Source of the DNA: Chloroflexota bacterium
GTDB lineage: Bacteria; Chloroflexota; Anaerolineae; Anaerolineales; UBA11579
Reading direction: 5' to 3'
DNA: 64,000 nucleotides
Assembly: GCA_013112575.1 (NCBI GenBank)
Contig: JABFGG010000006.1
Span: forward strand, 1 to 64,000
The position numbers were made by a program, and so were the translations under genes. Positions 1 through 64,000 of this stretch are shown here, piece after piece (the first letter of the stretch is position 1; each line of letters starts with the position of its first letter). The notes beneath the pieces are model-generated. The model saw nothing but the letters and a program-made list of their open reading frames with translations, had not been told where the DNA came from and ran no database searches.

Positions 1-1208
1 ATCATAAGCCAGCGATGGTTACGTTTCCACAAGTGCGTAAGGCTGATCGAAGCGAGCAACATGAGTCCGATCTGAACCCATACCGCAAACCGGTAAGGAC
101 TGCGTAAATTTTCAAATCCTGGAAAATAGCCGCGTAAGAGTAAATAGGGCTGCAAGTTTCCGAAACGCAGGTGGGGGCCGAAGGAAACCAGAAATGCAAT
201 GCCGATCGCAAGGAGCAGATAGAGAGACCAGGGTCTTGTTTGATGATTCCGAAGCCCGGCGATAAGTCCGATGCCGCCGAGAGTAAGCAGGCCAAATCCA
301 GGAAACAAGGGTTGCCGGCTTGGTCCTGAGTCAGTCTTTAGCAATCCGCCAATTGTTTGCCCTGGTGCGTTGGCATATTCAACGAAAGAAGCTGAATTAC
401 GCGAGATAATGCTTAGATCTCGATGAAAACCAGCGTCCTTCAAAATTCTATGCTGGGATAGTAATAATGGGAGAGAGAATAAGGCGGCAATGATGCCGGC
501 GACCAAGAGCCTATAAATGATGAGTCGGCATTTTTGATGGATAACCCCATACAAGCTTAATGGGAGGAGAATTAGGACGAGGGCCAGACCATAGTACTCG
601 CTCGTCAAAAACGTGATTGCAACCCCCAATCCCAGCCCCACTGCGTTACGCCACCCAGATTTGGTGATGAGGTGCCAAAGGCTCTCCGTTGACCAAATCA
701 TCCCGAATATTGGTTGTAGTTGCAACACGCCCCGCTCATGGGTGATGAAAGGCAATGTTTGGGCCAGGATACCGGAAAATATGGCAGGAATGTATGGAGT
801 GTCTATGCGGATGAGCAGGCGGAAAACACTCCAACCGTTCAAGCTTAAGAAAAGAATTAATACAAGATTGTATGCTAGGGCTGGATTTAGGAACCAAACG
901 GGCATGGCTAACAAACCAGTTAGAAGTTGCGGATCTGCAAAAGCAAAGCTTCCTTGCAGCGGGTAAAAAATTGGGGCGTTCCAATAGCCACGATAACCGC
1001 TGGTAAGTTGGTTTGCATTCCATCCCATCGTCCAAACGTTTAAAAATGGAATAGTTGAAGGGGCTTCACTTCCTAAAGGGATGTGTGAGGCCATATTCAG
1101 CGCTAATGGCCATGTAAGGAGAAAGGACCATAGGACGAATGCACCAAAAGAAAAGGCACCCAAACGGCGGGACCTTATGTTCGGAGAATGCGACAACAGC
1201 CTGATCAT
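1..1208 (-). CDS. Polytopic membrane protein, GT-C glycosyltransferase-like (partial)
   Basis: I translated this frame by hand. It stays open from an ATG at 1208 to the window edge (about 402 residues, 3' end missing). The product is very hydrophobic, with many membrane segments and lumenal-type loops such as LKTDSGPSRQP and ENLRSPYRFAVW. This pattern is seen in lipid-linked-sugar glycosyltransferases (PMT/ArnT-like) and related 'YfhO-like' proteins, so the family call is by resemblance only. The start has no good ribosome binding site. The gene lies at the 3' end of the minus-strand envelope/redox operon, about 110 nt after the UxxU protein, with a strong hairpin between them. The short frames visible on either strand here are shadows. 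Confidence 0.6.
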   Translation of the reverse strand, partial: MIRLLSHSPNIRSRRLGAFSFGAFVLWSFLLTWPLALNMASHIPLGSEAPSTIPFLNVWTMGWNANQLTSGYRGYWNAPIFYPLQGSFAFADPQLLTGLLAMPVWFLNPALAYNLVLILFLSLNGWSVFRLLIRIDTPYIPAIFSGILAQTLPFITHERGVLQLQPIFGMIWSTESLWHLITKSGWRNAVGLGLGVAITFLTSEYYGLALVLILLPLSLYGVIHQKCRLIIYRLLVAGIIAALFSLPLLLSQHRILKDAGFHRDLSIISRNSASFVEYANAPGQTIGGLLKTDSGPSRQPLFPGFGLLTLGGIGLIAGLRNHQTRPWSLYLLLAIGIAFLVSFGPHLRFGNLQPYLLLRGYFPGFENLRSPYRFAVWVQIGLMLLASISLTHLWKRNHRWLM

Positions 1209-1233
1209 GTTGCTTAGCAAACGTCTTTTAATG

Positions 1234-1264
1234 CCCGCATCCCCTTACGAAAAGGGGATGCGGG
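1234..1264 (-). terminator. Perfect 13-bp hairpin between two minus-strand genes
   Basis: The arms 1234-1246 and 1252-1264 are exact reverse complements around a 5-nt loop (stem begins CCCGCATCC). No long T run follows on the minus strand, only an A/T-rich ttaaaag. It could be a weak terminator, an mRNA-stabilising stem, or a processing site between the UxxU gene and the membrane protein gene. Confidence 0.5.
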
Positions 1265-1317
1265 GTTTAGAGAGGAGTGGAGAGGAATAATTTGCAAAGA
1301 GAAGAATGGCTGTTCGC

Positions 1318-1704
1318 CTATGGCGGGGCCAGAGCCGCTTCAAATTGAGTTTGCATTTGCGCTTGAGTCTGTACGCCCAATCCGGTCCAAACAGTTTCAC
1401 CGTTAGGATTCAACATAACATAGCTGGGGTGCCCACGTAATTGAAATGACTTGTAAATCGGGTTACCAGTGGCGCTGTTTGCATCAATAAAGCGAAACTC
1501 GATTTCCGTGTTATATTCAGATTCGAGCCCATCCACGATGGGTTGCATTTGCGCTCATGGCGGTCAACCGTCTATATAAAAGTACAGAAAAGTCAGTTTG
1601 TCTGTGGCAGGTGTGACCAAGCCATTGGCGCCTGCCGATCCGCAAGCGCTGGCAAATAACACAAACAGCGCCAAAGGGAGGATTGCCGAAAGTCGTAGTC
1701 GCAT
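1318..1704 (-). CDS. Thioredoxin-fold lipoprotein with a UxxU (double selenocysteine) active site
   Basis: Read with two in-frame TGA codons as selenocysteine (1564-1566 and 1555-1557), this is a 128-residue protein. The ATG at 1704 lies 15 nt after the upstream gene. A lipoprotein signal ends in FASAC|G. The thioredoxin-like core reads FYIDGUPPUAQMQP, where family members have CPPC, and is followed by FRFIDAN and a cis-Pro type GHPSY motif. Apart from the two TGAs the frame is intact to a TAG stop. A hairpin with loop GTG lies 27 nt after the first TGA and 18 nt after the second. Seen: TGA at exactly both Cys positions. Known: bacterial Sec insertion needs a close downstream hairpin. Inferred: an extracytoplasmic selenoprotein reductase or oxidase. 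A pseudogene is the alternative but is unlikely. Confidence 0.78.
1528..1542 (-). promoter_or_regulatory. Putative bacterial SECIS hairpin of the UxxU gene
   Basis: On the minus strand, CCCATC (1542-1537), loop GTG (1536-1534) and GATGGG (1533-1528) form a perfect 6-bp stem with a 3-nt loop whose first base is G. The loop starts 27 nt after the first TGA and 18 nt after the second. Both fall in the roughly 16-37 nt range described for bacterial SECIS elements. Confidence 0.65.
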
Positions 1705-1719
1705 TAGTTCACTCCAATC

Positions 1720-2340
1720 TCATTGTGTGCTGCGTTCGAAGTTGCGCGCCAACCAACCAAAGTCCACGACGCCTATCTGAATGTCTTGAACGATTCCGCT
1801 CGGATCAATGAAATAGGTTGTGGGTGTTGAATAGAGTTGATACATCCCACCAATTGAACCATCGTTATCCATCAGAAATGGGCTGGTTAGACCGTACCGG
1901 CTTGCGAAGTCAAGAACCGGCTGAAGGGGTTCTTGTTCGTCAACAAATAGGATCGCCAGATCCTCCCCATAGGTTTCTTCGGCCGCCCGAAACTCGGGGG
2001 CATTTAGATTGCAAACCGGTCACCAACTGTGAAAGAACATGATGGCTATGGGCTTTCCCCTGAAATCGCTGAGCCCGGCTTTACTGCCCCGCGCTGTATT
2101 GAGGGAAAAATCCGGGGCGAGGGAGCCGATTTGTGGTCCTACGGGCAGATCTACTACTTCGGCTTCCGATTGATTGGTTGTCGAACCAGATCTGCCGCCG
2201 GAGAAAGCGAAAAACAGGACGCCAACAATTGCAGCAAGTATCCCGAAGCCCCAAAACAACCCTGATCGTTGCGCGTTTGCGCGACGTCTCTTAGTACGCT
2301 TCTTGTTGCTGCTTCTTGTGCTTTTCTTTCTTGCCATCAT
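1720..2340 (-). CDS. Membrane-anchored TlpA/redoxin-like selenoprotein (UxxC)
   Basis: A TGA at 2020-2022, read as selenocysteine, joins two halves of one 206-residue redoxin ending at TGA 1720-1722. Order: a very basic N-terminus (residues 1-25), one membrane anchor (about 28-47), then an AhpC/TlpA-type domain with the usual GSLAPDFSLNTARG entry, FRGKPIAIMFFHSW, the redox motif W-U107-P-V-C110, and an STPTTYFIDPSG cis-Pro and strand region. The TGA replaces the first Cys of WCPxC. A hairpin suited to Sec insertion follows. The gene sits between a DsbA-like gene (41 nt upstream) and the UxxU lipoprotein gene (15 nt downstream), so the cluster appears to run extracytoplasmic thiol chemistry. 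The start could be 2340 or 2337. Confidence 0.82.
1982..2001 (-). promoter_or_regulatory. Putative bacterial SECIS hairpin of the UxxC redoxin gene
   Basis: On the minus strand, GCCCCCGA (2001-1994) pairs with TCGGG-c-GGC (1990-1982, one bulged C) around loop GTT (1993-1991). That is about 8 bp with G as first loop base. The loop starts 26 nt after the TGA at 2022-2020, within the published bSECIS window. Confidence 0.65.
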
Positions 2341-2381
2341 TCACTCCTTCTGATTTGGTCCGCTAAGGAATACGATAAGGG

Positions 2382-3179
2382 TTAGGGGTTGGTGCCGTTG
2401 AGTTCACCTTCGATGACTTCGGCGAACGTGCTGAAAGGCTGCGCGCCAACCACCGCAATGCCGTTGATAAAAAAGGTTGGGGTTGAGCGAACACCTAACT
2501 GAGCAGCGAAATCCAGGTCCGCTTGCACTTCCTCACGATAGCGCCCGGTTTCAACGCATTCCTGAAACCCTTCCATGTCGAGCGCTAGCTCCTCTGCGTA
2601 CCGTATATAGGTTTCGGAGCTCAATGCCTGGGGGCCGCCGACAAATAGCTTATCGTGATACTCCCAGTATTGACCTTGCTCACCAGCGCAATTGGCGGCT
2701 TCGGCTGCAGGAAAGGCCTCTGGATGGATAGAGGTTAGTGGGAAATCTCGATATACGAAGCGCACCTCATCGCCGTAATTTTCAATAATCTGGGAAAAAG
2801 TGTCGTTATGGAAGCGAGTGCAGAAGGGACACTCAAAATCGCTGAACTCGATAATTGTGACGGGAGCATCCTCGTTGCCTAAAACGGGATCATCGTCAAC
2901 CGGGACATCGTAACGCGGCAATTCTTGTGGCTCGCTTGGAGAGACACCTGCTGATGTATCAACGCCCTGTGCTACGCTCGAGCTGGCCGTCTCTCTACCC
3001 CAAACAAAATATCCTGAACCAAGGCCAAGCAGGAAGACGATGGGTAGAAGAAGTGCAAAAATATGGGTACGTTTGAGCGTGATCGTGAAGGTTTCATCTT
3101 CTTCTAAAGGGTTATTCTCTACCTCCTGATCAAATGTTTGCTCTTCCATCTCGATTTGTTCTTGTTCCAATTCGCTCAT
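2382..3179 (-). CDS. DsbA-family thioredoxin-like protein, membrane anchored
   Basis: A 265-residue protein with an acidic N-terminus, one transmembrane anchor (about 39-60), a linker, and a DsbA/thioredoxin-4 domain starting near ENAPVTIIEFSD-like sequence. The redox motif is C117-P-F-C120 and the cis-Pro loop is STPTFFING. It should act outside the membrane as a thiol oxidase or isomerase. Unlike its two downstream neighbours, its redox residues are normal cysteines. It is 41 nt upstream of the UxxC redoxin gene and 50 nt downstream of the DUF2085 gene, all in one apparent operon. Homologues in this bacterial group are usually annotated DsbA-family or 'thioredoxin domain-containing'. Confidence 0.88.
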   Translation of the reverse strand: MSELEQEQIEMEEQTFDQEVENNPLEEDETFTITLKRTHIFALLLPIVFLLGLGSGYFVWGRETASSSVAQGVDTSAGVSPSEPQELPRYDVPVDDDPVLGNEDAPVTIIEFSDFECPFCTRFHNDTFSQIIENYGDEVRFVYRDFPLTSIHPEAFPAAEAANCAGEQGQYWEYHDKLFVGGPQALSSETYIRYAEELALDMEGFQECVETGRYREEVQADLDFAAQLGVRSTPTFFINGIAVVGAQPFSTFAEVIEGELNGTNP

Positions 3180-3229
3180 TTTGTACTCCTCATGTATGAC
3201 GTATTAAAAGCTGACTATCTTCTTTTTCG

Positions 3230-4006
3230 TTACTCAATTTCTATTGCCGTGTGCTGCAGACTTTCTAACTTGTCAAATCTCTTTTTGAATTTCTGAACTA
3301 CATCGGAAAAGGCCTCCTCCAAAACTGGAAAACCAAACCAGACAATGGCCAGACCGAACAAACTGCCTGTCAGGAGACGCATCCAGGAATTAAATGATCC
3401 CAATGCATCCCCGGCGTAAAATTCGCCTGGGAAAGCGTTGTTCGTGATCAGCGCCAACCAGGCGTTACTATCGCGAAAGCCCTGTCCTATACCCCAAAAG
3501 TCGCTAATCAAATGGGTTGTGCCATCCAACCCCATCGGCAGGATCAACAAAGCAAAAGCCCAAATCGGAAGAGACTTAATCCTGCGTCGCCATGGGTACC
3601 AAAGCCATGCAAAAATGAGGATGCTGGTGTACATGGATACCATGCGATCTGACCAGGCGACCTTCCATCCAAAAGCAGGGTCGCCGATAAACTGTCTCAG
3701 GACGAGTGGATTATTGGTCTGGGACCAGACGGCCTGAATTTCCTGTAGTGGGTACATTGTTGCTTTGCCGAATAAGAAGAAGGATCGTTGGGGTAGTTGG
3801 TGGCAAAGAAAGGTATAAATGCCATAAATGGTTTGTCCTAAAGATTCCCATCCGATTTGCATAAAAACCGGGGCGAGGAAAGGGAGACCGACATATAGCC
3901 CATAACCGAAGCTGAAAAGCCAGATCCAGTTTCGACTGATGTGGTAAATAGCTTTGCTGACATACAGGCTGTCGGCATTTGGTGAGTGAGTGGTTGACTC
4001 GGACAT
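3230..4006 (-). CDS. DUF2085 membrane protein
   Basis: A 258-residue polytopic protein with about six membrane segments. The FLCHQLPQRSFFLFG motif (about residues 87-101) is the signature of DUF2085 proteins; the second Cys motif of many members (CARCTG) is absent. Function is unknown. It lies 20 nt from the DUF3105 gene and just before the DsbA-like gene, consistent with co-transcription and an envelope redox or transport role. The His/Cys motif could bind a metal or haem, which is speculation. Confidence 0.75.
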   Translation of the reverse strand: MSESTTHSPNADSLYVSKAIYHISRNWIWLFSFGYGLYVGLPFLAPVFMQIGWESLGQTIYGIYTFLCHQLPQRSFFLFGKATMYPLQEIQAVWSQTNNPLVLRQFIGDPAFGWKVAWSDRMVSMYTSILIFAWLWYPWRRRIKSLPIWAFALLILPMGLDGTTHLISDFWGIGQGFRDSNAWLALITNNAFPGEFYAGDALGSFNSWMRLLTGSLFGLAIVWFGFPVLEEAFSDVVQKFKKRFDKLESLQHTAIEIE

Positions 4007-4026
4007 GCTAAAGGTTCCTTAGTAGA

Positions 4027-4617
4027 TCAAGGTGCGGTCGCTTCAGGTGCATTCCGCCAATTGCTCTGGATAAAATTGCGCGCTTGTCGTGCATTAAATG
4101 TATCCATTTCAAGCAAGTAACCCCATGATGTAAGGGCAAGCGGCACATCCGTCGAATCCCAGGGGAGCGCAATAAGTTTGGAGTATGACGACGTCGACAT
4201 AAAGTTTCGAATATCTGACTTCAATTCCGCGCACTCAGCTTCCTCCAATATGGTGCAGTTGTACCAAAACACAATATATCCGTGTTCCAGATTATGAACA
4301 GCACCGCCTTCAGGGAAAGGAGGGAGATTGGGTAGGTCTGATTCGTCAAAAAAACCACGATCAAGCCCTCGGGCGTAATGGGGCCCCGAGGTGGGTGGAT
4401 TGGAGTTGTAGCCGGTTGGTTCGATTCCATCGTCGATATGGTCGGGAGACAGAATGGGATAAGGATCGCCAACGGGTGGTCGTATAGTGTTCCATACACC
4501 CAAGCCAATAACAGCCAGCACTGCGATTCCGACTCCTCCCCAGATGAGACGCGTACGCCATTGTTGCCTATTCCGGCGAGCTTGCCGGGCTTCACGTTTT
4601 GATTTCAGATTGCTCAA
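4027..4617 (-). CDS. DUF3105 protein, membrane anchored (paralogue 1)
   Basis: 196 residues: a basic N-terminus, one membrane anchor (about 27-46), then an extracytoplasmic DUF3105 domain with both hallmark motifs, YNSNPPTSGPHY and VHNLEHGYIVFWYNC. The conserved histidines suggest metal binding but no activity is established for the family. It lies 23 nt after the L,D-transpeptidase gene in the same direction. A paralogue at 6080-6676 has lost two of the histidines. Confidence 0.85.
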   Translation of the reverse strand: MSNLKSKREARQARRNRQQWRTRLIWGGVGIAVLAVIGLGVWNTIRPPVGDPYPILSPDHIDDGIEPTGYNSNPPTSGPHYARGLDRGFFDESDLPNLPPFPEGGAVHNLEHGYIVFWYNCTILEEAECAELKSDIRNFMSTSSYSKLIALPWDSTDVPLALTSWGYLLEMDTFNARQARNFIQSNWRNAPEATAP

Positions 4618-4640
4618 ATTTTAATGCTCCATTTTGCTAG

Positions 4641-5780
4641 TTATGCACCACCAGAGCCATATAATGCAGGATCCGTTGGCGTTTCTCCACTAGGGTCCCA
4701 TACATAAACCCAGTCACCTTCTTGTGCCCAGTTGAAGATCCATTGGGCATCACCAGGTGACAGATTGACACAGCCGCGTGAACGCGGCACGCCGAAACCA
4801 TTGTGCCAGTACGTCCCATGTAAGGCGCGGGCTTCATCGAAATACATTGTCCAGGGCACATCTTCTAGATAGTAATAATCTGAGCGATCTGCTGTAAATG
4901 AACCGCTCATGGTTTCGGTTTCTTTCATTAAATAGATCTGGAAGAGACCTGGTTGGGTCCATGTTCCCGGAAGGCCAGTTGAAATCACAGTAGCGAAGAC
5001 GAGCTGTCCTGCTTCATAAACTGCCAGTGACTGGTCAGCAAGATTAACTTCGATCCAACGATCGTTATCCACGCCGTCGGGTGCTGTTGTGTTTGGTGTT
5101 ACCCTGGATACCTGCCGCCCATCCAGCCATTGGTTGGGGCCGACACGAAACCATTCCACCCCTCCGACAAAAGTGGTTTCGTAGATTTCTACCGGATCGT
5201 ATTGCCAGAAATCATAGCGCTCCGGTTCATCGTATACAATGCCCGGTTCTGGCGAAGCTTGCATTGGATACAATGCCCACCCAAACGGACGAGCTGGTGT
5301 TTCATAGAAGCCAAAGCCTTGAAAGTCTGGCGCATACACTCTTGAGACTCCATCCGCGTGCATCCATACGCCCGGGGCAATCATGTAAAACTTTTTGCCT
5401 TCGACCTCAGCAAAGTCGATATAGGTGATGAAATCAAAGCCAGGCTCAATATAACGATATACAGGTTCGCCAGCGACAGCAGCATCCAGAGAAAGATAGA
5501 GCGGGATACTTGTTTTGTTTACGCGGCCATAATAATACGGCAGGTAGGATAATTCTGTATCTAGCGTATAGCTGGGCAAAGAGACAGAACCAACTTGTGA
5601 ATCAGGCTCAATTGGTGGGGGATCTTCGCTTACCTCAAGGGGAATACAATCTGTTTGGATTGGGGCATAAATATTTGGAAGACAGGGTCTATCACCATTA
5701 TGATTCTGTGCAAAAGTGGGCGTCGGTGCAATAACAATAATTGAAATCAGCACAATGGCTAGGATGTAGTAACGCCTCAT
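4641..5780 (-). CDS. L,D-transpeptidase (YkuD domain), secreted
   Basis: 379 residues. A signal peptide ends near PTFAQ, SH3-like repeats fill roughly residues 95-245, and a C-terminal YkuD domain starts at RWIEVNLADQSLAVY. The active-site block is ALHGTYWHNGFGVPRSRGC337VNLS, with catalytic Cys337 and the two conserved His. These enzymes form 3-3 peptidoglycan cross-links or attach proteins to peptidoglycan. It appears to be the first gene of the minus-strand operon running to position 1, since a strong promoter module lies at 5909-5979. A Tat-exported paralogue is at 23241-24344. Confidence 0.9.
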   Translation of the reverse strand: MRRYYILAIVLISIIVIAPTPTFAQNHNGDRPCLPNIYAPIQTDCIPLEVSEDPPPIEPDSQVGSVSLPSYTLDTELSYLPYYYGRVNKTSIPLYLSLDAAVAGEPVYRYIEPGFDFITYIDFAEVEGKKFYMIAPGVWMHADGVSRVYAPDFQGFGFYETPARPFGWALYPMQASPEPGIVYDEPERYDFWQYDPVEIYETTFVGGVEWFRVGPNQWLDGRQVSRVTPNTTAPDGVDNDRWIEVNLADQSLAVYEAGQLVFATVISTGLPGTWTQPGLFQIYLMKETETMSGSFTADRSDYYYLEDVPWTMYFDEARALHGTYWHNGFGVPRSRGCVNLSPGDAQWIFNWAQEGDWVYVWDPSGETPTDPALYGSGGA

Positions 5781-5908
5781 ACGTGTAAGCTAGCTCCTTT
5801 TTCTCCGGCGAAAATATCGCAATTTAGTGCAATTGGATCGCATAATCAGTAGGTCGAGAGGCTGAACAATGCTTTTTACAACAATTAGACATACTCTCAC
5901 GTGTAATC

Positions 5909-5979
5909 AGTATAGCTAAGGGAATTGCAATCCCACACCGCTATATGACGGGTTTGCGCGATAGGCAAAATAGCCTATT
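5909..5979 (-). promoter_or_regulatory. Promoter/operator module P1 upstream of the L,D-transpeptidase operon
   Basis: On the minus strand the order is a palindromic operator (5960-5979, +strand gATAGGC-N6-GCCTATt), a second imperfect palindrome with CCGCTATATGACGG (5938-5951), and a TATACT -10 box (5909-5914). The gap between operator and -10 is exactly 45 nt, as in four other copies in the window. It also covers most of what the 299-nt intergenic region 5781-6079 holds. Confidence 0.7.
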
Positions 5980-6079
5980 AAATCCGGGTTCCTCCGGATC
6001 AGCGGGTACATCAATCTGGGAAGTAAATCAGGGAGTAAAATTAATTCATGAATGCTCTCTTGGCACCAGTAGAAAATAA

Positions 6080-6676
6080 TCAAGGGGCAGTCGCTTCGGG
6101 AGCGTGTCTCCAATTGCTATGGATGAAATTAATTACATCGCCTCCTTTAAAACTTTCCATTTCAAGTAAATATCCCCAGGAAGTTAGCACTAGCGGAACA
6201 TCTGTCGTGTCCCAAGGGAGTGCGACTAGCTTAGCGTAGGCAGAATCGCTAATCAAGAAACGAATGTCGTCCTTCAATTCTTCGCAACTATTCTCATCTA
6301 CCAGCTCACAGTTGTACCAAAACACGATATACCCCTCCTCCATATTTTTAACAGCGGCTGCTTCTGGAAAGTATGGGAGATCGGGCAAATCTGATTGATC
6401 ATAAAATCCGGGATTAAGTCCTTGATCATAGTGTGGGCCTGAAGTTGGCGGATTAGAGTTGTAGGCGGGGGGCCTAATTTCGCCCGGTAGATGTTCTGAA
6501 TCCATTATCGGATAAGATTGACCAATGGGTGGTCGATATGAATTCCAGGTGGCTAACAATATTAGGCCCCCTGCTAAAATTAGCGACCCAGACCATATCA
6601 GACGTTTTTGGACTTGTTGCTTTCGCCTGCGTACTTGCCAGGATTCGCGGTTGGCATTCTGGTTTATCAGCCACAT
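6080..6676 (-). CDS. DUF3105 protein, membrane anchored (paralogue 2, His-depleted)
   Basis: 198 residues, same layout as the protein at 4027-4617: basic start, one membrane anchor (about 25-45), DUF3105 domain with YNSNPPTSGPHY. The second motif reads VKNMEEGYIVFWYNC, so both histidines of the usual VHNLEHG are replaced (Lys and Glu). It is about 60% identical to paralogue 1 by eye. It has its own copy of the shared promoter module (6821-6891). Loss of the histidines suggests a changed or lost metal site while the fold is kept. Confidence 0.82.
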   Translation of the reverse strand: MWLINQNANRESWQVRRRKQQVQKRLIWSGSLILAGGLILLATWNSYRPPIGQSYPIMDSEHLPGEIRPPAYNSNPPTSGPHYDQGLNPGFYDQSDLPDLPYFPEAAAVKNMEEGYIVFWYNCELVDENSCEELKDDIRFLISDSAYAKLVALPWDTTDVPLVLTSWGYLLEMESFKGGDVINFIHSNWRHAPEATAP

Positions 6677-6820
6677 TTTTCCGTTTTATATTTTCCGATC
6701 TCAACAGATCCGGATCGATAGATGTAGTGCAAAACAAAGACTTGATTGCCAAGCGTTCCAAAATGGAGTCTTGGTAGCTTAGATCGATTAACTGACATTG
6801 CTGCTTGAGCGTACTATGTC

Positions 6821-6891
6821 AGTATAGCTAAGGGTGTGACAAGCCTACACCGCTATATGACGGGGTCGAATAATAGGCAAAATGGCCTATT
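6821..6891 (-). promoter_or_regulatory. Promoter/operator module P2 upstream of DUF3105 paralogue 2
   Basis: The operator AATAGGC-AAAATG-GCCTATT (6872-6891) has perfect 7-bp arms. The inner palindrome CCGCTATATGACGG (from about 6850) and the minus-strand TATACT box (6821-6826) follow at the same spacing as P1. The leader from the predicted start of transcription to the ATG at 6676 is about 140 nt. Nothing else is recognised in 6892-7027. Confidence 0.72.
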
Positions 6892-7027
6892 TGGAAAAGT
6901 ATATTGTTTTGAAAGTACTGGATGAGTAAATATTCCCGATTTGCCACAGTCTAAACTAACTTTCTCCTGGATTATTCTGAGATCATTTAAGAGAGGGGTA
7001 AGCGGAATGCTGATAAAGAGAAATGAG

Positions 7028-8203
7028 TTAATCAAGTAGCCTTTGATATGTAGAAAACTCTTGCTCCCAACTATGCTTATTTGTAAATTCACGATCAGCG
7101 TTAATTGCCAACGATTCGCGCATAGGAGTATTTGAATGCATCTTTATTACTTTGTCAGCAAATTGTTTAACGTCTTTGGGGTTGAAAAATTCAATTGCTG
7201 TATCAGAGAAGTAATTCTCAAGGACAAGCAATCTGGCTGCCAATATTGGTAAGCCCATAAACGCGTATTCCAGCACTTTGGAAGGGATTGCAATACTCAT
7301 GTGAGAATCTGGTAAAGCAGGATAAATACCTATATCAGCATTGTTCATATATACAGGGACTTGTTCAATAGGTACTGGCAAATTTATCGTCAAATAAGAA
7401 CCGACTCCTAACTCTTCAGCCAGGGAAACAAGATGTTCCGAAAAAGTATTGTTGGGACCTACTAGAAGGAGGCGAACGTTAGGAATGTCTTTTACAAGCA
7501 GAGGCAATGCTCTAACGGGCAACTCCAAGCCATAGCGGGGGGCTAATGTACCTGTATAAAGCAGAATGAATTCCTCCCTATTGCCATTCCGACCATTGAG
7601 GTTATCGCGACTAAATATAAATGGGTCTGGAATATTCAGCACAATACTGATTTTGTCCTTGGGAACTCCACGCCTAATTAAACAATTTCGGAAATTCTCA
7701 TTAGCTGCGATAATTTCGTGTGCGAAGAGGGTAGATAATTTCTCCTCCCATATCAAGGTTTTCACGATAGGACTTTTTTCAGTGGTCTCAAATTTTGACA
7801 TGAAAAATTCTGGCATAGGATCATGGATATCTAATATGACCTTTGACCCTGAAATCCTCGGCAAGAATGCTGCAAAAACGAAAAAGTCAGGCATGTTATG
7901 GACGTGAACGACATCATACCTATTTCGCAGGTGTAGTGTGGTGAGCCATATTGAAAACAAGAGAAAGGCAATTAAATATTCAACCGGGTACGAAAATGCT
8001 CCTCCATTGATTCGCTGGAAGGGGATTTCATAAACATTAGTTTTTGTATTGTTCAATTCTGAAGTTGGTAGTTTTGGCCCCTTAACACATATCACATCAA
8101 CTTTGTCCCCTTTTGCAATTAGCGACTCTACATAACGTTTGACACGACCATCACGGTAATAGGATTGGTGTACCAGATGGCATACCTTATGAGCTTTTTG
8201 CAT
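7028..8203 (-). CDS. Glycosyltransferase family 4
   Basis: 391 residues with a two-domain GT-B layout. The N-terminal domain has VDVICVKGP and YDVVHVHNMPDFFVFAAF. The C-terminal GT1/GT4 domain has LLYTGTLAPRYGLELPVRAL, VRLLLVGPN and the donor-binding stretch DIGIYPALPDSHMSIAIPSK...EYAFMGLPILA, with the E-x7-E-like pattern. It should transfer a sugar from a nucleotide donor during glycan or glycolipid synthesis; substrate unknown. It is a single gene, divergent from the repeat region at 8341, and more AT-rich than its neighbours. Confidence 0.85.
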   Translation of the reverse strand: MQKAHKVCHLVHQSYYRDGRVKRYVESLIAKGDKVDVICVKGPKLPTSELNNTKTNVYEIPFQRINGGAFSYPVEYLIAFLLFSIWLTTLHLRNRYDVVHVHNMPDFFVFAAFLPRISGSKVILDIHDPMPEFFMSKFETTEKSPIVKTLIWEEKLSTLFAHEIIAANENFRNCLIRRGVPKDKISIVLNIPDPFIFSRDNLNGRNGNREEFILLYTGTLAPRYGLELPVRALPLLVKDIPNVRLLLVGPNNTFSEHLVSLAEELGVGSYLTINLPVPIEQVPVYMNNADIGIYPALPDSHMSIAIPSKVLEYAFMGLPILAARLLVLENYFSDTAIEFFNPKDVKQFADKVIKMHSNTPMRESLAINADREFTNKHSWEQEFSTYQRLLD

Positions 8204-8340
8204 GATTTTCTATAACCCAGGAATATAGTTGGCCAATTGGGAATATAAGTTTATGGCGCGAATGGAAATCAACAAAGAGCCGAAAGGCGGGGTCAGATAC
8301 AGGCATTTATGCTTATCGCCTAAGGGTCGATTTTTTAGAG

Positions 8341-8629
8341 ATGGAGTTTAAACAGTCTTTTGCTAGTGCAATTGATTATCTTGTGATTCCCACATCAATT
8401 GGGCCGGAAGTTCCAAGCAATTCACTTGTAATTAATCGGCCATATTGCCGATTGGTCAACCCAGCCAAATAGCGGTGTTGCCATGTCACGCCCGTAGCTA
8501 TACTACCAATAATCTCCACAAGCAGCTATGGTAGTTAATCGATCTAAGCTGCTGATATTCCATTTTGCGGCTTGCGAATTGTGATAAGGCATGGATGACA
8601 ATTTCTGGGAAGAACGTCAAAGTTCTGAT
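8341..8629 (+). repeat. Direct repeat, copy A (about 290 bp)
   Basis: Matches 10795-11084 over its whole length with scattered substitutions and one 1-nt indel (roughly 85% identity by eye). It carries the P3 promoter module, a leader of about 80 nt and the first codons of an open reading frame (MDDNFWEERQ). In copy B the same sequence starts an intact methyltransferase gene; here it is joined to a cytochrome-like fragment. With P3 and the start of the next gene it accounts for the 387-nt gap 8204-8590. Confidence 0.85.
8434..8504 (+). promoter_or_regulatory. Promoter/operator module P3
   Basis: Operator AATCGGC-CATATT-GCCGATT (8434-8453), with perfect 7-bp arms that carry a compensating change on both sides compared with the other copies. 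TATACT is at 8499-8504, 45 nt after the operator. It drives the chimeric gene at 8591. Confidence 0.72.
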
Positions 8630-9067
8630 GAGGAACCACAAGACGGTATTGTTCCAACAGGGCACGGCTTCACGATCACGCCCGCAACGTGCGTAGCCAG
8701 TTATACAGACGCTTTGCATGCCGGCTTCTCCTTGCCAGGATACACACATCCGAGCCAGGAAGAAGTTGACTCTGAAGGCCAACCTGAGTTGCTGACCGAA
8801 GACACGCAAGCCGCCCTTGTGGTTGGAGAAGGCCAACTTACTGAGCAGCAACGGGTCCAGGTCTTGGAAGCGGCGGCGGCCAGTCGAAATCTTTCTGTTC
8901 TTTTCCAGGGTGGCATCATTGGTTTGGTATTAGGCAGCTCAACGGCCTGGTTGATTTTGAGCAACCTGCGTCTTCGAGAGCAACAGAATCAAAATGGAGC
9001 CCAAGAATGGCAGAAAATGCCAAAGAGTCAAAACAGGCTGAACCGCTCCTCTCCCGACGGGACGTAG
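8591..9067 (+). pseudogene. Chimeric, haem-less cytochrome c fragment with C-terminal membrane anchor
   Basis: 158 residues. The first 14 (MDDNFWEERQSSDE) come from the repeat and match the methyltransferase start at 11046. The body then resembles a multihaem cytochrome subunit: GHGFTITPATCVASYTDALHAG looks like a CVACH haem site in which CH has become SY. There is a hydrophobic anchor near residues 106-125 (VLFQGGIIGLVLGSSTAW). No CxxCH motif remains. The last 20 residues run into the next gene in another frame (61-nt overlap). I read it as a decayed cytochrome subunit of the adjacent NrfD-type complex with a replaced promoter and start. Whether it is expressed is unknown. Confidence 0.55.
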
Positions 9068-9375
9068 TAAAGATCGCTGGCGCGACCGTGGGAGCAGTAG
9101 CTGTTACTGACCTGGTTGCCACTGGGCCACTTTCACCTGGAGAGATCCAGGGCATCGACCGCGGTGTAGAGCAGGGGCTTGTACCTGGTGAGGATGTGCA
9201 GGCCACACCTGCCTGTGTGAACGTGTGCCCGGTTGGCGCACGCGTATTTGGCGATATAAAGAATCCCGAATCCAAACTTTCGCAATATCTGGATGCCAAC
9301 GACACTTTCCGGTTGCGGGAAGACTTTGGTACCGAACCGAAAGTACATTCCGTGCGCCTAGAGAGCGAGGTCTAA
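9007..9375 (+). pseudogene. NrfC/HybA-type ferredoxin subunit with large internal deletion
   Basis: 122 residues. The N-terminus is a Tat signal (SRRDVVKIAGATVGAVAVT). The C-terminus is that of a NrfC/HybA-like [4Fe-4S] subunit: VEQGLVPGEDVQATPACVNVCPVGARVFGD and the NPESKLSQYL tail (cited as family landmarks). About 100-150 residues that normally hold the other Cys clusters are missing, leaving only two cysteines, too few for any 4Fe-4S cluster. The gene ends 1 nt before the NrfD-like start. Deletion in frame means a short protein can still be made, but it cannot conduct electrons. Confidence 0.7.
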
Positions 9376-9376
9376 G

Positions 9377-10612
9377 ATGGCAACATTGGAACTCCCAAGA
9401 AGACAAAAAGTAACGCCCTTCACGATCTGGATGTCTGGGCTGGTTCTACTGCTGGTGGTTGGAGCTATCGGTATGGCTATTACTCTCATTTACGGCTTGC
9501 AGGTTACCGGCCTGCGAGACCAGGTCCCCTGGGGTCTGTGGATCACTCACGACCTTTCAGCTATTGCTCTGGGGGCTGGCGCTTTCACCTTTTCGGCAGT
9601 GGTGTATCTTTTCAGGATGAAGAGTTTTGAACCCATAGCGCGCGTGGCGGTATTCATTGGCTTTTTAGGCTATTCCTCGGCTATGCTTGTTTTGGCTATG
9701 GATATTGGCCGGCCGGATAGGTTCTGGCATCCGCTCATTTATTGGAATGTTCACTCAGTGCTCTGGGAGATCACCTGGGCTGTGATCTTGTATTCAGGAG
9801 TACTGGTCGCTGAAGTATTTCCCATTGTTACCGAACTGAAGTTTTTTGACCGTTATCCTAAAATACGCCAATTTGGTCATTCCCTGCACCGCTTTACCTG
9901 GGTCTTCGCCATATTTGGTTTGGCGCTTTCCTTAATGCACCAATCTTCCCTGGGGGCGACGTATGGTGTTCTCTCAGGACGAGCAATCTGGTTCAAACCG
10001 TCGCTTCCGGTGATGTTCATCATTTCAGCGGTTGCTGGAGGTATGTCCTTGACCCTGCTGGCGACCCTGGTTGTTGGCCTGGTGCGCGGTGTGGAGTTGA
10101 TCCCGCGGGACTTGATCCGTTCAATCGCACGAGTGATCGCCTTTGCGCTTTTGGGCTATCTATATCTGAAACTGTGGGATTGGGCAGCCACTTCCTATTA
10201 CAGCAACACGCCAGGGGCGGCGGATGCGCTTGCGCGTTTGCAGGCAACCACACCCTACACAACAACTTTCTGGTGGCTGGAGATTGTTTTGGGTGGATTG
10301 GTTCCTGCTGTCATCTTGCTCTGGTCGCAATTGCGGCGTAACACCGCCTATCTGGTAAGTGCACTGGCACTCATCATCATGGGCGTGGTAGTGAACCGCT
10401 GGAACGTGACCCTGTCCGGTTTGGTCGTGCCACCGCAGTGGTCTCCTGGAGTTGCCGGCGGCACATTGGCTGTTTCCTATTTCCCCTCCGTTGTTGAGGT
10501 CATGGTCTCACTCGGGGTCGTGGCTTACATGCTAACGGCGTTTACCCTGGGTGCTCGTTATTTGCCCTTGTTCAAGAAAGTTGAGGAGCAAGAAGCCGCC
10601 CAAGGCAACTAG
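9377..10612 (+). CDS. nrfD: NrfD/HybB-type quinone-interacting membrane subunit
   Basis: 411 residues, about ten membrane segments, of the NrfD/PsrC/HybB family. Family landmarks are VPWGLWITHDLSAIALGAGAF near residue 50, MDIGRPDRFWHP near 112 and NRWNVTLSGL near 338. Such subunits exchange electrons and protons between quinone and a periplasmic iron-sulphur partner. The gene looks intact, but its expected partners directly upstream (ferredoxin and cytochrome) are degraded, so the complex is probably non-functional or uses partners encoded elsewhere. Closer to the HybB-like branch than to true NrfD. Confidence 0.85.
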   Translation: MATLELPRRQKVTPFTIWMSGLVLLLVVGAIGMAITLIYGLQVTGLRDQVPWGLWITHDLSAIALGAGAFTFSAVVYLFRMKSFEPIARVAVFIGFLGYSSAMLVLAMDIGRPDRFWHPLIYWNVHSVLWEITWAVILYSGVLVAEVFPIVTELKFFDRYPKIRQFGHSLHRFTWVFAIFGLALSLMHQSSLGATYGVLSGRAIWFKPSLPVMFIISAVAGGMSLTLLATLVVGLVRGVELIPRDLIRSIARVIAFALLGYLYLKLWDWAATSYYSNTPGAADALARLQATTPYTTTFWWLEIVLGGLVPAVILLWSQLRRNTAYLVSALALIIMGVVVNRWNVTLSGLVVPPQWSPGVAGGTLAVSYFPSVVEVMVSLGVVAYMLTAFTLGARYLPLFKKVEEQEAAQGN

Positions 10613-10794
10613 AATCCACCACAAAAAACTGCACATAACCTTCCAAATGTTTAAGCATAAGCAGCAAAGTAGCGTTGCCACCTTCGGAAGGTTGCCGATC
10701 CCAGGGAGTTTGCTACGACTACCCGTGTTCGGCTTTCACTAAACATAATTTTGAAATGGCTTGGCTGTGTTGATACCCTCAGGGGAAAAGTGTG

Positions 10795-11084
10795 ATGGAG
10801 TCTAGACAGTCTTTTGCTAGTGCAATTGATTAATTTGCGATTTCCACATCCATTGGACCGGCAAGTTCCGAGCAATTCACTTGTAATTAATAGGCCATAT
10901 TGCCTATTGGTCAACCCCGCCATATAGCGGTGTTGCCGTGTCACGCCCGTAGCTATACTGCCAATAATCTCCACAGGCAGCTATGTTAGTTAATCGATGT
11001 AAACTGCTGATATTCCATTACTAGGCTTGCGTATTGTGATTAGATATGGATGATAATTTTTGGGAAGAACGTCAAAGATCTGAT
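10795..11084 (+). repeat. Direct repeat, copy B (about 290 bp)
   Basis: Partner of 8341-8629. It contains promoter module P4, the leader and the first 13 codons of the methyltransferase gene. The two copies bracket the decayed NrfC/D locus, a layout expected if a promoter-start segment was duplicated and recombined. The rest of the 433-nt gap 10613-11045 shows only a small hairpin-like stretch near 10680. Confidence 0.85.
10889..10959 (+). promoter_or_regulatory. Promoter/operator module P4 upstream of the methyltransferase
   Basis: Operator AATAGGC-CATATT-GCCTATT (10889-10908), inner palindrome CCGCCATATAGCGG (from 10917), TATACT at 10954-10959. The spacing of 45 nt equals the other copies. 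Confidence 0.72.
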
Positions 11085-11750
11085 AGTGAATGGTTTGATC
11101 AGAAATACCAATTTGAGGACTATCCACGGCATGAGGTTCATGATCGTTCATTTGTCCGGGCGATTATTCACAAACTACAACCACGACTTCCTAGTAAATT
11201 GCTCGATTTGGGCTGCGGGTTAGGCTGGTACTCTTATCTTTTTTCCCAAGCGGGGTTTGAAGTCACAGGAGCAGACATGAGCCCAGTGGGTATCCAAGGT
11301 GCCCAAAACTTATACCCAACCGAGGAAATCGACTGGGTAGTGGGCGATGGCCTAAAATTGGATTTCCATCATGAATTCGATATAGTACATGTTAGCAATT
11401 TCAGTCCCTTTACGATGGTGGATAGTTTAGAAACTGAGCAGGCGAAGTTAATTTCAGGCCAAATCATGCGATATCTTAAACAAAATGGTTTGTTAGTCTT
11501 TGTTTGGAATAGTCGGTTAGATGAGAGCGATCCTCAAGGCACTTGGGCTAATTATTCCATCAAGCAGATTGCACGCTACTTTGAAGCGGTAGAGAATGCC
11601 AATTATTTGGGGACATGGGCTACACACTCTCAACTGAGCACATTATTTGGGTCATGTTCCTTGAGCAACTTCGTAACACAATTGACTGCCGCTGGGGCAA
11701 GGTTTCATTCTAAAACAGCACGTATTGTGGCAGCTGTACAGAAATTGTGA
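11046..11750 (+). CDS. Class I SAM-dependent methyltransferase
   Basis: 234 residues with a clear Rossmann SAM-binding site: LLDLGCGLGWYSYLFSQAG (motif I, about residues 54-72), VTGADMSPVGIQGAQ (acidic loop) and FDIVHVSNFSPF (motif post II). Substrate cannot be told from sequence. The gene is single, under promoter P4. Its first residues MDDNFWEERQ are shared with the chimeric reading frame at 8591 because both lie in the 290-bp repeat. Confidence 0.85.
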   Translation: MDDNFWEERQRSDSEWFDQKYQFEDYPRHEVHDRSFVRAIIHKLQPRLPSKLLDLGCGLGWYSYLFSQAGFEVTGADMSPVGIQGAQNLYPTEEIDWVVGDGLKLDFHHEFDIVHVSNFSPFTMVDSLETEQAKLISGQIMRYLKQNGLLVFVWNSRLDESDPQGTWANYSIKQIARYFEAVENANYLGTWATHSQLSTLFGSCSLSNFVTQLTAAGARFHSKTARIVAAVQKL

Positions 11751-11937
11751 TTTAGACAGGTGATTTGATAATTAGCGTTGGCAACTAATAGTATGCGTTA
11801 GCTGACTAACACTCAGAGACTGGGGAATTTTTACAAAATGCACATTAGTCTCTGCAGAACGTAAGCAAAATCGCCTGTGTTTTCTCAAGCTTTTCGGCGC
11901 TTCTCGTGGATTTCTCAGCAAAGTATATTTATAGGGA

Positions 11938-12414
11938 ATGGAAAAAGGAATGCAAGTTCAATCGTGGTACGGACTACCCGCACGCATTGCTGTGGAGAAT
12001 GAGTTGTGGCATCTTGTTGAAGTTGGTGGTGTTGCTCTGCACCATCCTCCTGTGGTCAACTTGATTTTACGCCGTGGGATGCCGACGGCAGACCGACTTT
12101 ATCTCAGCTACTTACATGAATTTGGTCATCTGCAAACGCTTCCGGTTGCCATCGCACACGCGCTTATCCTTACATTAATAGTGCGTTGGAGGGGAAGGAA
12201 GCTAGGAGACGTGATTTTAAATCTGCTCGCTGGAGCAATCGCCCATGAGGCAGTTTGGGAACTGGCCAGTGAAGCGTATGTAATCGCAAAGACGGGGCCA
12301 GAATATCGTCGTATTTATCAACAGGCGCCAAATCTTTTTGGACAAGCAGTTTTTTGGGGAGGCATGTCAACATTGGCTTTATTGCTTACGGCTTGGGTAA
12401 TGCGAGGGAAATAA
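11938..12414 (+). CDS. Small membrane protein with HEFGH motif, unknown
   Basis: 158 residues, three or four membrane segments. A HEFGH sequence (YLHEFGHLQ, about residues 60-68) fits the HExxH zinc-protease pattern, and a second conserved-looking AGAIAHEAVWELASEAYVI stretch contributes more His/Glu. This could be an intramembrane metalloprotease-like protein, or the motif may be chance. I do not recognise the family. It stands alone between the methyltransferase and the convergent ccm-associated cluster. Confidence 0.5.
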   Translation: MEKGMQVQSWYGLPARIAVENELWHLVEVGGVALHHPPVVNLILRRGMPTADRLYLSYLHEFGHLQTLPVAIAHALILTLIVRWRGRKLGDVILNLLAGAIAHEAVWELASEAYVIAKTGPEYRRIYQQAPNLFGQAVFWGGMSTLALLLTAWVMRGK

Positions 12415-12554
12415 AGAAGCGGTTTCTCTTGACAAGGAAGCAGTGATATAGCCTCCGTTGTCCATGCTGGATGGTAGGGCTATCGCAAGTTAGCCGGCCG
12501 TACAGAGGGGTAAGGATTGTTGAAAATGCACATAACCCAGGCTTAACCATTGCG

Positions 12555-13760
12555 CTACATAAGATGTTTTGCTTCTTCAATTAGACGCTTGCGATAGCGA
12601 GAGTAGTCGGCTTGACTAATCTCGCCTCGATTATGGGATTCATCAAGGTCCGCAATTTCCGTTATGATTTCCGCGACAATGGCTTCTTCTTCATCACTTC
12701 CATTGTGGGTCCCCAACGGTCTTTTCAGCCACCAATATCCAAACCCGACCAACCCTAATCCTACAGCAGTAAGGCCAAAAGCAATCCCTTTATTATTTTC
12801 CTGACTTGTCACAGCTTCGCTTGTGGTTGGCATAATGGCCTGAGCAGCTCTTTGCAGTTCACCTACGAAGTTCATAGTTAGGCTGTCTCCAGAGGCTAAT
12901 CCTTCATGCGAGTATAATGAGACTAGTCCGCCTCCCTGAAGTTCCATCGATCCATCAGAAACGAGGCGATCCCCCTGTAATGAAATGCCAAGACCTTCTT
13001 CAACGATTACGTTGACTTTCAGCACTTCTATAGGCGGAGTTACCGAGTAGGACATACCATCAGAATATTCAAGAATATAGGAAACAGCGATTTGATTTGA
13101 CCCAATACCAGGGATGATAGGAGCCGTATCTACAAACCCATCGGGGATTCTAGTGAAACGCTCCTGGGTATTCGATTCGAAGGAAACATTTGCCGCATTA
13201 GTGGGCAAGGAAAATTGCAGGGCTTTGTTTGCGACATCATCCGCGTTTGCAAAAGTTTTGTCACCAAGGTTTGATAGGATGTAAACTTCGCTAATGCCAA
13301 GTCCACCCTGTGCAGCATACAGCAAGATATGCATTTGCTCAATGCGCAGGTTGGAAGGCTCTGTTGTGCTTTCATACACCGCTACATCCACCGAAAGTAA
13401 ACTTTCCCCAGGGGTGGGGGAGACAGGATCTGAATAATAAGCTGCGTCTTCGAATGTCGCCATTACCACATACGAATACCCAATCTCAAATTCCACATCG
13501 GTAAAAAGGAATGTGCCATCATTTTCTGATTGACCATGAAGCATGACTTGCTGCTCGCTAGTCTGACCCCAGCCGTGCAGCATGATATCCAAAGATTCGG
13601 CAACGGGGCTATCAAGGTTTTTGTTCATGATCGTGCCGGAAACCTCACCTAACAAGTTTTCTGGCTCTTGGTCATCAGGCTCAACAGTTTGAGCAAATGC
13701 AGGCGTAAAGATAGTAAAAGGCAGGATAAACAGCAAGAGCAGTTGAATCGTTTTTGACAT
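12555..13760 (-). CDS. Secreted, membrane-anchored protein with carboxypeptidase-regulatory-like fold and SHOCT-like tail
   Basis: 401 residues from the ATG at 13760, chosen because it begins a clean signal peptide (MSKTIQLLLLFILPFTIFTPAFAQ); a longer frame would overlap the neighbouring zinc-ribbon gene. After the signal comes a beta-rich domain (GEVSGTIMNKNLDSPVAESLDIMLHG) like carboxypeptidase regulatory domains, a further beta domain, a membrane anchor (about 318-336, FGLTAVGLGLVGFGYWWL) and a cytosolic tail EISQADYSRYRKRLIEEAK of SHOCT-like type. It is the last gene of the CcmF-CcmH-zinc-ribbon operon. An interaction with haem or cytochrome assembly is inferred from position only. Confidence 0.7.
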   Translation of the reverse strand: MSKTIQLLLLFILPFTIFTPAFAQTVEPDDQEPENLLGEVSGTIMNKNLDSPVAESLDIMLHGWGQTSEQQVMLHGQSENDGTFLFTDVEFEIGYSYVVMATFEDAAYYSDPVSPTPGESLLSVDVAVYESTTEPSNLRIEQMHILLYAAQGGLGISEVYILSNLGDKTFANADDVANKALQFSLPTNAANVSFESNTQERFTRIPDGFVDTAPIIPGIGSNQIAVSYILEYSDGMSYSVTPPIEVLKVNVIVEEGLGISLQGDRLVSDGSMELQGGGLVSLYSHEGLASGDSLTMNFVGELQRAAQAIMPTTSEAVTSQENNKGIAFGLTAVGLGLVGFGYWWLKRPLGTHNGSDEEEAIVAEIITEIADLDESHNRGEISQADYSRYRKRLIEEAKHLM

Positions 13761-13777
13761 CGGAGACTTCTTTCTAT

Positions 13778-14281
13778 TTAATTGGGCTGTTGCTCTTTCA
13801 AGGGAACACCACATGAGCTGCAAAACGTATCTTCCTCTGCGAATTCTTCCCCACATGAGGGGCAGGAAGCGGTGAGCTGGGCTCCGCAGTATGGACAAAA
13901 ATGATCCGAATCTTTCACTGTCTCTTCGCAATTCGAACAGGTCTTGGATATTGGTTGCGAAAGGTCAGCGCGGCGTTTACGGATAAGTTGCTCGAGTCGG
14001 GCATCAGCCGCTTGTTCGGATTCCTCAATTGCAGCAGCGGCCTGTTCTAATAAACCTGCTCGGGCACGCTGGTAATCATCCTCAGCGACTTTTCCCAATT
14101 GATAGTCAAAGTCGAGATCTTGAAGAGCAAGCAGAGGCGCTTGTTTTTTGTGAGAGGTGGAATGCGAAGTTGAATGACCAAAGAAAGTTGGAAGTCCTTT
14201 GCGACCTAATAAGGGATTTGCAACAATTGGAATGGTAATTAAAAGAAATGCGATTCCAATCAATATTGTGGATGTGTTCAT
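13778..14281 (-). CDS. Membrane-anchored double zinc-ribbon protein
   Basis: 167 residues: an N-terminal membrane segment (4-22), a coiled-coil-like region (LDFDYQLGKVAEDDYQRAR) and two zinc ribbons, CSNCEE...CPYCG and CPSCGEE...CSSCG. The middle resembles SHOCT-type helices, as in the tail of the next gene. It is translated 13 nt after ccmH and 17 nt before the downstream gene. Proteins of this type accompany ccm genes in this bacterial group; role unknown. Confidence 0.75.
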   Translation of the reverse strand: MNTSTILIGIAFLLITIPIVANPLLGRKGLPTFFGHSTSHSTSHKKQAPLLALQDLDFDYQLGKVAEDDYQRARAGLLEQAAAAIEESEQAADARLEQLIRKRRADLSQPISKTCSNCEETVKDSDHFCPYCGAQLTASCPSCGEEFAEEDTFCSSCGVPLKEQQPN

Positions 14282-14294
14282 GCTTTCTCCCGTA

Positions 14295-14786
14295 TTAATC
14301 TAGTTGATGCAGTTCTTCTTCGATCTTGGCCAGAACTTCAGACGAGATCGATTTTTCGACAGAGGGGGTGGGAACCTGCGGTTGGGGTGTTCTCCAGCTT
14401 TTCAATATTTGCCAAAGGACAATCATTCCCAATGCCACAGCTACAATTGGCAGCAACCAAACGAAAGACGTAAAACCCCTCCGATTAGGTTCGGCTAAGA
14501 CTCTTTCCCCGTATTGCACTACAAAATAATCGATGATCTCCTGGTCGGTCCACCCTGCAGTTAATTGCTCTCGAATCTGCGCTCGCCAGTCCTGGCAAGC
14601 TTGAGTTTCACACACATCCAGTGGGGTGTTGGGGCAGACTGGGCAATAGAGCTGTTTTGCCACTGCATTCACATCATCATCATTCGGTAGAATCGGCCCA
14701 CCATCTTGCGCTTGAACAACTACAACAGCCATTAGACTCGCAAGTATGGTCAGTATGGATAGTATTAATTTTCGCATCATGATCAA
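14295..14786 (-). CDS. ccmH: Cytochrome c biogenesis protein CcmH/NrfF family
   Basis: 163 residues: signal peptide, then the apocytochrome thiol-reductase domain with LYCPVC (family LRCxxC), further Cys in PLDVCETQACQDWR, the helical ERVLAEP region and a C-terminal membrane helix (about 110-130). It should keep apocytochrome c CxxCH cysteines reduced for haem ligation by CcmF. The extra Cys pair in VCETQAC is not usual for the family. It overlaps the ccmF stop by 4 nt (ATGA), so the two are translationally coupled. Confidence 0.88.
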   Translation of the reverse strand: MIMMRKLILSILTILASLMAVVVVQAQDGGPILPNDDDVNAVAKQLYCPVCPNTPLDVCETQACQDWRAQIREQLTAGWTDQEIIDYFVVQYGERVLAEPNRRGFTSFVWLLPIVAVALGMIVLWQILKSWRTPQPQVPTPSVEKSISSEVLAKIEEELHQLD

Positions 14787-16858
14787 TCTCCTGCATTAGG
14801 TTGCAATTGAGGTGTTCCGGGTTTTAGGACATAGGAGCGACTCCTCAAATTCTTCTGACTTGGCCATGCCGCAATCAGGGTCCCAAACATCATGACAATA
14901 CCGCCGATCCAAACCCAATTAACCAATGGATTTATATAGATCTTGAATGTGGAGGAGGTTAGACCGATTTCCTCCCAACCTACCAGGAGAACATAAACAT
15001 CGCCTGCGGCTGTTGAATACACGCCGGGGATGGTGACAGGTTGTTGTTGAACAACAAAGAAATCTCTACGTGGACTCAAGTCTTGTATTGCTTCACCATC
15101 CTTGAAGAGCGTTGTCGATGCTTCCAAAACTTCACGTCCGTCAGACCCAGGATAGATCTCAAGCCCATTAAAGCGCAATTCGTAATTGTTTAGTGTCAAT
15201 GTTTCGCCGACAGAGAGTGAGCCCTGGGTTTCTTCTTTGAAAAACGTGTCCCCAATAAAGCCTAGGGCAATCATGATTACTGCCATATGGATGATGTAGC
15301 CACCATATCGTCTGCGGTTACGCGCAACGAGCTTCCCAAAAGCCACCCATAAGGTTTCTTGTTTGCTCTTAATGCGGGCACGGAGCCCCTTCCAAAATTC
15401 CATGACGATTGTCAACAAAACGAAGGTTGTAAGCCAAAGGCCTGCAAATGATCCTGGATGTGTCCGATGTGCGTATCCCCATAGTGCGGCTATGATTAGT
15501 GAAATAACGAAGGGTATCAACAGGGATTTTCCCAATTTTCGAATGGCTTGTTTTCGCCAGGCGAACAATGGGGCAATCCCCATCAACAAAACGATAACGC
15601 CAAAAAGCGGACCGGTTACTTTCTGATAGTAGGGAGGTCCAACCGTTATTTTAGTCCCAGTGACTAGCTCAGAGATCAGTGGAAATACAGTGCCCCAAAA
15701 GACAGCGAACGTAATGGCGACAAAAATCAGGTTCTGCAAGAGAAACGCCGACTCACGCGAGACAATGCTCTCCAATTCGTGCTCGGTTTTTAGGGTGTTC
15801 CAACGCCAAATAAGCAAGCTTAATGATCCAACAAATGTGAAACCGATGAATACAAAAAAGGCAGGGCCAAGTGCTGTCTTTGAAAATGCATGGACAGAGC
15901 TAACAATACCCGTCCGAGTAATAAACGTCCCAAACAATACCAGGGAATACGTCAAGATGATCAGCACCATATTCCATTTCTTCAGCATGCCCCGTTTCTC
16001 GGTCATCATCACAGAATGAAGGAAGGCTGTGCCGGTCAACCAGGGCATCAGCATGGCATTCTCGATAGGGTCCCAACCCCAGAAGCCCCCCCATCCCAAT
16101 ACATCATAGGCCCAGCGCCCACCAAGGATTAGGCCGATGCTAAGAAATATCCACGCCACTAGTGTCCAACGGCGACTGGTGCGAATCCAGTCGTCGCCTT
16201 GAGATTGGCCAGTCACAAGAGCTGAAATCGCAAAGGCAAAGGGAATCACAAAACCGGTAAAACCAAGGTAGGTGGTAGGTGGATGCCCTATCATGCCAAA
16301 GTGGCGGAGCAGCGGATTAAGCCCACTGCCTTCTTCTGGAATGTAAGGCATAGCATTTGAAGGTTGGAACACAGCTGTAATCAGCTCGCTGGCGCCAGGC
16401 ACATGCCACAGCCTGGCAAAAGGATTTGTGATGATAACCGTTACGCCAATAAAAAAGGTCGTGGTGAGCATCGCGGTGACAATAAAGTAGGGCATCAGGA
16501 CCCTGTCACTTTCCCATTTGCGCAACATCACCACCGCGACAAACCCAGCCATCAGCCAGGCCCAGAATAAAATGGAGCCCTGCTGACCTCCCCATAAAGC
16601 AGTGATCCTAAGGAAGGGAGACATAGCGGTGCTGGAAACATCAGCTACGTAAGCAAGGGAAAGGTCTAAATTAACAAGCGCGTACACTAGCACAAATACA
16701 GATATTGTGAGGAAGACAAACGTCAGCACAGATGCATTGCGGGCACTTTCCACCCATTTCCTGATTCCTTTCATCCCTCCGTAGAGTGACGAAAAGACAC
16801 TGTAGGCCCCAAGAGCAAAAGCGATAAATAATGCAATTAAACCAATATCATTGAGCAT
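14783..16858 (-). CDS. ccmF: Haem lyase CcmF/CcsA-type
   Basis: 691 residues, about 15 membrane segments. The WWD-type haem-handling motif is present (WGGFWGWDPIENAMLMPWL, about residues 259-277). Conserved His lie in LRHFGMIGHPPTTYLG and near VHAF. CcmF attaches haem to reduced apocytochrome c outside the membrane. ccmH follows with a 4-nt overlap. ccmA, B, C, D and E are not visible in this window, so the rest of System I must be elsewhere. Confidence 0.92.
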   Translation of the reverse strand: MLNDIGLIALFIAFALGAYSVFSSLYGGMKGIRKWVESARNASVLTFVFLTISVFVLVYALVNLDLSLAYVADVSSTAMSPFLRITALWGGQQGSILFWAWLMAGFVAVVMLRKWESDRVLMPYFIVTAMLTTTFFIGVTVIITNPFARLWHVPGASELITAVFQPSNAMPYIPEEGSGLNPLLRHFGMIGHPPTTYLGFTGFVIPFAFAISALVTGQSQGDDWIRTSRRWTLVAWIFLSIGLILGGRWAYDVLGWGGFWGWDPIENAMLMPWLTGTAFLHSVMMTEKRGMLKKWNMVLIILTYSLVLFGTFITRTGIVSSVHAFSKTALGPAFFVFIGFTFVGSLSLLIWRWNTLKTEHELESIVSRESAFLLQNLIFVAITFAVFWGTVFPLISELVTGTKITVGPPYYQKVTGPLFGVIVLLMGIAPLFAWRKQAIRKLGKSLLIPFVISLIIAALWGYAHRTHPGSFAGLWLTTFVLLTIVMEFWKGLRARIKSKQETLWVAFGKLVARNRRRYGGYIIHMAVIMIALGFIGDTFFKEETQGSLSVGETLTLNNYELRFNGLEIYPGSDGREVLEASTTLFKDGEAIQDLSPRRDFFVVQQQPVTIPGVYSTAAGDVYVLLVGWEEIGLTSSTFKIYINPLVNWVWIGGIVMMFGTLIAAWPSQKNLRSRSYVLKPGTPQLQPNAGD

Positions 16859-16954
16859 ACATTCCTCCGAAATCTAGATGCAATCCAAGACTGACTGGAA
16901 GTGAGCTGGAGTGGCAACGGTTTCTTGATCTTGAGCGGTAGGCTGACATAAATA

Positions 16955-17464
16955 TTATGGGAAATACTCCAGGAGCTGGCCTAGCGCCTCATTCGCCAGG
17001 CGTGGGTCTGCGGCTAACCAAACGACATTATTATCAGAACGAAAATAAAAATGTAGTTGACCCATGCCGGAAAGCTCATAGATCCTGCGACCGTCTTGGT
17101 CGCGGTCACCTTCGGGTCTGAACGGTGTAGTTCCTACGGAAATACTCTCCTCCATATCCAGAATCATGCCTTGCGCGATGGATACTAAAGACGTACTCGC
17201 GACCCAAACAGTGATTTCATGTTTTGACCCATAAGAACCGATATTTGCTGAATTGATTGGAAAGTCTTTACCGTGTAACCGTGAAATATCGAGAATCGCC
17301 TCTGCACCAGTCACGGATGAATACATTTCAATGCCGGCAAGGTTGGCTGGGAGAACGCGGGTTTCTGGATTGGCCTCCGGTATCAGTTCCAGATTAATCG
17401 CTGCAACTACAAAGATTGCAAAAATTAGCAGCACGATGGATAAGGAAAGGCCTCTTCTTTTCAA
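16955..17464 (-). CDS. Membrane-anchored protein of unknown function upstream of ccmF
   Basis: 169 residues: basic start, one membrane anchor (MKRRGLSLSIVLLIFAIFVVAAINL), then a mixed alpha/beta extracytoplasmic domain. I do not recognise the family. It does not show the His-binding motif of CcmE. It is 96 nt upstream of ccmF on the same strand and may be part of the operon. Confidence 0.55.
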   Translation of the reverse strand: MKRRGLSLSIVLLIFAIFVVAAINLELIPEANPETRVLPANLAGIEMYSSVTGAEAILDISRLHGKDFPINSANIGSYGSKHEITVWVASTSLVSIAQGMILDMEESISVGTTPFRPEGDRDQDGRRIYELSGMGQLHFYFRSDNNVVWLAADPRLANEALGQLLEYFP

Positions 17465-17830
17465 AGGGATCTCAGGGTCATTATCAGGATTCTTGTTGAG
17501 TCATTGAAAGCAGTTATCGCATGTCGCGGAGGTGAAGGAGCCTAAAAACAGCAAAGTTGTAAAGCTACGATCAAATCGTAGCAGGGCAGTCAGAATTAGA
17601 CATCCGTTGACTGGCGTGTTTACTGTCGGGCGAAATTGCTGATGACATATGTCCTGGGATCAAAGTGACAAGTGTCCTGCAAAATTGCATAGGCAGGTTT
17701 GCGTATTGTTTATCAAGACAAATGGCGCGTAGGGAATCCTGTGAATGTCCTTATACTTGAGGCAAGAAATTGAAAGTGAATTGTTTGTTCTTTATATTGG
17801 TTTTTGGAGGCAGATGGAACTGGATATGGT
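17465..17830. other. Intergenic region with palindromes
   Basis: This 366-nt non-coding stretch lies between divergent genes. It holds a perfect 8-bp inverted repeat GCTACGAT-caa-ATCGTAGC (17564-17582) and two related 16-nt units beginning TGACATATGTCC (17643) and TGACAAGTGTCC (17666), which are 23 nt apart and in the same orientation. The tandem units look like a double binding site for a regulator of the genes at 17831-19065. Confidence 0.45.
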
Positions 17831-18028
17831 ATGGAACCTGAAACCGTCTTTTTAATTGTAATTGGGGCACTCCTGGTCGTAGTTTTGCTCCTAATTTTGT
17901 TTGGGGGGGGCGGCATGATGGGTGGAATGGCGATGATGGCTGGGATGACGGCCAGTCCCGTCGGCATTATTGTGATCTTGATCCTGATAGCGCTGACTGC
18001 CCTGGTGGGATATGCAGTCCTGTTTTGA
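17831..18028 (+). CDS. Small Gly/Met-rich membrane protein
   Basis: About 65 residues with two membrane helices separated by a GGGGMMGGMAMMAGM stretch. The start is uncertain: an ATG at 17831 fits the product, a TTG at 17804 gives 9 more residues, and the good GGAGG at 17806-17810 is badly placed for either. The methionine-rich loop recalls copper-binding or channel-lining sequences, but no function can be assigned. It overlaps the next reading frame by 4 nt if that one starts at 18025. Confidence 0.5.
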   Translation: MEPETVFLIVIGALLVVVLLLILFGGGGMMGGMAMMAGMTASPVGIIVILILIALTALVGYAVLF

Positions 18029-19065
18029 CGCGCTTTGCCACTGTACCGCAACTACTTGGAATCCAAAGACTCGCCAAGGGAGGGGAGGTCAATCTGTCTG
18101 ATATCAAGCGAAATCGTTCAATGCGAACTGTTCATGGTCTAAATATCCAACTCTTTGCTCTTAGCATTGTATTTGTGCTAGGTATGAGCACCGCCTTTGT
18201 ATTTTGGGGACGCGATACGGTGAAAATCACAGCAGCTCAGACCGAGCCTGTTTCTTCCGTAGCCGGCAGCGTTGGACAAGCAGAAATTGATGAATGGATC
18301 AATCAGATGAATTCACCAGGGGGCTACTCCCTCAATATTGCGTTTGGAGACATCGGTCCTCAATTGTTGGCGGCAGGCGCAATCGATCTTGACCTGTTCA
18401 AATCGATTTATGAGCAAGCAGGAAAACCACTCACAAAAAATCAGATAGAAATATTGGAAGGGGGGAGTGGAAATCCTGTGGTCATCAATCCGGAGAACGC
18501 CTATTTTCTACTAAACTTCTTCTGGGCGCTTGGCTTGACAAACCAGAACGAGGTGCTGACAAAAGGCCCGATGACTCAGTACGGACCTGACGGCGTAATG
18601 CAGTTTGCGTCAACCGGAGGTTGGACTCTTGGCAACAACAGCCCTGCTGCCCTTTATGCAAGCTTGCCCATTATTTCATTAACTAACGATCAACAGGTGA
18701 GGTTGGAGCTGGTCGCCGCCGGGGTCTACCGACCATGTTGCAATAATCCAACACTGTTTCCCGACTGCAATCACGGAATGGCCATGCTGGGCATCCTCGA
18801 GTTGCTGGCATCTAATGATGCCAGTATCAATGAGATGTTTGAAGCTGCGAAGTATGTCAACGCCTTTTGGTTTCCAGAACACACTCTAAAAAGCGCATTG
18901 TTCCTCAGGAACGCAGAAGACGTCGATTTTGATAGTATTGACCCACGCCAAATCACTGGCCCAGATTTTTCTTCCCAAATTGGATCGCAACAAGTTCAAT
19001 CATGGCTGATCGCAAATGACTTACTTCCCCAATCCTCTGGCGAGCGCAGCGGATGTGGCGTTTGA
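18025..19065 (+). CDS. Membrane-anchored protein of unknown function with CC/Cys-His cluster
   Basis: 346 residues if started at the TTG 18025; an ATG at 18121 is an alternative. One signal-anchor helix (about residues 45-63, ALSIVFVLGMSTAFVFWG) is followed by a mostly helical extracytoplasmic domain. A notable motif YRPCCNNPTLFPDCNHGMAM (about 235-254) offers three Cys and a His for metal or cofactor binding, and the C-terminus ends SGCGV. Family not recognised. It is probably co-transcribed with the small Gly/Met-rich membrane protein and lies next to an HMA-domain gene on the opposite strand, so a metal role is possible. Confidence 0.6.
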   Translation: MTRFATVPQLLGIQRLAKGGEVNLSDIKRNRSMRTVHGLNIQLFALSIVFVLGMSTAFVFWGRDTVKITAAQTEPVSSVAGSVGQAEIDEWINQMNSPGGYSLNIAFGDIGPQLLAAGAIDLDLFKSIYEQAGKPLTKNQIEILEGGSGNPVVINPENAYFLLNFFWALGLTNQNEVLTKGPMTQYGPDGVMQFASTGGWTLGNNSPAALYASLPIISLTNDQQVRLELVAAGVYRPCCNNPTLFPDCNHGMAMLGILELLASNDASINEMFEAAKYVNAFWFPEHTLKSALFLRNAEDVDFDSIDPRQITGPDFSSQIGSQQVQSWLIANDLLPQSSGERSGCGV

Positions 19066-19111
19066 ATCCTCAAAGGGGTGCGATTATTTCTTGGGCAGCG
19101 CAGGCTGGCTC

Positions 19112-19489
19112 TTAAGCCACCTGCAAAATGTCTAATAGAAGTCTATTACCTGGGTGGTCGTAGGTCATAAAGTCTAGTACACCCATTTGATTTAAAGTCG
19201 AAATGGTTTTTGGGTTCCAGGAAAAAGCAAAGCAAAGCACTTTCCTGGAGGGGTTTGTAAACAAAAATCTCTGGATTGTGCTGATGTCTGGTTCCTCAGT
19301 GGCTGCAAAGATCAATAGTCCCTTGAATTTTGGTTCAATCTCACGTAACCAATGGGCAGAATCGTGCGAAATGCCTTGTACATCAATCGCTTGAAAATTG
19401 TCGAGCACTGCTTTGAGAGCCTCGATATAAAGAGATCGTGGCCCTACTAACCAGGCATGAATTGGATACTCGGAGGGAGATGCAACCAT
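19112..19489 (-). CDS. Response-regulator-receiver-like protein, unknown
   Basis: 125 residues. AWLVGPRSLYIEALKAVLDNF and the alternating beta/alpha pattern resemble a CheY-like receiver domain (family consensus: ILLVDDHPLVREGLKALL), but the acidic pocket and the phospho-acceptor Asp are not apparent, so it may be a pseudo-receiver. No output domain. It is 13 nt downstream of the HMA-domain gene on the same strand. Confidence 0.5.
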   Translation of the reverse strand: MVASPSEYPIHAWLVGPRSLYIEALKAVLDNFQAIDVQGISHDSAHWLREIEPKFKGLLIFAATEEPDISTIQRFLFTNPSRKVLCFAFSWNPKTISTLNQMGVLDFMTYDHPGNRLLLDILQVA

Positions 19490-19502
19490 GGGTTACGGGA
19501 AC

Positions 19503-19841
19503 TCAAGACTGTAATTTCCTCAATTTGCGCGTGGGAACCTCATTGATAAATTTCGCCTGATAATGATGCTTGCCGTCATTCCCTGCCGCGGTGACAGCTT
19601 GTTCTAAAGAGCGTGGGCCAATAGCTTCTTGGTTATAGGCCACACTAGCAATCCCTTGCTCTAAGAAAACCTCAGCGTAGAAAACGCCTTCCTTTTGGAG
19701 CAAGCCGTTTTGGACACGCATAGCACAGCGCGGACATCCCATCCCTGAAACCGACAGATATGCAGTTGTTGATTCGAGAAGATCTTCCTCAGAGGTTATT
19801 TTTTCAAATGGTTCTACGTGGCATTCAGGACTTGTGTCCAT
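19503..19841 (-). CDS. HMA-domain metal-binding protein
   Basis: 112 residues from the ATG at 19841, chosen because GGAG lies 7 nt upstream. The heavy-metal-associated domain has MGCPRCAMRVQNGLLQKEGV (family: MTCxxCxxxVxxALxxxxGV) followed by VFLEQGIASVAYNQEAI. Such proteins bind Cu(I) or other soft metals and deliver them to partners. An extra N-terminal Cys/His pair (PECHVEPFE) may add a ligand. The next gene is the pseudo-receiver. Confidence 0.8.
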   Translation of the reverse strand: MDTSPECHVEPFEKITSEEDLLESTTAYLSVSGMGCPRCAMRVQNGLLQKEGVFYAEVFLEQGIASVAYNQEAIGPRSLEQAVTAAGNDGKHHYQAKFINEVPTRKLRKLQS

Positions 19842-20043
19842 TGATGTCTCCAAATAGTTGGTAGTTGCGTACACACATCATAGGTCAAAGATGATTATTG
19901 GCCACGCGCATTTAGCACCATACGAGGATAGGCAAAAATGCTTACCCTTGCTTGTGGTTAATGCGCTAGTTTAGACGCTGGGCTGCATATAAAATGTTGT
20001 GTGAAATAAACCACAAACATTATATTATTTGAAGGAGTATCAG

Positions 20044-20625
20044 ATGTCTACACTTACTACTGCCAAAGGAACATTGGTACAGGATCCTGCGATCATAAAC
20101 TCGCTGCTCACTGGCAAACGCGCCGCCTGGTTATGGCTGCCACTGCGTATTTGGCTAGGCATACAGTGGATCAATGCTTCATTGCATAAGATTGGCAATC
20201 CAGCTTGGGTGGAAACAGGTGAGGCTATCAAAGGCTTTTGGACCGGCGCCGTGGTGATTCCCGATGCAGGCCGTCCGGCGATTGCTTTTGATTGGTATCG
20301 AACATTTATCCAGACTTTACTAAATGCAGAGGCATACAGGTGGTTCGGCCCATTAGTTGCCTATGGCGAACTGATAGTCGGCATTGCCTTGCTCCTGGGT
20401 GCTTTTACGGGATTCGCGGCGTTCTTTGGGGCCTTGATGAACTGGAATTTTATGATGGCTGGAGCTGCAAGCACCAACCCGCTGTTGTTAATGATTGCAA
20501 TAGGGCTAATTTTAGCCTGGAAAGTGTCGGGTCACATTGGCGCTGATTATTTCCTTCTACCGTGGATTGGGACACCATGGGGCCGCAGAGAGAAAATTCA
20601 AAGCCAGGCGGGAAGTGGAGTATAA
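20044..20625 (+). CDS. DoxX-family membrane protein
   Basis: 193 residues from the ATG at 20044 with GGAG 8 nt upstream. Four membrane helices and the DoxX-type pattern LRIWLGIQWINASLHKI...GPLVAYGELIVGIALLLG...ALMNWNFMMAG (split family landmarks). DoxX/TQO-like proteins are quinone-linked sulphur or redox proteins, but many members are uncharacterised. Single gene, ended by a strong bidirectional terminator. The upstream region has a degenerate relative of the P1-P5 operator (19927-19946), without the exact spacing. Confidence 0.78.
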   Translation: MSTLTTAKGTLVQDPAIINSLLTGKRAAWLWLPLRIWLGIQWINASLHKIGNPAWVETGEAIKGFWTGAVVIPDAGRPAIAFDWYRTFIQTLLNAEAYRWFGPLVAYGELIVGIALLLGAFTGFAAFFGALMNWNFMMAGAASTNPLLLMIAIGLILAWKVSGHIGADYFLLPWIGTPWGRREKIQSQAGSGV

Positions 20626-20757
20626 AGAAGTTCAATCGCAGTTGGGTAAGTTTCAGAGGATGTATTCGTCTCAAACCATCTTCACTCATTTATGGAATAT
20701 CCATGAATGACAAAGCCCTCAGTTGAATTCCCGAAACCCTTTTCAATTGAGGGTTCT

Positions 20758-20798
20758 AACCAAAACTGGCAGCCCGTTTCGGGCTGCCAGTTTTGGTT
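20758..20798. terminator. Strong bidirectional terminator hairpin
   Basis: A perfect 19-bp stem (20758-20776 with 20780-20798) closes a TTT loop; the A-rich 5' edge and T-rich 3' edge make it work both ways. It lies between convergent genes (DoxX on the plus strand, YceI on the minus strand). Confidence 0.9.
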
Positions 20799-20858
20799 TA
20801 TGGTCATTCTTTCCTGCGGTCATTAGTAATGCAAGCTGAATGGAAAAGGTGCTGCTAG

Positions 20859-21716
20859 CTACTGAACCGGGCGGGCTACAAAAGCGAATTCGAGATTGAC
20901 GGCTTCGGCAACACCATGATAGTCAAATCCATTATCAGCATCATTTAAAATGCCAAAGTCACTGCGGAGCACCGTTGCACTCGCAAGGCCGCTGATTTCA
21001 TCCTCACTCAAAATCGTCAACATCACATCGAAGGTTATTGGCGCTGTTATCCCCCTTAATGTTATGTTACCAGTGACCTGAAAATTTACGATCTGTCCAA
21101 TATCTACCTGCTCGGGCAATCCACTTATTGAAAGTGGAACAAAATCGGTAAATTCATTTTCTGGCCTAGCTGTAAGAAGCACACAGCAACGTATGGATTG
21201 GTCTCTATCAGGATCGTCTGTCGCTAAAGTGCGTAAGTTTATTCGGATCGTCCCTAGTTGAGAATTTGATGGATTAGCAAAATCGATAATAAAGTCACCA
21301 GCGATTTCACTGGTCCGCCCGATTGCAGTACCCTCGGGAAAGGTTTCATAAACCGAAAACCGAGCTTCTGATTCTGCAGGCACAATTCGATAAAGTTGGG
21401 GAGGTAAGGATGATGAGCTCGCTTGAACATTCGCCACCTCCGACTCGGCAGTTGGTGAAACCTCGTTATTTACTTCAATGACCTCTTGTGTATCTTCCAC
21501 CGCAGTCGGCGTGCTGAAGTCTGCAAGTGATAGTTCCGGAGCGCTGATCGCTTGGCTCGGGGCAGCAGATCCTCCGGTAATTCTAATAAAAATAAATACG
21601 CCGACAACACCCCCGACAATCGCGCCAATTACAAAGGAAACAATGCTGAATATCATCCTTTCTTGTCTATGTCTTTTCTCGTTTGGGAAGCTTACTGAAC
21701 GGTATTGGTACTGCAT
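20859..21716 (-). CDS. YceI-family protein, membrane anchored
   Basis: 285 residues from the ATG at 21716 (AGGAG 7 nt upstream). N-terminal membrane anchor (about 22-43), low-complexity linker, then a YceI lipocalin-like domain: YRIVPAESEARFSVYETF at the start, RTSEIAGDFIID, DPDRDQSIRCC, VTGNITLRGITAPITFDV and LRSDFGI. YceI proteins bind isoprenoid-like lipids such as quinones. The usual RDxHL His segment is replaced by RDQSIRCC, with two adjacent cysteines. Confidence 0.85.
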   Translation of the reverse strand: MQYQYRSVSFPNEKRHRQERMIFSIVSFVIGAIVGGVVGVFIFIRITGGSAAPSQAISAPELSLADFSTPTAVEDTQEVIEVNNEVSPTAESEVANVQASSSSLPPQLYRIVPAESEARFSVYETFPEGTAIGRTSEIAGDFIIDFANPSNSQLGTIRINLRTLATDDPDRDQSIRCCVLLTARPENEFTDFVPLSISGLPEQVDIGQIVNFQVTGNITLRGITAPITFDVMLTILSEDEISGLASATVLRSDFGILNDADNGFDYHGVAEAVNLEFAFVARPVQ

Positions 21717-21837
21717 AGCGGTTCTCCTAATCTTTCGTCTATCAAAATCTTTTCCCAAGAGTTACTCATCATCCTCGTAACCTCGTAACTTGGTCTGATT
21801 ACAAACGCATAATTGTAAAGAAAACGAGCTAATTGGA

Positions 21838-21908
21838 AATACGCAATATTGCCTATTTAATTAGACGCAATATTGCGCGTATGGAATTTAGCTCTTCTTC
21901 AATATACT
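21838..21908 (+). promoter_or_regulatory. Promoter/operator module P5 upstream of the C39-like peptidase
   Basis: Operator AATACGC-AATATT-GCCTATT (21838-21857, one mismatch in the arms), inner palindrome ACGCAATATTGCGCGT near 21866, TATACT at 21903-21908. The operator-to-box gap is 45 nt, as in P1-P4, although the surrounding sequence has diverged. Confidence 0.65.
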
Positions 21909-21942
21909 TAAGGGAATTATTGTCTGTGATCAACAATTAAAA

Positions 21943-23220
21943 ATGATGCCTAAATTGAATAGACCCATTCTTATAACTGGTGCCGTATTGTGTCTTGTGG
22001 TTATTTATTTCCTGCCCCCAATCAATCAACGAATAGCTTGGCGTTTCTCGGTTATTCAAGCGCAGGTCAAATATGCGCTATTCCCGCCTGAAGAAGCGGT
22101 TTTTATTCCACAACAACAGGAGGTCACGATCCCAGAACTTTCCACTTCACCGACCCCAACGCCGAACGACGTTTCTGAAGTCCAAGTCCAACCTGCAATT
22201 ATTGATTTGCCCACCGCAGTCCCGGCACAGTCAGAATTTGTTTCGTTGCCTTCAAGTGTTCAGCTCACGGGCGTTCGCCACGAATATCAAACTTGGAATA
22301 ATTGTGGGCCAGCCAATCTGGCCATGGCGCTATCCTTCTGGGGATGGCAGGGATCGCAAGAGGATACAGCGATGTTATTAAAACCAAATCCACGCGACAA
22401 GAATGTAATGCCTTACGAAATGGCGACCTACGTTCAAGATCAAACGGAGTTTGAAGCGCTGGTGCGGGTTGGTGGAAATTTAGAAGTGCTGAAGCGGTTC
22501 GTAGCAAGCGAAATTCCCATCATTATCGAAAAAGGATTTGAAGGTGAAGACTTCGACGGCTGGATGGGTCATTACCAACTTGTCACAGGCTATGACGATG
22601 AATTGGGCCAACTGACCGTCCAAGACTCGTATATTATGCCCGACATGCTTTTATCTTACGAGCAGGTCATGTCCTTTTGGCGGGCATTCAATTTCACATA
22701 TATTGTAGTTTATCCTCCAGAGCGGGAGGCTGAGGTAATGGCGTTATTGGGAGCAGATGCAATGGAAGAGGATAATTATCAATCTGCCGCTCGACTTGCC
22801 GAAACAGAGTCTCATATGCTTACAGGTCGCGATCGCTTTTTTGCATTGTTTAATCGTGGGACAAATCTGGCCGCGCTACATGATTATGTGGGTGCTGCAT
22901 CATTTTATGACGAAGCCTTTGCGGTCTACGCCTCCTTGGAAGAAAGCGAGCGTCCTTGGCGTGCGATGTGGTACCAAACTGGCCCTTATCAAGCATATTA
23001 TTTTTCTGGTCGATATCAAGACGTGATCGATCTTGCAACTACAACGCTCGGAGCCATGAGTGAGCCGATTTTGGAAGAAAGCTATTATTGGCGAGCGCTA
23101 GCTCGTGAGGAGCTTGGCGATGTAGAGGGGGCGATCGATGATTTGCGCGCTAGCCTCAAACAACACCCTGATTTTGCAGCAAGCCTACAACAGCTTACTC
23201 GCCTTGATGCAGGTTCCTGA
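21943..23220 (+). CDS. C39-like peptidase with TPR-type C-terminal domain, exported
   Basis: 425 residues. An N-terminal hydrophobic segment (10-24) anchors or exports the protein. A C39_2 papain-like domain has the catalytic motif WNNC121GPANLAMAL and the catalytic His in MGH209YQLVTGYDD. The C-terminal part (about 290-425) is helical with TPR-like units (DVEGAIDDLRASLKQHP). The family cleaves peptides after Gly-Gly-type sites or remodels cell-surface proteins. It is 20 nt upstream of a Tat-exported L,D-transpeptidase gene. Confidence 0.82.
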   Translation: MMPKLNRPILITGAVLCLVVIYFLPPINQRIAWRFSVIQAQVKYALFPPEEAVFIPQQQEVTIPELSTSPTPTPNDVSEVQVQPAIIDLPTAVPAQSEFVSLPSSVQLTGVRHEYQTWNNCGPANLAMALSFWGWQGSQEDTAMLLKPNPRDKNVMPYEMATYVQDQTEFEALVRVGGNLEVLKRFVASEIPIIIEKGFEGEDFDGWMGHYQLVTGYDDELGQLTVQDSYIMPDMLLSYEQVMSFWRAFNFTYIVVYPPEREAEVMALLGADAMEEDNYQSAARLAETESHMLTGRDRFFALFNRGTNLAALHDYVGAASFYDEAFAVYASLEESERPWRAMWYQTGPYQAYYFSGRYQDVIDLATTTLGAMSEPILEESYYWRALAREELGDVEGAIDDLRASLKQHPDFAASLQQLTRLDAGS

Positions 23221-23240
23221 GAACGGCACTACTAAATGAT

Positions 23241-24344
23241 ATGAAGACAAATAAACAAAATGACCACTTAACCCGACGAGAATTCTTGAAGCTGTCGGCT
23301 ACAAGCCTTGGCGCGCTGCTGATTGTGCCGCCACAACGCACGAAATTGATGCCCGATTTTCCATCTGGAGAGCGACTTGGCCGGGTGGTTGCCGGTGCCT
23401 TGTCGCTCCATGCCCGTCCTACGCCAGATAGCGCAAAGATTCGAACCGCCTATGAAGATGAAATTCTGGTTATAGAAAGGACCGTGCTTGGCTCGCAGCC
23501 ATTTCGACAAAATCAGACCTGGCAGGAAACTCCAGAAGGGTATGTGTGGTCTCCAGATATTCAACCCGTGCTCAATTTGCCAAATGATCCTTTAGTCGAC
23601 CTGCCTCAGACAAGCTTGGGGGCTGGCGTATGGGCGGAGGTGACAGTCCCTTATGTCGATCTAGCGATAGCCAACCCGCCGGCGCGTGCTCCCTGGTTGA
23701 GAAACAGGCTTGAGAGCGGCTTGTCGCCGCGGTTTTTCTACAGCCAAATTGTGTGGGTAGACCAAATTGAAGTCGATGCGGAGGGACAAGTCTGGTACGG
23801 ATTGAACGAGCGTTTTGGCTATGGCGACTTGTTCTGGGCGCCAGCAGAAGCGTTCCGTCTGCTCACCCCTGAAGAAGTCACGCCTATCAGTCCGGAAGTT
23901 GAAAACAAATATATACGTGTGGACGTCTCCCGCCAAACCATCTCTGCCTTTGAGGGGAATAACGAGGTGTATTTTGCACGTGCTTCGACGGGAGTGATGT
24001 TCAATGCGGCGGGGGAACGCGTGGATGAATGGGGTACACCAGTAGGGCAGCACCGCATCTGGCGAAAGTCAATATCGCTTCCGTTGGCGGGAGGGTCGGC
24101 CGCGGCGGGTTGGGACCTTCCGGCAGTGGGATGGATATCCTTGTTTGTTGGTTCAGGGGTGGCTTTTCACTCAACGTACTGGCATAACAACTATGGCGTG
24201 CCGACCTCGCGCGGTTGTGTCAATTTGAGCCCGGATGATGCCAAGTGGGTATTCCGTTGGACACAACCGCAAGTTGCCTTTGATCCTGGCGACGTTACCG
24301 TCGGAATGCCCGGGGGGACAATGGTAGAGGTTTTTGAAACTTGA
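23241..24344 (+). CDS. L,D-transpeptidase (YkuD), Tat-exported
   Basis: 367 residues. Tat signal TRREFLKLSATSLGALL, two SH3-like domains (RVVAGALSLHARPTPDS...), then YkuD with KYIRVDVSRQTISAFEG and the catalytic block FHSTYWHNNYGVPTSRGC326VNLS. Cross-links peptidoglycan 3-3 or tethers proteins. Same domain plan as the enzyme at 4641-5780, but exported by Tat and placed in an operon with the C39-like peptidase, driven by P5. Both L,D-transpeptidases are therefore under the same promoter type. Confidence 0.9.
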   Translation: MKTNKQNDHLTRREFLKLSATSLGALLIVPPQRTKLMPDFPSGERLGRVVAGALSLHARPTPDSAKIRTAYEDEILVIERTVLGSQPFRQNQTWQETPEGYVWSPDIQPVLNLPNDPLVDLPQTSLGAGVWAEVTVPYVDLAIANPPARAPWLRNRLESGLSPRFFYSQIVWVDQIEVDAEGQVWYGLNERFGYGDLFWAPAEAFRLLTPEEVTPISPEVENKYIRVDVSRQTISAFEGNNEVYFARASTGVMFNAAGERVDEWGTPVGQHRIWRKSISLPLAGGSAAAGWDLPAVGWISLFVGSGVAFHSTYWHNNYGVPTSRGCVNLSPDDAKWVFRWTQPQVAFDPGDVTVGMPGGTMVEVFET

Positions 24345-24472
24345 GTTACTCTTAGAATAAACTCAGATACAATTCAATTCTGTTTTCTGTTCATTTGGCG
24401 CAAGTTCTTGTGTATCTTTTTCTGATCAAGTCATGGATAGGCGCAAACCTTTTTTGTTCAGAGGGATGAGGT

Positions 24473-25066
24473 ATGAGATCAAGCAATACCAAAAGACTGG
24501 TGGAGCCAAATACTACGCTTTATCCAGTGCCAGTTGTGTTAATTGCATGTGGAGTAGGGGACTCCATAAATGTATTTAGCCTCAATCGCATTGCGAGTTG
24601 TAATGCAGAGCCGCCAATGATAAGCATTTCTGTGCGCCCGCAACGGGCTAGTCATGATTTGATCGATAAGACCCGCTCCTTTTCAGTAAATATCCCCTGG
24701 CCAGAAATGGAAGTTGTTAGCAATTTTGTCGGCACGACAAGCATGCGAGATCTTGATAAGTGGGAACATGTCGCTTTATCGCCTGTAGAGGCGCAGATGG
24801 TTAGTGCTCCTCTGATTGATGAGTGCCCAGTCAACTTGGAGTGCCAGGTTCTAGAAAAACTTACATTACCTTCCCACAGCCTGTTCGTCGCCCAGGTTAT
24901 AGCTATCCACGCCGATGAGGATGTGCTCAATGATCGCCATGAAGTGGATTATCAACTTGTTAAAGGCGGCCTGACTTACAAAGCAGGGCAGGTGCGGGAG
25001 CGACCGGTTGAGAACTTTCGCCCTAAGGAATTGTTGATCAAGGCGCAAGAATGGCAGCCCAAGTGA
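24473..25066 (+). CDS. Flavin reductase-like (flavoredoxin) protein
   Basis: 197 residues of the FMN-binding split-barrel family: YPVPVVLIACG, NVFSLNRIASCNAEPPMISISVRPQRASHDLI, FSVNIP and VECQV-like NLECQVLEK near residue 121. It binds FMN and reduces flavin or acts as a flavoredoxin. Starts at ATG 24473 after GAGGGATGAGGT. Its downstream neighbour is a small membrane protein 21 nt away. Confidence 0.85.
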   Translation: MRSSNTKRLVEPNTTLYPVPVVLIACGVGDSINVFSLNRIASCNAEPPMISISVRPQRASHDLIDKTRSFSVNIPWPEMEVVSNFVGTTSMRDLDKWEHVALSPVEAQMVSAPLIDECPVNLECQVLEKLTLPSHSLFVAQVIAIHADEDVLNDRHEVDYQLVKGGLTYKAGQVRERPVENFRPKELLIKAQEWQPK

Positions 25067-25087
25067 TAAATCAAGAAAAAAAATAGA

Positions 25088-25564
25088 ATGTTCTTTGCGT
25101 ATGTACTTGGCACAATTGGAGCTCTTGCTTTTCTAGATACCCTTGGCGTTTTGGATAGTACTTTCCATTATATGTGGGCAAGTGTGCTTGTTGTTGCTGG
25201 AATAGTATTTCTTGTGCATCCATTGTTCAAAACAAATCGTTTAATTGCTGGGATCTTCGCCATAGCCGGTATTACTGAACTACTAAGCATTGTGAACTCA
25301 CTTGCGATTCTCCGCTACGTATGGCCTGCTGCCCTGGCAGTCTTGGGTTTTTTGTACCGCACAAAGCGAATTGCGAAATCTATACCAGATCGGAGCTTCC
25401 CTCAGAAACAGGCTCGATTGGTCGGGGGTGCACTAGTATTGTCCGGAGTGATGCGTCTCATCACTGTGGCTTCTGGTATTAATATGGGTACTGTCGGTTG
25501 GGGGTGGATCCTTTTCTTGCTAATTGCTGCTATTGCATTGGTTCTTACGGGTGAATACCTGTAG
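25088..25564 (+). CDS. Small four-helix membrane protein, unknown
   Basis: 158 residues, almost entirely hydrophobic, with repeated pairs of helices (YMWASVLVVAGIVFLVHPLF, IFAIAGITELLSIV, WGWILFLLIAAIALVLTG). The pattern is like LiaF-type or DUF-type membrane domains. Likely co-transcribed with the flavin reductase gene. The 239 nt that follow before the polymerase-like gene contain no convincing gene. Confidence 0.55.
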   Translation: MFFAYVLGTIGALAFLDTLGVLDSTFHYMWASVLVVAGIVFLVHPLFKTNRLIAGIFAIAGITELLSIVNSLAILRYVWPAALAVLGFLYRTKRIAKSIPDRSFPQKQARLVGGALVLSGVMRLITVASGINMGTVGWGWILFLLIAAIALVLTGEYL

Positions 25565-25803
25565 GGTACCCTTTGTGCGTACTTCTAATCGGATGGGAAT
25601 TTTATAGAATTGCTAATCAAGTACAGGACTAGCCCGAAAAAATCCTGATTATCAGTTGAGCGTCAATTGGATACTCTTGTGAACTGGAACAATTCTCAGG
25701 AACCGTCTGCCCAAGAATTGTTAGTGGGTACAGATAAGATTACATATGAAGAGATGAACGAGTCTGTGCCGCAGTCACTGAAGGTGACCAAATTCTGGGG
25801 AGC

Positions 25804-28170
25804 TCAGTTAGTATTTGTGTTGCTTTCGTCCAACACCCAATCTATTTTGTCCAAAAAGTCCAGACGAAGGCTCTCTGTCCTTGCCCTAGCGTAATTCCAT
25901 AGGGGCAGGTCTATGCCTCCTGCTTGACTTCTCTTGACCCTGCCTGGTGCTGTCCCGTAATCTGCATTTGCCAGTAGCCAGTTCTTGAGCGTAGCCTCGT
26001 CCACTCCTAAGGGTTCCAGGACGATATGCGCCGCGCGTAAGAAAAGCTTAGCGTATTTATCAATATCTAGACTGCCTGAGTCAATAGGATAGGGGAGGAA
26101 GCTGGCATGCACGCGCTTGGGTGTAGTGGTGTGTACAAAACTGACTGCCTGTCCTGGATGGACGATTTTGCCAATAGTGGCCAATTGCATTGCAGCGCGT
26201 GCCGCAGGCGAGGGTAGCTTGTAGGCTTCAATTGGTTTGCGCAGCTTCTGTGTCATGGTGAGGTCTTCTATTGGTACTTGTCTCAGGCGGAGTTGAAGCC
26301 ATTGCTTCCGGATGTTGACAAATAGCTCCGGCAGAAACTTCTCCATCTCCCTGCTTGTTGCGACCATGCCCAATTGATCGATCAGGCTCTGCTGCATGGC
26401 GGCTATAAAAGGGGGGGTGTCCCCGCGTCGCAAGTGCAGGCCGCGCACTTTGGTCTCCCCATTCCAATCTGCGCCAAACCACATATTGGCTACTGGTGCT
26501 TCTGGATCTTGTCGGGAGGGTGCAAAAGCCACCCACTTGAAGATGTGCTCCATGTCAATGAGCATTCCCGTCCGACGCTCGATCTCATCAAAGAGTGGTT
26601 GAAAATCGACTGACCTGGTGGCCCCATCCTTCTGCACGATCCAGTTATCGATATTGGCAAAGAGTACTCTATAACCCATTTTCTCGGCGATGTGCTTGCC
26701 GGTCTTTAGCTTTTTGCGAGCAAAGGCCGTCATTGCCTCATAGGCTGTTTGCACAGTGAACAGCCCTTCTGGAAAACCAAGATGACCACCAGTGATCACG
26801 AGCAGCCATTTGAGGGCATCAATGCGGTCCTTTGTGATTGGATACCGGTAATCACGCTTGCCTAGCTTGCGTAGCTCGGCCTTTAGGTTGCGTCGTTTTT
26901 GGATGATGGGACGGATGGTGGCTGGGATTAAACCCGGCTTTGACTGATCCACGTAGATATTGGTTCCGGGCGCCTGGATGCAGTCCTTTGAGGGTTTGTC
27001 GGAGATTGTTTCGGGGGACAGATTGTGTTGCGTAATCACTGAGGGAAAGAGGGCGTCACAATCCCATTCTGAAACATTTTCATGCAAACCGATCAGCGCA
27101 GTACTTTGGAAGCCGGCGCGATCAGCACGTAAGAGTTCGCGCGGAGAGCGGTATGCTTCGGCGCGTTGTTTCTTATAGGGAACCAATATTCGACTGCGCA
27201 TAGCCATAACTGCTTGAGCAAAAGTAACCCCAGATCCCGGAGACCGACGTGCTATCTCCTGCAAGGGCATGCCTGTCACTCGCGCTAGCTCGATTGCGCC
27301 GTGCAAGTGGTAGCCTTGCGCGGCTGCCGCACCGTTGAGCAAATCAATGTGTGCACGGCCGTAGAGAAGGGTGCGTTGTTCTAGAAACTCCTGCTTGCCA
27401 TACACAAAGAACGAAGTGGCCTTGCGCGTCTCGGGGGGACGGTTCTGGTCGCGGTTGGGATTGAAGTTGATGTCATATCGCTTTGCTAGTTCCGCGAGGA
27501 AAGGAAACAACCAGCTATCACCATGATGGGTGAGGATCAGATCAGGGTCGTGGATCTCGATCAATTCCTGGACGCGGCGAACGAAAGTGGCATTCTCTCG
27601 TACGTAGATCTGCTTTTGCTGCTCACCATTGATCCCTACCTGTAACCTCCGCGGGATTTCATAGATGGGATTTCGATCTGGCACTAGAGTCAATGTGCGT
27701 AGCGGTACTTGACGCGGGTGCAGCGTCTCTGGTGTTTCTAGAGGTTGGATTTGATCGATATTGTCTTGTTTGTCGATGCCTACATCCACATAGGCTAGTG
27801 GGAATACATCGTAGGCCGCGGTATAGCGACCGGCGATGTGCACGTCGAAATCATATAAATGCAGGTTAGGAAAGCGCCGCTCCAGTTCATAGCGGAGCAT
27901 TGGGAAGTGAGCCGCGTTGAGCATTTGCACGGCCAACAGTGGAACCTCGCCATCGAATAGCTCCCGTCGCCTGGTGGCCATGCTCACTACAGGTAAGCCC
28001 GATCGTTTCAGGTAGCGAAACAGTTCATTTAGGGTATCCTTCTGCCCGCGGGCATAAAAAGTAATGGGGAAATCATGGCGTAGGCAATATCGTTCTCCAT
28101 CCTCACCAATGAGCCATAGTTTGACCCCCTTCTCCATATCGATGTAAATATCGAGTAGCCAACCGCGCAT
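25804..28170 (-). CDS. Family-B DNA polymerase-like protein with degenerate catalytic motifs
   Basis: 788 residues with PolB layout. Motif A is WDCDALFPSVI (D370, D372; family DFxSLYPSII). Motif B is KWLLVITGGHLGF (about 452-464), which keeps Lys and a Gly but lacks the NSxYG core. Motif C is FANIDNW (N506-I507-D508), where a polymerase has YxDTD. The 3'-5' exonuclease region (about 150-250) keeps only loose traces such as LILTHHGDSWLF. I infer that polymerase activity is lost or weak and the protein is a DNA-binding or scaffold factor. It starts immediately after the stop of the RecA-like gene, so the two form one operon. Inactivated PolB paralogues linked to RecA-like ATPases have been discussed for archaea and bacteria; whether this belongs to that group needs a tree. 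Confidence 0.75.
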   Translation of the reverse strand: MRGWLLDIYIDMEKGVKLWLIGEDGERYCLRHDFPITFYARGQKDTLNELFRYLKRSGLPVVSMATRRRELFDGEVPLLAVQMLNAAHFPMLRYELERRFPNLHLYDFDVHIAGRYTAAYDVFPLAYVDVGIDKQDNIDQIQPLETPETLHPRQVPLRTLTLVPDRNPIYEIPRRLQVGINGEQQKQIYVRENATFVRRVQELIEIHDPDLILTHHGDSWLFPFLAELAKRYDINFNPNRDQNRPPETRKATSFFVYGKQEFLEQRTLLYGRAHIDLLNGAAAAQGYHLHGAIELARVTGMPLQEIARRSPGSGVTFAQAVMAMRSRILVPYKKQRAEAYRSPRELLRADRAGFQSTALIGLHENVSEWDCDALFPSVITQHNLSPETISDKPSKDCIQAPGTNIYVDQSKPGLIPATIRPIIQKRRNLKAELRKLGKRDYRYPITKDRIDALKWLLVITGGHLGFPEGLFTVQTAYEAMTAFARKKLKTGKHIAEKMGYRVLFANIDNWIVQKDGATRSVDFQPLFDEIERRTGMLIDMEHIFKWVAFAPSRQDPEAPVANMWFGADWNGETKVRGLHLRRGDTPPFIAAMQQSLIDQLGMVATSREMEKFLPELFVNIRKQWLQLRLRQVPIEDLTMTQKLRKPIEAYKLPSPAARAAMQLATIGKIVHPGQAVSFVHTTTPKRVHASFLPYPIDSGSLDIDKYAKLFLRAAHIVLEPLGVDEATLKNWLLANADYGTAPGRVKRSQAGGIDLPLWNYARARTESLRLDFLDKIDWVLDESNTNTN

Positions 28171-28992
28171 TTAGAGCCGGTCGAGTGCATCGATCTTGTC
28201 AATCAAGATATCCACGCGCTCGGTGAGGATTACCAGAGCAGCAAAAACCTCCAGTAGGATCGCTAGCAACACGACCTCGAAAGGCAAGAGATAGCCGGCC
28301 TCAGCTATGCTGTCGGCGTGATGGCGGGCACGTCCCATCAGTTTGGAGAAGAGCTTGCGCCGATCTGGCTGCATGGGTTCAATAAAACGCTTGAGCATGC
28401 TTTCTGTGTCGTTCATCATGTCGCGGGCAGTGGGGCTGTTGCGACCCATGGGAGTCTCCTTGAGGATATGATGTGGGGGTAGGGGAGTATTGTTCGTGTG
28501 TCTTATAACCTGAGTGGCAACGCCCTCCAGCCGTGCGTACAGGCCGGCGCGGTCACCTAGATCCTCACTGATCAAGCGAGCGCTTAGGAAAAGCGGGCGT
28601 TTGACGGCAAGGCGTTCAATCTCGGCAAGGCAGCGAGTCAGGATGCGGTAGCAATCCGGAGTGCGTGTTTTGGGGTTGAAGAAGGTCGCCAGTGTATCCA
28701 GTAAGATGAAAGGCGAATCCGCTTGTGATGTGCGTTCCAGGGCATCGACTAGTTCCAGCATTGTGAATACCCGTGCCACCTGGATGTTATCGATGTAGTC
28801 AGCGGGATCCAGGCCTATCAAACGAAGTTGTTTGGCGACCAAAACTGTGTCAAAGCGTGTCCCTGCATCCAGTATGATGAGTGGTCCACGTACAGTCAGG
28901 TGTGCAGCCATAGTCAAAAGGGTAGCTTGGCCAGCGTGCGGCGCTAGCAACAACACAACTTCCCCAGCATGCCTGTGTGGGGTGGTGGTCAT
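28171..28992 (-). CDS. RecA/RadA-like ATPase with degenerate Walker A
   Basis: 273 residues. The RecA-fold core is visible: VVLLLAPHAGQATLLTMAAHL in the Walker A position but without GKT/S, GPLIILDAGTRFD, and a Walker-B-like SPFILLDTLATFF. The C-terminal half ends in two hydrophobic helices (PFEVVLLAILLEVFAALVIL), which is unusual for a RecA relative and could anchor it to the membrane. ATP hydrolysis is doubtful. It is directly followed by the PolB-like gene with no gap, so they probably act together in repair or defence. Confidence 0.65.
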   Translation of the reverse strand: MTTTPHRHAGEVVLLLAPHAGQATLLTMAAHLTVRGPLIILDAGTRFDTVLVAKQLRLIGLDPADYIDNIQVARVFTMLELVDALERTSQADSPFILLDTLATFFNPKTRTPDCYRILTRCLAEIERLAVKRPLFLSARLISEDLGDRAGLYARLEGVATQVIRHTNNTPLPPHHILKETPMGRNSPTARDMMNDTESMLKRFIEPMQPDRRKLFSKLMGRARHHADSIAEAGYLLPFEVVLLAILLEVFAALVILTERVDILIDKIDALDRL

Positions 28993-29062
28993 TCCCCCAG
29001 ATTAGTTCATTGTTGCAACAGTTTCAATTCACAATTGTTCAGGAGAGAAGATGAACAAACGT

Positions 29063-29482
29063 TCAACCCACTTTAATGTAAAACATTTCTTCTTCAACTG
29101 TACAGCCTTGCTCGCTATAGAAATGCTGTTGCCTGGCTATACTGGGGCCTTCAGTATTTACAATATGTCCAATAATAGCCCGCACATCATGTGTGCGGGC
29201 TATTACAAGTAGTTGTTGAAACATGGCTGTTCCCAATCCCTGACCACGAAACTTCCGATCGTGGATGACGATATCGGCCAACCGAAGGACTTGCTTAGGA
29301 CGCCAAACCAATTGAATACGAGCCCTAGGCCGCCCTTTGTACCAATACCAAATATCATTGACTGGCTCGCCTGATAAGTCATAGTAGAAGCGCCGGCCTG
29401 CACGGTCTTCAATATAGGGGTCGTCACGCCGCATAGGTAGATTGAAGTATTGAAAAAGTTTCCGACGCAACCAATTATCCAT
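29063..29482 (-). CDS. GNAT-family N-acetyltransferase
   Basis: 139 residues with the acetyl-CoA loop FRGQGLGTAMFQQLL (motif A, about residues 77-91), preceded by the strand LRLADIVIHD and followed by HFYSEQGC near the end. Substrate unknown. It lies upstream of the RecA-like gene on the same strand, downstream of a terminator hairpin. Confidence 0.82.
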   Translation of the reverse strand: MDNWLRRKLFQYFNLPMRRDDPYIEDRAGRRFYYDLSGEPVNDIWYWYKGRPRARIQLVWRPKQVLRLADIVIHDRKFRGQGLGTAMFQQLLVIARTHDVRAIIGHIVNTEGPSIARQQHFYSEQGCTVEEEMFYIKVG

Positions 29483-29504
29483 AGTAATTATCCGCCTAAG
29501 AAAA

Positions 29505-29526
29505 AGCCCTCCAGAGGTGGAGGGCT
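29505..29526 (-). terminator. Rho-independent terminator (minus strand)
   Basis: Minus-strand AGCCCTCCA (29526-29518) pairs with TGGAGGGCT (29513-29505) and is followed by TTTTTC. It separates the HTH gene from the acetyltransferase gene. Confidence 0.85.
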
Positions 29527-29704
29527 ACACCAAATCAAAGTATGGAATCCTGAGTGCCTTCATTATAACTCTATGGCTCCAACAAGCAAACGTAGTTGTT
29601 AGTTGACATGGTCCCGACTGAGGAGAGGGGAATAAAAAAGCGTCCACACATGGCAGCCTCCACTATCATTATGGCTTTGCCTAGTTTGGGCTTCATAGAA
29701 ATCT

Positions 29705-30160
29705 CTACCGATCATAGTTGCTGAAATCCCAATTTCGGAGCAAGTGGCGAAGGTGGGCCCGTTTCTTCACCTCGAATTTTGCCATCGCTTTGCTCAAGTG
29801 CCGGCGCACGGTCGCCTGTTGGATATCTTCGGCCGGGGCGATATCTGGTTCTTCGTAACCGGCGCAAAAGCGACCTACCACTGATTGTTCTTTGGGGGTC
29901 AGAGACTCCCAGGTTTTCTCCAGCTGCACTTGCAGTTGATACTCTGCAGCTTTCTCAGCCAGCCAATGGCTTGCCAATTCCTCAGTCTTTAGATCGAAGC
30001 GTGATGCTGCCTCAATTAGGCTGCTGAGTGTCTCCGCATCGACATCCAAAGGAAATCGTTTCTTCAGTTGTGGGCGGGGTTGGGTCAATGTGTCAAAGAT
30101 ACGGCGGACAGGAGTGTTTTTGGGGAGTAGGCTGGCCATAGAGCATTCAAAGCAGTGCAT
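29705..30160 (-). CDS. HTH protein, LuxR/sigma-region-4-like C-terminus
   Basis: 151 residues. The C-terminal half has LTPKEQSVVGRFCAGYEEPDIAPAEDIQQATVRRHLSKAMAKF (cited as the helix-turn-helix region, about 84-126), which fits a LuxR/sigma-4 type helix-turn-helix with an insertion. The N-terminal half is helical and unrecognised. It may regulate the following island genes. Its transcript ends at the hairpin 29505-29526. Confidence 0.6.
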   Translation of the reverse strand: MHCFECSMASLLPKNTPVRRIFDTLTQPRPQLKKRFPLDVDAETLSSLIEAASRFDLKTEELASHWLAEKAAEYQLQVQLEKTWESLTPKEQSVVGRFCAGYEEPDIAPAEDIQQATVRRHLSKAMAKFEVKKRAHLRHLLRNWDFSNYDR

Positions 30161-30420
30161 TCTAAGTAGTGGCTATTGAGAGAAAATGCAATTTAGAGAG
30201 GACTGCTCATACACAAACAAGATAGTACAATTGTTCTATCAAGTCAATAGGTTCGGCATTGTTGTCAATGGTTTGACATGCAAACGTCACAGAGCTTGGT
30301 GGGTAGCTAGGTGCCTGTACAAATACGTTTTATTGGTGGACATTAGGTCTGAAGTGCTGCTAAACTTAATTTGTTTGAATAACTATGCTGCTTTTTGCAG
30401 ATATTGGAATAGCACAGAAT

Positions 30421-31551
30421 ATGACTGTAAATATTATGAATCAAGGACTGCCAGAGCCTGGTGAGTGCAATTACTACCCCAGATTTGGAAATTATTGTCA
30501 TCGGCCAGCTCTTTCTGATCAGAAAGGGTTGTGTTTCTGGCACAGCATGCTTCCCAAAACCCAAGATGAGGTTGTAGCAGAATTTAGACGCAGTAACTCC
30601 CTAGAAGGAGTGGTCATTCAGCAAGTTGATTTGAGTAAAGTCGACCTTCAAGGTGCAAATATGCGGGGTTTCACAGCGATACAATGCAAATTCGATCATG
30701 CCGATTTATCGCGATCCGTGTTTTCGATGGCCACGTTCAACGGCTGCAACTTTATTCATGCAAATTTGCAAGGGGTGCGAGCTGTGCTCGCAAATATGGT
30801 CAACTGTATATTCTATGAAGCGGATTTGTCACAAACTAATTTGCGCGGAGCGAACCTGACCAATTCTGGATTTCATGATGCAAATATGCAAGGAGCTATG
30901 TTAGGAAATCCCGCCATGATCCTGGCGCCAGGAACAGGAAATCCCGATCAGGTTTTTACACTGATTGAAGGGGCAAGTTTTGATGGCGCTGATTTTACGG
31001 ATATCGTCCTGGGACCAATGTATGAAAATGCTCCTCAGTTTCGAGAGCCATTGAGGCAAGTGTGGTTGAAACAAGCGCGAATACAATTGGAGCTGGCCCT
31101 TCATCGTCCACAGACCAATAATCAAAAAAAGAAAACCTTGACTGATCTGGCTGCGCTTTTACTAAGCAACATTGCTGGCCTAACAATAAAGGCGCGTGAT
31201 AAGCGACGTGAAACAGATGAAATCGACTTGCTAATTGAAAATCGCAGTACGGCACTATCTACAGCAGGTCTTGCTGGGCCCATTTACGGTGAATGCAAGA
31301 ATATCTCAACTGCAGTTTCAGCCTCAGCAACTCGTGATTTTGTATCGAAAATTGGAAAGGGTTGCATTGGCATTATGATCACCACGAACAGGCTCTCCAA
31401 AGATGCCAAGAAGGAGCTAAAGAAACGCAATGGGGAAAACGGCAATCGATTGTTGTACTGGGAATTGCCTGCTCTAGAAGCGATGGCGAATGGTGACATG
31501 TCGCCGGAAGACCAATTTGTTGAAAGTCATTATGATGTTCATAGCCTATAG
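30421..31551 (+). CDS. Pentapeptide-repeat protein fused to a PD-(D/E)XK nuclease-like domain
   Basis: About 376 residues; the start could be 30385, 30421 or 30436, none with a good binding site. Order: a Cys/His-rich head (CNYYPRFGNYCHR...GLCFWHS), pentapeptide repeats (about 60-190, for example ADLSQTNLRGANLTNSGF), a helical linker, and a C-terminal restriction-endonuclease-like domain with ETDEIDLLIENR...YGECKN (Asp then Glu-Cys-Lys of the PD-(D/E)XK core), close to the Mrr/restriction endonuclease group. Pentapeptide repeats often serve as sensors or scaffolds in defence proteins. This looks like a stand-alone effector in the island, oriented with the GHKL gene 81 nt downstream. Confidence 0.72.
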   Translation: MTVNIMNQGLPEPGECNYYPRFGNYCHRPALSDQKGLCFWHSMLPKTQDEVVAEFRRSNSLEGVVIQQVDLSKVDLQGANMRGFTAIQCKFDHADLSRSVFSMATFNGCNFIHANLQGVRAVLANMVNCIFYEADLSQTNLRGANLTNSGFHDANMQGAMLGNPAMILAPGTGNPDQVFTLIEGASFDGADFTDIVLGPMYENAPQFREPLRQVWLKQARIQLELALHRPQTNNQKKKTLTDLAALLLSNIAGLTIKARDKRRETDEIDLLIENRSTALSTAGLAGPIYGECKNISTAVSASATRDFVSKIGKGCIGIMITTNRLSKDAKKELKKRNGENGNRLLYWELPALEAMANGDMSPEDQFVESHYDVHSL

Positions 31552-31632
31552 TGGAGAGAATTGGTTGACTTTGTGATAAAAACGGTAAGGGTTGAAAGTG
31601 ACTAAGCGGTCTGCAACTGAGATATATAAAAT

Positions 31633-33036
31633 ATGACCACAAAAGTATTTGACCTGAATATTGAAGAGGTGCTTGACAATTGGGACGTCGAGCATGCTCT
31701 GCGTGAGCTGATCGCCAATGCGCTCGATGAGCAGATTCTTAGCAAAACAGAGGATATTGAGATCGTCAAGGTGGGGGAGGGGAGCTGGCGAATTCGGGAT
31801 TTCGGGCGCGGCCTACGCATTGAGCACTTCACCCAGAACGAGGATGAAGAAAAACGCACTACCGAATTACCGGTGGTTGGCAAGTTCGGGGTAGGGCTCA
31901 AGGATGCCCTGGCTACTTTTCACAGACGCGGGGTCGCAGTGAAGATACGGTCTCCGCACGGCCGCTTTACACTCAGCGAGATTGCAAAACATGGTTTTGA
32001 TGACATCGTCACACTGCACGTCGCTTATGATGATACGCCCGTGGAGATGATAGGTAGCGAGTTCCAGTTGGAGGGCGTCACTGATGAGCAGATCGAGAGG
32101 GCGCGTTCGCTTTTCCTGCGCTTCTCCGACGACAAGGTGATCGAAAACACTCGATTCGGAGAGATTATCGAAAGGCGCGCGACTGGTGCACGGGTCTACA
32201 TACGTGGCGTGTTAGCCAACGAGGAGGAGAATTTCCTCTTTTCTTACAACGTCACAGATCTCACGGAAAGTATGCAAAAACGACTCAACCGCGAGCGCCT
32301 AAATGTGGGACGCTCCACTTACACGGATCGTATCAAGGCCATGCTCAAAAGCGCGACGTCAGAGGCGGTCAAAGAGCAGCTGATTGACCAGGTGAATCGG
32401 CGCCGCAGCGGCGACCAGCGTGATGAACTCGGTTGGATCGATATCAACCAGCAAGCAATGAACTTGTTGGCCGAGACCCGGCAGGTGACCTACGTTACAG
32501 AAGATGAACTTCAGGCGGTTCCAGACTTGATCGGGCATGCCCGCAGGGATGGCCAAGAAGTTGTTGTGATCAGCGAACGCCAGCTAGAAAAGACTAGAGC
32601 GCAGGCAGCAACCGGAGGACCTCAGTTGCGCACTCTGGAGGTCTTTGCCCGGGAATTCAATGAGACTTTTCAATATCAATTCGTTGAACCAGAGGTATTG
32701 AGCATGCAGGAGACGGCCGTCTTTGCTCATACGCAAGCGCTTTTGGATCTAGGAAGGATCGACAAAATCAAAGCCGGGGATGTGCGCATTTCTGAGACCA
32801 TTCAGATTACGTCCTCGAACACCCAGGGCGTGTGGGACCATCGTCTGCAGGCCATAGTGATTAAACGCAGCTGCATTAACGATCTGACTGAATATGCCGG
32901 TACACTGTTACACGAAGCTATCCACGCCACAACTGACCTGCCGGACGTGAGTCGCGCCTTTGAAACAGAGCTCACCAATATGATCGGGAGACTGGCCGCG
33001 GCCATGATCCACCTCCAGGAGAAGAATGATGGTTAG
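31633..33036 (+). CDS. GHKL (Hsp90-like) ATPase fused to a C-terminal HExxH metallopeptidase-like domain
   Basis: 467 residues. The N-terminal GHKL fold is complete: N-box ELIANALDEQ (25-34), G1 DFGRGL (about 56), G2 GKFGVGLKDAL (about 83). The middle (150-300) is a Hsp90/MutL-like second domain. The C-terminal third carries LLHEAIHATTDLPD (H427-E-A-I-H431), a zincin signature with a downstream acidic stretch. An ATP-driven clamp fused to a protease-like domain is uncommon. A zinc-ribbon gene follows after 21 nt. Position in an island with nucleases suggests a defence or toxin-release role, which is inference. Confidence 0.78.
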   Translation: MTTKVFDLNIEEVLDNWDVEHALRELIANALDEQILSKTEDIEIVKVGEGSWRIRDFGRGLRIEHFTQNEDEEKRTTELPVVGKFGVGLKDALATFHRRGVAVKIRSPHGRFTLSEIAKHGFDDIVTLHVAYDDTPVEMIGSEFQLEGVTDEQIERARSLFLRFSDDKVIENTRFGEIIERRATGARVYIRGVLANEEENFLFSYNVTDLTESMQKRLNRERLNVGRSTYTDRIKAMLKSATSEAVKEQLIDQVNRRRSGDQRDELGWIDINQQAMNLLAETRQVTYVTEDELQAVPDLIGHARRDGQEVVVISERQLEKTRAQAATGGPQLRTLEVFAREFNETFQYQFVEPEVLSMQETAVFAHTQALLDLGRIDKIKAGDVRISETIQITSSNTQGVWDHRLQAIVIKRSCINDLTEYAGTLLHEAIHATTDLPDVSRAFETELTNMIGRLAAAMIHLQEKNDG

Positions 33037-33057
33037 ACTTGTTTTGGAAAGACGGCA

Positions 33058-33291
33058 ATGATCTATCTCAGCAATTTTGTGCCTCTCTATTGCCCTTCCT
33101 GTGGCACTCCTACGCGCTTTGAGCGTGTAGACAACCCTAACGCAGCGCGTTTCAAGGCCAGCCAAGCACTTGACTGCCCGATCTGTGGCGTGCACTTTCA
33201 GTTTGCAGACCGGAAGGAGATCCTACGCGCCGCCACACTTGCGGGCGGAGACCTACTAGATATGATGATGGGTGATGATCCAAAGGAGTAG
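33058..33291 (+). CDS. Small zinc-ribbon protein
   Basis: 77 residues with two CxxC knuckles, CPSCGTPTRF and CPICGVHFQF, forming one zinc ribbon, and an acidic helical tail. It is encoded 21 nt after the GHKL-HExxH gene and is likely its partner. The next 200 nt (33292-33493) carry no intact gene, though one frame (about 33320-33447) ends in a coding-like ALYRFAKLLEDLADAITEG after several stops. Confidence 0.7.
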   Translation: MIYLSNFVPLYCPSCGTPTRFERVDNPNAARFKASQALDCPICGVHFQFADRKEILRAATLAGGDLLDMMMGDDPKE

Positions 33292-33493
33292 GCTTGATCT
33301 AATCATCATGCCTTTAGACCCTACTATGATAATGATCCTTTTGGTTGATATATCGACTGACGATAAAATGCGCTTTATCGCTTTGCGAAATTGCTGGAGG
33401 ATCTGGCAGACGCTATCACAGAAGGCATTCTTGCTGTGCCCGAATAACAACAGGGAGAGAGCAGCAAGCATAATTCAGGCTACATAGAAAGTC

Positions 33494-34411
33494 ATGCAAC
33501 GTACAAAAACCTACACAATGAACGCATTGTCGGGGGCATTTAATGAACTTGGAGGATATTATGACAAGGGCAACCGCGAACTTGCATTTGCCCTTGTGGA
33601 TTGGGATCTCCTGGATGAAAAGGTGCGACTTGATCCAAGAATCGTGGCCAGTTATATGAAGTGGTCCTTCACTTCGAGCTTTTTACAACTCATCAATGCA
33701 TGGCAATGGTTCTGTGCCGGGATCACCCTGAGCCGCAACGCATACCTTCCAGCCCAAGAAACCCAAATGAATTACTATGCCATTTTTTTCGCTTATGGTT
33801 CTCTGCTTGCCGCTCATTTTAAGGGACATTACACTCTCAAGATCAATATCCAAGAAAACCCAAATTATGATGAGATAAAAACTCGCAGAGAGGTCTGGGT
33901 TAATGAGGAAGGCGAAGAGTATTCTATTCAAGTGAAGCCCAAGGGAAAAGGTGGTGAGCACGAAGTTCGGGCTAAATGGTTCTATGAGGTCTTCAAAGAC
34001 TGGGGGTATCGCGAGGATCATCCAGCTGTAGTCTTATTTGAAAATGATCGATTATTTCATACGGGTTTTCGTAATATGTTTACCTATTCGCTGGCTGACA
34101 TGGGCGAAGAATTGTTTTCAGTTCCAGATCCATATATTGGACATCCTGATGATGAGGTGCTTGATCGTCTATGGCAACGCGATGGGGAACTGGTAGATTA
34201 TTACCCGGAAGAATTCTGGGCTCTAGAGCACCTCAAGGCGGCGCTCGACATACACGTGCGCTTAATGGAGTCTTTTGGTGACGGGTCTCCTTATGGCAAT
34301 GCACAGTATGCGCTTGTGGAAAACTTGCTCAAGCACCATGAGCGCACAGGGCTATCATTGTTGATTACAAAGGCCATGCAACCTATCATCGAGCGTATAG
34401 GCCTGACTTAA
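33494..34411 (+). CDS. Unknown protein of the accessory island
   Basis: 305 residues; ATG at 33494 or 33518/33521 region (MNALSG). Mixed alpha/beta, Trp-rich near residues 50-75 (YMKWSFTSSFLQLINAWQWF), with a basic beta segment around 125-160 and a long helical C-terminus. No family recognised and no catalytic motif evident. It follows the GHKL/zinc-ribbon pair on the same strand, so it may be a third component, but a 200-nt gap separates them. Confidence 0.55.
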   Translation: MQRTKTYTMNALSGAFNELGGYYDKGNRELAFALVDWDLLDEKVRLDPRIVASYMKWSFTSSFLQLINAWQWFCAGITLSRNAYLPAQETQMNYYAIFFAYGSLLAAHFKGHYTLKINIQENPNYDEIKTRREVWVNEEGEEYSIQVKPKGKGGEHEVRAKWFYEVFKDWGYREDHPAVVLFENDRLFHTGFRNMFTYSLADMGEELFSVPDPYIGHPDDEVLDRLWQRDGELVDYYPEEFWALEHLKAALDIHVRLMESFGDGSPYGNAQYALVENLLKHHERTGLSLLITKAMQPIIERIGLT

Positions 34412-34761
34412 CTGCTGTGTTATAGAAGCGTATATGTTTCCCGCGGGATTTGGGCTATGTACTGGAAATGATATAAGAAATCCAGAAAGTAACAAACCCA
34501 CATTTTTTAGCGCATAGCCAATTAACAACCACCACCACAATACCCAAATTATCTAATTCCCTGAGTAAAAAAGGCTTTCTCTTCATTAAAAGAAGGACAA
34601 TTGCCTACGCGCAAAATCTGATTTCCTCTTGATTGGGGAATACAACCTTAGGTCTTCTCTCTCGTGAAGTGCTTTAAGGTACTGATCGCAATTGAATTTG
34701 TCGAGTCAAGTTATACAACCTGGGTCCTGCGTGCTGATCTTGCCAATCCCTGCGCTATTAA
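34412..34761. other. Non-coding stretch before the miniature element
   Basis: About 350 nt, AT-rich. I see no gene, RNA or clear regulatory site here. Confidence 0.5.
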
Positions 34762-35075
34762 GGGGTATGTCCAACATATGACCAAAAATAGGATAATTTA
34801 GCCAAATGTTCTATATAAAAAATTAGGCAGAAAATCTGTATTTTCATTGAAGTATTGACCACATCTAAATATAAACGTCCCGCTCATGAATGACTTCCAA
34901 AGAAAAGCTGTTTCAAATGCTTTTCAGAAGGGAAAAACGACGAGTTTGCAAGAGATTGATAGTCGAAATCAATAATGATTATTGCTCTCAGGGCAGCTGC
35001 TGACCGAAATGCACCGGAACTGCTAGAACAAATGTATTAATTGTCCTATTTTTGGTCATATGTTGGATGTACCCC
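34762..35075. mobile_element. Miniature inverted-repeat element with Tn3-like ends (TIME/MITE-like)
   Basis: The ends are imperfect inverted repeats of about 36-38 bp: left 34762-34796 starts GGGGTATGTCCAACATATGA, right 35040-35075 is its complement with three differences. The 314-bp body has no transposase, only a possible 29-codon remnant from about 34885. GGGG-starting 38-bp ends are typical of the Tn3 family, and the left end matches the Tn3 inverted repeat at 44896 at about 24 of 36 positions. No clean 5-bp target duplication is visible. Confidence 0.7.
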
Positions 35076-35088
35076 TAATTAGCCATCC

Positions 35089-35622
35089 TCAGCTTTTACC
35101 TGTGCGCTCGCGATGATCTTGTATCAGTTCTTCCAATTCGTCCTTGAGCTGCGCCATCCGGGTCTGTAGGGAATTCATCGTATTAAACTCGGTCGCATTG
35201 AGTCTGCGCTCGATCTGCATTGGTTCGTAGCTGTATGCTTTTTCATACTCATTGATCCTGGCTATTCTTGCATCAAGGTTCTTAACCCCACGTGTATTTG
35301 GAGAGTAGCGCTGATCACTGAGCATCCATTCTTCAAAATCCAGATGCTGCTTGGAATCATCGCACCTGGCACAAGCCAGCACCATGTTCCCCAGCACAGT
35401 ATCTCCCCCTCTTGAAATGGGGAAAAGATGGTCCCAGCGCGCCACCTCCAGACTTCCGCAGAACACGCATTCGGGCTCAGGCGTATCAAAAAAAGCCAGA
35501 ACTTCTTGCATTTCCGCTTTGCCGAAGGCGCGATCAGCGAAGCCTTCCTTGATCGCACGATTGAGGATCGAGAAGGCAAACCCGGCTGTTGTTCTTGAGG
35601 GGGATCTGGGTAAGCGTTTCAT
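35089..35622 (-). CDS. HNH endonuclease
   Basis: 177 residues with a zinc-supported HNH/beta-beta-alpha site: CVFCG...RWDHLFPISRGGDTVLGNMVLACARCDDSK (cited as landmarks, about residues 51-94), with the D-H pair, the middle Asn and two CxxC zinc knuckles. It is the last gene of the methylase-helicase-DUF5655 operon, 12 nt after DUF5655. It ends only 14 nt from the miniature element. Likely the DNA-cutting part of the module or a passenger nuclease. Confidence 0.85.
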   Translation of the reverse strand: MKRLPRSPSRTTAGFAFSILNRAIKEGFADRAFGKAEMQEVLAFFDTPEPECVFCGSLEVARWDHLFPISRGGDTVLGNMVLACARCDDSKQHLDFEEWMLSDQRYSPNTRGVKNLDARIARINEYEKAYSYEPMQIERRLNATEFNTMNSLQTRMAQLKDELEELIQDHRERTGKS

Positions 35623-35633
35623 CTCTCTCCCAC

Positions 35634-36545
35634 TTAGACGGTTTGCCTGTAGGATTGCTCTACAAGGTGCATCAGTTTCTCCATTTCACTCAAGTCGCTG
35701 ATGCTCACCTCCACGTCACCGGTACCCCAATGGCCTATTTCGCTGACATCCCGGGCCATTTCATAGGGATCATCCAGGTCTTCAATGCTGATATCCAGCC
35801 AGAGCTTCAACGCGGCCGCCTGTATCCACACCTCACAGAAGTTCTTGCCATGCTTATACACCACATAATTCTTGTTGGCCTTTTCGAGAATCTCGTTCTC
35901 CCCCGCCAGCGCTAGCACCTGTTCTCGCAGTTCTTGGAAAAGCTCCAGGATCTCTTGAGGCTTGCCCTCAAGGTGATCCTGAACTGTGAGTGGGTGGGCT
36001 TTTGCAGGTTTTTCTCTCTTTTCTTTCGTCGTTGATTTGCTATGCTCACGCGCCTGTGTGACGAAGATGGCTTCGAGCAGCAGAAGGTCGTCCGCATAAC
36101 GCTGGTAAGTCCAGAGTTCCACGTTGGCGCCAATGCGGTTGACGGCATACTGGTCATACTCTGAAAATGTCTCCGCGATAAGGATCAGCCGCGGGCTGGA
36201 CCAATCCATCTCGATCTCCTCACCCAGCGCCTTCTGTGCCGCCATGGTGAAATCGCCCTTGTGATCAACGAGCCAATCCAGGTAGAAGAGGCCCTGGTTG
36301 ATGATGTTCTCTTTGCTGGTGCGTTTGTATTCGATGATGGTGGGGGAGTTGTCTTGATCCAGGCCTAATGTGTCAATGCGTCCGCGCTGGCGGTCGCCTG
36401 TCGTAAACTCCGTTGCGATGAAGCGTACCCCCAGGAGCTCTTCCAGATTGGCCTCGAAGAGTTGCTGCAGCACCTTTTCTGTATCGAATGCTGACGGCCG
36501 CACTTTGTGGATTGTATTCTTTGCATCAATCCTGTAAATCGGCAT
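35634..36545 (-). CDS. DUF5655/DUF91-type PD-(D/E)XK nuclease-like protein
   Basis: 303 residues. The N-terminal half has the NucS-like core GRIDTLGLDQDNSPTIIEYKR (Asp, then Glu-x-Lys, about 54-74). The C-terminal half (from about 190) is the DUF5655 domain ending near MEKLMHLVEQSY. Such proteins sit in many restriction or defence loci and are thought to bind or cut DNA. Its start overlaps the helicase stop by 20 nt, so the two are translationally coupled. Confidence 0.8.
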   Translation of the reverse strand: MPIYRIDAKNTIHKVRPSAFDTEKVLQQLFEANLEELLGVRFIATEFTTGDRQRGRIDTLGLDQDNSPTIIEYKRTSKENIINQGLFYLDWLVDHKGDFTMAAQKALGEEIEMDWSSPRLILIAETFSEYDQYAVNRIGANVELWTYQRYADDLLLLEAIFVTQAREHSKSTTKEKREKPAKAHPLTVQDHLEGKPQEILELFQELREQVLALAGENEILEKANKNYVVYKHGKNFCEVWIQAAALKLWLDISIEDLDDPYEMARDVSEIGHWGTGDVEVSISDLSEMEKLMHLVEQSYRQTV

Positions 36546-39500
36546 GGTGTTGCTCCTCCTCCTGAACCGCTACTGCATCGACGGCCATCCAGCAGATCAG
36601 CTGCACTTCTTCCTGCTCGATCACCGGCAAGGGTTCCGGGGCGCGGAAGGGTTGCATGCCCAATTCGGCGATCTTTTCGACCAACTGCTGGGTGATCTCC
36701 TCAGGCGTGGCCTCCTCCTCGTTGAGAACTTCACGTAGCACCTTGGAGTAACGCGTGCCCCAGGGTGCTTCCACCGTGTCAAGGAGGTCGTCGAATTCCG
36801 GCGCGGGCATATCCTGTGGTGGATGAGCGCGCAGGTGTGCAGCCGCGCGACGGAATGTTTTGGGGATGCGGGGCTGCAGGTTGCTGGGGTCCGTGGCGAC
36901 CTGCCATTTGTTGAAGATATCCTCGCGGGCGCGCTGCCAGGCGGCATAGACTCCTTCCCTTAGATCTCCAGGCATGGCACGCTCCGTATCCTGCTCACAA
37001 TCGATCATACGCAGGCATCCCAATGTGTCATCAATAAGTTCGTCTTCTTCGAAGTGCACGAATCGCAAGGCCACAGTGTTACCGATGGTTGCACAGAAGA
37101 AATGACCTTTTGCCAGGCCGGCTGCGAATCCGGACCCTGCCGCCCAGGGCAGGGATTCGATCCAGTCGCGGTGCTGCTCAAGCCCCCTCCGCAATATCTG
37201 CCGGTACTCTTCCCCGGAGTGGGCGCCGAGCTCTTCTCCCGCCCGCTCAAAGATAGCGGTTTCCTCACGCTGCAGGGCAGCGATCTCGGCGCGCGTATCG
37301 GCGAAGACCTGCTCACTAGTGGCGCCTTCGGGAATGACCTCGCTTTCTAGGCCAATGGAGGCCGCAGCCTGGGCGAGCTTGCGGCGCACGCGCTCTTCCA
37401 GATCGAGCAAGGCGTCCAGGCGCGCGTCTGGGAAGAAACAACGGATGTAGATATCATTGTGGCGACTGGCGATGCGGTCAATGCGACCGTTGCGCTGGAC
37501 CAGGCGCATGGGGTTCCAGGGCAGATCGTAGTTGACCGTGTGGCGGGCCTGCTGCAGGTTCTGTCCTTCAGCGAGTACGTCCGTAGTGACCAGGATTTCA
37601 AAGCGGTCATCGTCTGAACCGACGGGCGCGTCGGTGGAAACCGGTGCGAAACCAAAGACGGCCTGATCCCGGCGCACACCGTGCCGGTTCTGCTGGGAGG
37701 AAACGGAAGCAATCCGACCCCGGAAGGCTTCAAGCCGTGGATCTGACTCTACCTGTTCCCGCAGATAGTCCTCGATCCAATCGACGGTATCGGCGAAGTA
37801 GGAAAAGACCAGCACTTTGCGCTTGTTGCGGGCATCCTCTGCATCCAGGCCTTCCTCCTCGGCCTGCAGGGCGATCTCTGCGAGTTCATCTACAAGAGCT
37901 GCCAATTTTGGGTCATCAGTGGGCCTGACCGATTCGGCGCGTTGTGCAAAATGCCTCAGGAGGTCCCGGTCCACGGTAACAGCATCTCGCAGCCGCTCGA
38001 GGTCATATTCATCCGTCGAGGTGGATCCACTTTCGGCCAGGAGTTCATCGAAAGCCTCATCATTGTCCACTTCACCCCATTCATCCAGTACTGCGGGCGA
38101 GGGGATGTAGCCGCGGTCCAGTGACGCCAGGAAGGCATCGTGGGAATCGGCCATTTTGTTGGCCGTCAGCGAAAAGGCTCTGCTGGAAGATTCGAAGCGC
38201 TTGAGGAGACCGGAGCGCAGGAGGCCGATCAAACCCAGCTGACGCCCGTATTCTTCCGGGTCTTCCAATTCAACGCCTTCCCGTAGGTAGAGTAGGGGAG
38301 TGTAGCGCGCCATGCTCAATAGCGGCTCGCCTTCTTCCGGCATCAAGGCCTGTTCGAACTCATCGAAGAATCCAGGCAATACATCATCGAGTTCATAACT
38401 GACCCGGTCGACGCGAGGGGTGGGGAAGGAGATCACGATCGGCTCGCCGTCTGGGCCTGGGATGCGTTCGTTGGCATACCAGCGCTTGACGAAACTGCGT
38501 GTACGTCGCACTGTGACGGCATCCAGGATGTCGAAGAGCAGATCGGGCTCGAGGTCGTATGGGTCCTCGTTAACTGCCGTCTGGAAGCGTTCCTTCAATG
38601 AAGGGATACCTCGATCTGCGAAGCGAGCATCATGTCCAATGAAATAGGCCAGCAGGTTGTAAAGATCCCAGAGGGAGTTGTTGACAGGTGTGGCCGATAG
38701 CTGCAGCAGTTTCTTGGGTGGTTTGCCCTGCAACAGCAGTCGCAATGCATGTGCCCGGCTGGTGAGTGGATTGCGGAAGGCCTGGGATTCATCGATGACA
38801 ACCAACTGGTAGTCCTGGATATCTGTATCCAGGTTTATCTGGTCGCCACCCAGCTGCCGGTCAGCCACCAGTTGTTCATAGGAGAGCATCTCAAAATAGA
38901 GATTCTGCCGCGCTTGGAAGCGGGCCCAGGCGCCGTCACGCAGCGCGGCGGGGGCGATCAGCAGGGCCCGCTGGCGCTGCTCCTGCACGGTCCGACGGAT
39001 AATCTCGCCCGCGATGAAGCTTTTTCCCAAACCGACTCCATCGGCGACGATCACGCCGTTGTAGCGATCGAGGATACGCAGGGCGCGGTCAATACCATCG
39101 TTCTGGAAGGTGGTCAGCGTGATGGGCGAGTCGATCCCGGCCATTTCCTGCAATTCCTCCCCATACAGTTCCCACAGCACGCGCAGGAAAATGGTATAAG
39201 GCGTATGCTCGACCAGGCGGGCTTCGTATACCGCGGCCAGATCGTATGGTGCGGCCTCTTCCCACAGATCATCGAACCAATCCTTGACCTGCTCCACTGG
39301 ATGAGGGTCGTAGCGCCCGAGGTTGAGCTCGAGATTGGAGGTGAGCCCAGCGCGTGTGAAGTTTGAAGATCCTGCGATGACCCCTTCATTGTCATTGAAG
39401 ATAAAGGCCTTGCCATGCAGGAATGCGCGTTCGTAGCGCCTGACTTCGATGAGCCCTGATTCCAGGAAGGCCAGCAGCCGCTCGATAGCCTGATCGGTTT

Positions 39501-39858
39501 CTACAGAAAGACCCAGCAGGTCACGGTCATCCAGCAGCCCCTGTTCGAGCTTTCGTAGGGCATCATTGACAAGAACTTCATCAAAGCGCTCGCCGCGCGG
39601 GTCTCCGGGTTTGCGTTTGGGGATGGCGGGTGGGGGGATCGGTTCAGCGCCGATCATCAGGCGTACGCCAGCCAGGCCTTCCAGACGATCGGCAAGCAGC
39701 AGGAACCCTTGGGGATTGAAATAACCGGAAGCGATCGAAAGCTCTACAGGTTTGGCATAGGTCTTGGCCAGCCAATCTAAGTGAGCCTGCAGTGCGCTCG
39801 CAAGCGTATTCTCGCCGCGGTTATCAACGAATTCGGGCTTATCGTTCACGTTTGCCAC
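36526..39858 (-). CDS. PLD-SNF2 helicase/translocase
   Basis: 1110 residues. Order: a phospholipase-D-like nuclease domain with one HKD motif (LHGKAFIFNDNEGVIAGSSN, near residue 147), a SNF2/DEAD-like motor with Walker A GVGLGKS (about 275), DESQ (about 357) and LSATPVNN, then helicase C with TDVLAEGQNLQ and QRNGRIDR (about 789), and a long helical C-terminus. A fused PLD nuclease and DNA translocase is typical of restriction or defence modules. It overlaps the methylase by 13 nt and DUF5655 by 20 nt. The local base composition is clearly GC-richer than in the flanks, a sign of transfer. Confidence 0.88.
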   Translation of the reverse strand: MANVNDKPEFVDNRGENTLASALQAHLDWLAKTYAKPVELSIASGYFNPQGFLLLADRLEGLAGVRLMIGAEPIPPPAIPKRKPGDPRGERFDEVLVNDALRKLEQGLLDDRDLLGLSVETDQAIERLLAFLESGLIEVRRYERAFLHGKAFIFNDNEGVIAGSSNFTRAGLTSNLELNLGRYDPHPVEQVKDWFDDLWEEAAPYDLAAVYEARLVEHTPYTIFLRVLWELYGEELQEMAGIDSPITLTTFQNDGIDRALRILDRYNGVIVADGVGLGKSFIAGEIIRRTVQEQRQRALLIAPAALRDGAWARFQARQNLYFEMLSYEQLVADRQLGGDQINLDTDIQDYQLVVIDESQAFRNPLTSRAHALRLLLQGKPPKKLLQLSATPVNNSLWDLYNLLAYFIGHDARFADRGIPSLKERFQTAVNEDPYDLEPDLLFDILDAVTVRRTRSFVKRWYANERIPGPDGEPIVISFPTPRVDRVSYELDDVLPGFFDEFEQALMPEEGEPLLSMARYTPLLYLREGVELEDPEEYGRQLGLIGLLRSGLLKRFESSSRAFSLTANKMADSHDAFLASLDRGYIPSPAVLDEWGEVDNDEAFDELLAESGSTSTDEYDLERLRDAVTVDRDLLRHFAQRAESVRPTDDPKLAALVDELAEIALQAEEEGLDAEDARNKRKVLVFSYFADTVDWIEDYLREQVESDPRLEAFRGRIASVSSQQNRHGVRRDQAVFGFAPVSTDAPVGSDDDRFEILVTTDVLAEGQNLQQARHTVNYDLPWNPMRLVQRNGRIDRIASRHNDIYIRCFFPDARLDALLDLEERVRRKLAQAAASIGLESEVIPEGATSEQVFADTRAEIAALQREETAIFERAGEELGAHSGEEYRQILRRGLEQHRDWIESLPWAAGSGFAAGLAKGHFFCATIGNTVALRFVHFEEDELIDDTLGCLRMIDCEQDTERAMPGDLREGVYAAWQRAREDIFNKWQVATDPSNLQPRIPKTFRRAAAHLRAHPPQDMPAPEFDDLLDTVEAPWGTRYSKVLREVLNEEEATPEEITQQLVEKIAELGMQPFRAPEPLPVIEQEEVQLICWMAVDAVAVQEEEQHHADLQD

Positions 39859-42800
39859 CTATTGTAGTGGTTCAGGGTGACAGTCAGGCGCGCCTGGTAT
39901 TCCCAACCTTCATGGAAGGTTTCGAAGATGTGGGTGAGCTGCTCTGCAGAGAGCTCGTATAGGTGGGCAACGACGGCGTCCAGTTCGTGGATCATATCTT
40001 TCCTGGTCTCCTCTGGAAGCGGTCCGTATTCAACGCCTACCTGGTTGGCCCAAGCCGTAAAGCGTTCATCGGCTGCGGCCATCCGTCCAGCAAGCGCGAC
40101 GACGCGTTGCCAGAGCAGGTTCTGACGGTCCGGTCTGGGAATGGGGAAGGGGTTAAACACATGGAAATTCAGATGGATCTCAACGAATCTGCGTGAGTAC
40201 CAGTCAAGAGGGATGGAGCATAGTACCCCAAGTAAGAAGGCTTCATCTTTTTGGTCGCCGCGGGGCCAGAGCAGTATAGGAGCAGTGTTTTGGACAAAGA
40301 CATCTGGCGGAAGGAGGGCTGCACGAGTTGTGCGGCTGTCCGTTGCTCTGGAAACATCACGGAAGGCAACACGTGCATGCTTATGCGGCAAGGTTTCCTC
40401 ATCGAATATGTGGTCTTCCGTGAATTCGCTGAATGCTGAACGAGCATTGCGATACCCACGCTCTCGTTTAATTTGTAGTCGTTCGGTCGCCAATTCAGGA
40501 TCAGCCCATGCATAATACTCGCCGGTATCGGGTTGCCAGATGTCGAAAGACTCACCTTTGAATATTGGCAACGTGCCTTTCGGCCGGTCTTCACTAAAGA
40601 TCATCAATTCTCTGCCGTTGAATTCTCTGTCATTCGTGGCATGAAGTTCAGCGTAGGGCCTGGCACGCCATTGGCCGGGTTCATCCAGGTCCAATCTGGG
40701 TGTCCTGCGTAACTGTGCGAACACGGCTGCGGACTCTTCTGTGGGCAGAAGGGGAAGGGCCCCAGTATCTGTCCAGGAGAGCACATCGGATATAAGGAAA
40801 CGCACTGGCTCATCATTAACACCATCCTGGAATCGTTCCATATTACGGAATGGGCCGTGCAATGGTAGTTGAGCATCACCAGGAGGCGGTGATTTTTCTA
40901 TAGAAACCAGACCAATAGTGTAGCGGTGTTCGGCGTCATCAAATACCCAGCCTCCCGAATTCAGCAGGAAGGTGATATCCCGAAATTGCCCACTTGTAAA
41001 TATCGATTTGCGGAATTCAGCTGATCCTTTGGCCGCAAATGCTGAGCGTGGTAGCACAACGCCCACACGCCCCCCAGTTGAAGTGATCAGGTGCCAGAAG
41101 CGCCACACAAATCCCTTATACAGATCAGGGTCGCCTGTGCCCATGCCTGGATATGGCCCCGTGGTTAGTGTGCGACGTACGACCTCGACCTGTTCAACTT
41201 CCCGCTCAAAACGCTCCACCAGGTCTGGTCGCTCCTCGCGGATGGCCTCTTGCTGCTCACGCTGCTGGTGAGCAGCCATGCCTTGCAGCCCAGGGATGTA
41301 TCGTAGCCAGAAACGGTCCTCCTCAAGGGTAGCTTCTTCCCATGGGGGATTCCCCAGGATGACGTCAAAACCCTGGCGAGGGCGCAGGAACACCTGTGGA
41401 AAGATCAAGGGAAAGTGGAAGGGTTTGATATTGCCGAATGTCTCTTGAGCCTTCTTGAATACTTCAAAACCGGATAATTCCGGCATCTTCTTTACCCACT
41501 GTGTCACCGCACCCTGGGCGATATCTATTTTGATTTCTTCTGTGAGACGAGAGGCAGCCAGGATATCAAACAGCGCTTCAGTTGGTGATAGCGCAACCAT
41601 CGCTTCCCTGTAGGCGTTTTTAGCTTCCTCGATCTCTGCCGTCGAGGCATCGCTGATGCGACTGAAGCGTTCAAGCATCTGTCGCGCGTCGCCCAGTAGT
41701 TCCTCGGCAGTGATCGAGAACAAATCGAATTGGCCTTTGGAATCGTTTGGCACGGTAATCAAATCACGGGCTTCGTCGAATGTGGCGATACCGACCAGGG
41801 AGTTGCCCTCCTGCAGGTTGTAGTCGAGGAGGGAGAGCGGCAGCCCAGGAACAAAGGTGTGGATCCAAATCGAGAGCTTGGCCAACTCCACAGCGATGGG
41901 ATTGATGTCCACGCCGAAGATGCAGTGCCGCGCGATCTGGCGTCTTAATAACTGGTTATCATCCACCTCAAATGTACCAGATACGGCCTGCATAGCTGTT
42001 TCAGCGGTTGTCTGCAGCCGTACCAGTTCTGCTGTCACAAGCGGCAGGTTGCGTCGGGTGAGGTACGAGGAGAAGGCATCTTCGATACGGTCGATGGCTG
42101 CCACGAGAAAATGGCCAGAGCCCATGGCGATGTCAGCCACACGAAAGTCGAAGAAGGCCGCGCCGGCAGCGTTTTCATCCAGTGCATCCAGCCGCTCTAG
42201 ATGGTCCTGCAACGCGGGTTCGAGTGCGTGTCTCAGCAGGTGTTCAACGGCAAAGGTCTTGGTGTAGTAGGTGCCAGTTGCCTTGCGGCTTCCCGAGCTG
42301 TTGTGAAGGTAGATCTCGCCGGCCTGCACATCAGCTGTTTCCGGTGTTGATGTTGGGATATATTGCCCATCTTCATCCACCCGCAGCGCAGTATCCGCAA
42401 CCGAAAGCTCACTTTCAAGGAGCCCCTCATAGATCGTGCCGAACTCTCTCACACCAAGGCTGCGAAAATCGACCGGTCCGACGCCTTCCGGCGATTCGTC
42501 CAGCAATAGCTTCGTCAGCGCAGGGCCGAATGCGTTTCCAGGAAGTTTGATCTCTGCCAGGGAAGGTAACCCATTGGCAGATCGTTGGTCGGTGAACAGT
42601 CCACCATTGTATGCAGGGATACCCCATTCCGGGCGTCCACGATCGATGGCCGTGAATACCGCCCAGATCTCATCCCACAGGCCCGAATCATCTCCAAACG
42701 GGAAATCATGCTCCTGCTCTTGCAGCGACTGAAGCTCATGAGCTTTGGTCTTCAGGGAGCGATTCTGGTACAGTTGGTTGCTGCGGTATGGCAGCAGGTC

Positions 42801-43895
42801 CTGGTCCTCGGCATATGCAATGAAGAGCAATCGGAAGAGCAGTGTCATGGTGAGCTGGTATATGTGCGACAGATCGTTCGCTGTCGGAGCATCCAGGTTC
42901 ATTTGTGAGGCAATGCCCATGGCCAGACGGGGCACAACATCGACGTAAATGCGCTCGCGCAGGCGACTGCTGAGACCTGCCGCGAAATCTTCGGAGCTTT
43001 CAAGGATCTGGTGCAGGGTGCCGCCATCACGCAGGGCTTCACTGGCAAAGAGCAGCCAGAGGTAGGGAAGGGTATCGTCGCTCAGCAGATCCAGGTGCAG
43101 TTGCACGAAGGTTTCCGTTTGGCCGCGGTTACCGATTCCTACGCCCGGTTCTGCCGGGTACAGGCGCAGAAAACCGTTCTTTATTGCGATCACGAAAGGC
43201 AGGCGTTCGCGGCCTGCGTAGTGCAGGGCGAAGGCAATGGGTGAGCGGTCGGAGAAGCGACCGCTGGGCTGTTCGAAGTTCTCGTCCTCGTTGAGGTACA
43301 CGGCCAAAGCCGTCCTGGTGCCATCTGCGGTCAGGATGGAAACGGAAGCAGGGGTAGCTTCAACCGCATAGCCAAGACCGCGCAGCAGCGCTTCTCCACT
43401 TTCTCTGATGAGCGGACGAGCTCGCTCCTCCGCAGTGGCCCAGTCCGTGCGGCGCGGCACACCGTGCTGCAATTCGTGTGTGGCCAAGAAACCCTGGTTT
43501 TGCAGCCCGGGCAATTCACTCTCCATCTCTGGGAGAGAAGTCTGTAGCAACCTCAAGGCAGCATGGCGGTTGGGTTCAGAGAGGGCCAGCCGACAAAGAC
43601 GTTCAGCGCGGGCGACATCAAGGCCGGGATAGCTTTGCGGGGCTTCCCCACTGGGCCCTATCATCGTGCAGTGCTCACCATGAAGAACGGCCAGCAGCAC
43701 CGGCGCAGCACGGCCTCCGTGCCGTTCGCGCCAGGCGTTACGTAGCTGGTCCGCGGCAGGCTGCCGTTCTGACGAAGCCACGATGATTTCCAGAGCCTGG
43801 CCACCCGCACCGAGTGCTAGGCCAATCGGGGTCAGGCCGTGGTCTTTTTCGAACTGCACAGGGCGGAGGTCAAGATCTACAAGGAAGTCCGGCAT
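39846..43895 (-). CDS. Large Eco57I-like N6-adenine DNA methylase
   Basis: 1349 residues. The central domain carries the methylase motifs: GTYYTKTFAVEHLL before motif I ADIAMGSGHFLVAA (about residue 588), FGVDINPIAVELAKLSIW, and the catalytic NPPW (about 848, VILGNPPWEEA). The N-terminal 450 residues hold no recognisable nuclease site. The C-terminus (about 1130-1340) looks like a target-recognition domain. It is the first gene of the four-gene operon and would mark self DNA while the helicase/nucleases act on unmarked DNA. It resembles PglX/Type IIG-type methylases but the gene set is not canonical BREX or DISARM. Confidence 0.88.
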   Translation of the reverse strand: MPDFLVDLDLRPVQFEKDHGLTPIGLALGAGGQALEIIVASSERQPAADQLRNAWRERHGGRAAPVLLAVLHGEHCTMIGPSGEAPQSYPGLDVARAERLCRLALSEPNRHAALRLLQTSLPEMESELPGLQNQGFLATHELQHGVPRRTDWATAEERARPLIRESGEALLRGLGYAVEATPASVSILTADGTRTALAVYLNEDENFEQPSGRFSDRSPIAFALHYAGRERLPFVIAIKNGFLRLYPAEPGVGIGNRGQTETFVQLHLDLLSDDTLPYLWLLFASEALRDGGTLHQILESSEDFAAGLSSRLRERIYVDVVPRLAMGIASQMNLDAPTANDLSHIYQLTMTLLFRLLFIAYAEDQDLLPYRSNQLYQNRSLKTKAHELQSLQEQEHDFPFGDDSGLWDEIWAVFTAIDRGRPEWGIPAYNGGLFTDQRSANGLPSLAEIKLPGNAFGPALTKLLLDESPEGVGPVDFRSLGVREFGTIYEGLLESELSVADTALRVDEDGQYIPTSTPETADVQAGEIYLHNSSGSRKATGTYYTKTFAVEHLLRHALEPALQDHLERLDALDENAAGAAFFDFRVADIAMGSGHFLVAAIDRIEDAFSSYLTRRNLPLVTAELVRLQTTAETAMQAVSGTFEVDDNQLLRRQIARHCIFGVDINPIAVELAKLSIWIHTFVPGLPLSLLDYNLQEGNSLVGIATFDEARDLITVPNDSKGQFDLFSITAEELLGDARQMLERFSRISDASTAEIEEAKNAYREAMVALSPTEALFDILAASRLTEEIKIDIAQGAVTQWVKKMPELSGFEVFKKAQETFGNIKPFHFPLIFPQVFLRPRQGFDVILGNPPWEEATLEEDRFWLRYIPGLQGMAAHQQREQQEAIREERPDLVERFEREVEQVEVVRRTLTTGPYPGMGTGDPDLYKGFVWRFWHLITSTGGRVGVVLPRSAFAAKGSAEFRKSIFTSGQFRDITFLLNSGGWVFDDAEHRYTIGLVSIEKSPPPGDAQLPLHGPFRNMERFQDGVNDEPVRFLISDVLSWTDTGALPLLPTEESAAVFAQLRRTPRLDLDEPGQWRARPYAELHATNDREFNGRELMIFSEDRPKGTLPIFKGESFDIWQPDTGEYYAWADPELATERLQIKRERGYRNARSAFSEFTEDHIFDEETLPHKHARVAFRDVSRATDSRTTRAALLPPDVFVQNTAPILLWPRGDQKDEAFLLGVLCSIPLDWYSRRFVEIHLNFHVFNPFPIPRPDRQNLLWQRVVALAGRMAAADERFTAWANQVGVEYGPLPEETRKDMIHELDAVVAHLYELSAEQLTHIFETFHEGWEYQARLTVTLNHYNRWQT

Positions 43896-44091
43896 TTGTT
43901 ATTGTTGTGTCCCTTCAGACAGAAGTTAGTTCATTATAGTGGTTGCTTTCGCTTTTTCGCTACCATTGCTCAAGCGAAATCTGAAGCAATTTCCCTCATT
44001 ATCTATCCTCGTTCTGCATTAATTAATGCTTTTAATCTTGAAGCCCCTGCAAAGTTCCTGTATATTCATATAATGCAGATGGGAGTGTCAT

Positions 44092-44904
44092 ATGAGCTTT
44101 GAATTGAGCTATCGTCCAACACAAACAAAAATTAAGCACCATATATTGGACCAATATCTAAAGGCGTGGGGTGGCATCATTGTGAACGGTTCTCGTAATC
44201 AAGCCCGCCTCGCAAGAGAAAAAGGCAATGACTTTGCTGTGCATTTTGTATATGTCGATTGCAACGCCTATGCTGGCCGATATTTGGGGGAGCAAGAGGA
44301 AATCGCATCAGGTGAAACGCCAACTACAGTTTTCGGTTCCCCAATAGTTGGTGTTGAGGCCCTGGATTCGCTGGTCTCCTATGGAAATGAACAGGAAGTT
44401 CCCGTCAAGGTGAACGCGATATTGATAGAGGAAGATAGGGAAACCTATGATGAGTTGATGGCCTCACTAAAGCTTGCTGACCTGGATAACCGGGCACGGG
44501 AGACACAAGATTTTGGAAGCCTGCTCAACAAAGAAATCGCCATTCTTCATCGAGATTCTTTGGATCTGGTATCGGACCTGGTTCAGTACACGCAGGAAGG
44601 CTTCAAATTCTCACTCTATTTTCTTGATCCTTATGGTCCTAAGGGGATCCCAATAGGCTTTGTCAGGAAGATCGTACAACAAGAAAGGCATGACACAATC
44701 ATAAACATGCCATACCAAGCGTTACATCGCCGAACCGGCAGCGTGATGAAGCAGAACCCCACAGATGAGGAACGAAAGCTGGTTGAACATTTTGATGATA
44801 TGTTTGGCAATAGTGAATGGCAGAAGTCCGCCAAACAGCTTGAAGAAGAGATCACCTGGAAAGAGATACTGGAGGAAGCAACAGGGATAGAAGGAGGGGT
44901 ATAA
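44092..44904 (+). pseudogene. TcmP-like (three-Cys-motif partner) gene, 3' end replaced by a Tn3 inverted repeat
   Basis: 270 residues. The N-terminal part matches TcmP proteins: KIKHHILDQYLKAWGGII, VYVDCNAYAGRYLG (in place of YIDxFAG), and the FSLYFLDPYGPKGIP motif (about 179-193), a methyltransferase-like fold. The last codons and the stop (GGA GGG GTA TAA) lie inside the Tn3-type terminal repeat that starts at 44896, so the natural C-terminus is missing. The matching three-Cys-motif partner is not in the window. Probably a non-functional defence gene. Confidence 0.65.
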
Positions 44905-44933
44905 CCAACATACGTGTAAAAACCAGACATAGC
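44896..44933. repeat. Tn3-family terminal inverted repeat (left end)
   Basis: Begins GGGGTATAACCAACATAC, lies 18 nt beyond the tnpA stop and points into the transposon, the usual position for the end next to tnpA. I found no matching copy to the right of tnpA up to about 53 kb, so the other end is either lost, diverged or farther away. Confidence 0.65.
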
Positions 44934-44951
44934 ATACATTTGTTCTAGAAA

Positions 44952-47906
44952 TCATGCTGTTAGCAGCGAATATTCTACGGGTTCTGGGACTTTTTCCATA
45001 TTAAGTACGTAGTCTCCGAAGCGGCGAATATGACCTGTCAAGTAGGGACTCAATATCGAGAGCGTTTCTGCAGACACACTATATCCCTCCTTTTTTAGTT
45101 GTAGTAATACCTGTGTCATATCCACCACATTCTGGAGGATCATCGCATTTGCGACCAGATCATTGTACTTGATGCGTTTTTCTTGCTCGATGGGGTCATT
45201 GTGAGCGATGATGCCGTGCCCTCCAAAGAATAGCCATTTTGAGAAGCCATGATATGCCTCCGCTTTGTTGGTGTAGGCCGTGATCTGCCTACGAAGGGAC
45301 ATGTCTGAGATGTAGCGCAACAGGAATGCGGTGCGGACCACGCGCCCTAATTCGCGAAAGGCGCGGTATAGGCGATTCTTATGACTGTAGGTCCCTAACT
45401 TGCGCAAGACCGTGGAGGGCATCAACACGCCAGCTTTGATCGACAATGTGACCTGCATAAGATCTTCCCAGTGCGTTTCGATCAATTTCCAATCGATCTT
45501 CCCGCTGAAGAGGGTATCAATATGCTTGTATCTTCTGCGGCCATCTGGCTTGTATAAATTAAGTCCTTGCCATTGACGAATGCGCGGCATGAGCTGAATT
45601 CCTAAGATGTGGGCAAGGCCAAACACTGGAGCTGACTGGCCCTGGGTGTCAGCATGAACTGTATCCGGTTGGATCTCGGAATGATTCTTGAGTAAGCCGT
45701 CAATTATATACACGGCTTCCCAAACACCAACTGAGATAAAGTGACTGAAGAGGGCGATATATTTATCGGAGACGTGGTGATAAGCTATGCCTCCATACCC
45801 ACCGTAGCGGACATGTCGTTCGGCTAATAAATTGTCTTGTAGTAGGTCGAATTGCGTACCATCAGCAGCAACGTGTTTGCCCGTCCCCCAATACCGCGGC
45901 AGATCAAAGCGATTATAGAAGTTGATCACGTCGCGGATCGCGGCGTCCAATTTTTCGGTCGTAATGTGTTGGCGGTTCAGGAAAGAAAGTGTACGCGCAT
46001 TAATAGTGTCCTGTGCATGACGGGCTGTTTGCGTTGGTCCTAGATTGCATCCATAGCTAAAGATGGTCATAAGGTAACGGAATGAAACATCTCGGATCTT
46101 GGGGTCTGAGCCAGAAGCCGGCCCAAAATGAGCTGCTAGGTCGACCCAATGCTGTACGTTGGCCAATCCATCCAATAGTTTTCTTTCAGGAATGCGGCGA
46201 AGTAATTCACTGCGAAGAATTTCAGCATTGTCGGAAACAGGTGCGCGTGAATAGCGCCTCAAACGGGGGTGGCCTTTATGGAAATAAACACCACTTTCTT
46301 CTGGCGGGATAGCGTCAACTTCTTCGGCAATTTCTCCTAGCCAGGATTTCAAATGGGAGACCAGCTCTTTCGGTTCAGTGGGCAGCCCAACCCCGGTACA
46401 GTGTTCTTTTAGCATGGGTTGGCATTCTTCCCAGCTTAGCAACTGGGCACGATAATCAGCGAAGTTTTTTGATCCGGGTACGAACAAGTCTCCAGTTTTC
46501 AACTCGGCTGCCAGGTAGGAAAACACACATACTTCCAAATGCCGTTTATGCAGCCAGAGAAGGCCATCTTCGCGTTTCTGGATAAGATTCAGCCATCGTG
46601 GAGTTGCGAAGCTAAGCTTAAGTTCTTCTGCTGGCAAGTATTTTCTGCGCATGTGACGATGATCGCGGATATACAGATAAGCCTCAGTGATTGACTCTTC
46701 ACTTGTGGATGACTTCAGATCTAAGGCGTCTACAAGGTCGAAGAGAACCGGTCGATACGACCGAAAGAACCGCCAAATTAGAGGGAAGTAATTATTTCCG
46801 TGATAGGCAGCAATGCTTTCGCACCCCTCCAAGAGGGCTTCGATGCCACCTTGCTCATTCAGGAAGTTTTCTACAAAGCCGCCCAGGGCCTCAGGCTGAT
46901 GGCCTTGTTGAGCATGCTGCAAGATCCCAGAAAGGACGTCGATCAACTCTTCTGTCATGCTCCTTTGCCGTTTGCGGATCTCTTCCAACTCTTCCTGGGC
47001 ACGTTTATGCAACGTGCCCATACGTTTGAGGAACATTTCAGCCAGATTATCGCGCGTGACTCCTGTAGCCGTATGCAGCACGGCGACCAATAAGGCATAG
47101 CGTTTTGGTGGTTTTAGGCGGCGGATGTAAAAAGGCTCATAAGCACGGGATTCTTGAGCGAAGAAGTAAATCTTCCCTCGTGGAATTTCTGCCAATACCC
47201 GGTCCGTATCAACCAGTCCTTGTAACCAGATCAGGCGTGCCTGCAACTCGCGCATGTGTCGCAAGGAGGAGCGCCCTGCAGGCTCTTTGAGAACTGTGAA
47301 GTCTGTGCGGCTGCGTCGATCCCTCAATTCAGGTAGCTTATCCAAGAGTTCGCGATCTCCAGAGGAAAGCCGACTACTGATAAGTGCGTACACATCCTTA
47401 TTGGCTTTGGCGCGAATACGCTTAACTAGGCGATCCAATTGAGAAAATGCTGGTAGTTCGAGTTTTTGCCGAATGAGTTCCTCGATGGCTGCATTGATGA
47501 TGTCCGCGGGGTCTCCCATGGTTATAGCCGCCTCTGTTGCAGCCTGTGCTGCGATCTTGGGCCCTCCTGCGCGGTATGGTCGCACACCTAGAAACTGGCG
47601 CACCGCGTCGCGATGGCGAAACTGAGTGCGCTCGTGCTCATATTGGAGTTCCGCGCCAGAGCCTAACTTTGCAGCATTGCGAATATGGTGGATGATCGAA
47701 TCGGGCACATTTTCTAAGGGAACGAAGTAGCCTAAGCGCTGGAAACATTTCAGTTGAATAAGCAAACTCAAGCGCAGGTCATCTTCACGCGCCATGTCAA
47801 CCGCGAATCGGATCTCTCTAGAATTTGGCGAGTAGGTGTGTTGTAGTTCCTTTTCAGAGATCGAAGTTCGAAAGCGCGGGTACGCGGTCCGCTCTATGGC
47901 TGTCAT
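44952..47906 (-). CDS. tnpA: Tn3-family transposase
   Basis: 984 residues, full length for the family. Catalytic residues of the DDE domain: Asp in AADGTQFD (about 681), Asp in VHADTQGQ (about 753), Glu in NKAEAYHGFSKWL (about 881), with the family landmarks YGGYGGIAYHHVSDKYIALFSHF before the second Asp (in part) and QNVVDMTQVL near the end. No tnpR resolvase gene is near. The gene looks intact, so the element may still move or may act in trans on the miniature element at 34762. Confidence 0.93.
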   Translation of the reverse strand: MTAIERTAYPRFRTSISEKELQHTYSPNSREIRFAVDMAREDDLRLSLLIQLKCFQRLGYFVPLENVPDSIIHHIRNAAKLGSGAELQYEHERTQFRHRDAVRQFLGVRPYRAGGPKIAAQAATEAAITMGDPADIINAAIEELIRQKLELPAFSQLDRLVKRIRAKANKDVYALISSRLSSGDRELLDKLPELRDRRSRTDFTVLKEPAGRSSLRHMRELQARLIWLQGLVDTDRVLAEIPRGKIYFFAQESRAYEPFYIRRLKPPKRYALLVAVLHTATGVTRDNLAEMFLKRMGTLHKRAQEELEEIRKRQRSMTEELIDVLSGILQHAQQGHQPEALGGFVENFLNEQGGIEALLEGCESIAAYHGNNYFPLIWRFFRSYRPVLFDLVDALDLKSSTSEESITEAYLYIRDHRHMRRKYLPAEELKLSFATPRWLNLIQKREDGLLWLHKRHLEVCVFSYLAAELKTGDLFVPGSKNFADYRAQLLSWEECQPMLKEHCTGVGLPTEPKELVSHLKSWLGEIAEEVDAIPPEESGVYFHKGHPRLRRYSRAPVSDNAEILRSELLRRIPERKLLDGLANVQHWVDLAAHFGPASGSDPKIRDVSFRYLMTIFSYGCNLGPTQTARHAQDTINARTLSFLNRQHITTEKLDAAIRDVINFYNRFDLPRYWGTGKHVAADGTQFDLLQDNLLAERHVRYGGYGGIAYHHVSDKYIALFSHFISVGVWEAVYIIDGLLKNHSEIQPDTVHADTQGQSAPVFGLAHILGIQLMPRIRQWQGLNLYKPDGRRRYKHIDTLFSGKIDWKLIETHWEDLMQVTLSIKAGVLMPSTVLRKLGTYSHKNRLYRAFRELGRVVRTAFLLRYISDMSLRRQITAYTNKAEAYHGFSKWLFFGGHGIIAHNDPIEQEKRIKYNDLVANAMILQNVVDMTQVLLQLKKEGYSVSAETLSILSPYLTGHIRRFGDYVLNMEKVPEPVEYSLLTA

Positions 47907-48055
47907 AGGAGAGGCCTCCTTGCGTTGAGGATTTATATTTCGTAGACCTGTGCAGATTGTGCGCCAAGGAGAGGAGATGTGAAGACTGGCTTTAAATAGT
48001 GTTAGAGGGTTCCGTGATATGATTAGAACATGCGAGCTATTTCGGAGACGTTATT

Positions 48056-48505
48056 ATGACATTCAATATGCTAGAAAATTCGGAGCCAACCACATTTATG
48101 CAAGTGCTGGTGTTTAAGTTATGGGATAAAGATGTTCCCATTGCATTCTTTGGGGGCTCAGAACCGCTGATCCCATTAAAGATCGTAGGGGAAATGTTCA
48201 ATGTCGATTATGAAGGGGAACTTGATAAACTTATCGAAGCGAACACCTATGTGTTTCAACAGATCGAGTATATTCGCTGGGTAGATCCCGAAGTGAGTAG
48301 AATTCTCGGACATACGACAGCGCCCTGGATCCCTTTGTCGGTCGTGCCGCTCTGGTTGGCTGGTACAGAGACAGGCAATTTTAGGGACGGGCAGGCTCTG
48401 CAAACGGTTCATTTTGTACTCATGCGTTTATTCAGTCATCCTGCTGCGACCTATGGTGCGGGCGCCGGGGATTCCCTGCTTGCGCTTAGGCCGTATGCCT
48501 CATAA
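48056..48505 (+). CDS. Unknown protein, faint phage-antirepressor-like N-terminal pattern
   Basis: 149 residues from an ATG with GGAGAC 6 nt upstream. Segments FFGGSEPLIPLKIVGEMFNVDYEGELDKLIEAN and TAPWIPLSVVPLWLAG loosely recall the P22 antirepressor-type N-terminal domain, a weak resemblance only. It could be a transposon passenger or island gene. Its neighbours are the divergent Tn3 transposase and a convergent Crp/Fnr gene. Confidence 0.45.
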   Translation: MTFNMLENSEPTTFMQVLVFKLWDKDVPIAFFGGSEPLIPLKIVGEMFNVDYEGELDKLIEANTYVFQQIEYIRWVDPEVSRILGHTTAPWIPLSVVPLWLAGTETGNFRDGQALQTVHFVLMRLFSHPAATYGAGAGDSLLALRPYAS

Positions 48506-48648
48506 ATGAAGCCGCTGAGAAGGGGTGCCCGGGAAATGTTTGGGGCCTCTCATAATGCTTGCACTTAAGTTGGCCTAATACTGGGCAAACGATAACCTGA
48601 ACAATATTATTAGCCACAACGTGAGCTTCCACGAATGGGGCCAATAGT

Positions 48649-49323
48649 TTATTCCTTTGCCACTTTCTCCAAGCCTGACCGATCACAAATGATGATCCTA
48701 CCACGCCCAATTGAAACAAGTTGTTCATCCTGTAGCCGGGATAGATGGCGGCAAACACTCTCGCGGCTGGCATCTATCTGATTCGCTAACTCTTGTTGTG
48801 TAATCATAAGCTCAAACTGAACAGACTCCTCAGGTCTTTGGTTGCTGGTCTCACCTATAAGGGTCATGGCGATACGCTTGCGTACCCCACGAAACATTAA
48901 GCTCTCAAGGCGGTTGACCAAACTGCGAACTTCAGAAAAACAGCCGCCCTGTATTAGTGCCAATAATTCAAGGCTCTCATCGCAAAGCTCTAGAAAAGCT
49001 GATTTCTGAAACACAAGCAATGTCACTCTGGTTAACGCAATGGCAGAGCCGAGATGATTACCCTGATCTAATATCGGTGCTGGGCAGAAATATTCCCCTA
49101 CACCTCTGACGCACAAAGTGCTCTCGTGGCTTTCCTGGCTGATGCGCACAATCTTTACTCGTCCGCTCACAATTAAATAGATGCCTTGCGCAGGGTCGTC
49201 TTGGGCAAAAATTATCTCTCCCAATCTAAATGACATCACTTCCGATTGCTCATGCAGCTTTTTACTTACAGCCAAAGGAAGATTGTTGAAGAAATCGAGA
49301 GAGTCAACATTATGTATGGACAT
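48649..49323 (-). CDS. Crp/Fnr-family transcription regulator
   Basis: About 225 residues from the ATG at 49323 (AAGG 8 nt upstream; 49377 is possible). Cyclic-nucleotide-binding-like jelly roll with GEIIFAQDDPAQGIYLIVSGRVKIV, the dimer helix, and a C-terminal winged helix ITQQELANQIDASRESVCRHLSRLQDEQLV (recognition helix residues R-E-S-V-C-R-H). No N-terminal Cys cluster for an FeS centre, so not a classical Fnr; a Dnr-like haem/NO or small-molecule sensor is possible. It is the first of three such regulators in 12 kb. Confidence 0.85.
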   Translation of the reverse strand: MSIHNVDSLDFFNNLPLAVSKKLHEQSEVMSFRLGEIIFAQDDPAQGIYLIVSGRVKIVRISQESHESTLCVRGVGEYFCPAPILDQGNHLGSAIALTRVTLLVFQKSAFLELCDESLELLALIQGGCFSEVRSLVNRLESLMFRGVRKRIAMTLIGETSNQRPEESVQFELMITQQELANQIDASRESVCRHLSRLQDEQLVSIGRGRIIICDRSGLEKVAKE

Positions 49324-49646
49324 AGGCTTAGCCTTAGCGGTTACTTTGTTTTCTGTTTGGAGCAAAGATACCAGCATATTTTGTGTGAAGTCTCACTTGA
49401 TTTGATCTTGAAAAATCGACGAAATAGGCATTAGTCATGCTCTTCTACTTTACAGAAATTTGGAAACCTGAGCTCATGTAAGTGTGGATTCGATGTTGGT
49501 CTGATATGTAGAGAGGTATTATTTGCTACAAGGAGGGGAAATAGCCGGCGCATAAGTAAAACTGATGTCGGCAAACTTCTCTTTCCTGGACATCTCAATG
49601 AGTCTATTGTTCAAATACGCATCTGAAATCTATCAATCCATCTCTA

Positions 49647-50906
49647 TTAATCTGTGGAAGAAGCTGAGCCAACATCGATAGGTATATCTGATGCTTCCAG
49701 ATTAGCCAGGCCCTCGCGTACGATGTGCCATATTTCTATTACGAGAGGTAAGGTGGAGAAAGCCCAAAGCACGTAGGCAGTGCCATGGAGTAATCCGATG
49801 TAGGGTGTGATGAAAATGCCCGCCCAAAGGAAGACCCCTCCCAAGTTGACCGTAATGAGGCTAAAAACGTTGCCTCCGAGCATGGAGGGTTCATGAGGTA
49901 GGAAGGCCCTCCGAAATAAGTAAGGTAAAACTGCATACCCAAATTGGAATACCCAACCATAGACCAAAGCTTGTGGTGCATGCTGTTCAATGCCCGCTCC
50001 AGGGAAACCCGGTACGCCCAGGAGGATTAAAGGAGCAACCAGTACGGGTGCCAATATCCAAAGATATGAAAGCACCAAATGCCATATTCCGGGGTGCCAG
50101 GCATCACGGTCATCCCATATAGGAACGATGATATTCAACAACAACCAGATAGTGGCTGAAAGGTGCAAGATCAATCCGGGAACAGTGAAATACAGACTGG
50201 AAAACCATGGCCCCAACACAAGGCCCAATGCTCCCAGAGTCATCATCCAGAAAATTGGAGTGATCGACCGGGGCCAAGCCAAGGATCGTCCAGAAAACCT
50301 CGGATACAAGTCAACTAATAATCCAGCAAAGACCAGGGACATTAGTCCCCAATTGTTGGCGTGGATATGGACTTCAATGGGGACACTTATCCTTAGAACA
50401 TTGCTCCACCCTAACCATAGCCCGGTCCCAACTATGATCCCAAACAGAAAGTAGCTGAGACCAGCGATGTAAAAATTCCGCCCATTTATGACATGCTCAA
50501 TAATCTGGGGTTGTTGTGAAACTTGGTTATTCGTTGATCCTCGCATGCTGTACAGTTGGTACCCCAATAATAATGCTGCGACAAAGACCAACGTTCCACC
50601 AATAAAGATCAGGTACGTGTTTACTAATGGAATACCAATGAGCAGCACGATCAGACCTACATTTAGTGTTGTCCAGGTTGCCCAGCGGAATTTTGGGCGT
50701 GATTGTTTTGTTCGTATGGCAACGAGGCCTGGAAGCAGGCCGAAAATGACTTGTGTGAGTACTCCCAATGTAATGAAATGGACGCGCAGCCAGCGAAGCC
50801 CATTAAACCATGGAAGCAGTGTATAGCTAGTAAAGGCAGCATCAAATGCTGTTAATACTGCAAGGAGTAAGTACAAAAAAGCCATAAGGTAATAGGGTGT
50901 GGACAT
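49647..50906 (-). CDS. Haem-copper-oxidase subunit I-like polytopic protein
   Basis: 419 residues, about 12 membrane helices. Histidines fall where haem ligands lie in NOR/cbb3-like proteins: RVHFITLGVLTQVIFG (His43), EVHIHANNWGLMSLVF (about 180), EQHAPQALVYGW and LLHGTAYVLW. NnrS and cNOR-like proteins share this look, and I cannot separate them. It is the last gene of a minus-strand cluster with a cytochrome c lipoprotein, a four-helix His protein and a cupin, under a predicted Crp/Fnr site at 52901, which fits a nitrogen-oxide or oxygen respiratory function. Confidence 0.62.
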   Translation of the reverse strand: MSTPYYLMAFLYLLLAVLTAFDAAFTSYTLLPWFNGLRWLRVHFITLGVLTQVIFGLLPGLVAIRTKQSRPKFRWATWTTLNVGLIVLLIGIPLVNTYLIFIGGTLVFVAALLLGYQLYSMRGSTNNQVSQQPQIIEHVINGRNFYIAGLSYFLFGIIVGTGLWLGWSNVLRISVPIEVHIHANNWGLMSLVFAGLLVDLYPRFSGRSLAWPRSITPIFWMMTLGALGLVLGPWFSSLYFTVPGLILHLSATIWLLLNIIVPIWDDRDAWHPGIWHLVLSYLWILAPVLVAPLILLGVPGFPGAGIEQHAPQALVYGWVFQFGYAVLPYLFRRAFLPHEPSMLGGNVFSLITVNLGGVFLWAGIFITPYIGLLHGTAYVLWAFSTLPLVIEIWHIVREGLANLEASDIPIDVGSASSTD

Positions 50907-50974
50907 GTCAACTCTCCTTTTGGGATGATTCTCTCTAGCGGTGTGTGCACCTGATTAAATTCATTCGCCTCTGT

Positions 50975-51517
50975 CTATTCGATCTCCCCGTGTGAAACAG
51001 CATTTGCATGGGTTGTGCTTATGTCCGCAGCTAGTGGGAGAGCACTGAGCTGACCGGCCTGACCCTGCTCCATTATCCGGAGATAGATGATTAAGCTCCA
51101 GATATCTTGCTCGTCAAGCGTTCCCTGCCAGGATGGCATTGAGGTATTAAACGGTGTGCCGCCTTCACTGATACGCCAGAAGAGGTAATCATCTCCAACC
51201 AACGCGCTAGTTTGAGCAATGGGTGTAGCCGGGGGGACGAGTACCTGTCCAGCGGGACCATCTCCCATGCCACGGTCGCCGTGACATGATGTGCAGTGCA
51301 GGGTATACAGTGCTTCCCCACGAGAGGCGGAATGGTCGTCTGCATTGAGCGGATTTGAAAGTCCTGCATAGGGCTCAGGGATTGTGGAATTATGGCGATT
51401 CAGCACCTCTGGGTCTATCGCCGGGCTTGCTGGTGCCATGCTGGTCTCTGTAGGCTGCGCGGTGCAACCAGTGAGGAAGAATAATGATGCAAAAGCTACA
51501 ATCAGAATTTGTTTCAT
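50975..51517 (-). CDS. Monohaem cytochrome c lipoprotein
   Basis: 180 residues. Lipoprotein signal ending LTGC; one haem site CTSCH (about residue 75) in GEALYTLHCTSCHGDRGMGDGPAG; a distal Met in TPFNTSMPSW about 50 residues on; C-terminal helix IWSLIIYLR. A class-I-type electron carrier held at the outer face of the membrane, next to the oxidase-like gene it may serve. Confidence 0.9.
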   Translation of the reverse strand: MKQILIVAFASLFFLTGCTAQPTETSMAPASPAIDPEVLNRHNSTIPEPYAGLSNPLNADDHSASRGEALYTLHCTSCHGDRGMGDGPAGQVLVPPATPIAQTSALVGDDYLFWRISEGGTPFNTSMPSWQGTLDEQDIWSLIIYLRIMEQGQAGQLSALPLAADISTTHANAVSHGEIE

Positions 51518-51572
51518 GACTAACCTACCAGGGATATGTAAATGAATGAGTAAATTTAGCCCATTTAAAAAA

Positions 51573-51586
51573 GCGAAATTTTTCGC
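51573..51586 (-). terminator. Hairpin terminator between the four-helix His protein and cytochrome genes
   Basis: GCGAAA (51573-51578) and TTTCGC (51581-51586) form a stem directly behind the stop codon at 51587-51589, followed on the minus strand by TTTTTT. It may cause partial termination inside the cluster. Confidence 0.65.
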
Positions 51587-52021
51587 CTATTCAAGGTCGG
51601 CACTCGGGTAAATTTTCGTTTGTATGACACCCAGACCCAACAGGATGGTGGCCGTAAAGATGGATAAGCCACCAACAAGCACAAGATAAAAGGGCAGCCC
51701 CAGGTACACCTCTCCCAAAATCCCCAATGGCATGAGCAAACCAGCTAGTGCCAGCCAGGATGCCCATTGCGCCAGTTTGCCACGTACGGGCAGCTTCACC
51801 AGCAAGAATCCAAAGACGATATTCAGAAAAGAAAAGAGGTTACCGTGTACGTGGGCCAAACGTGCCTCAAAATGTGCGCCGGTATTGTAGCTTTCGATCC
51901 AGGCTTCTTTGCCTGGGGCAAAATCACGCAGGTAGATCAACACGAATCCGTAGAGCATAAACCCTGCTATCATCCAAAGACCTACACTAATATTCCATTT
52001 GCCAATTGCCTGGTTTTTCAT
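51587..52021 (-). CDS. Four-helix membrane protein with His-rich motif
   Basis: 144 residues, four membrane helices. The motif HFEARLAHVHGNLFSFLNIVFG (three His on one helix face; landmarks only) could bind haem b, as in small membrane haem proteins. No enzyme family is assigned. It lies downstream of the cupin gene on the same strand, with a 4-nt overlap. Confidence 0.6.
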   Translation of the reverse strand: MKNQAIGKWNISVGLWMIAGFMLYGFVLIYLRDFAPGKEAWIESYNTGAHFEARLAHVHGNLFSFLNIVFGFLLVKLPVRGKLAQWASWLALAGLLMPLGILGEVYLGLPFYLVLVGGLSIFTATILLGLGVIQTKIYPSADLE

Positions 52022-52353
52022 AGTTGCTGATCCTCCGATGTTTTTTCACCACTATGCGTGCCGAGAAACGACAATTTGCTCTTGGCTTCTACTCCCCGCT
52101 GCACACCCTGCGGGACGACGATGGTCGTACCCGCTTGCACCGGGAATCGTTTTTCATCTACGATCATCCAACCCGAGCCATCCAGAAAGTGATAGACGGC
52201 TGTTGGAGCAGGGTGGGGAGGGATTTGTTGCCCACTTTCCAGTCCAACAATTACCGACTTTAGTGTATCTGTTTCAATTAGCACTTTTGGATGTGGTCCC
52301 TCAATTGAGAAAACAACAAACTGTCGCCAGTCAGTAAGGAAGATAGGTTCCAT
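52018..52353 (-). CDS. Cupin-domain protein
   Basis: 111 residues, single-domain cupin: SGQQIPPHPAPTAVYHFLDGSGWMIVDEKRF (motif 1 with two His and a late acidic position) and PVQAGTTIVVPQGVQRGVEA (motif 2). Metal binding is plausible through the motif-1 histidines. Overlaps the next gene by 4 nt. Function within the respiratory cluster is unknown. Confidence 0.8.
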   Translation of the reverse strand: MEPIFLTDWRQFVVFSIEGPHPKVLIETDTLKSVIVGLESGQQIPPHPAPTAVYHFLDGSGWMIVDEKRFPVQAGTTIVVPQGVQRGVEAKSKLSFLGTHSGEKTSEDQQL

Positions 52354-52473
52354 GATCTATCGCCTTTATATGTATGTGGGCAGCGGAAACTAGCCTGCTA
52401 CCCGGTGGCAGGTTTCTGATGTTCACGCTACCCGCAAAGTCATCATCGACGCATTCGTCCAGGCGCTGCCTGG

Positions 52474-52848
52474 TCAATTCCACAGCTTTCGTGACCGGAA
52501 ATACAACAATGCCAGAATGATCACCCACACGATCAGGCGCAGCGTCATAGCCCGGATGCTGTCAGGTGCAACGATATCGCTGTAAGTGGTTTGCAGGATG
52601 AGCATGACAAGCGCGTGACTGCTGAATGTAAGAATCACGGCTGGCGAGGAAAGTCTGTGATTGCCCCAGATGAGGACCGCAGTGACAAAAACGGTCAGGA
52701 TACCGATCGTATAGTTGTATACTGGTAACCAATTGATGACATAGTAGCCAGGGTCTTGTCCTAGCAGAACTTTGCCGCCTGCGAAGAGCGCCATAGCGCC
52801 AATAATGAAGGCAAGGATGGCTGCGATCTTGTTATAAGTTGAGTTCAT
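52474..52848 (-). CDS. Small four-helix membrane protein, unknown
   Basis: 124 residues, four hydrophobic helices (ILAFIIGAMALFAGGKVLLG, YNYTIGILTVFVTAVLIW and two more). Family not recognised. First gene of the minus-strand cluster that ends at 49647; a predicted regulator site lies 53 nt upstream of its ATG. Confidence 0.6.
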   Translation of the reverse strand: MNSTYNKIAAILAFIIGAMALFAGGKVLLGQDPGYYVINWLPVYNYTIGILTVFVTAVLIWGNHRLSSPAVILTFSSHALVMLILQTTYSDIVAPDSIRAMTLRLIVWVIILALLYFRSRKLWN

Positions 52849-52900
52849 TTTTGCTCTCCTTTTTTGAGGCCAGTGTATACTTCTTGAGACGGTAAATAAA

Positions 52901-52916
52901 CGACTTAAGTCATTAA
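52901..52916. promoter_or_regulatory. Predicted Crp/Fnr-type site 1
   Basis: CGACTTAAGTCATTAA, with the palindromic core GAC-TTAA-GTC. It lies between the divergent gene at 52848 (minus) and the regulator at 53096 (plus). Two near-identical sites follow the regulator gene. Confidence 0.6.
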
Positions 52917-53095
52917 CGCCCGGGAGGGTCTAATTTTGGGATCAGATACTTGTTCTTCAGGTACCTCCTCGTACATATGTCAGTGAGATTGGAATGTTGT
53001 GAAGAGGGGAAATAGATAAGAACACCCCGCGAAGCGTGAAGAGATTGGAAGTGACTGCTGGCTAAACGTGATAAGATTTTTGCCACAACAGATCT

Positions 53096-53788
53096 ATGGA
53101 CAAAAGTGAATCATTAACAAGAGCGCAGCGCATTTTGAAGTCGGTATCCTATTTTTCGCAATTGGATACCGACGCAATCACTGCTGTGGCACAGGCTGCA
53201 ATCAATCGTGTATATGACAGCGGTCAAGCCATTCTGGTTGAGGGTGAGCCAAGCAGCGGATTGTATATCGTCGAAAAAGGTTGGCTCAAAGCTGTCAAGT
53301 ACGGGTTGGACGGACGCGAACAGATATTACAAACGCTTGGCCCGGGAGAAGTGATCAACGCTATCAGTGTATTCACGGATGCTCCAAACCAGGCAACTGT
53401 GTGCGCATTAGAAACGGTTGAGGTGTGGGTCGTTCAGCGTGACCTCCTGCTGAGATTATTGGATACAAATCCAGCCCTGGCACGCCATGTTGTGAAAGAT
53501 CTGGCAGGTCGCGTAATGCATTTGATTCGAATGGTGGAAGACCTGTCGCTGCGGACAGTAGAAGCACGTCTGGCACGCCTGCTGCTGGAACAGGCGGACG
53601 GCGCGTCCGTGCAACGTAAACGCTGGGCTACCCAGGTCGAGTTGGCTGCTAGGCTTGGTACCGTGCCGGACGTGCTCAATCGTGCATTGCGGAAACTTTC
53701 GGAAAATGGGATCATTCGCGTTGCTCGCCATCAATTTCAAATATTGGACATGGAAGCTCTAAAGGACATCGCAGCAGTAGAGGATTAG
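53096..53788 (+). CDS. Crp/Fnr-family transcription regulator, probable master of the local cluster
   Basis: 230 residues: effector domain with GQAILVEGEPSSGLYIVEKGWLKAV and GPGEVINAISVF, dimer helix, and winged helix TQVELAARLGTVPDVLNRALRKLSENGII. The recognition helix (PDVLNRALRKL) differs from the standard R-E-T-V-x-R, so it should read an unusual operator; the CGAC-N4-GTC sites on both sides are the obvious candidates. No ribosome binding site precedes the ATG, so the message may be leaderless. Ends at a strong terminator. Confidence 0.85.
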   Translation: MDKSESLTRAQRILKSVSYFSQLDTDAITAVAQAAINRVYDSGQAILVEGEPSSGLYIVEKGWLKAVKYGLDGREQILQTLGPGEVINAISVFTDAPNQATVCALETVEVWVVQRDLLLRLLDTNPALARHVVKDLAGRVMHLIRMVEDLSLRTVEARLARLLLEQADGASVQRKRWATQVELAARLGTVPDVLNRALRKLSENGIIRVARHQFQILDMEALKDIAAVED

Positions 53789-53793
53789 AAATC

Positions 53794-53809
53794 CGACAAA
53801 AGTCGTTGA
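53794..53809. promoter_or_regulatory. Predicted Crp/Fnr-type site 2
   Basis: CGACAAAAGTCGTTGA, core GAC-AAAA-GTC, between the regulator stop and the terminator that precedes the ferredoxin gene. Confidence 0.6.
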
Positions 53810-53859
53810 ACAAAACTCGCTCAAGGTGTAGTTTCAGCATATCTTGAGCGAGTTTTGTT
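53809..53859 (+). terminator. Terminator or attenuator before the ferredoxin gene
   Basis: A perfect 17-bp stem (53809-53825 with 53843-53859) with a 17-nt loop and a T-rich end (gttttgtttttgg). The ferredoxin ribosome binding site (GGAG) follows at once, so this may be either the end of the regulator transcript or an attenuator controlled by the site at 53794. Confidence 0.8.
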
Positions 53860-53871
53860 TTTGGAGATCCC

Positions 53872-54099
53872 GTGACCACCAATAACGAGAGACCTATTCC
53901 GATCATAAACATTGTGAAATGTGACGGCTGCGGTTTGTGCGTGAGGGTTTGCCCGACGAAGGCACTGGAGCTACGAGATCAGAAAGCGCTGGTTGCTCAT
54001 CCTGAAGTCTGCGACTATATTGGTCTGTGTGAAGCCGTTTGCCCGAAGCATGCGATTTCCCGCCCCTTTGAAATTGTTATTGTCCAAAACAAGGATTGA
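53872..54099 (+). CDS. Two-cluster [4Fe-4S] ferredoxin
   Basis: 75 residues from a GTG start (GGAG 6 nt upstream). First cluster motif KCDGCGLCVRVCP, second CDYIGLCEAVCP with the spacing C-x5-C-x3-CP, so the second site is atypical (three Cys, with the fourth supplied by the first motif's CP and vice versa as usual). It should be a small cytosolic electron carrier. It lies between two predicted regulator sites. Confidence 0.88.
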   Translation: MTTNNERPIPIINIVKCDGCGLCVRVCPTKALELRDQKALVAHPEVCDYIGLCEAVCPKHAISRPFEIVIVQNKD

Positions 54100-54117
54100 G
54101 GGGCCCAGCGAGCAACC

Positions 54118-54133
54118 CGACAAAAGTCATTGA
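54118..54133. promoter_or_regulatory. Predicted Crp/Fnr-type site 3
   Basis: CGACAAAAGTCATTGA, core GAC-AAAA-GTC, 63 nt upstream of the M50 protease ATG. It differs from site 2 at one base only. Confidence 0.62.
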
Positions 54134-54195
54134 GTATTGAGATGATATGTGCAGAATATTGATAAGACAAGTTGAATCCTTGTGGAGGTACAACG

Positions 54196-55326
54196 ATGAG
54201 TTGGTCAATTAGATTGTTTAAGGTCAAAGGGATCGATGTGCAGGTCCATTTGACGTTTTTGTTGATCCTTGTTTGGGCCGCATTCCGTTGGAGTGGAACT
54301 ACTGGAGCTGGCTGGACGGGAGCTTTGTTTGGAGTGGTTGCGACATTATTGCTTTTTGCCAGCGTCACACTCCACGAAATAGGGCATAGTCTGCTGGCCC
54401 TTAAATTTAATGTGCCTGTTAAGGACATCACACTGTTGCCGGTGGGCGGGTTAGCTCGTATCGAAAAAATGCCAGAGAAGCCCAGCGAAGAATTCCGTAT
54501 AGCCATTGCAGGCCCCCTGGTTAATTTCGCCATAGCCCTGAGCCTGATCGGATTAGGTGTGGTTTTAGATTTACGGGCCGTGATTTCCATAAGCGACCTA
54601 TATCAGGCTATGGGGCAGGTCAGCTGGTCAGGGATGTTAGCTTATCTAACAATGGCCAACGTGGCTTTGGGAATATTCAACTTAATTCCTGCGTATCCCA
54701 TGGATGGTGGGCGCGTATTACGAGCTCTCCTGGCTAGCTTGCTAGGATACGTCAATGCAACCCGGATCGCCGTCCGCATCGGCCAGGCCCTGGCCTTTGC
54801 TGTTGGCCTATGGGGCTTCATGAGTGGCAGCTACAGCTTGATCTTGATCGCGATCTTTGTTTGGATCGGGGCCGGCCAGGAGGGGCGGCAAGTGGAAGCC
54901 AAAGAAGTGCTGGACGATATGACCGTCAGGCAGGTGATGACCCTTTCGCCTCATACATTGCGCCCTCAGGACCGTCTTTCCAATGCCGTGGAACTCATCC
55001 TTTCTACCATGCAATCTGATTTTCCGGTCGTTGACCAGGATGGATTACGAGTGCTGGGCATGTTGACCGAGGAGGATCTGCTGAAAGGCTTGAAGTCATA
55101 TGGGGCCAGCTCACTAGTTTCCGATTCGATGCGTAATGTGTACTCTTCGGCGGGACCGGATGAACCTCTTTTTGGGGTTCAAGAACAAATGGGAGCGAAG
55201 CGAGTGAAGTCTTTTCCTATCCTCGATGGGGAAGATCAACTGCTTGGATTGCTAACAAGTCAGGATATTAACGAGGCCTATAAACTTTTTTCAACTTTCC
55301 CGAAACTGGCGCATGCCATTAGCTAA
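54196..55326 (+). CDS. Site-2-type M50 metalloprotease with CBS pair
   Basis: 376 residues from the ATG at 54196 (GGAGG 8 nt upstream). Membrane domain with the zinc motif LHEIGHSLLA (H60-E-I-G-H64) and the third ligand in NLIPAYPMDGGRVLRA (about 155-170), then two CBS motifs (about 245-370: VRQVMTLSPHTLRPQDRL and VSDSMRNVYSSAGPDEP). An intramembrane protease whose activity is probably gated by nucleotide binding to the CBS pair. It leads an operon with the DUF1858 and ftsH genes. Confidence 0.9.
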   Translation: MSWSIRLFKVKGIDVQVHLTFLLILVWAAFRWSGTTGAGWTGALFGVVATLLLFASVTLHEIGHSLLALKFNVPVKDITLLPVGGLARIEKMPEKPSEEFRIAIAGPLVNFAIALSLIGLGVVLDLRAVISISDLYQAMGQVSWSGMLAYLTMANVALGIFNLIPAYPMDGGRVLRALLASLLGYVNATRIAVRIGQALAFAVGLWGFMSGSYSLILIAIFVWIGAGQEGRQVEAKEVLDDMTVRQVMTLSPHTLRPQDRLSNAVELILSTMQSDFPVVDQDGLRVLGMLTEEDLLKGLKSYGASSLVSDSMRNVYSSAGPDEPLFGVQEQMGAKRVKSFPILDGEDQLLGLLTSQDINEAYKLFSTFPKLAHAIS

Positions 55327-55343
55327 TCATTGGAGACTTTATT

Positions 55344-55640
55344 ATGACCAAAGCGGTGAAGACGAAGATTACTAAAGACACGCGAGTTGCCGATATCTTG
55401 ATGAGATACGGTGATATTGCTGATGTGATGGAGCTTTTTGGAGTGAAACGGGTAGGACGCTATTCACTACGTATGCTGGTAGCTAGAGCCCTCACAGTAG
55501 AGTGGGCTGCACGTGTTCACCGCGTACCTCTAGATGAGTTTATTGCCATTCTAAATGAGGCTATAGAGAAACAAATAAATGAGAATGAAATAGATTCTCT
55601 TTTTGATCAGGAGAATAAAAGATTGGAGAATACAAAATGA
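55344..55640 (+). CDS. DUF1858-domain protein
   Basis: 98 residues. [26 protein letters not shown] is the DUF1858 pattern (family: ITxDMTVxEVLxxYPxxxxVFxxxG); the following helix [36 protein letters not shown] is typical. These are found beside redox and hybrid-cluster genes; role unclear. The stop overlaps the ftsH start by 4 nt (ATGA). Confidence 0.78.
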
Positions 55641-57505
55641 ATGACAAACAAACTGGTAAACGAAGGAAATTTTCGGTCTGGTATATCTTGATCGGAATAC
55701 TTGGCCTATCTCTTTTGATGCAGATCGTGATCGGACCCTTGCTGAACAAACGGGTGGAGATTTCCTATAGTGAATTTAAGCAGGTTCTGCGTGCGGGCGA
55801 GCTAACTGCTGTCACCATCAGTGAAGACCTGATTCTTGGAGAGTTTACTGATGAGACGATGTTTGAAACGGTACGGGTGGAAGATCCGGATTTGATTAAT
55901 GAGTTGGAAACCCAGGAGATAGCGATCACAGGAATGGTACAGAATAATGATGGCATAAGCTCCATCCTGGGTTGGATTCTCCCGCTGGTGATAATGTTCG
56001 CTTTCTGGTACTGGATGATGGGGCGCGCAAAAAAGAGTGGCGGCCTGGGGGGAGGGCTGTTCAATTTCGGGAAGACGAAGGCGCGAGTCGTGCAAGGCGA
56101 ACAGAGTGGGGTAACCTTTAAAGATGTAGGGGGAGCTGACCAAGCTGTTGTGGAACTCAAAGAAGTTACTCAATTTCTCCAGAATCCCACACAGTTCCAA
56201 CGGCTTGGCGGCAAGATGCCAAAGGGCGTGATACTGGTGGGGCCTCCGGGAACAGGAAAAACATTGTTAGCCCGAGCAAGTGCAGGGGAGGCGGGCGTGC
56301 CTTTTTATTCGCTTAGCGGCTCAGAGTTTGTGGAGATGTATGTTGGCGTTGGCGCCTCACGCGTGCGAGATCTATTTGATCAGGCGAAAAAGAGTGCTCC
56401 CAGCATTATATTCATCGATGAATTGGATGCTATCGGTGGGCGGCGAGGGGGCACTGGTACGTATACATCCCATGAAGAGCGTGAACAAACACTTAACCAG
56501 CTCCTGGCGGAGATGGATGGGTTTGAATCGACTCCGGGCGTGATCGTATTAGCAGCGACGAACCGCCCCGAAGTGCTTGACCCCGCGCTGTTGCGTCCTG
56601 GACGCTTTGATCGACAGATTACGGTTGACTTACCTGATCTTGTCGGCCGACGGCAGATCTTGTCGATTCATTCTAGAGATGTGCAATTGGCAGCGGATGT
56701 GGACATTGAGACTGTAGCTCGCATTACACCAGGATTTTCTGGTGCAGATCTTGAGAATGTTGTCAATCAGGCAGCATTGCTTGCCGCTCGCAGGGATAAG
56801 GTCGCAGTAGAGATCGAGGACTTCGATGATGCTATTGAGCGCGTGGTTGCGGGCTCCGAACGGCGCACTCTGGCAATGAATGAAATCGAGAAGCGCATGG
56901 TGGCCGTCCACGAAAGTGGTCATGCTCTTGTTGCCAGCCTGCTGCCAGGTGCAGACCCCGTTCACAAGGTGTCCATCGTGCCGCGGGGCAGAGCTTTAGG
57001 ATATACCCTGCAGCGCCCTGTCGAAGACCGCTATCTCCTGGGGGAGGATGAGCTGCATTTACGCTTAGCCGTGCTCCTCGGCGGTCGGGTTGCCGAAGCG
57101 CTGGTCTTTGGCGAAATTTCAACAGGGGCAGCTGACGACCTTGCCCAGGCAACCGATCTGGCGAGGCGTATGGTGACGGAATATGGGATGAGTCCAGAGT
57201 TGGGACCAGTGCGCCTGGCAGCTGATCCCGGTGCATTTTATCTCGGCCAGTTGCAAGGGCTGGACGCAAGAGTAAGCCCCCAAACTGCAGCTCTCGTAGA
57301 TGCGGAGACTCAGCGGATCATAGAAAAAGCAGTCACTAAAACCTGGCAGCTGCTAGACGCCTACCGACCTGCCCTGGATCAGATGGCGGAGCAGCTTTGT
57401 GAACAAGAAACTTTAGATGCCACGGAGGTGGATAGTATATTGGAGGCATTTATGCCATGGGACGAAATTAATGAGGGGAATTCAAGAGTGGCTAACATGG
57501 CGTAA
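55637..57505 (+). CDS. ftsH: ATP-dependent zinc metalloprotease FtsH
   Basis: 622 residues. Two N-terminal membrane helices (about 11-33 and 110-127) flank a small extracytoplasmic domain. AAA+ domain: Walker A GPPGTGKT (about 202-209), Walker [12 protein letters not shown], second region of homology [21 protein letters not shown] (landmarks only). Protease: HESGH (about 424-428). It degrades misfolded membrane and cytosolic proteins. Here it is coupled to the DUF1858 and M50-CBS genes, an unusual operon that suggests a dedicated membrane quality-control role under the nearby Crp/Fnr regulator. Confidence 0.95.
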
Positions 57506-57606
57506 ACTGAATGGCAGGGCTCCAGCGTTCACCATCACCATGATTAGAATGATTGTACGCTGGAGCCTGGTAGTCATTTGGAATTACTTACCTCGCATAG
57601 TTAGTA

Positions 57607-58824
57607 ATGTTTGAACTAGAAATCGGTTTAGAATTATTGCTGGTTGCGCTGGGGGTGGCACTTGTCACCAAATATACACGGCGACCATATACGATTGCAC
57701 TGGTGATCTGGGGTTTGATCCTGGGTTTTTTGCATCTGATGGACCCAATTCAACTCAGCAAGGAACTGGTGTTGTCAATTTTTCTGCCCCCGCTCCTCTT
57801 TGAAGGTGCACTTCATATCAAATCCTCCATTTTGAAGCGTCGTGCTGGCTTGGTCCTAGGCCTGGCACTGATTGGCACGCTACTGACTGCCCTCATCGTT
57901 GGTTACGGTGCGCATATTCTATTGGGCATCGATCTGCTTATTGCAGTATTGCTGGGGGTGATCATTGCCCCGACTGATCCGGTGAGTGTGCTTGCGACTT
58001 TTCGTAAGGTGAGTGTAGACGAAGATCTTGCGCACATTGTTGAAAGCGAGTCGCTCTTCAATGATGGCATCGCTGTAGTTTTGTATGTCATTTTGTTAAA
58101 CCTTATAGGGGGGACAGAAATGAATGTTGCTCAAGGTATAGGTGATTTTGTCCTGGTTGTTGGGGGCGGAGCACTTTTGGGCCTTACAGTTGGAATTCTC
58201 GCTACCTGGCTCTTGCAGCGGGTAGACGACCATTTAATCTCAGTTCTATTCACAGTGGTGTTGGTTTATGGTGTAAATCTACTGGCCGAACACCTGCATT
58301 TATCCGGTGTGATCGCAGTGGCTATTGCTGGCCTTACTGTTGGCAATCAGGCGCTAACACGCGCATCCACGGATACACAGAAGAGCATCACGTTATTCTG
58401 GGAAATTGTGGCCTTCCTGGTCAATTCGATCGTGTTCTTATTGATTGGTTTTGCACTAGAAATAAAGCTGCTTTTGGCTGACTTTCTGCCGATTGTGGCT
58501 ATCTACGCAACACTAATGTTGGCCCGGGCGATTGCCGTATACTCAATAGGAGCATTTTTTCGTTGGCGGCGGGGCAAACAAACAGAGCTGTCTGGTCGCT
58601 CTAGTTTATCCTGGCGCTGGTTACACATCATCTTTTGGGGAGGATTGCGCGGCGCGATTCCCATGGCGCTTGCTCTTGGCTTACCGATAACATTAGATGG
58701 CAGGGAAAGGTTGCTGACACTTGTTTTTGGGGTCGTTCTCATATCACTGATCGGGCAGGGCTTGACCTTGCCACTATTGATCCGGCGTTTAGGATTGGTA
58801 CAAAATCAGCGGAAAACAACCTAA
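57607..58824 (+). CDS. CPA1-family Na+/H+ antiporter
   Basis: 405 residues, about 12 membrane helices. Family motifs: LPPLLFEGALHIK, IIAPTDPVSVLATFRKV (ion-binding Asp in PTDP), VESESLFNDGIAVVLY (the FNDG core) and FWGGLRGAIPMALAL near the C-terminus. It exchanges Na+ (or K+) for H+ across the cytoplasmic membrane. It follows ftsH by 101 nt. Confidence 0.92.
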   Translation: MFELEIGLELLLVALGVALVTKYTRRPYTIALVIWGLILGFLHLMDPIQLSKELVLSIFLPPLLFEGALHIKSSILKRRAGLVLGLALIGTLLTALIVGYGAHILLGIDLLIAVLLGVIIAPTDPVSVLATFRKVSVDEDLAHIVESESLFNDGIAVVLYVILLNLIGGTEMNVAQGIGDFVLVVGGGALLGLTVGILATWLLQRVDDHLISVLFTVVLVYGVNLLAEHLHLSGVIAVAIAGLTVGNQALTRASTDTQKSITLFWEIVAFLVNSIVFLLIGFALEIKLLLADFLPIVAIYATLMLARAIAVYSIGAFFRWRRGKQTELSGRSSLSWRWLHIIFWGGLRGAIPMALALGLPITLDGRERLLTLVFGVVLISLIGQGLTLPLLIRRLGLVQNQRKTT

Positions 58825-58874
58825 GTCAGGGAAGACTAACTATAATGGAAAAAGTAGTCTTCTAGAAATAAATA

Positions 58875-58902
58875 ATCGGCTGGACAATATTATCCAGCCG
58901 AT
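58875..58902. terminator. Hairpin terminator between convergent genes
   Basis: ATCGGCTGGA (58875-58884) and TCCAGCCGAT (58893-58902) form a perfect 10-bp stem with an 8-nt loop, between the antiporter (plus) and the small exported protein (minus). No long T run. Confidence 0.65.
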
Positions 58903-58925
58903 CCATCCAGTCTTGAAATTTCGGA

Positions 58926-59447
58926 TTAGCGATTACTGTTACCTTGTGGGCCATGCGGTCCAGTCCCTAGCGGGACGCCATCCTGCAGGCATTCCCCGTT
59001 ACCCTGCCCAGCCCCATTTGCTGACCCTTGGAATGGCCCTTGCGAAGAATTCATTCCCATGTTGGCCATGCGTTCGGCCTGATCGGCGCTGATTAGACCC
59101 TGCTCGACCGCCTGTGCCAGAGCGGTCTGATGGGCCGCATACATCAGATCGAATATTTCATCGGTTTCAAAGCCAAGATCCAATGCCATTTGCGAAAAAG
59201 TTTCGCCGGCATCGCGCCTTACTTCAAATTCTTCAAGGGATATCCCCAGAGCAGTCGCGAGATTGGCCTCGATCAGTTTATGGAGCGGCCCCTCAGCCCC
59301 AGCTAATCCTTGACCAAACGACCCTCCCTGTGGCCCCCTTCCACCGGGTGCAAAAGGGGTAGCACCCTGGGCAAGAGCTGGAGTACTTGCCGTGAACGCT
59401 AAAAGCATGACAGCAATTACAGCGAAAAACTTAGTGAACATTTTCAT
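58926..59447 (-). CDS. Small exported protein, Gly/Gln-rich tail
   Basis: 173 residues from the ATG at 59447 (GAGAGG 7 nt upstream); the frame extends further upstream without a better start. Signal peptide ends STPALAQ. The middle holds helices with EANLATALGISLEEFEVRRDAGETFSQMALDLGF (residue landmarks about 60-93), like the short repeated helical motifs seen in other secreted Chloroflexota and Firmicutes proteins. The tail is low complexity (SSQGPFQGSANGAGQGNG). Function unknown. Confidence 0.7.
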   Translation of the reverse strand: MKMFTKFFAVIAVMLLAFTASTPALAQGATPFAPGGRGPQGGSFGQGLAGAEGPLHKLIEANLATALGISLEEFEVRRDAGETFSQMALDLGFETDEIFDLMYAAHQTALAQAVEQGLISADQAERMANMGMNSSQGPFQGSANGAGQGNGECLQDGVPLGTGPHGPQGNSNR

Positions 59448-59783
59448 GATTTGACCTCTCAAATATGTCCACTTCCTTCCTTCTATACATCCAGAATAGG
59501 GTGGGGTTATGAAGAAGATGTGAAGAGGAGATGAAGAGAGTATGTGCTTTTCTAAGGCCACGCTGGGTTTCTGGAATGCCATTCAAGGGTCTAGGGATTT
59601 GCCCCCAGCTATAATTTCGTACCATGTGGGGTAGTTGTGGAGGTTCTTGGGATTATCCGCCTCCCCGGAATTTCTGTGTACCAAACAAGGCGAAGATCTC
59701 CAAGTCGGCAACAAGTTCTAATTGAATTATCCTGCTGGAAATTCTTTTGTTTTTCTCCCGGCACAAATGGACATAACAGAGGC

Positions 59784-60473
59784 TTAGCCTTCGTTAGCAA
59801 GCTTTGCCAACGACTTGCGATCATGTAGAGCAATGCTGGCCCTCGTGATCTCGAGTATGCCATTTTCCTGGAATTGATACATCAGACGGCACACAACCTC
59901 AGGAGTTGAATTCACCATGGCCGCGATCTGATCCAGTGTTAAATCGCGCTCAACGGGAGATTGTGCTTCTTCCCCAAAGCGCGTTAACAGGAGCTGGGCA
60001 AGCCGGCTTGTCAGAGGTTGAAACGCCAGACCATAAATTACTTCTCGCGCCTGGCGCATGATACCGACCAATTTTCTGGTTATTGCCCACATTGCTTTTG
60101 GATTTTCGTACAGTATGGGAAGAAGTACCTCTTCGGGCCACACGAAAACTTCAGTATGATCGATAGCCTGCAAAGATGCAGGCATGGGATTGTTATCAAA
60201 TAGAGAGTGTCCCCAAAAATCTTCACTTTCGCGAATTGTGAATAGAACCTGTTCTCTTCCAGTAATTGATAACATGGCCCAACTCAATTCACCGCGTAAA
60301 ACAAAGAGTGCGTTAGGCCAAACATCCCCTTGATGGCAGATAAACTCCCCTTTCTTTAGGGATTTCTGAAAGCTTTTGTCAGTTAAAGACTCCAAATCCT
60401 TGCGACTGACTTGGTTAAAAACCTCCAATTTGCCAAGGGCATGCTGGACGTCTACTTGATTTGTTCGTTTCAT
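59784..60473 (-). CDS. Crp/Fnr-family transcription regulator
   Basis: 229 residues: effector domain GEFICHQGDVWPNALFVLRGELSWAM, SEDFWGHSLF, and winged helix LTLDQIAAMVNSTPEVVCRLMYQFQENGILE (recognition helix T-P-E-V-V-C-R-L). It is divergently oriented from the membrane protein gene at 60612 and is the natural candidate to control it. The 138-nt region between them is AT-rich, with GTGAAAATGTGCACAAA as a possible Crp-like half-site pair. Confidence 0.85.
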   Translation of the reverse strand: MKRTNQVDVQHALGKLEVFNQVSRKDLESLTDKSFQKSLKKGEFICHQGDVWPNALFVLRGELSWAMLSITGREQVLFTIRESEDFWGHSLFDNNPMPASLQAIDHTEVFVWPEEVLLPILYENPKAMWAITRKLVGIMRQAREVIYGLAFQPLTSRLAQLLLTRFGEEAQSPVERDLTLDQIAAMVNSTPEVVCRLMYQFQENGILEITRASIALHDRKSLAKLANEG

Positions 60474-60611
60474 AAGCTGTTCTGATATTAGTGGAACTTA
60501 ACCCAGGTTAAATTCATGGGCGGGCTTTTCAACTACAATTATTGTGAAAATGTGCACAAAATAATTGCGCAGACTATTTTATTCAATTATATCTAATTGA
60601 GGAGATGAATC

Positions 60612-61535
60612 ATGCTGCATCCATCAAAACAAGTTCGTTTATGGATCACCGTCCTGGTTATCCTGGCTGCAATTTTCATGATCGCCGTGCAGCCTTTTAT
60701 GATCAACGAGGTCATTAACCCTATTGTAGAAGGGCAATTGGCTCGTATGGAAAAATTCGCAGCCGAGGACACACCCGAAGCAAATGTAAAAGTTGGGCTC
60801 CTGGGCCTGACACCGTGGCTGGTTAGTTTCTTCTTCCCATTTTGGACCGCGCTCTCGTTTGTCGGTGGTTTTGTGTTGCTGGCTATTGCGCGCCCGCTTT
60901 ATCAGGGTGAACGCTGGGCCAGAGCAACTGCCTTGTTGGCGCTTGCTATGCCTGCAATGGGAGGCGCTTACATGATCGTCCCGTGGATGAATTTTGTGGG
61001 TAGTGTTCAGGGAGGTTTCCCCCCCGCAGTTTTGATCATGATGGTAGGGCTGGTGCCATATTTTGCCGTATTGCTGGCAGAAAAATCAGCTCTTCTGGCG
61101 AAGGTAGCGAACTTTTTCGTCTTTTTGATGCTGGGTGTTTGCGCAGCGGAGAATTTTGCTAACGGACATGCAGCTTTCCGCGTGCTCTACGGCCATCCTG
61201 CACGGCCAATCATTCCAGAGAGTATTGCCGTGCTGTGGTTGTCCTGGCCAGTGCTGTGGATCACCAGCCTTTTCTTTATCATCGCGATATACCAATTGGG
61301 TAAAGAGCACTTCTCCGGCTACTACCTGGCCCTAATTGCAGGCGCGGCAACAGTTGTGGCTAGTTACGCAACGCATACTGTGCGCAATGCAACCAATGAC
61401 TACCTTTATGGCGCGTTAATGGGTTTAAGCGTGGTTGTTTTGCTCTTGATCCCTTATGTAAAACGAGCCATTTTTTCGGAGCTGCCAGAGGAAATTGAGC
61501 CTCAAGTGGTCTCCCAACCTGCAGCAGCAGATTGA
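60612..61535 (+). CDS. Polytopic membrane protein of unknown function
   Basis: 307 residues, eight membrane helices, start ATG 60612 with GAGG 8 nt upstream. A soluble loop of about 25 residues follows the first helix (NPIVEGQLARMEKFAAED). Family not recognised. It is the first gene of a respiratory-looking stretch with the 511-residue His-rich protein downstream, and is probably regulated by the divergent Crp/Fnr gene. Confidence 0.65.
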   Translation: MLHPSKQVRLWITVLVILAAIFMIAVQPFMINEVINPIVEGQLARMEKFAAEDTPEANVKVGLLGLTPWLVSFFFPFWTALSFVGGFVLLAIARPLYQGERWARATALLALAMPAMGGAYMIVPWMNFVGSVQGGFPPAVLIMMVGLVPYFAVLLAEKSALLAKVANFFVFLMLGVCAAENFANGHAAFRVLYGHPARPIIPESIAVLWLSWPVLWITSLFFIIAIYQLGKEHFSGYYLALIAGAATVVASYATHTVRNATNDYLYGALMGLSVVVLLLIPYVKRAIFSELPEEIEPQVVSQPAAAD

Positions 61536-61660
61536 GAATTGCCAATATTGCTTGTTGTGAAGCTACATCAAGGGAACAGCGAGTAGCGAAAGCGAATGTT
61601 TAACAGCTGGTTCTACATAAGTCTAAGATTTAAATAGTCCGGCCAGCCTCCTCTCACCTA

Positions 61661-61684
61661 GGGAGCCAGCATCTGCTGGCTCCC
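61661..61684 (+). terminator. Hairpin terminator
   Basis: GGGAGCCAGCA (61661-61671) and TGCTGGCTCCC (61674-61684) form a strong stem (effective loop about 4 nt), then a short T-rich gctatttct. It follows the gene ending at 61535. The rest of the 320-nt gap 61536-61855 holds an AT-rich leader for the next gene with no clear site. Confidence 0.75.
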
Positions 61685-61855
61685 GCTATTTCTGAAGCAT
61701 TTGCAGGGGCAAAAGCTAAACAATCAAAATCCCTCTCTGACCTGATTGAAGATTCCGTTCAACTTAACATTTAATAAAGACAATTTTGACACGAGCTGTT
61801 AAATTTGTGAAAAAGATTACGAACGAAAGTATTTCTCTTTCTTTGGAGTGTCTCT

Positions 61856-63391
61856 ATGCAATTGATCAAAGACCGCTTTGATTACCTCTTCCGTTCCACC
61901 AAAGGATTGACCCTGGTGGCTATCGCCATGGTCGCATTGGTTACTGCGATTTGGGGGACCCTTTCAGGTCCGATGGTTGAATGGGGAGTCAGAGATATTA
62001 CTGTAAATCTCCTTGGTCTAGACCTGGTGCAGGCAGAGCGTGAAGGGCGCATCATCATGCTCTACCACACCATTGCCATGACCATCATTGCCATAGAGGT
62101 CTACTTTATGACAGATATGCTGCCAATGAAACGGCATGAGCAGGTCACGATCAATGCCACCATTACAGTGGGTTATCTAACCGCGTTGATCTTTGGAATG
62201 CTATTTGGATATTTCGGGCACAATTTTGTTTTCCACGGGTTATTCATCCTGGGGCAGTCATTGGTTTTTTTCTCCGGGATTCTACTGGCAGCGGCTCTCT
62301 GGCCCTGGAAAAAGGAATACCTTTTGGAAGCGGATTCCCCTTACGCGCATACGAAAAAGGGCGTGGACCTGGAACGATTGGCCTTCTTTGTAATGGTTAT
62401 CGCCACGCTACTCTCCGCCACCTTCGGTGCAGTCACTGGTTCTTACTGGGGCAACGGCCATGAAACCTTTCTGGGAGAGGACCTGATCCGCGCCCCGCAC
62501 AAGACCGCACTGCAAAAAGCCATCATCGGCCACCTCCATATCATGCTTACATTGGTTGCTGTGGCGCTTACGCTGATCGTTGGGCGCTGGATGAAGTTCA
62601 AGGGTCTTCTTCATCGCATAGCCATGCCACTGATGATCGTGGGTACGATCATCATTACCGCAGGCGCATTATCTGTCGTGTGGTTGCCCTGGGCACATAC
62701 GACCATTTACGTTGGCTCTGTCTTTGTCATGTTTGCGGCGTTACTTTTTGTGATCTTCTCCTGGGATAAGTTGATCAAAGAGGGGACGGCACATATCGAG
62801 AAGCCTGGCTTTTTCCAGAAAATGGGCGCATTGCTACGCGATCCCCTAAAGTTTGGCCCGGGTTGGCAAATGGTATTCATGAACTTTACCGTCAGTGGTG
62901 TAGGCATCTTCATGGCGGTCAAATTAGATGAGATCTTCCGGGTTTGGCCACACCGCGAAGAACGAATTACGCTCACTGGTCATTGGCACATTTTAGCCTC
63001 ATTGATCGCTACGATTATCCTGTTTTATTTCGCGGACCTTATGGGCCTCAAAGGAAAAGCCCGCAAATGGTTTGGCTGGCTTGTGATCATCATGTCCGAT
63101 CTGGCTTTTGCTTCTGCCACGATCTTTTCCATGAAACGTTTATTCGTGGCCGAAAGTGAACAGCAAGCGCTCGTTAATACACTTATGCTGCTAATGGATG
63201 TTGGTTTGGCCCTGGTATTGATCGCCCTGGCGATCTTTATGGGCTGGCGTTTGTACGATTTGTTCAGGAAAGATGGCCGTTGGTCAAAAGAGTTGGCCGC
63301 AGAAAAGAAAACAAGTGCACAAAGTCAAATCGAAGAACAACAACAAAGATTAAAAGAACTCCAGGCAACCCTTGAGGAGACATCACAATGA
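61856..63391 (+). CDS. Large His-rich polytopic membrane protein, possible haem protein
   Basis: 511 residues, about 12-13 membrane helices and a C-terminal coiled-coil tail (SQIEEQQQRLKELQATL). Histidines sit in membrane helices in pairs that could ligate haem: MLYHTIAMTIIAIEVYFM (about 62), IGHLHIMLTLVAVALTL (about 224) and LTGHWHILASLIATI (about 375). This recalls haem-copper oxidase or NnrS-like folds without a clear subunit-I signature. I do not recognise a named family. It is coupled by ATGA overlap to the following sulphatase-modifying-factor-like lipoprotein gene, so the two should act together outside the membrane. Confidence 0.7.
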   Translation: MQLIKDRFDYLFRSTKGLTLVAIAMVALVTAIWGTLSGPMVEWGVRDITVNLLGLDLVQAEREGRIIMLYHTIAMTIIAIEVYFMTDMLPMKRHEQVTINATITVGYLTALIFGMLFGYFGHNFVFHGLFILGQSLVFFSGILLAAALWPWKKEYLLEADSPYAHTKKGVDLERLAFFVMVIATLLSATFGAVTGSYWGNGHETFLGEDLIRAPHKTALQKAIIGHLHIMLTLVAVALTLIVGRWMKFKGLLHRIAMPLMIVGTIIITAGALSVVWLPWAHTTIYVGSVFVMFAALLFVIFSWDKLIKEGTAHIEKPGFFQKMGALLRDPLKFGPGWQMVFMNFTVSGVGIFMAVKLDEIFRVWPHREERITLTGHWHILASLIATIILFYFADLMGLKGKARKWFGWLVIIMSDLAFASATIFSMKRLFVAESEQQALVNTLMLLMDVGLALVLIALAIFMGWRLYDLFRKDGRWSKELAAEKKTSAQSQIEEQQQRLKELQATLEETSQ

Positions 63392-64000
63392 AACCCTTAT
63401 CGGTATTCGTTTGCCTTACCACCTTATTACTTGGCTCATGCGCGCCGGCCCCCAGTGTCAGCGCCATCACACCCCCTTACGTAGATACTGGCATTGATCC
63501 CAATTCCTGGGTAACCATCCCGGCAGGTTCATTTCCCTATGGGCAGCACGATCATATGACCGATGTGGATTATGACTACGAGATCATGGTCACAGATGTT
63601 ACGGTTGAACAATATGCAAACTTCTTGAATGAGGCATTAGCCACTGGAGTTATCAGCGTTGGTGAGTATGATGTAGAAGAAGGTGAAACTATCCGGCAGG
63701 AAGAGGGTGTTGGTGGCTTTCATCCAGGTGATCCATTTGATGGCTACAAACACGAAGAGGAAATTCAAGCCGGGCAATATCTTTATATGCCATTTACCGA
63801 TGGCCTGCGCTTATCTTATGAAGGCGGTGTCTTCACAGCCTTACCATCCTATGTCAATCACCCCATGACCCTCATGACCTGGTTTGGCGCAAATGCCTAT
63901 TGCGAATTTCAAGGCGGACGCTTACCAACAGAGATCGAATGGGAAAAAGCGGCTCGTGGCACAGAGATCATCAATGGGCATGGCTTGCCCTTCCCCTGGG
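63388..64000 (+). CDS. Formylglycine-generating-enzyme (SUMF1/EgtB)-like lipoprotein, 5' part
   Basis: 204 residues visible; the gene runs off the window. Lipoprotein signal LLLGSC. FGE-sulphatase domain: VTIPAGSFPYG at the start, EIMVTDVTVEQYANFLNEAL, and the hallmark NHPMTLMTWFGANAYCEFQGGRLPTEIEWEKAARG (cited as landmarks). Non-haem metal proteins of this family modify or bind partner proteins. Translationally coupled to the 511-residue His-rich membrane protein. Confidence 0.88.
   Translation, partial: MKPLSVFVCLTTLLLGSCAPAPSVSAITPPYVDTGIDPNSWVTIPAGSFPYGQHDHMTDVDYDYEIMVTDVTVEQYANFLNEALATGVISVGEYDVEEGETIRQEEGVGGFHPGDPFDGYKHEEEIQAGQYLYMPFTDGLRLSYEGGVFTALPSYVNHPMTLMTWFGANAYCEFQGGRLPTEIEWEKAARGTEIINGHGLPFPW

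Follow-up and report, generated by a model that had tools for sequence, protein, structure and literature searches.

In a redox pair, selenocysteine (Sec, U) usually takes one place of the two. SelL carries the motif UxxU, and the extracytoplasmic reductant TlpA is a CxxC protein of a sequence family other than the one described here. The inventory of 119 prokaryotic selenoprotein families published in 2026 contains no UxxU thioredoxin in its Table 1 (PMC13188914). There, UxxU occurs in a Prx-like family, a metal-binding family and FmdB, and thioredoxin (PF00085) appears as UxxC with one Sec. The Prx-like UxxU is likewise found in PMC9312934 and PMC2398784, and a UxxU form of SELENOW occurs in an alga and in amphioxus (PMC7539508). 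The titles and abstract openings of the freely accessible literature on UxxU, diselenide, Chloroflexota and copper selenoproteins did not describe the family reported below, in which both positions of the pair appear to be Sec in dozens of related genes.

The gene studied here lies in the window, a stretch of 64,000 nucleotides of a Chloroflexota genome, and its product was compared with each of these systems. With the bacterial Sec-thioredoxin (PF00085, UxxC; PMC13188914) it shares the thioredoxin fold and Sec at the first position, but it differs by a second Sec, by being a predicted lipoprotein and by a His before the cis-Pro, and the Trp before the first Sec is absent in 61 of 62 aligned UxxU rows. 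With the Prx-like UxxC/UxxU oxidoreductase (PF00578; PMC13188914, PMC9312934; GOS Prx-like 2, PMC2398784) it has the UxxU motif in common; however, the window's protein gave no match to PF00578 (AhpC-TSA) at E 0.01, and the GOS set holds UxxU in several sequences (PMC2398784) as against dozens of genes of one group here. SelL has a diselenide in its redox motif, as is proposed for the present protein, and differs in being called Prx-like (PMC2398784). Neither the SelL-related model NF040769 nor the metal-binding UxxU model NF041115 was matched at E 0.01 by the window's protein or by 15 UxxU proteins. The Rcas_1661 family (NF041057) is by name a thioredoxin-like (seleno)lipoprotein; the window's UPPU protein did not match it, and a DsbA-like CPFC neighbour remained under its cut-off (132 of 190 bits). 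Finally, TlpA of Bradyrhizobium, extracytoplasmic and thioredoxin-like, is the reductant of ScoI and CoxB according to titles cited in PMC5909903, and we propose an analogous role.

The double-UGA gene, its homologues and the Sec machinery

A sequence-only reading had placed a thioredoxin-fold lipoprotein with two in-frame TGA codons at 1318-1704 without giving a strand. The gene was found on the minus strand, with the start ATG at 1702-1704 and the stop TAG at 1318-1320; frame 1 of the plus strand contained no such protein. With TGA read as Sec, the product has 128 aa (MRLRLSAILPLALFVLFASAC...FYIDG-UPPU-AQMQPIVDGLE...LRGHPSYV...AALAPP). The first Sec UGA codon (residue 47) lies at 1564-1566 and the second (residue 50) at 1555-1557, both on the minus strand, so that UPPU stands at residues 47-50, in the place of CxxC as had been read. 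The frame has exactly two TGAs, none elsewhere, and is otherwise intact up to its normal end, again in line with that reading. The CxxC active site of thioredoxin (PF00085) is missing, both positions being UGA. The lipoprotein signal was also recovered: a lipobox-like ASAC forms residues 18-21, and its Cys21 (codon at 1642-1644, minus strand) was invariant in alignments A1 and A4. The window's lipobox has Ala at -3 and is less canonical than the LSAC or LAAC of many homologues; with its signal peptide and lipobox Cys, the UPPU protein is a predicted lipoprotein.

The protein was used as query against 400 genomes of the order. The best match carried two TGAs in 15 genomes, the window's included, and these were the 15 top matches; the other 14 proteins were 33-50% identical to the window's. 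A profile of those 15 was searched against 396 genomes of the class, where the best 46 matches all had two TGAs and the 47th had one, and below that rank two-TGA, one-TGA and TGA-free matches were mixed. We fetched 80 stretches, comprising 64 with two TGAs and 16 with one or none, the latter from the upper part of the list. In all 64 two-TGA homologues both UGAs fell on the CxxC columns, an outcome opposite to the random stops at other positions that would have spoken against the gene. The other 16 stretches yielded 13 UxxC and 5 CxxC genes, and the ratio of 65:13:5 (UxxU:UxxC:CxxC) is an outcome of this selection and no frequency. Two-TGA matches in G596 and G580, many lower one-TGA or TGA-free matches, and order-search matches starting at residue 49, just past the first UGA (G388:C74, G078, G177 and G137:C13), were left out of the fetch; L050 (a duplicate of L023), a CVPC side match at L109 and a fragment at L109 lacking the motif were dropped. 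A patterned contig scan (CPPC active site) gave one locus, L050, whose protein is identical to that of L023, a locus of G184, which is a genome of the window's order.

Among the Sec-containing homologues the first codon was UGA in 78/78, and the second was UGA in 65/78 and Cys in 13/78; UGA thus stands at the redox positions and is either conserved or exchanged for Cys, the pattern by which a selenoprotein is recognised. The residues between the two Sec vary (AP, PP, PA, VP, GP and others). The UPPU gene is a real member of a new selenoprotein family, and we strongly infer that the living cell reads both UGAs as Sec. Databases may conceal the family, since standard gene calling would halt at the first UGA. 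UxxU genes were carried by 62 genomes. In a phylum sample of 400 genomes one UxxU gene outside the class was among the matches listed (G1092/L173, UIPU), and a plasmid search gave no match; the searches covered Chloroflexota genomes, the patterned contig scan and plasmids. The distribution looks patchy, since no other genome of the window's taxonomic family had a two-TGA match among the matches listed in the order search. UxxU centres had been called very rare; they are rare in print, but not among the sampled Anaerolineae. Related UxxC thioredoxin-like proteins were many (L035-L049, L170, L171, L178 and L181; for example FAFWUGTC...P-V-HGLE).

The machinery whose absence would have counted against Sec was present. 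The source genome (5.13 Mb, 44 contigs) contained selA (541.9 bits), selB (374.5 bits), selD (360.3 bits) and the tRNA-Sec gene selC (70.9 bits), each over its cut-off, and ARAGORN likewise called a tRNA-SeC. The selD of this genome (L018 1501-2433, contig C9) has an in-frame TGA itself and is probably a selenoprotein. Of the 42 window ORFs with 150 aa or more (overlaps removed), 14 terminated in TGA, and the code is therefore not reassigned; other window frames opened by TGA read-through (a Tn3 transposase, a methylase and CcmF) are merely closed by a TGA stop. Across the UxxU genomes, selA was over cut-off in 57/62, was present in partial form only in G500 and G445, and gave no match in G690, G692 and G702, which are 67%, 78% and 95% complete respectively. 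tRNA-Sec was over cut-off in G690, G500 and G445, and selB also in G500 and G445; in G692 neither was over cut-off. G702, a single contig with a UPPU gene (locus L109), had tRNA-Sec under cut-off and a sub-threshold selB match (194 bits, cut-off 242); its want of selA and tRNA-Sec may be read as loss of the machinery or as an assembly error. G702 and G692 count against the double-selenoprotein reading. Since selA is common across the phylum anyway (125/151 in the phylum sample versus 57/62 UxxU genomes, Fisher p 0.09), its presence adds little weight.

A hairpin within the coding sequence

A perfect hairpin with a G-first loop, said to follow the TGAs at 27 and 18 nt, was seen at 1528-1542 on the minus strand. 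It reads CCCAUC-GUG-GAUGGG, with 6 bp and a 3-nt loop (GUG, 1534-1536) that begins with G, at 27 nt from the first UGA and 18 nt from the second. This is a candidate coding-embedded bacterial SECIS (bSECIS), probably common to both UGAs. Among the published limits for a bSECIS are a stem of 4-16 bp, a loop of 3-9 nt with G in loop positions 1-2, a distance of 16-37 nt from the UGA and a minimum free energy of -7.5 or lower (PMC13188914). The window's hairpin falls inside these limits, with a borderline energy (-7.9 kcal/mol with flanks, -6.8 kcal/mol bare). Folding of the RNA after the TGAs gave a divided answer, in that the perfect hairpin is there but is absent from the minimum-energy fold of the 72 nt from the first UGA, taken alone. 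Single-sequence fold z-scores were weak as well, and the case for the hairpin therefore rests on covariation and codon freeze. Nothing in Rfam matched the window.

Covariation was measured over 78 Sec-containing sequences (65 UxxU and 13 UxxC; 76 distinct). The 6-bp hairpin was formed in 95.4% of cells. Double-changed cells numbered 35 versus 9.0 in shuffles (0/500), and the covariation score was 0.284 versus at most 0.116 when slid. Pairs changed on both sides were in mild excess (4 versus 2.9 shuffled, 27/500), and further pair types did not exceed the shuffles (8 versus 7.9). The loop CGTG was invariant in 78/78 Sec-containing sequences and occurred in 1/5 CxxC homologues (L156 only). The codons of the hairpin were frozen, with Val GTG in 78/78, Val GTC in 21/21, Ile ATC in 57/57, Gly GGG in 62/63 and Asp GAT in 27/27; farther downstream in the same genes the counts were GTG 34/88, ATC 31/59, GGG 11/50 and GAT 44/87. 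By these counts, selection acts on the hairpin at the RNA level.

The position of the hairpin was constant across the family, at 26-27 nt after the first UGA and 17-18 nt after the second. A suitable loop lay at 26-27 nt in 62/65 UxxU genes, where energy was the main miss, and one stem pair was broken in four UGPU genes. All four limits were satisfied for both UGAs by 37/65 UxxU genes, and by 10/13 UxxC and 0/5 CxxC genes; when the UxxU genes were resampled synonymously, 7, 9 and 7 of 65 did so. In the UxxC genes the loop was at 26-27 nt in 13/13, the same place as in UxxU genes, and the second UGA therefore apparently uses a SECIS already placed for the first. One hairpin probably serves both UGAs. 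This raises a question of translation, namely whether SelB is loaded twice by one SECIS for UGAs 9 nt apart; the UxxC relatives, whose hairpin occupies the corresponding position, supply natural controls. In the UxxC genes L170, L171, L178 and L181 a hairpin of similar kind was noticed by eye in the P-x-V-x-G codons.

Predicted thioredoxin fold and the histidine before the cis-proline

The thioredoxin fold suggested from the letters was predicted by AlphaFold2 (80-row alignment; pLDDT 89.5, pTM 0.77), with UPPU at the start of the first long helix of the model. The top PDB matches by Foldseek were thioredoxins, such as E. coli Trx 2trx_A, which is 24% identical (TM 0.81 by target length, 0.69 by query). 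The top Pfam match was TraF (PF13728; 32.4 bits, cut-off 23), ahead of Thioredoxin (PF00085; 29.7 bits, cut-off 23.5). The NCBIfam thioredoxin equivalog TIGR01068 gave 34.9 against a cut-off of 96.8, and the UPPU protein is therefore not a classical thioredoxin; none of the 8 NCBIfam matches of the window's protein at E 0.01 was over cut-off. Over 15 UxxU members, thioredoxin models were the commonest among the 14 families matched, and weak matches to selenoprotein models were found as well (HUIPC_Trx in 4, TsoX in 1).

We further compared the residues around the cis-Pro loop, which is recognised in the family by an invariant Pro93 in alignment A4 (62 UxxU, 13 UxxC and 5 CxxC rows; L084, L108 and L135 left out). 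The residue preceding it was His throughout the UxxU rows (62/62) but in none of the UxxC (0/13) or CxxC (0/5) rows, where Gln is most frequent. In the window, this His92-cisPro93 signature (1426-1431, minus strand; GHP in all 62 UxxU rows) adjoins the active site in the predicted fold. In a wider set, from which one motif-free fragment at L041 was dropped, His preceded the cis-Pro in 66/66 UxxU proteins versus 2/57 others, the latter being UxxC relatives, distant thioredoxin-like proteins and neighbouring TlpA genes, of which 7 were gapped at the His. One of the two cases was L046, counted as a CxxC row but in truth a misaligned different gene. Exceptions to the rule were L170 (UPVC, GHP) and L168 (CPFC, GHP), the latter outside the counted sets. 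The tie between UxxU and a His before the cis-Pro is a new observation here. On a tree of 123 rows and 92 columns (few for so many rows), with the trait columns left out, the UxxU label needed two changes; the found tree was 0.99 lnL better than one with a single UxxU clade, which was not rejected (p-AU 0.517). The double Sec is set in the best-studied redox scaffold, together with a His nearly always missing in the UxxC and CxxC relatives, and offers a natural test of what a diselenide gains over a selenenylsulfide.

Gene neighbourhood and proposed function

The next gene upstream (1720-2340, minus strand) encodes a TlpA/ResA-like selenoprotein with a UPVC centre (AhpC-TSA, 77.3 bits). Its Sec UGA codon (residue 107) lies at 2020-2022 on the same strand, and relatives at L083, L089, L090 and L091 have a UGA at the same place in the motif UQPC. 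A weak candidate hairpin, CCCGA-GTT-TCGGG, was found by eye 26 nt past this UGA; the computed fold ignores it (z +0.83). The same minus-strand cluster holds a DsbA-like (Thioredoxin_4) protein with CPFC (2382-3179), a DUF2085 membrane protein (3230-4006) and a DUF3105 protein (4027-4617), kinds found near 11, 11 and 10 of 64 UxxU loci respectively. At 4027-6676 (minus strand) a YkuD L,D-transpeptidase gene stands between two DUF3105 genes, and at L109 the UxxU gene likewise has a DUF2085 gene and a YkuD-gene relative nearby.

Neighbours were counted within 5 kb of 64 UxxU genes, L135 (a near copy of L129) being dropped. Labels came from Pfam scans of members, except for three clusters (a cytochrome, a regulator and a kinase) that were labelled by eye. 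Cytochrome c was found at 26 loci, P-type ATPase at 21, response regulator at 17, histidine kinase at 15, rhodanese at 5 and TlpA-like at 4; 51/64 loci had at least one of these or of the DsbA-like, DUF2085 and DUF3105 kinds, and two further clusters, at 6 and 5 loci, were cupredoxin-like. By direct tblastn, a P-type ATPase was present at 24/65 UxxU versus 0/16 UxxC/CxxC loci (Fisher p 0.002, uncorrected for kinship of the genomes), and all four ATPases tested were over the cut-off of the copper-translocating model TIGR01511. Contigs at the loci were often short (median 8.0 of 10 kb available). No P-type ATPase lies within 5 kb of the window's own locus, though the contig runs out 1.3 kb past the gene. 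The association of P-type ATPases with UxxU loci is a new observation here. The protein probably has a part in redox chemistry tied to copper or to cytochromes, on the outside of the cell membrane.

Taking together the gene, its conservation, the RNA hairpin, the machinery, the predicted fold, the His signature and the neighbourhood, all established by computation, we consider it likely that this is a double selenoprotein, decoded through one hairpin, which works as a diselenide reductase serving copper or cytochrome proteins. The thioredoxin-fold lipoprotein would be anchored to the cytoplasmic membrane from outside, with selenocysteine as both active-site residues. The ordinary bacterial Sec pathway (SelB and tRNA-Sec) would read both UGAs, and a single hairpin in the coding sequence, at a permitted distance from each, would direct both events. 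The mature protein would most likely be a reductase of the thiol-disulfide type, using a selenol pair or diselenide with the His beside the cis-Pro. It may act on copper and cytochrome proteins outside the cytoplasm, keeping their thiols or metal sites reduced or supplying them with electrons, much as TlpA does with Sco and CoxB.

The same His and neighbours can be read differently. The protein could be a selenium-based metal carrier, with Cu(I) or some other soft metal held by the selenolate pair and the neighbouring His on the outside of the membrane; we hold this to be unlikely. The carrier would take metal from, or pass it to, copper ATPases, cupredoxins or cytochrome oxidase, and redox cycling would be a secondary activity. 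This reading draws on the His before the cis-Pro in every UxxU protein of the wider set, with one genuine UxxC exception counted, on the presence of P-type ATPase, cupredoxin and cytochrome c genes around UxxU loci, on the lack of such an ATPase at all 16 UxxC/CxxC loci, and on the name of another published UxxU family, a metal-binding protein (NF041115). However, oxidoreductases are classically built on the thioredoxin fold with a conserved cis-Pro loop, 41/65 UxxU loci have no such ATPase within 5 kb (many on short contigs), and a CPFC protein has the same GHP (L168). A Cu(I) site made of U-x-x-U and this His, as a diselenolate-imidazole centre on a thioredoxin scaffold, appears unlikely as well. 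If true, it would mean a Sco/CopZ-like copper carrier or sensor with two Sec, using one SECIS for two UGAs 9 nt apart, Anaerolineae-wide.

A role in oxidative folding, with the UxxU protein as an oxidase or isomerase of secreted proteins acting with the DsbA-like, DUF2085 and other cluster genes, appears improbable. The DsbA-like gene adjoins the TlpA-like gene here and recurs in the counts above, but cytochrome c and P-type ATPase genes are the commoner neighbours. Diselenides are as a rule weaker oxidants than disulfides, which favours a reductase or a fast exchange catalyst. A pseudogene, a sequencing error or an altered code that gives UGA a different residue is very improbable and was rejected: G702 and G692 without selA would fit it, but the UGAs are fixed at both redox columns in 65 genes with conserved flanks, the coding-embedded hairpin is selected, and TGA is a normal stop in the window with no other TGA in the frame.

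Several minor features were noted elsewhere in the window. Two different ORFs at 8591-9067 and 11046-11750 (both plus strand) share a near-identical start, MDDNFWEERQ-S/R-SD; the second is methyltransferase-like by eye, and the pair resembles a partial duplication or a rearranged start. At 9007-9375 (plus strand) lies a short Tat-signal protein whose match to Fe-S subunits (ArrB/QrcC) is confined to their C-terminal part; its middle is missing, possibly by deletion, and it lies upstream of an NrfD/QrcD-like subunit. A Tn3-family transposase (732 bits) at 44634-47906 (minus strand) marks a mobile element.
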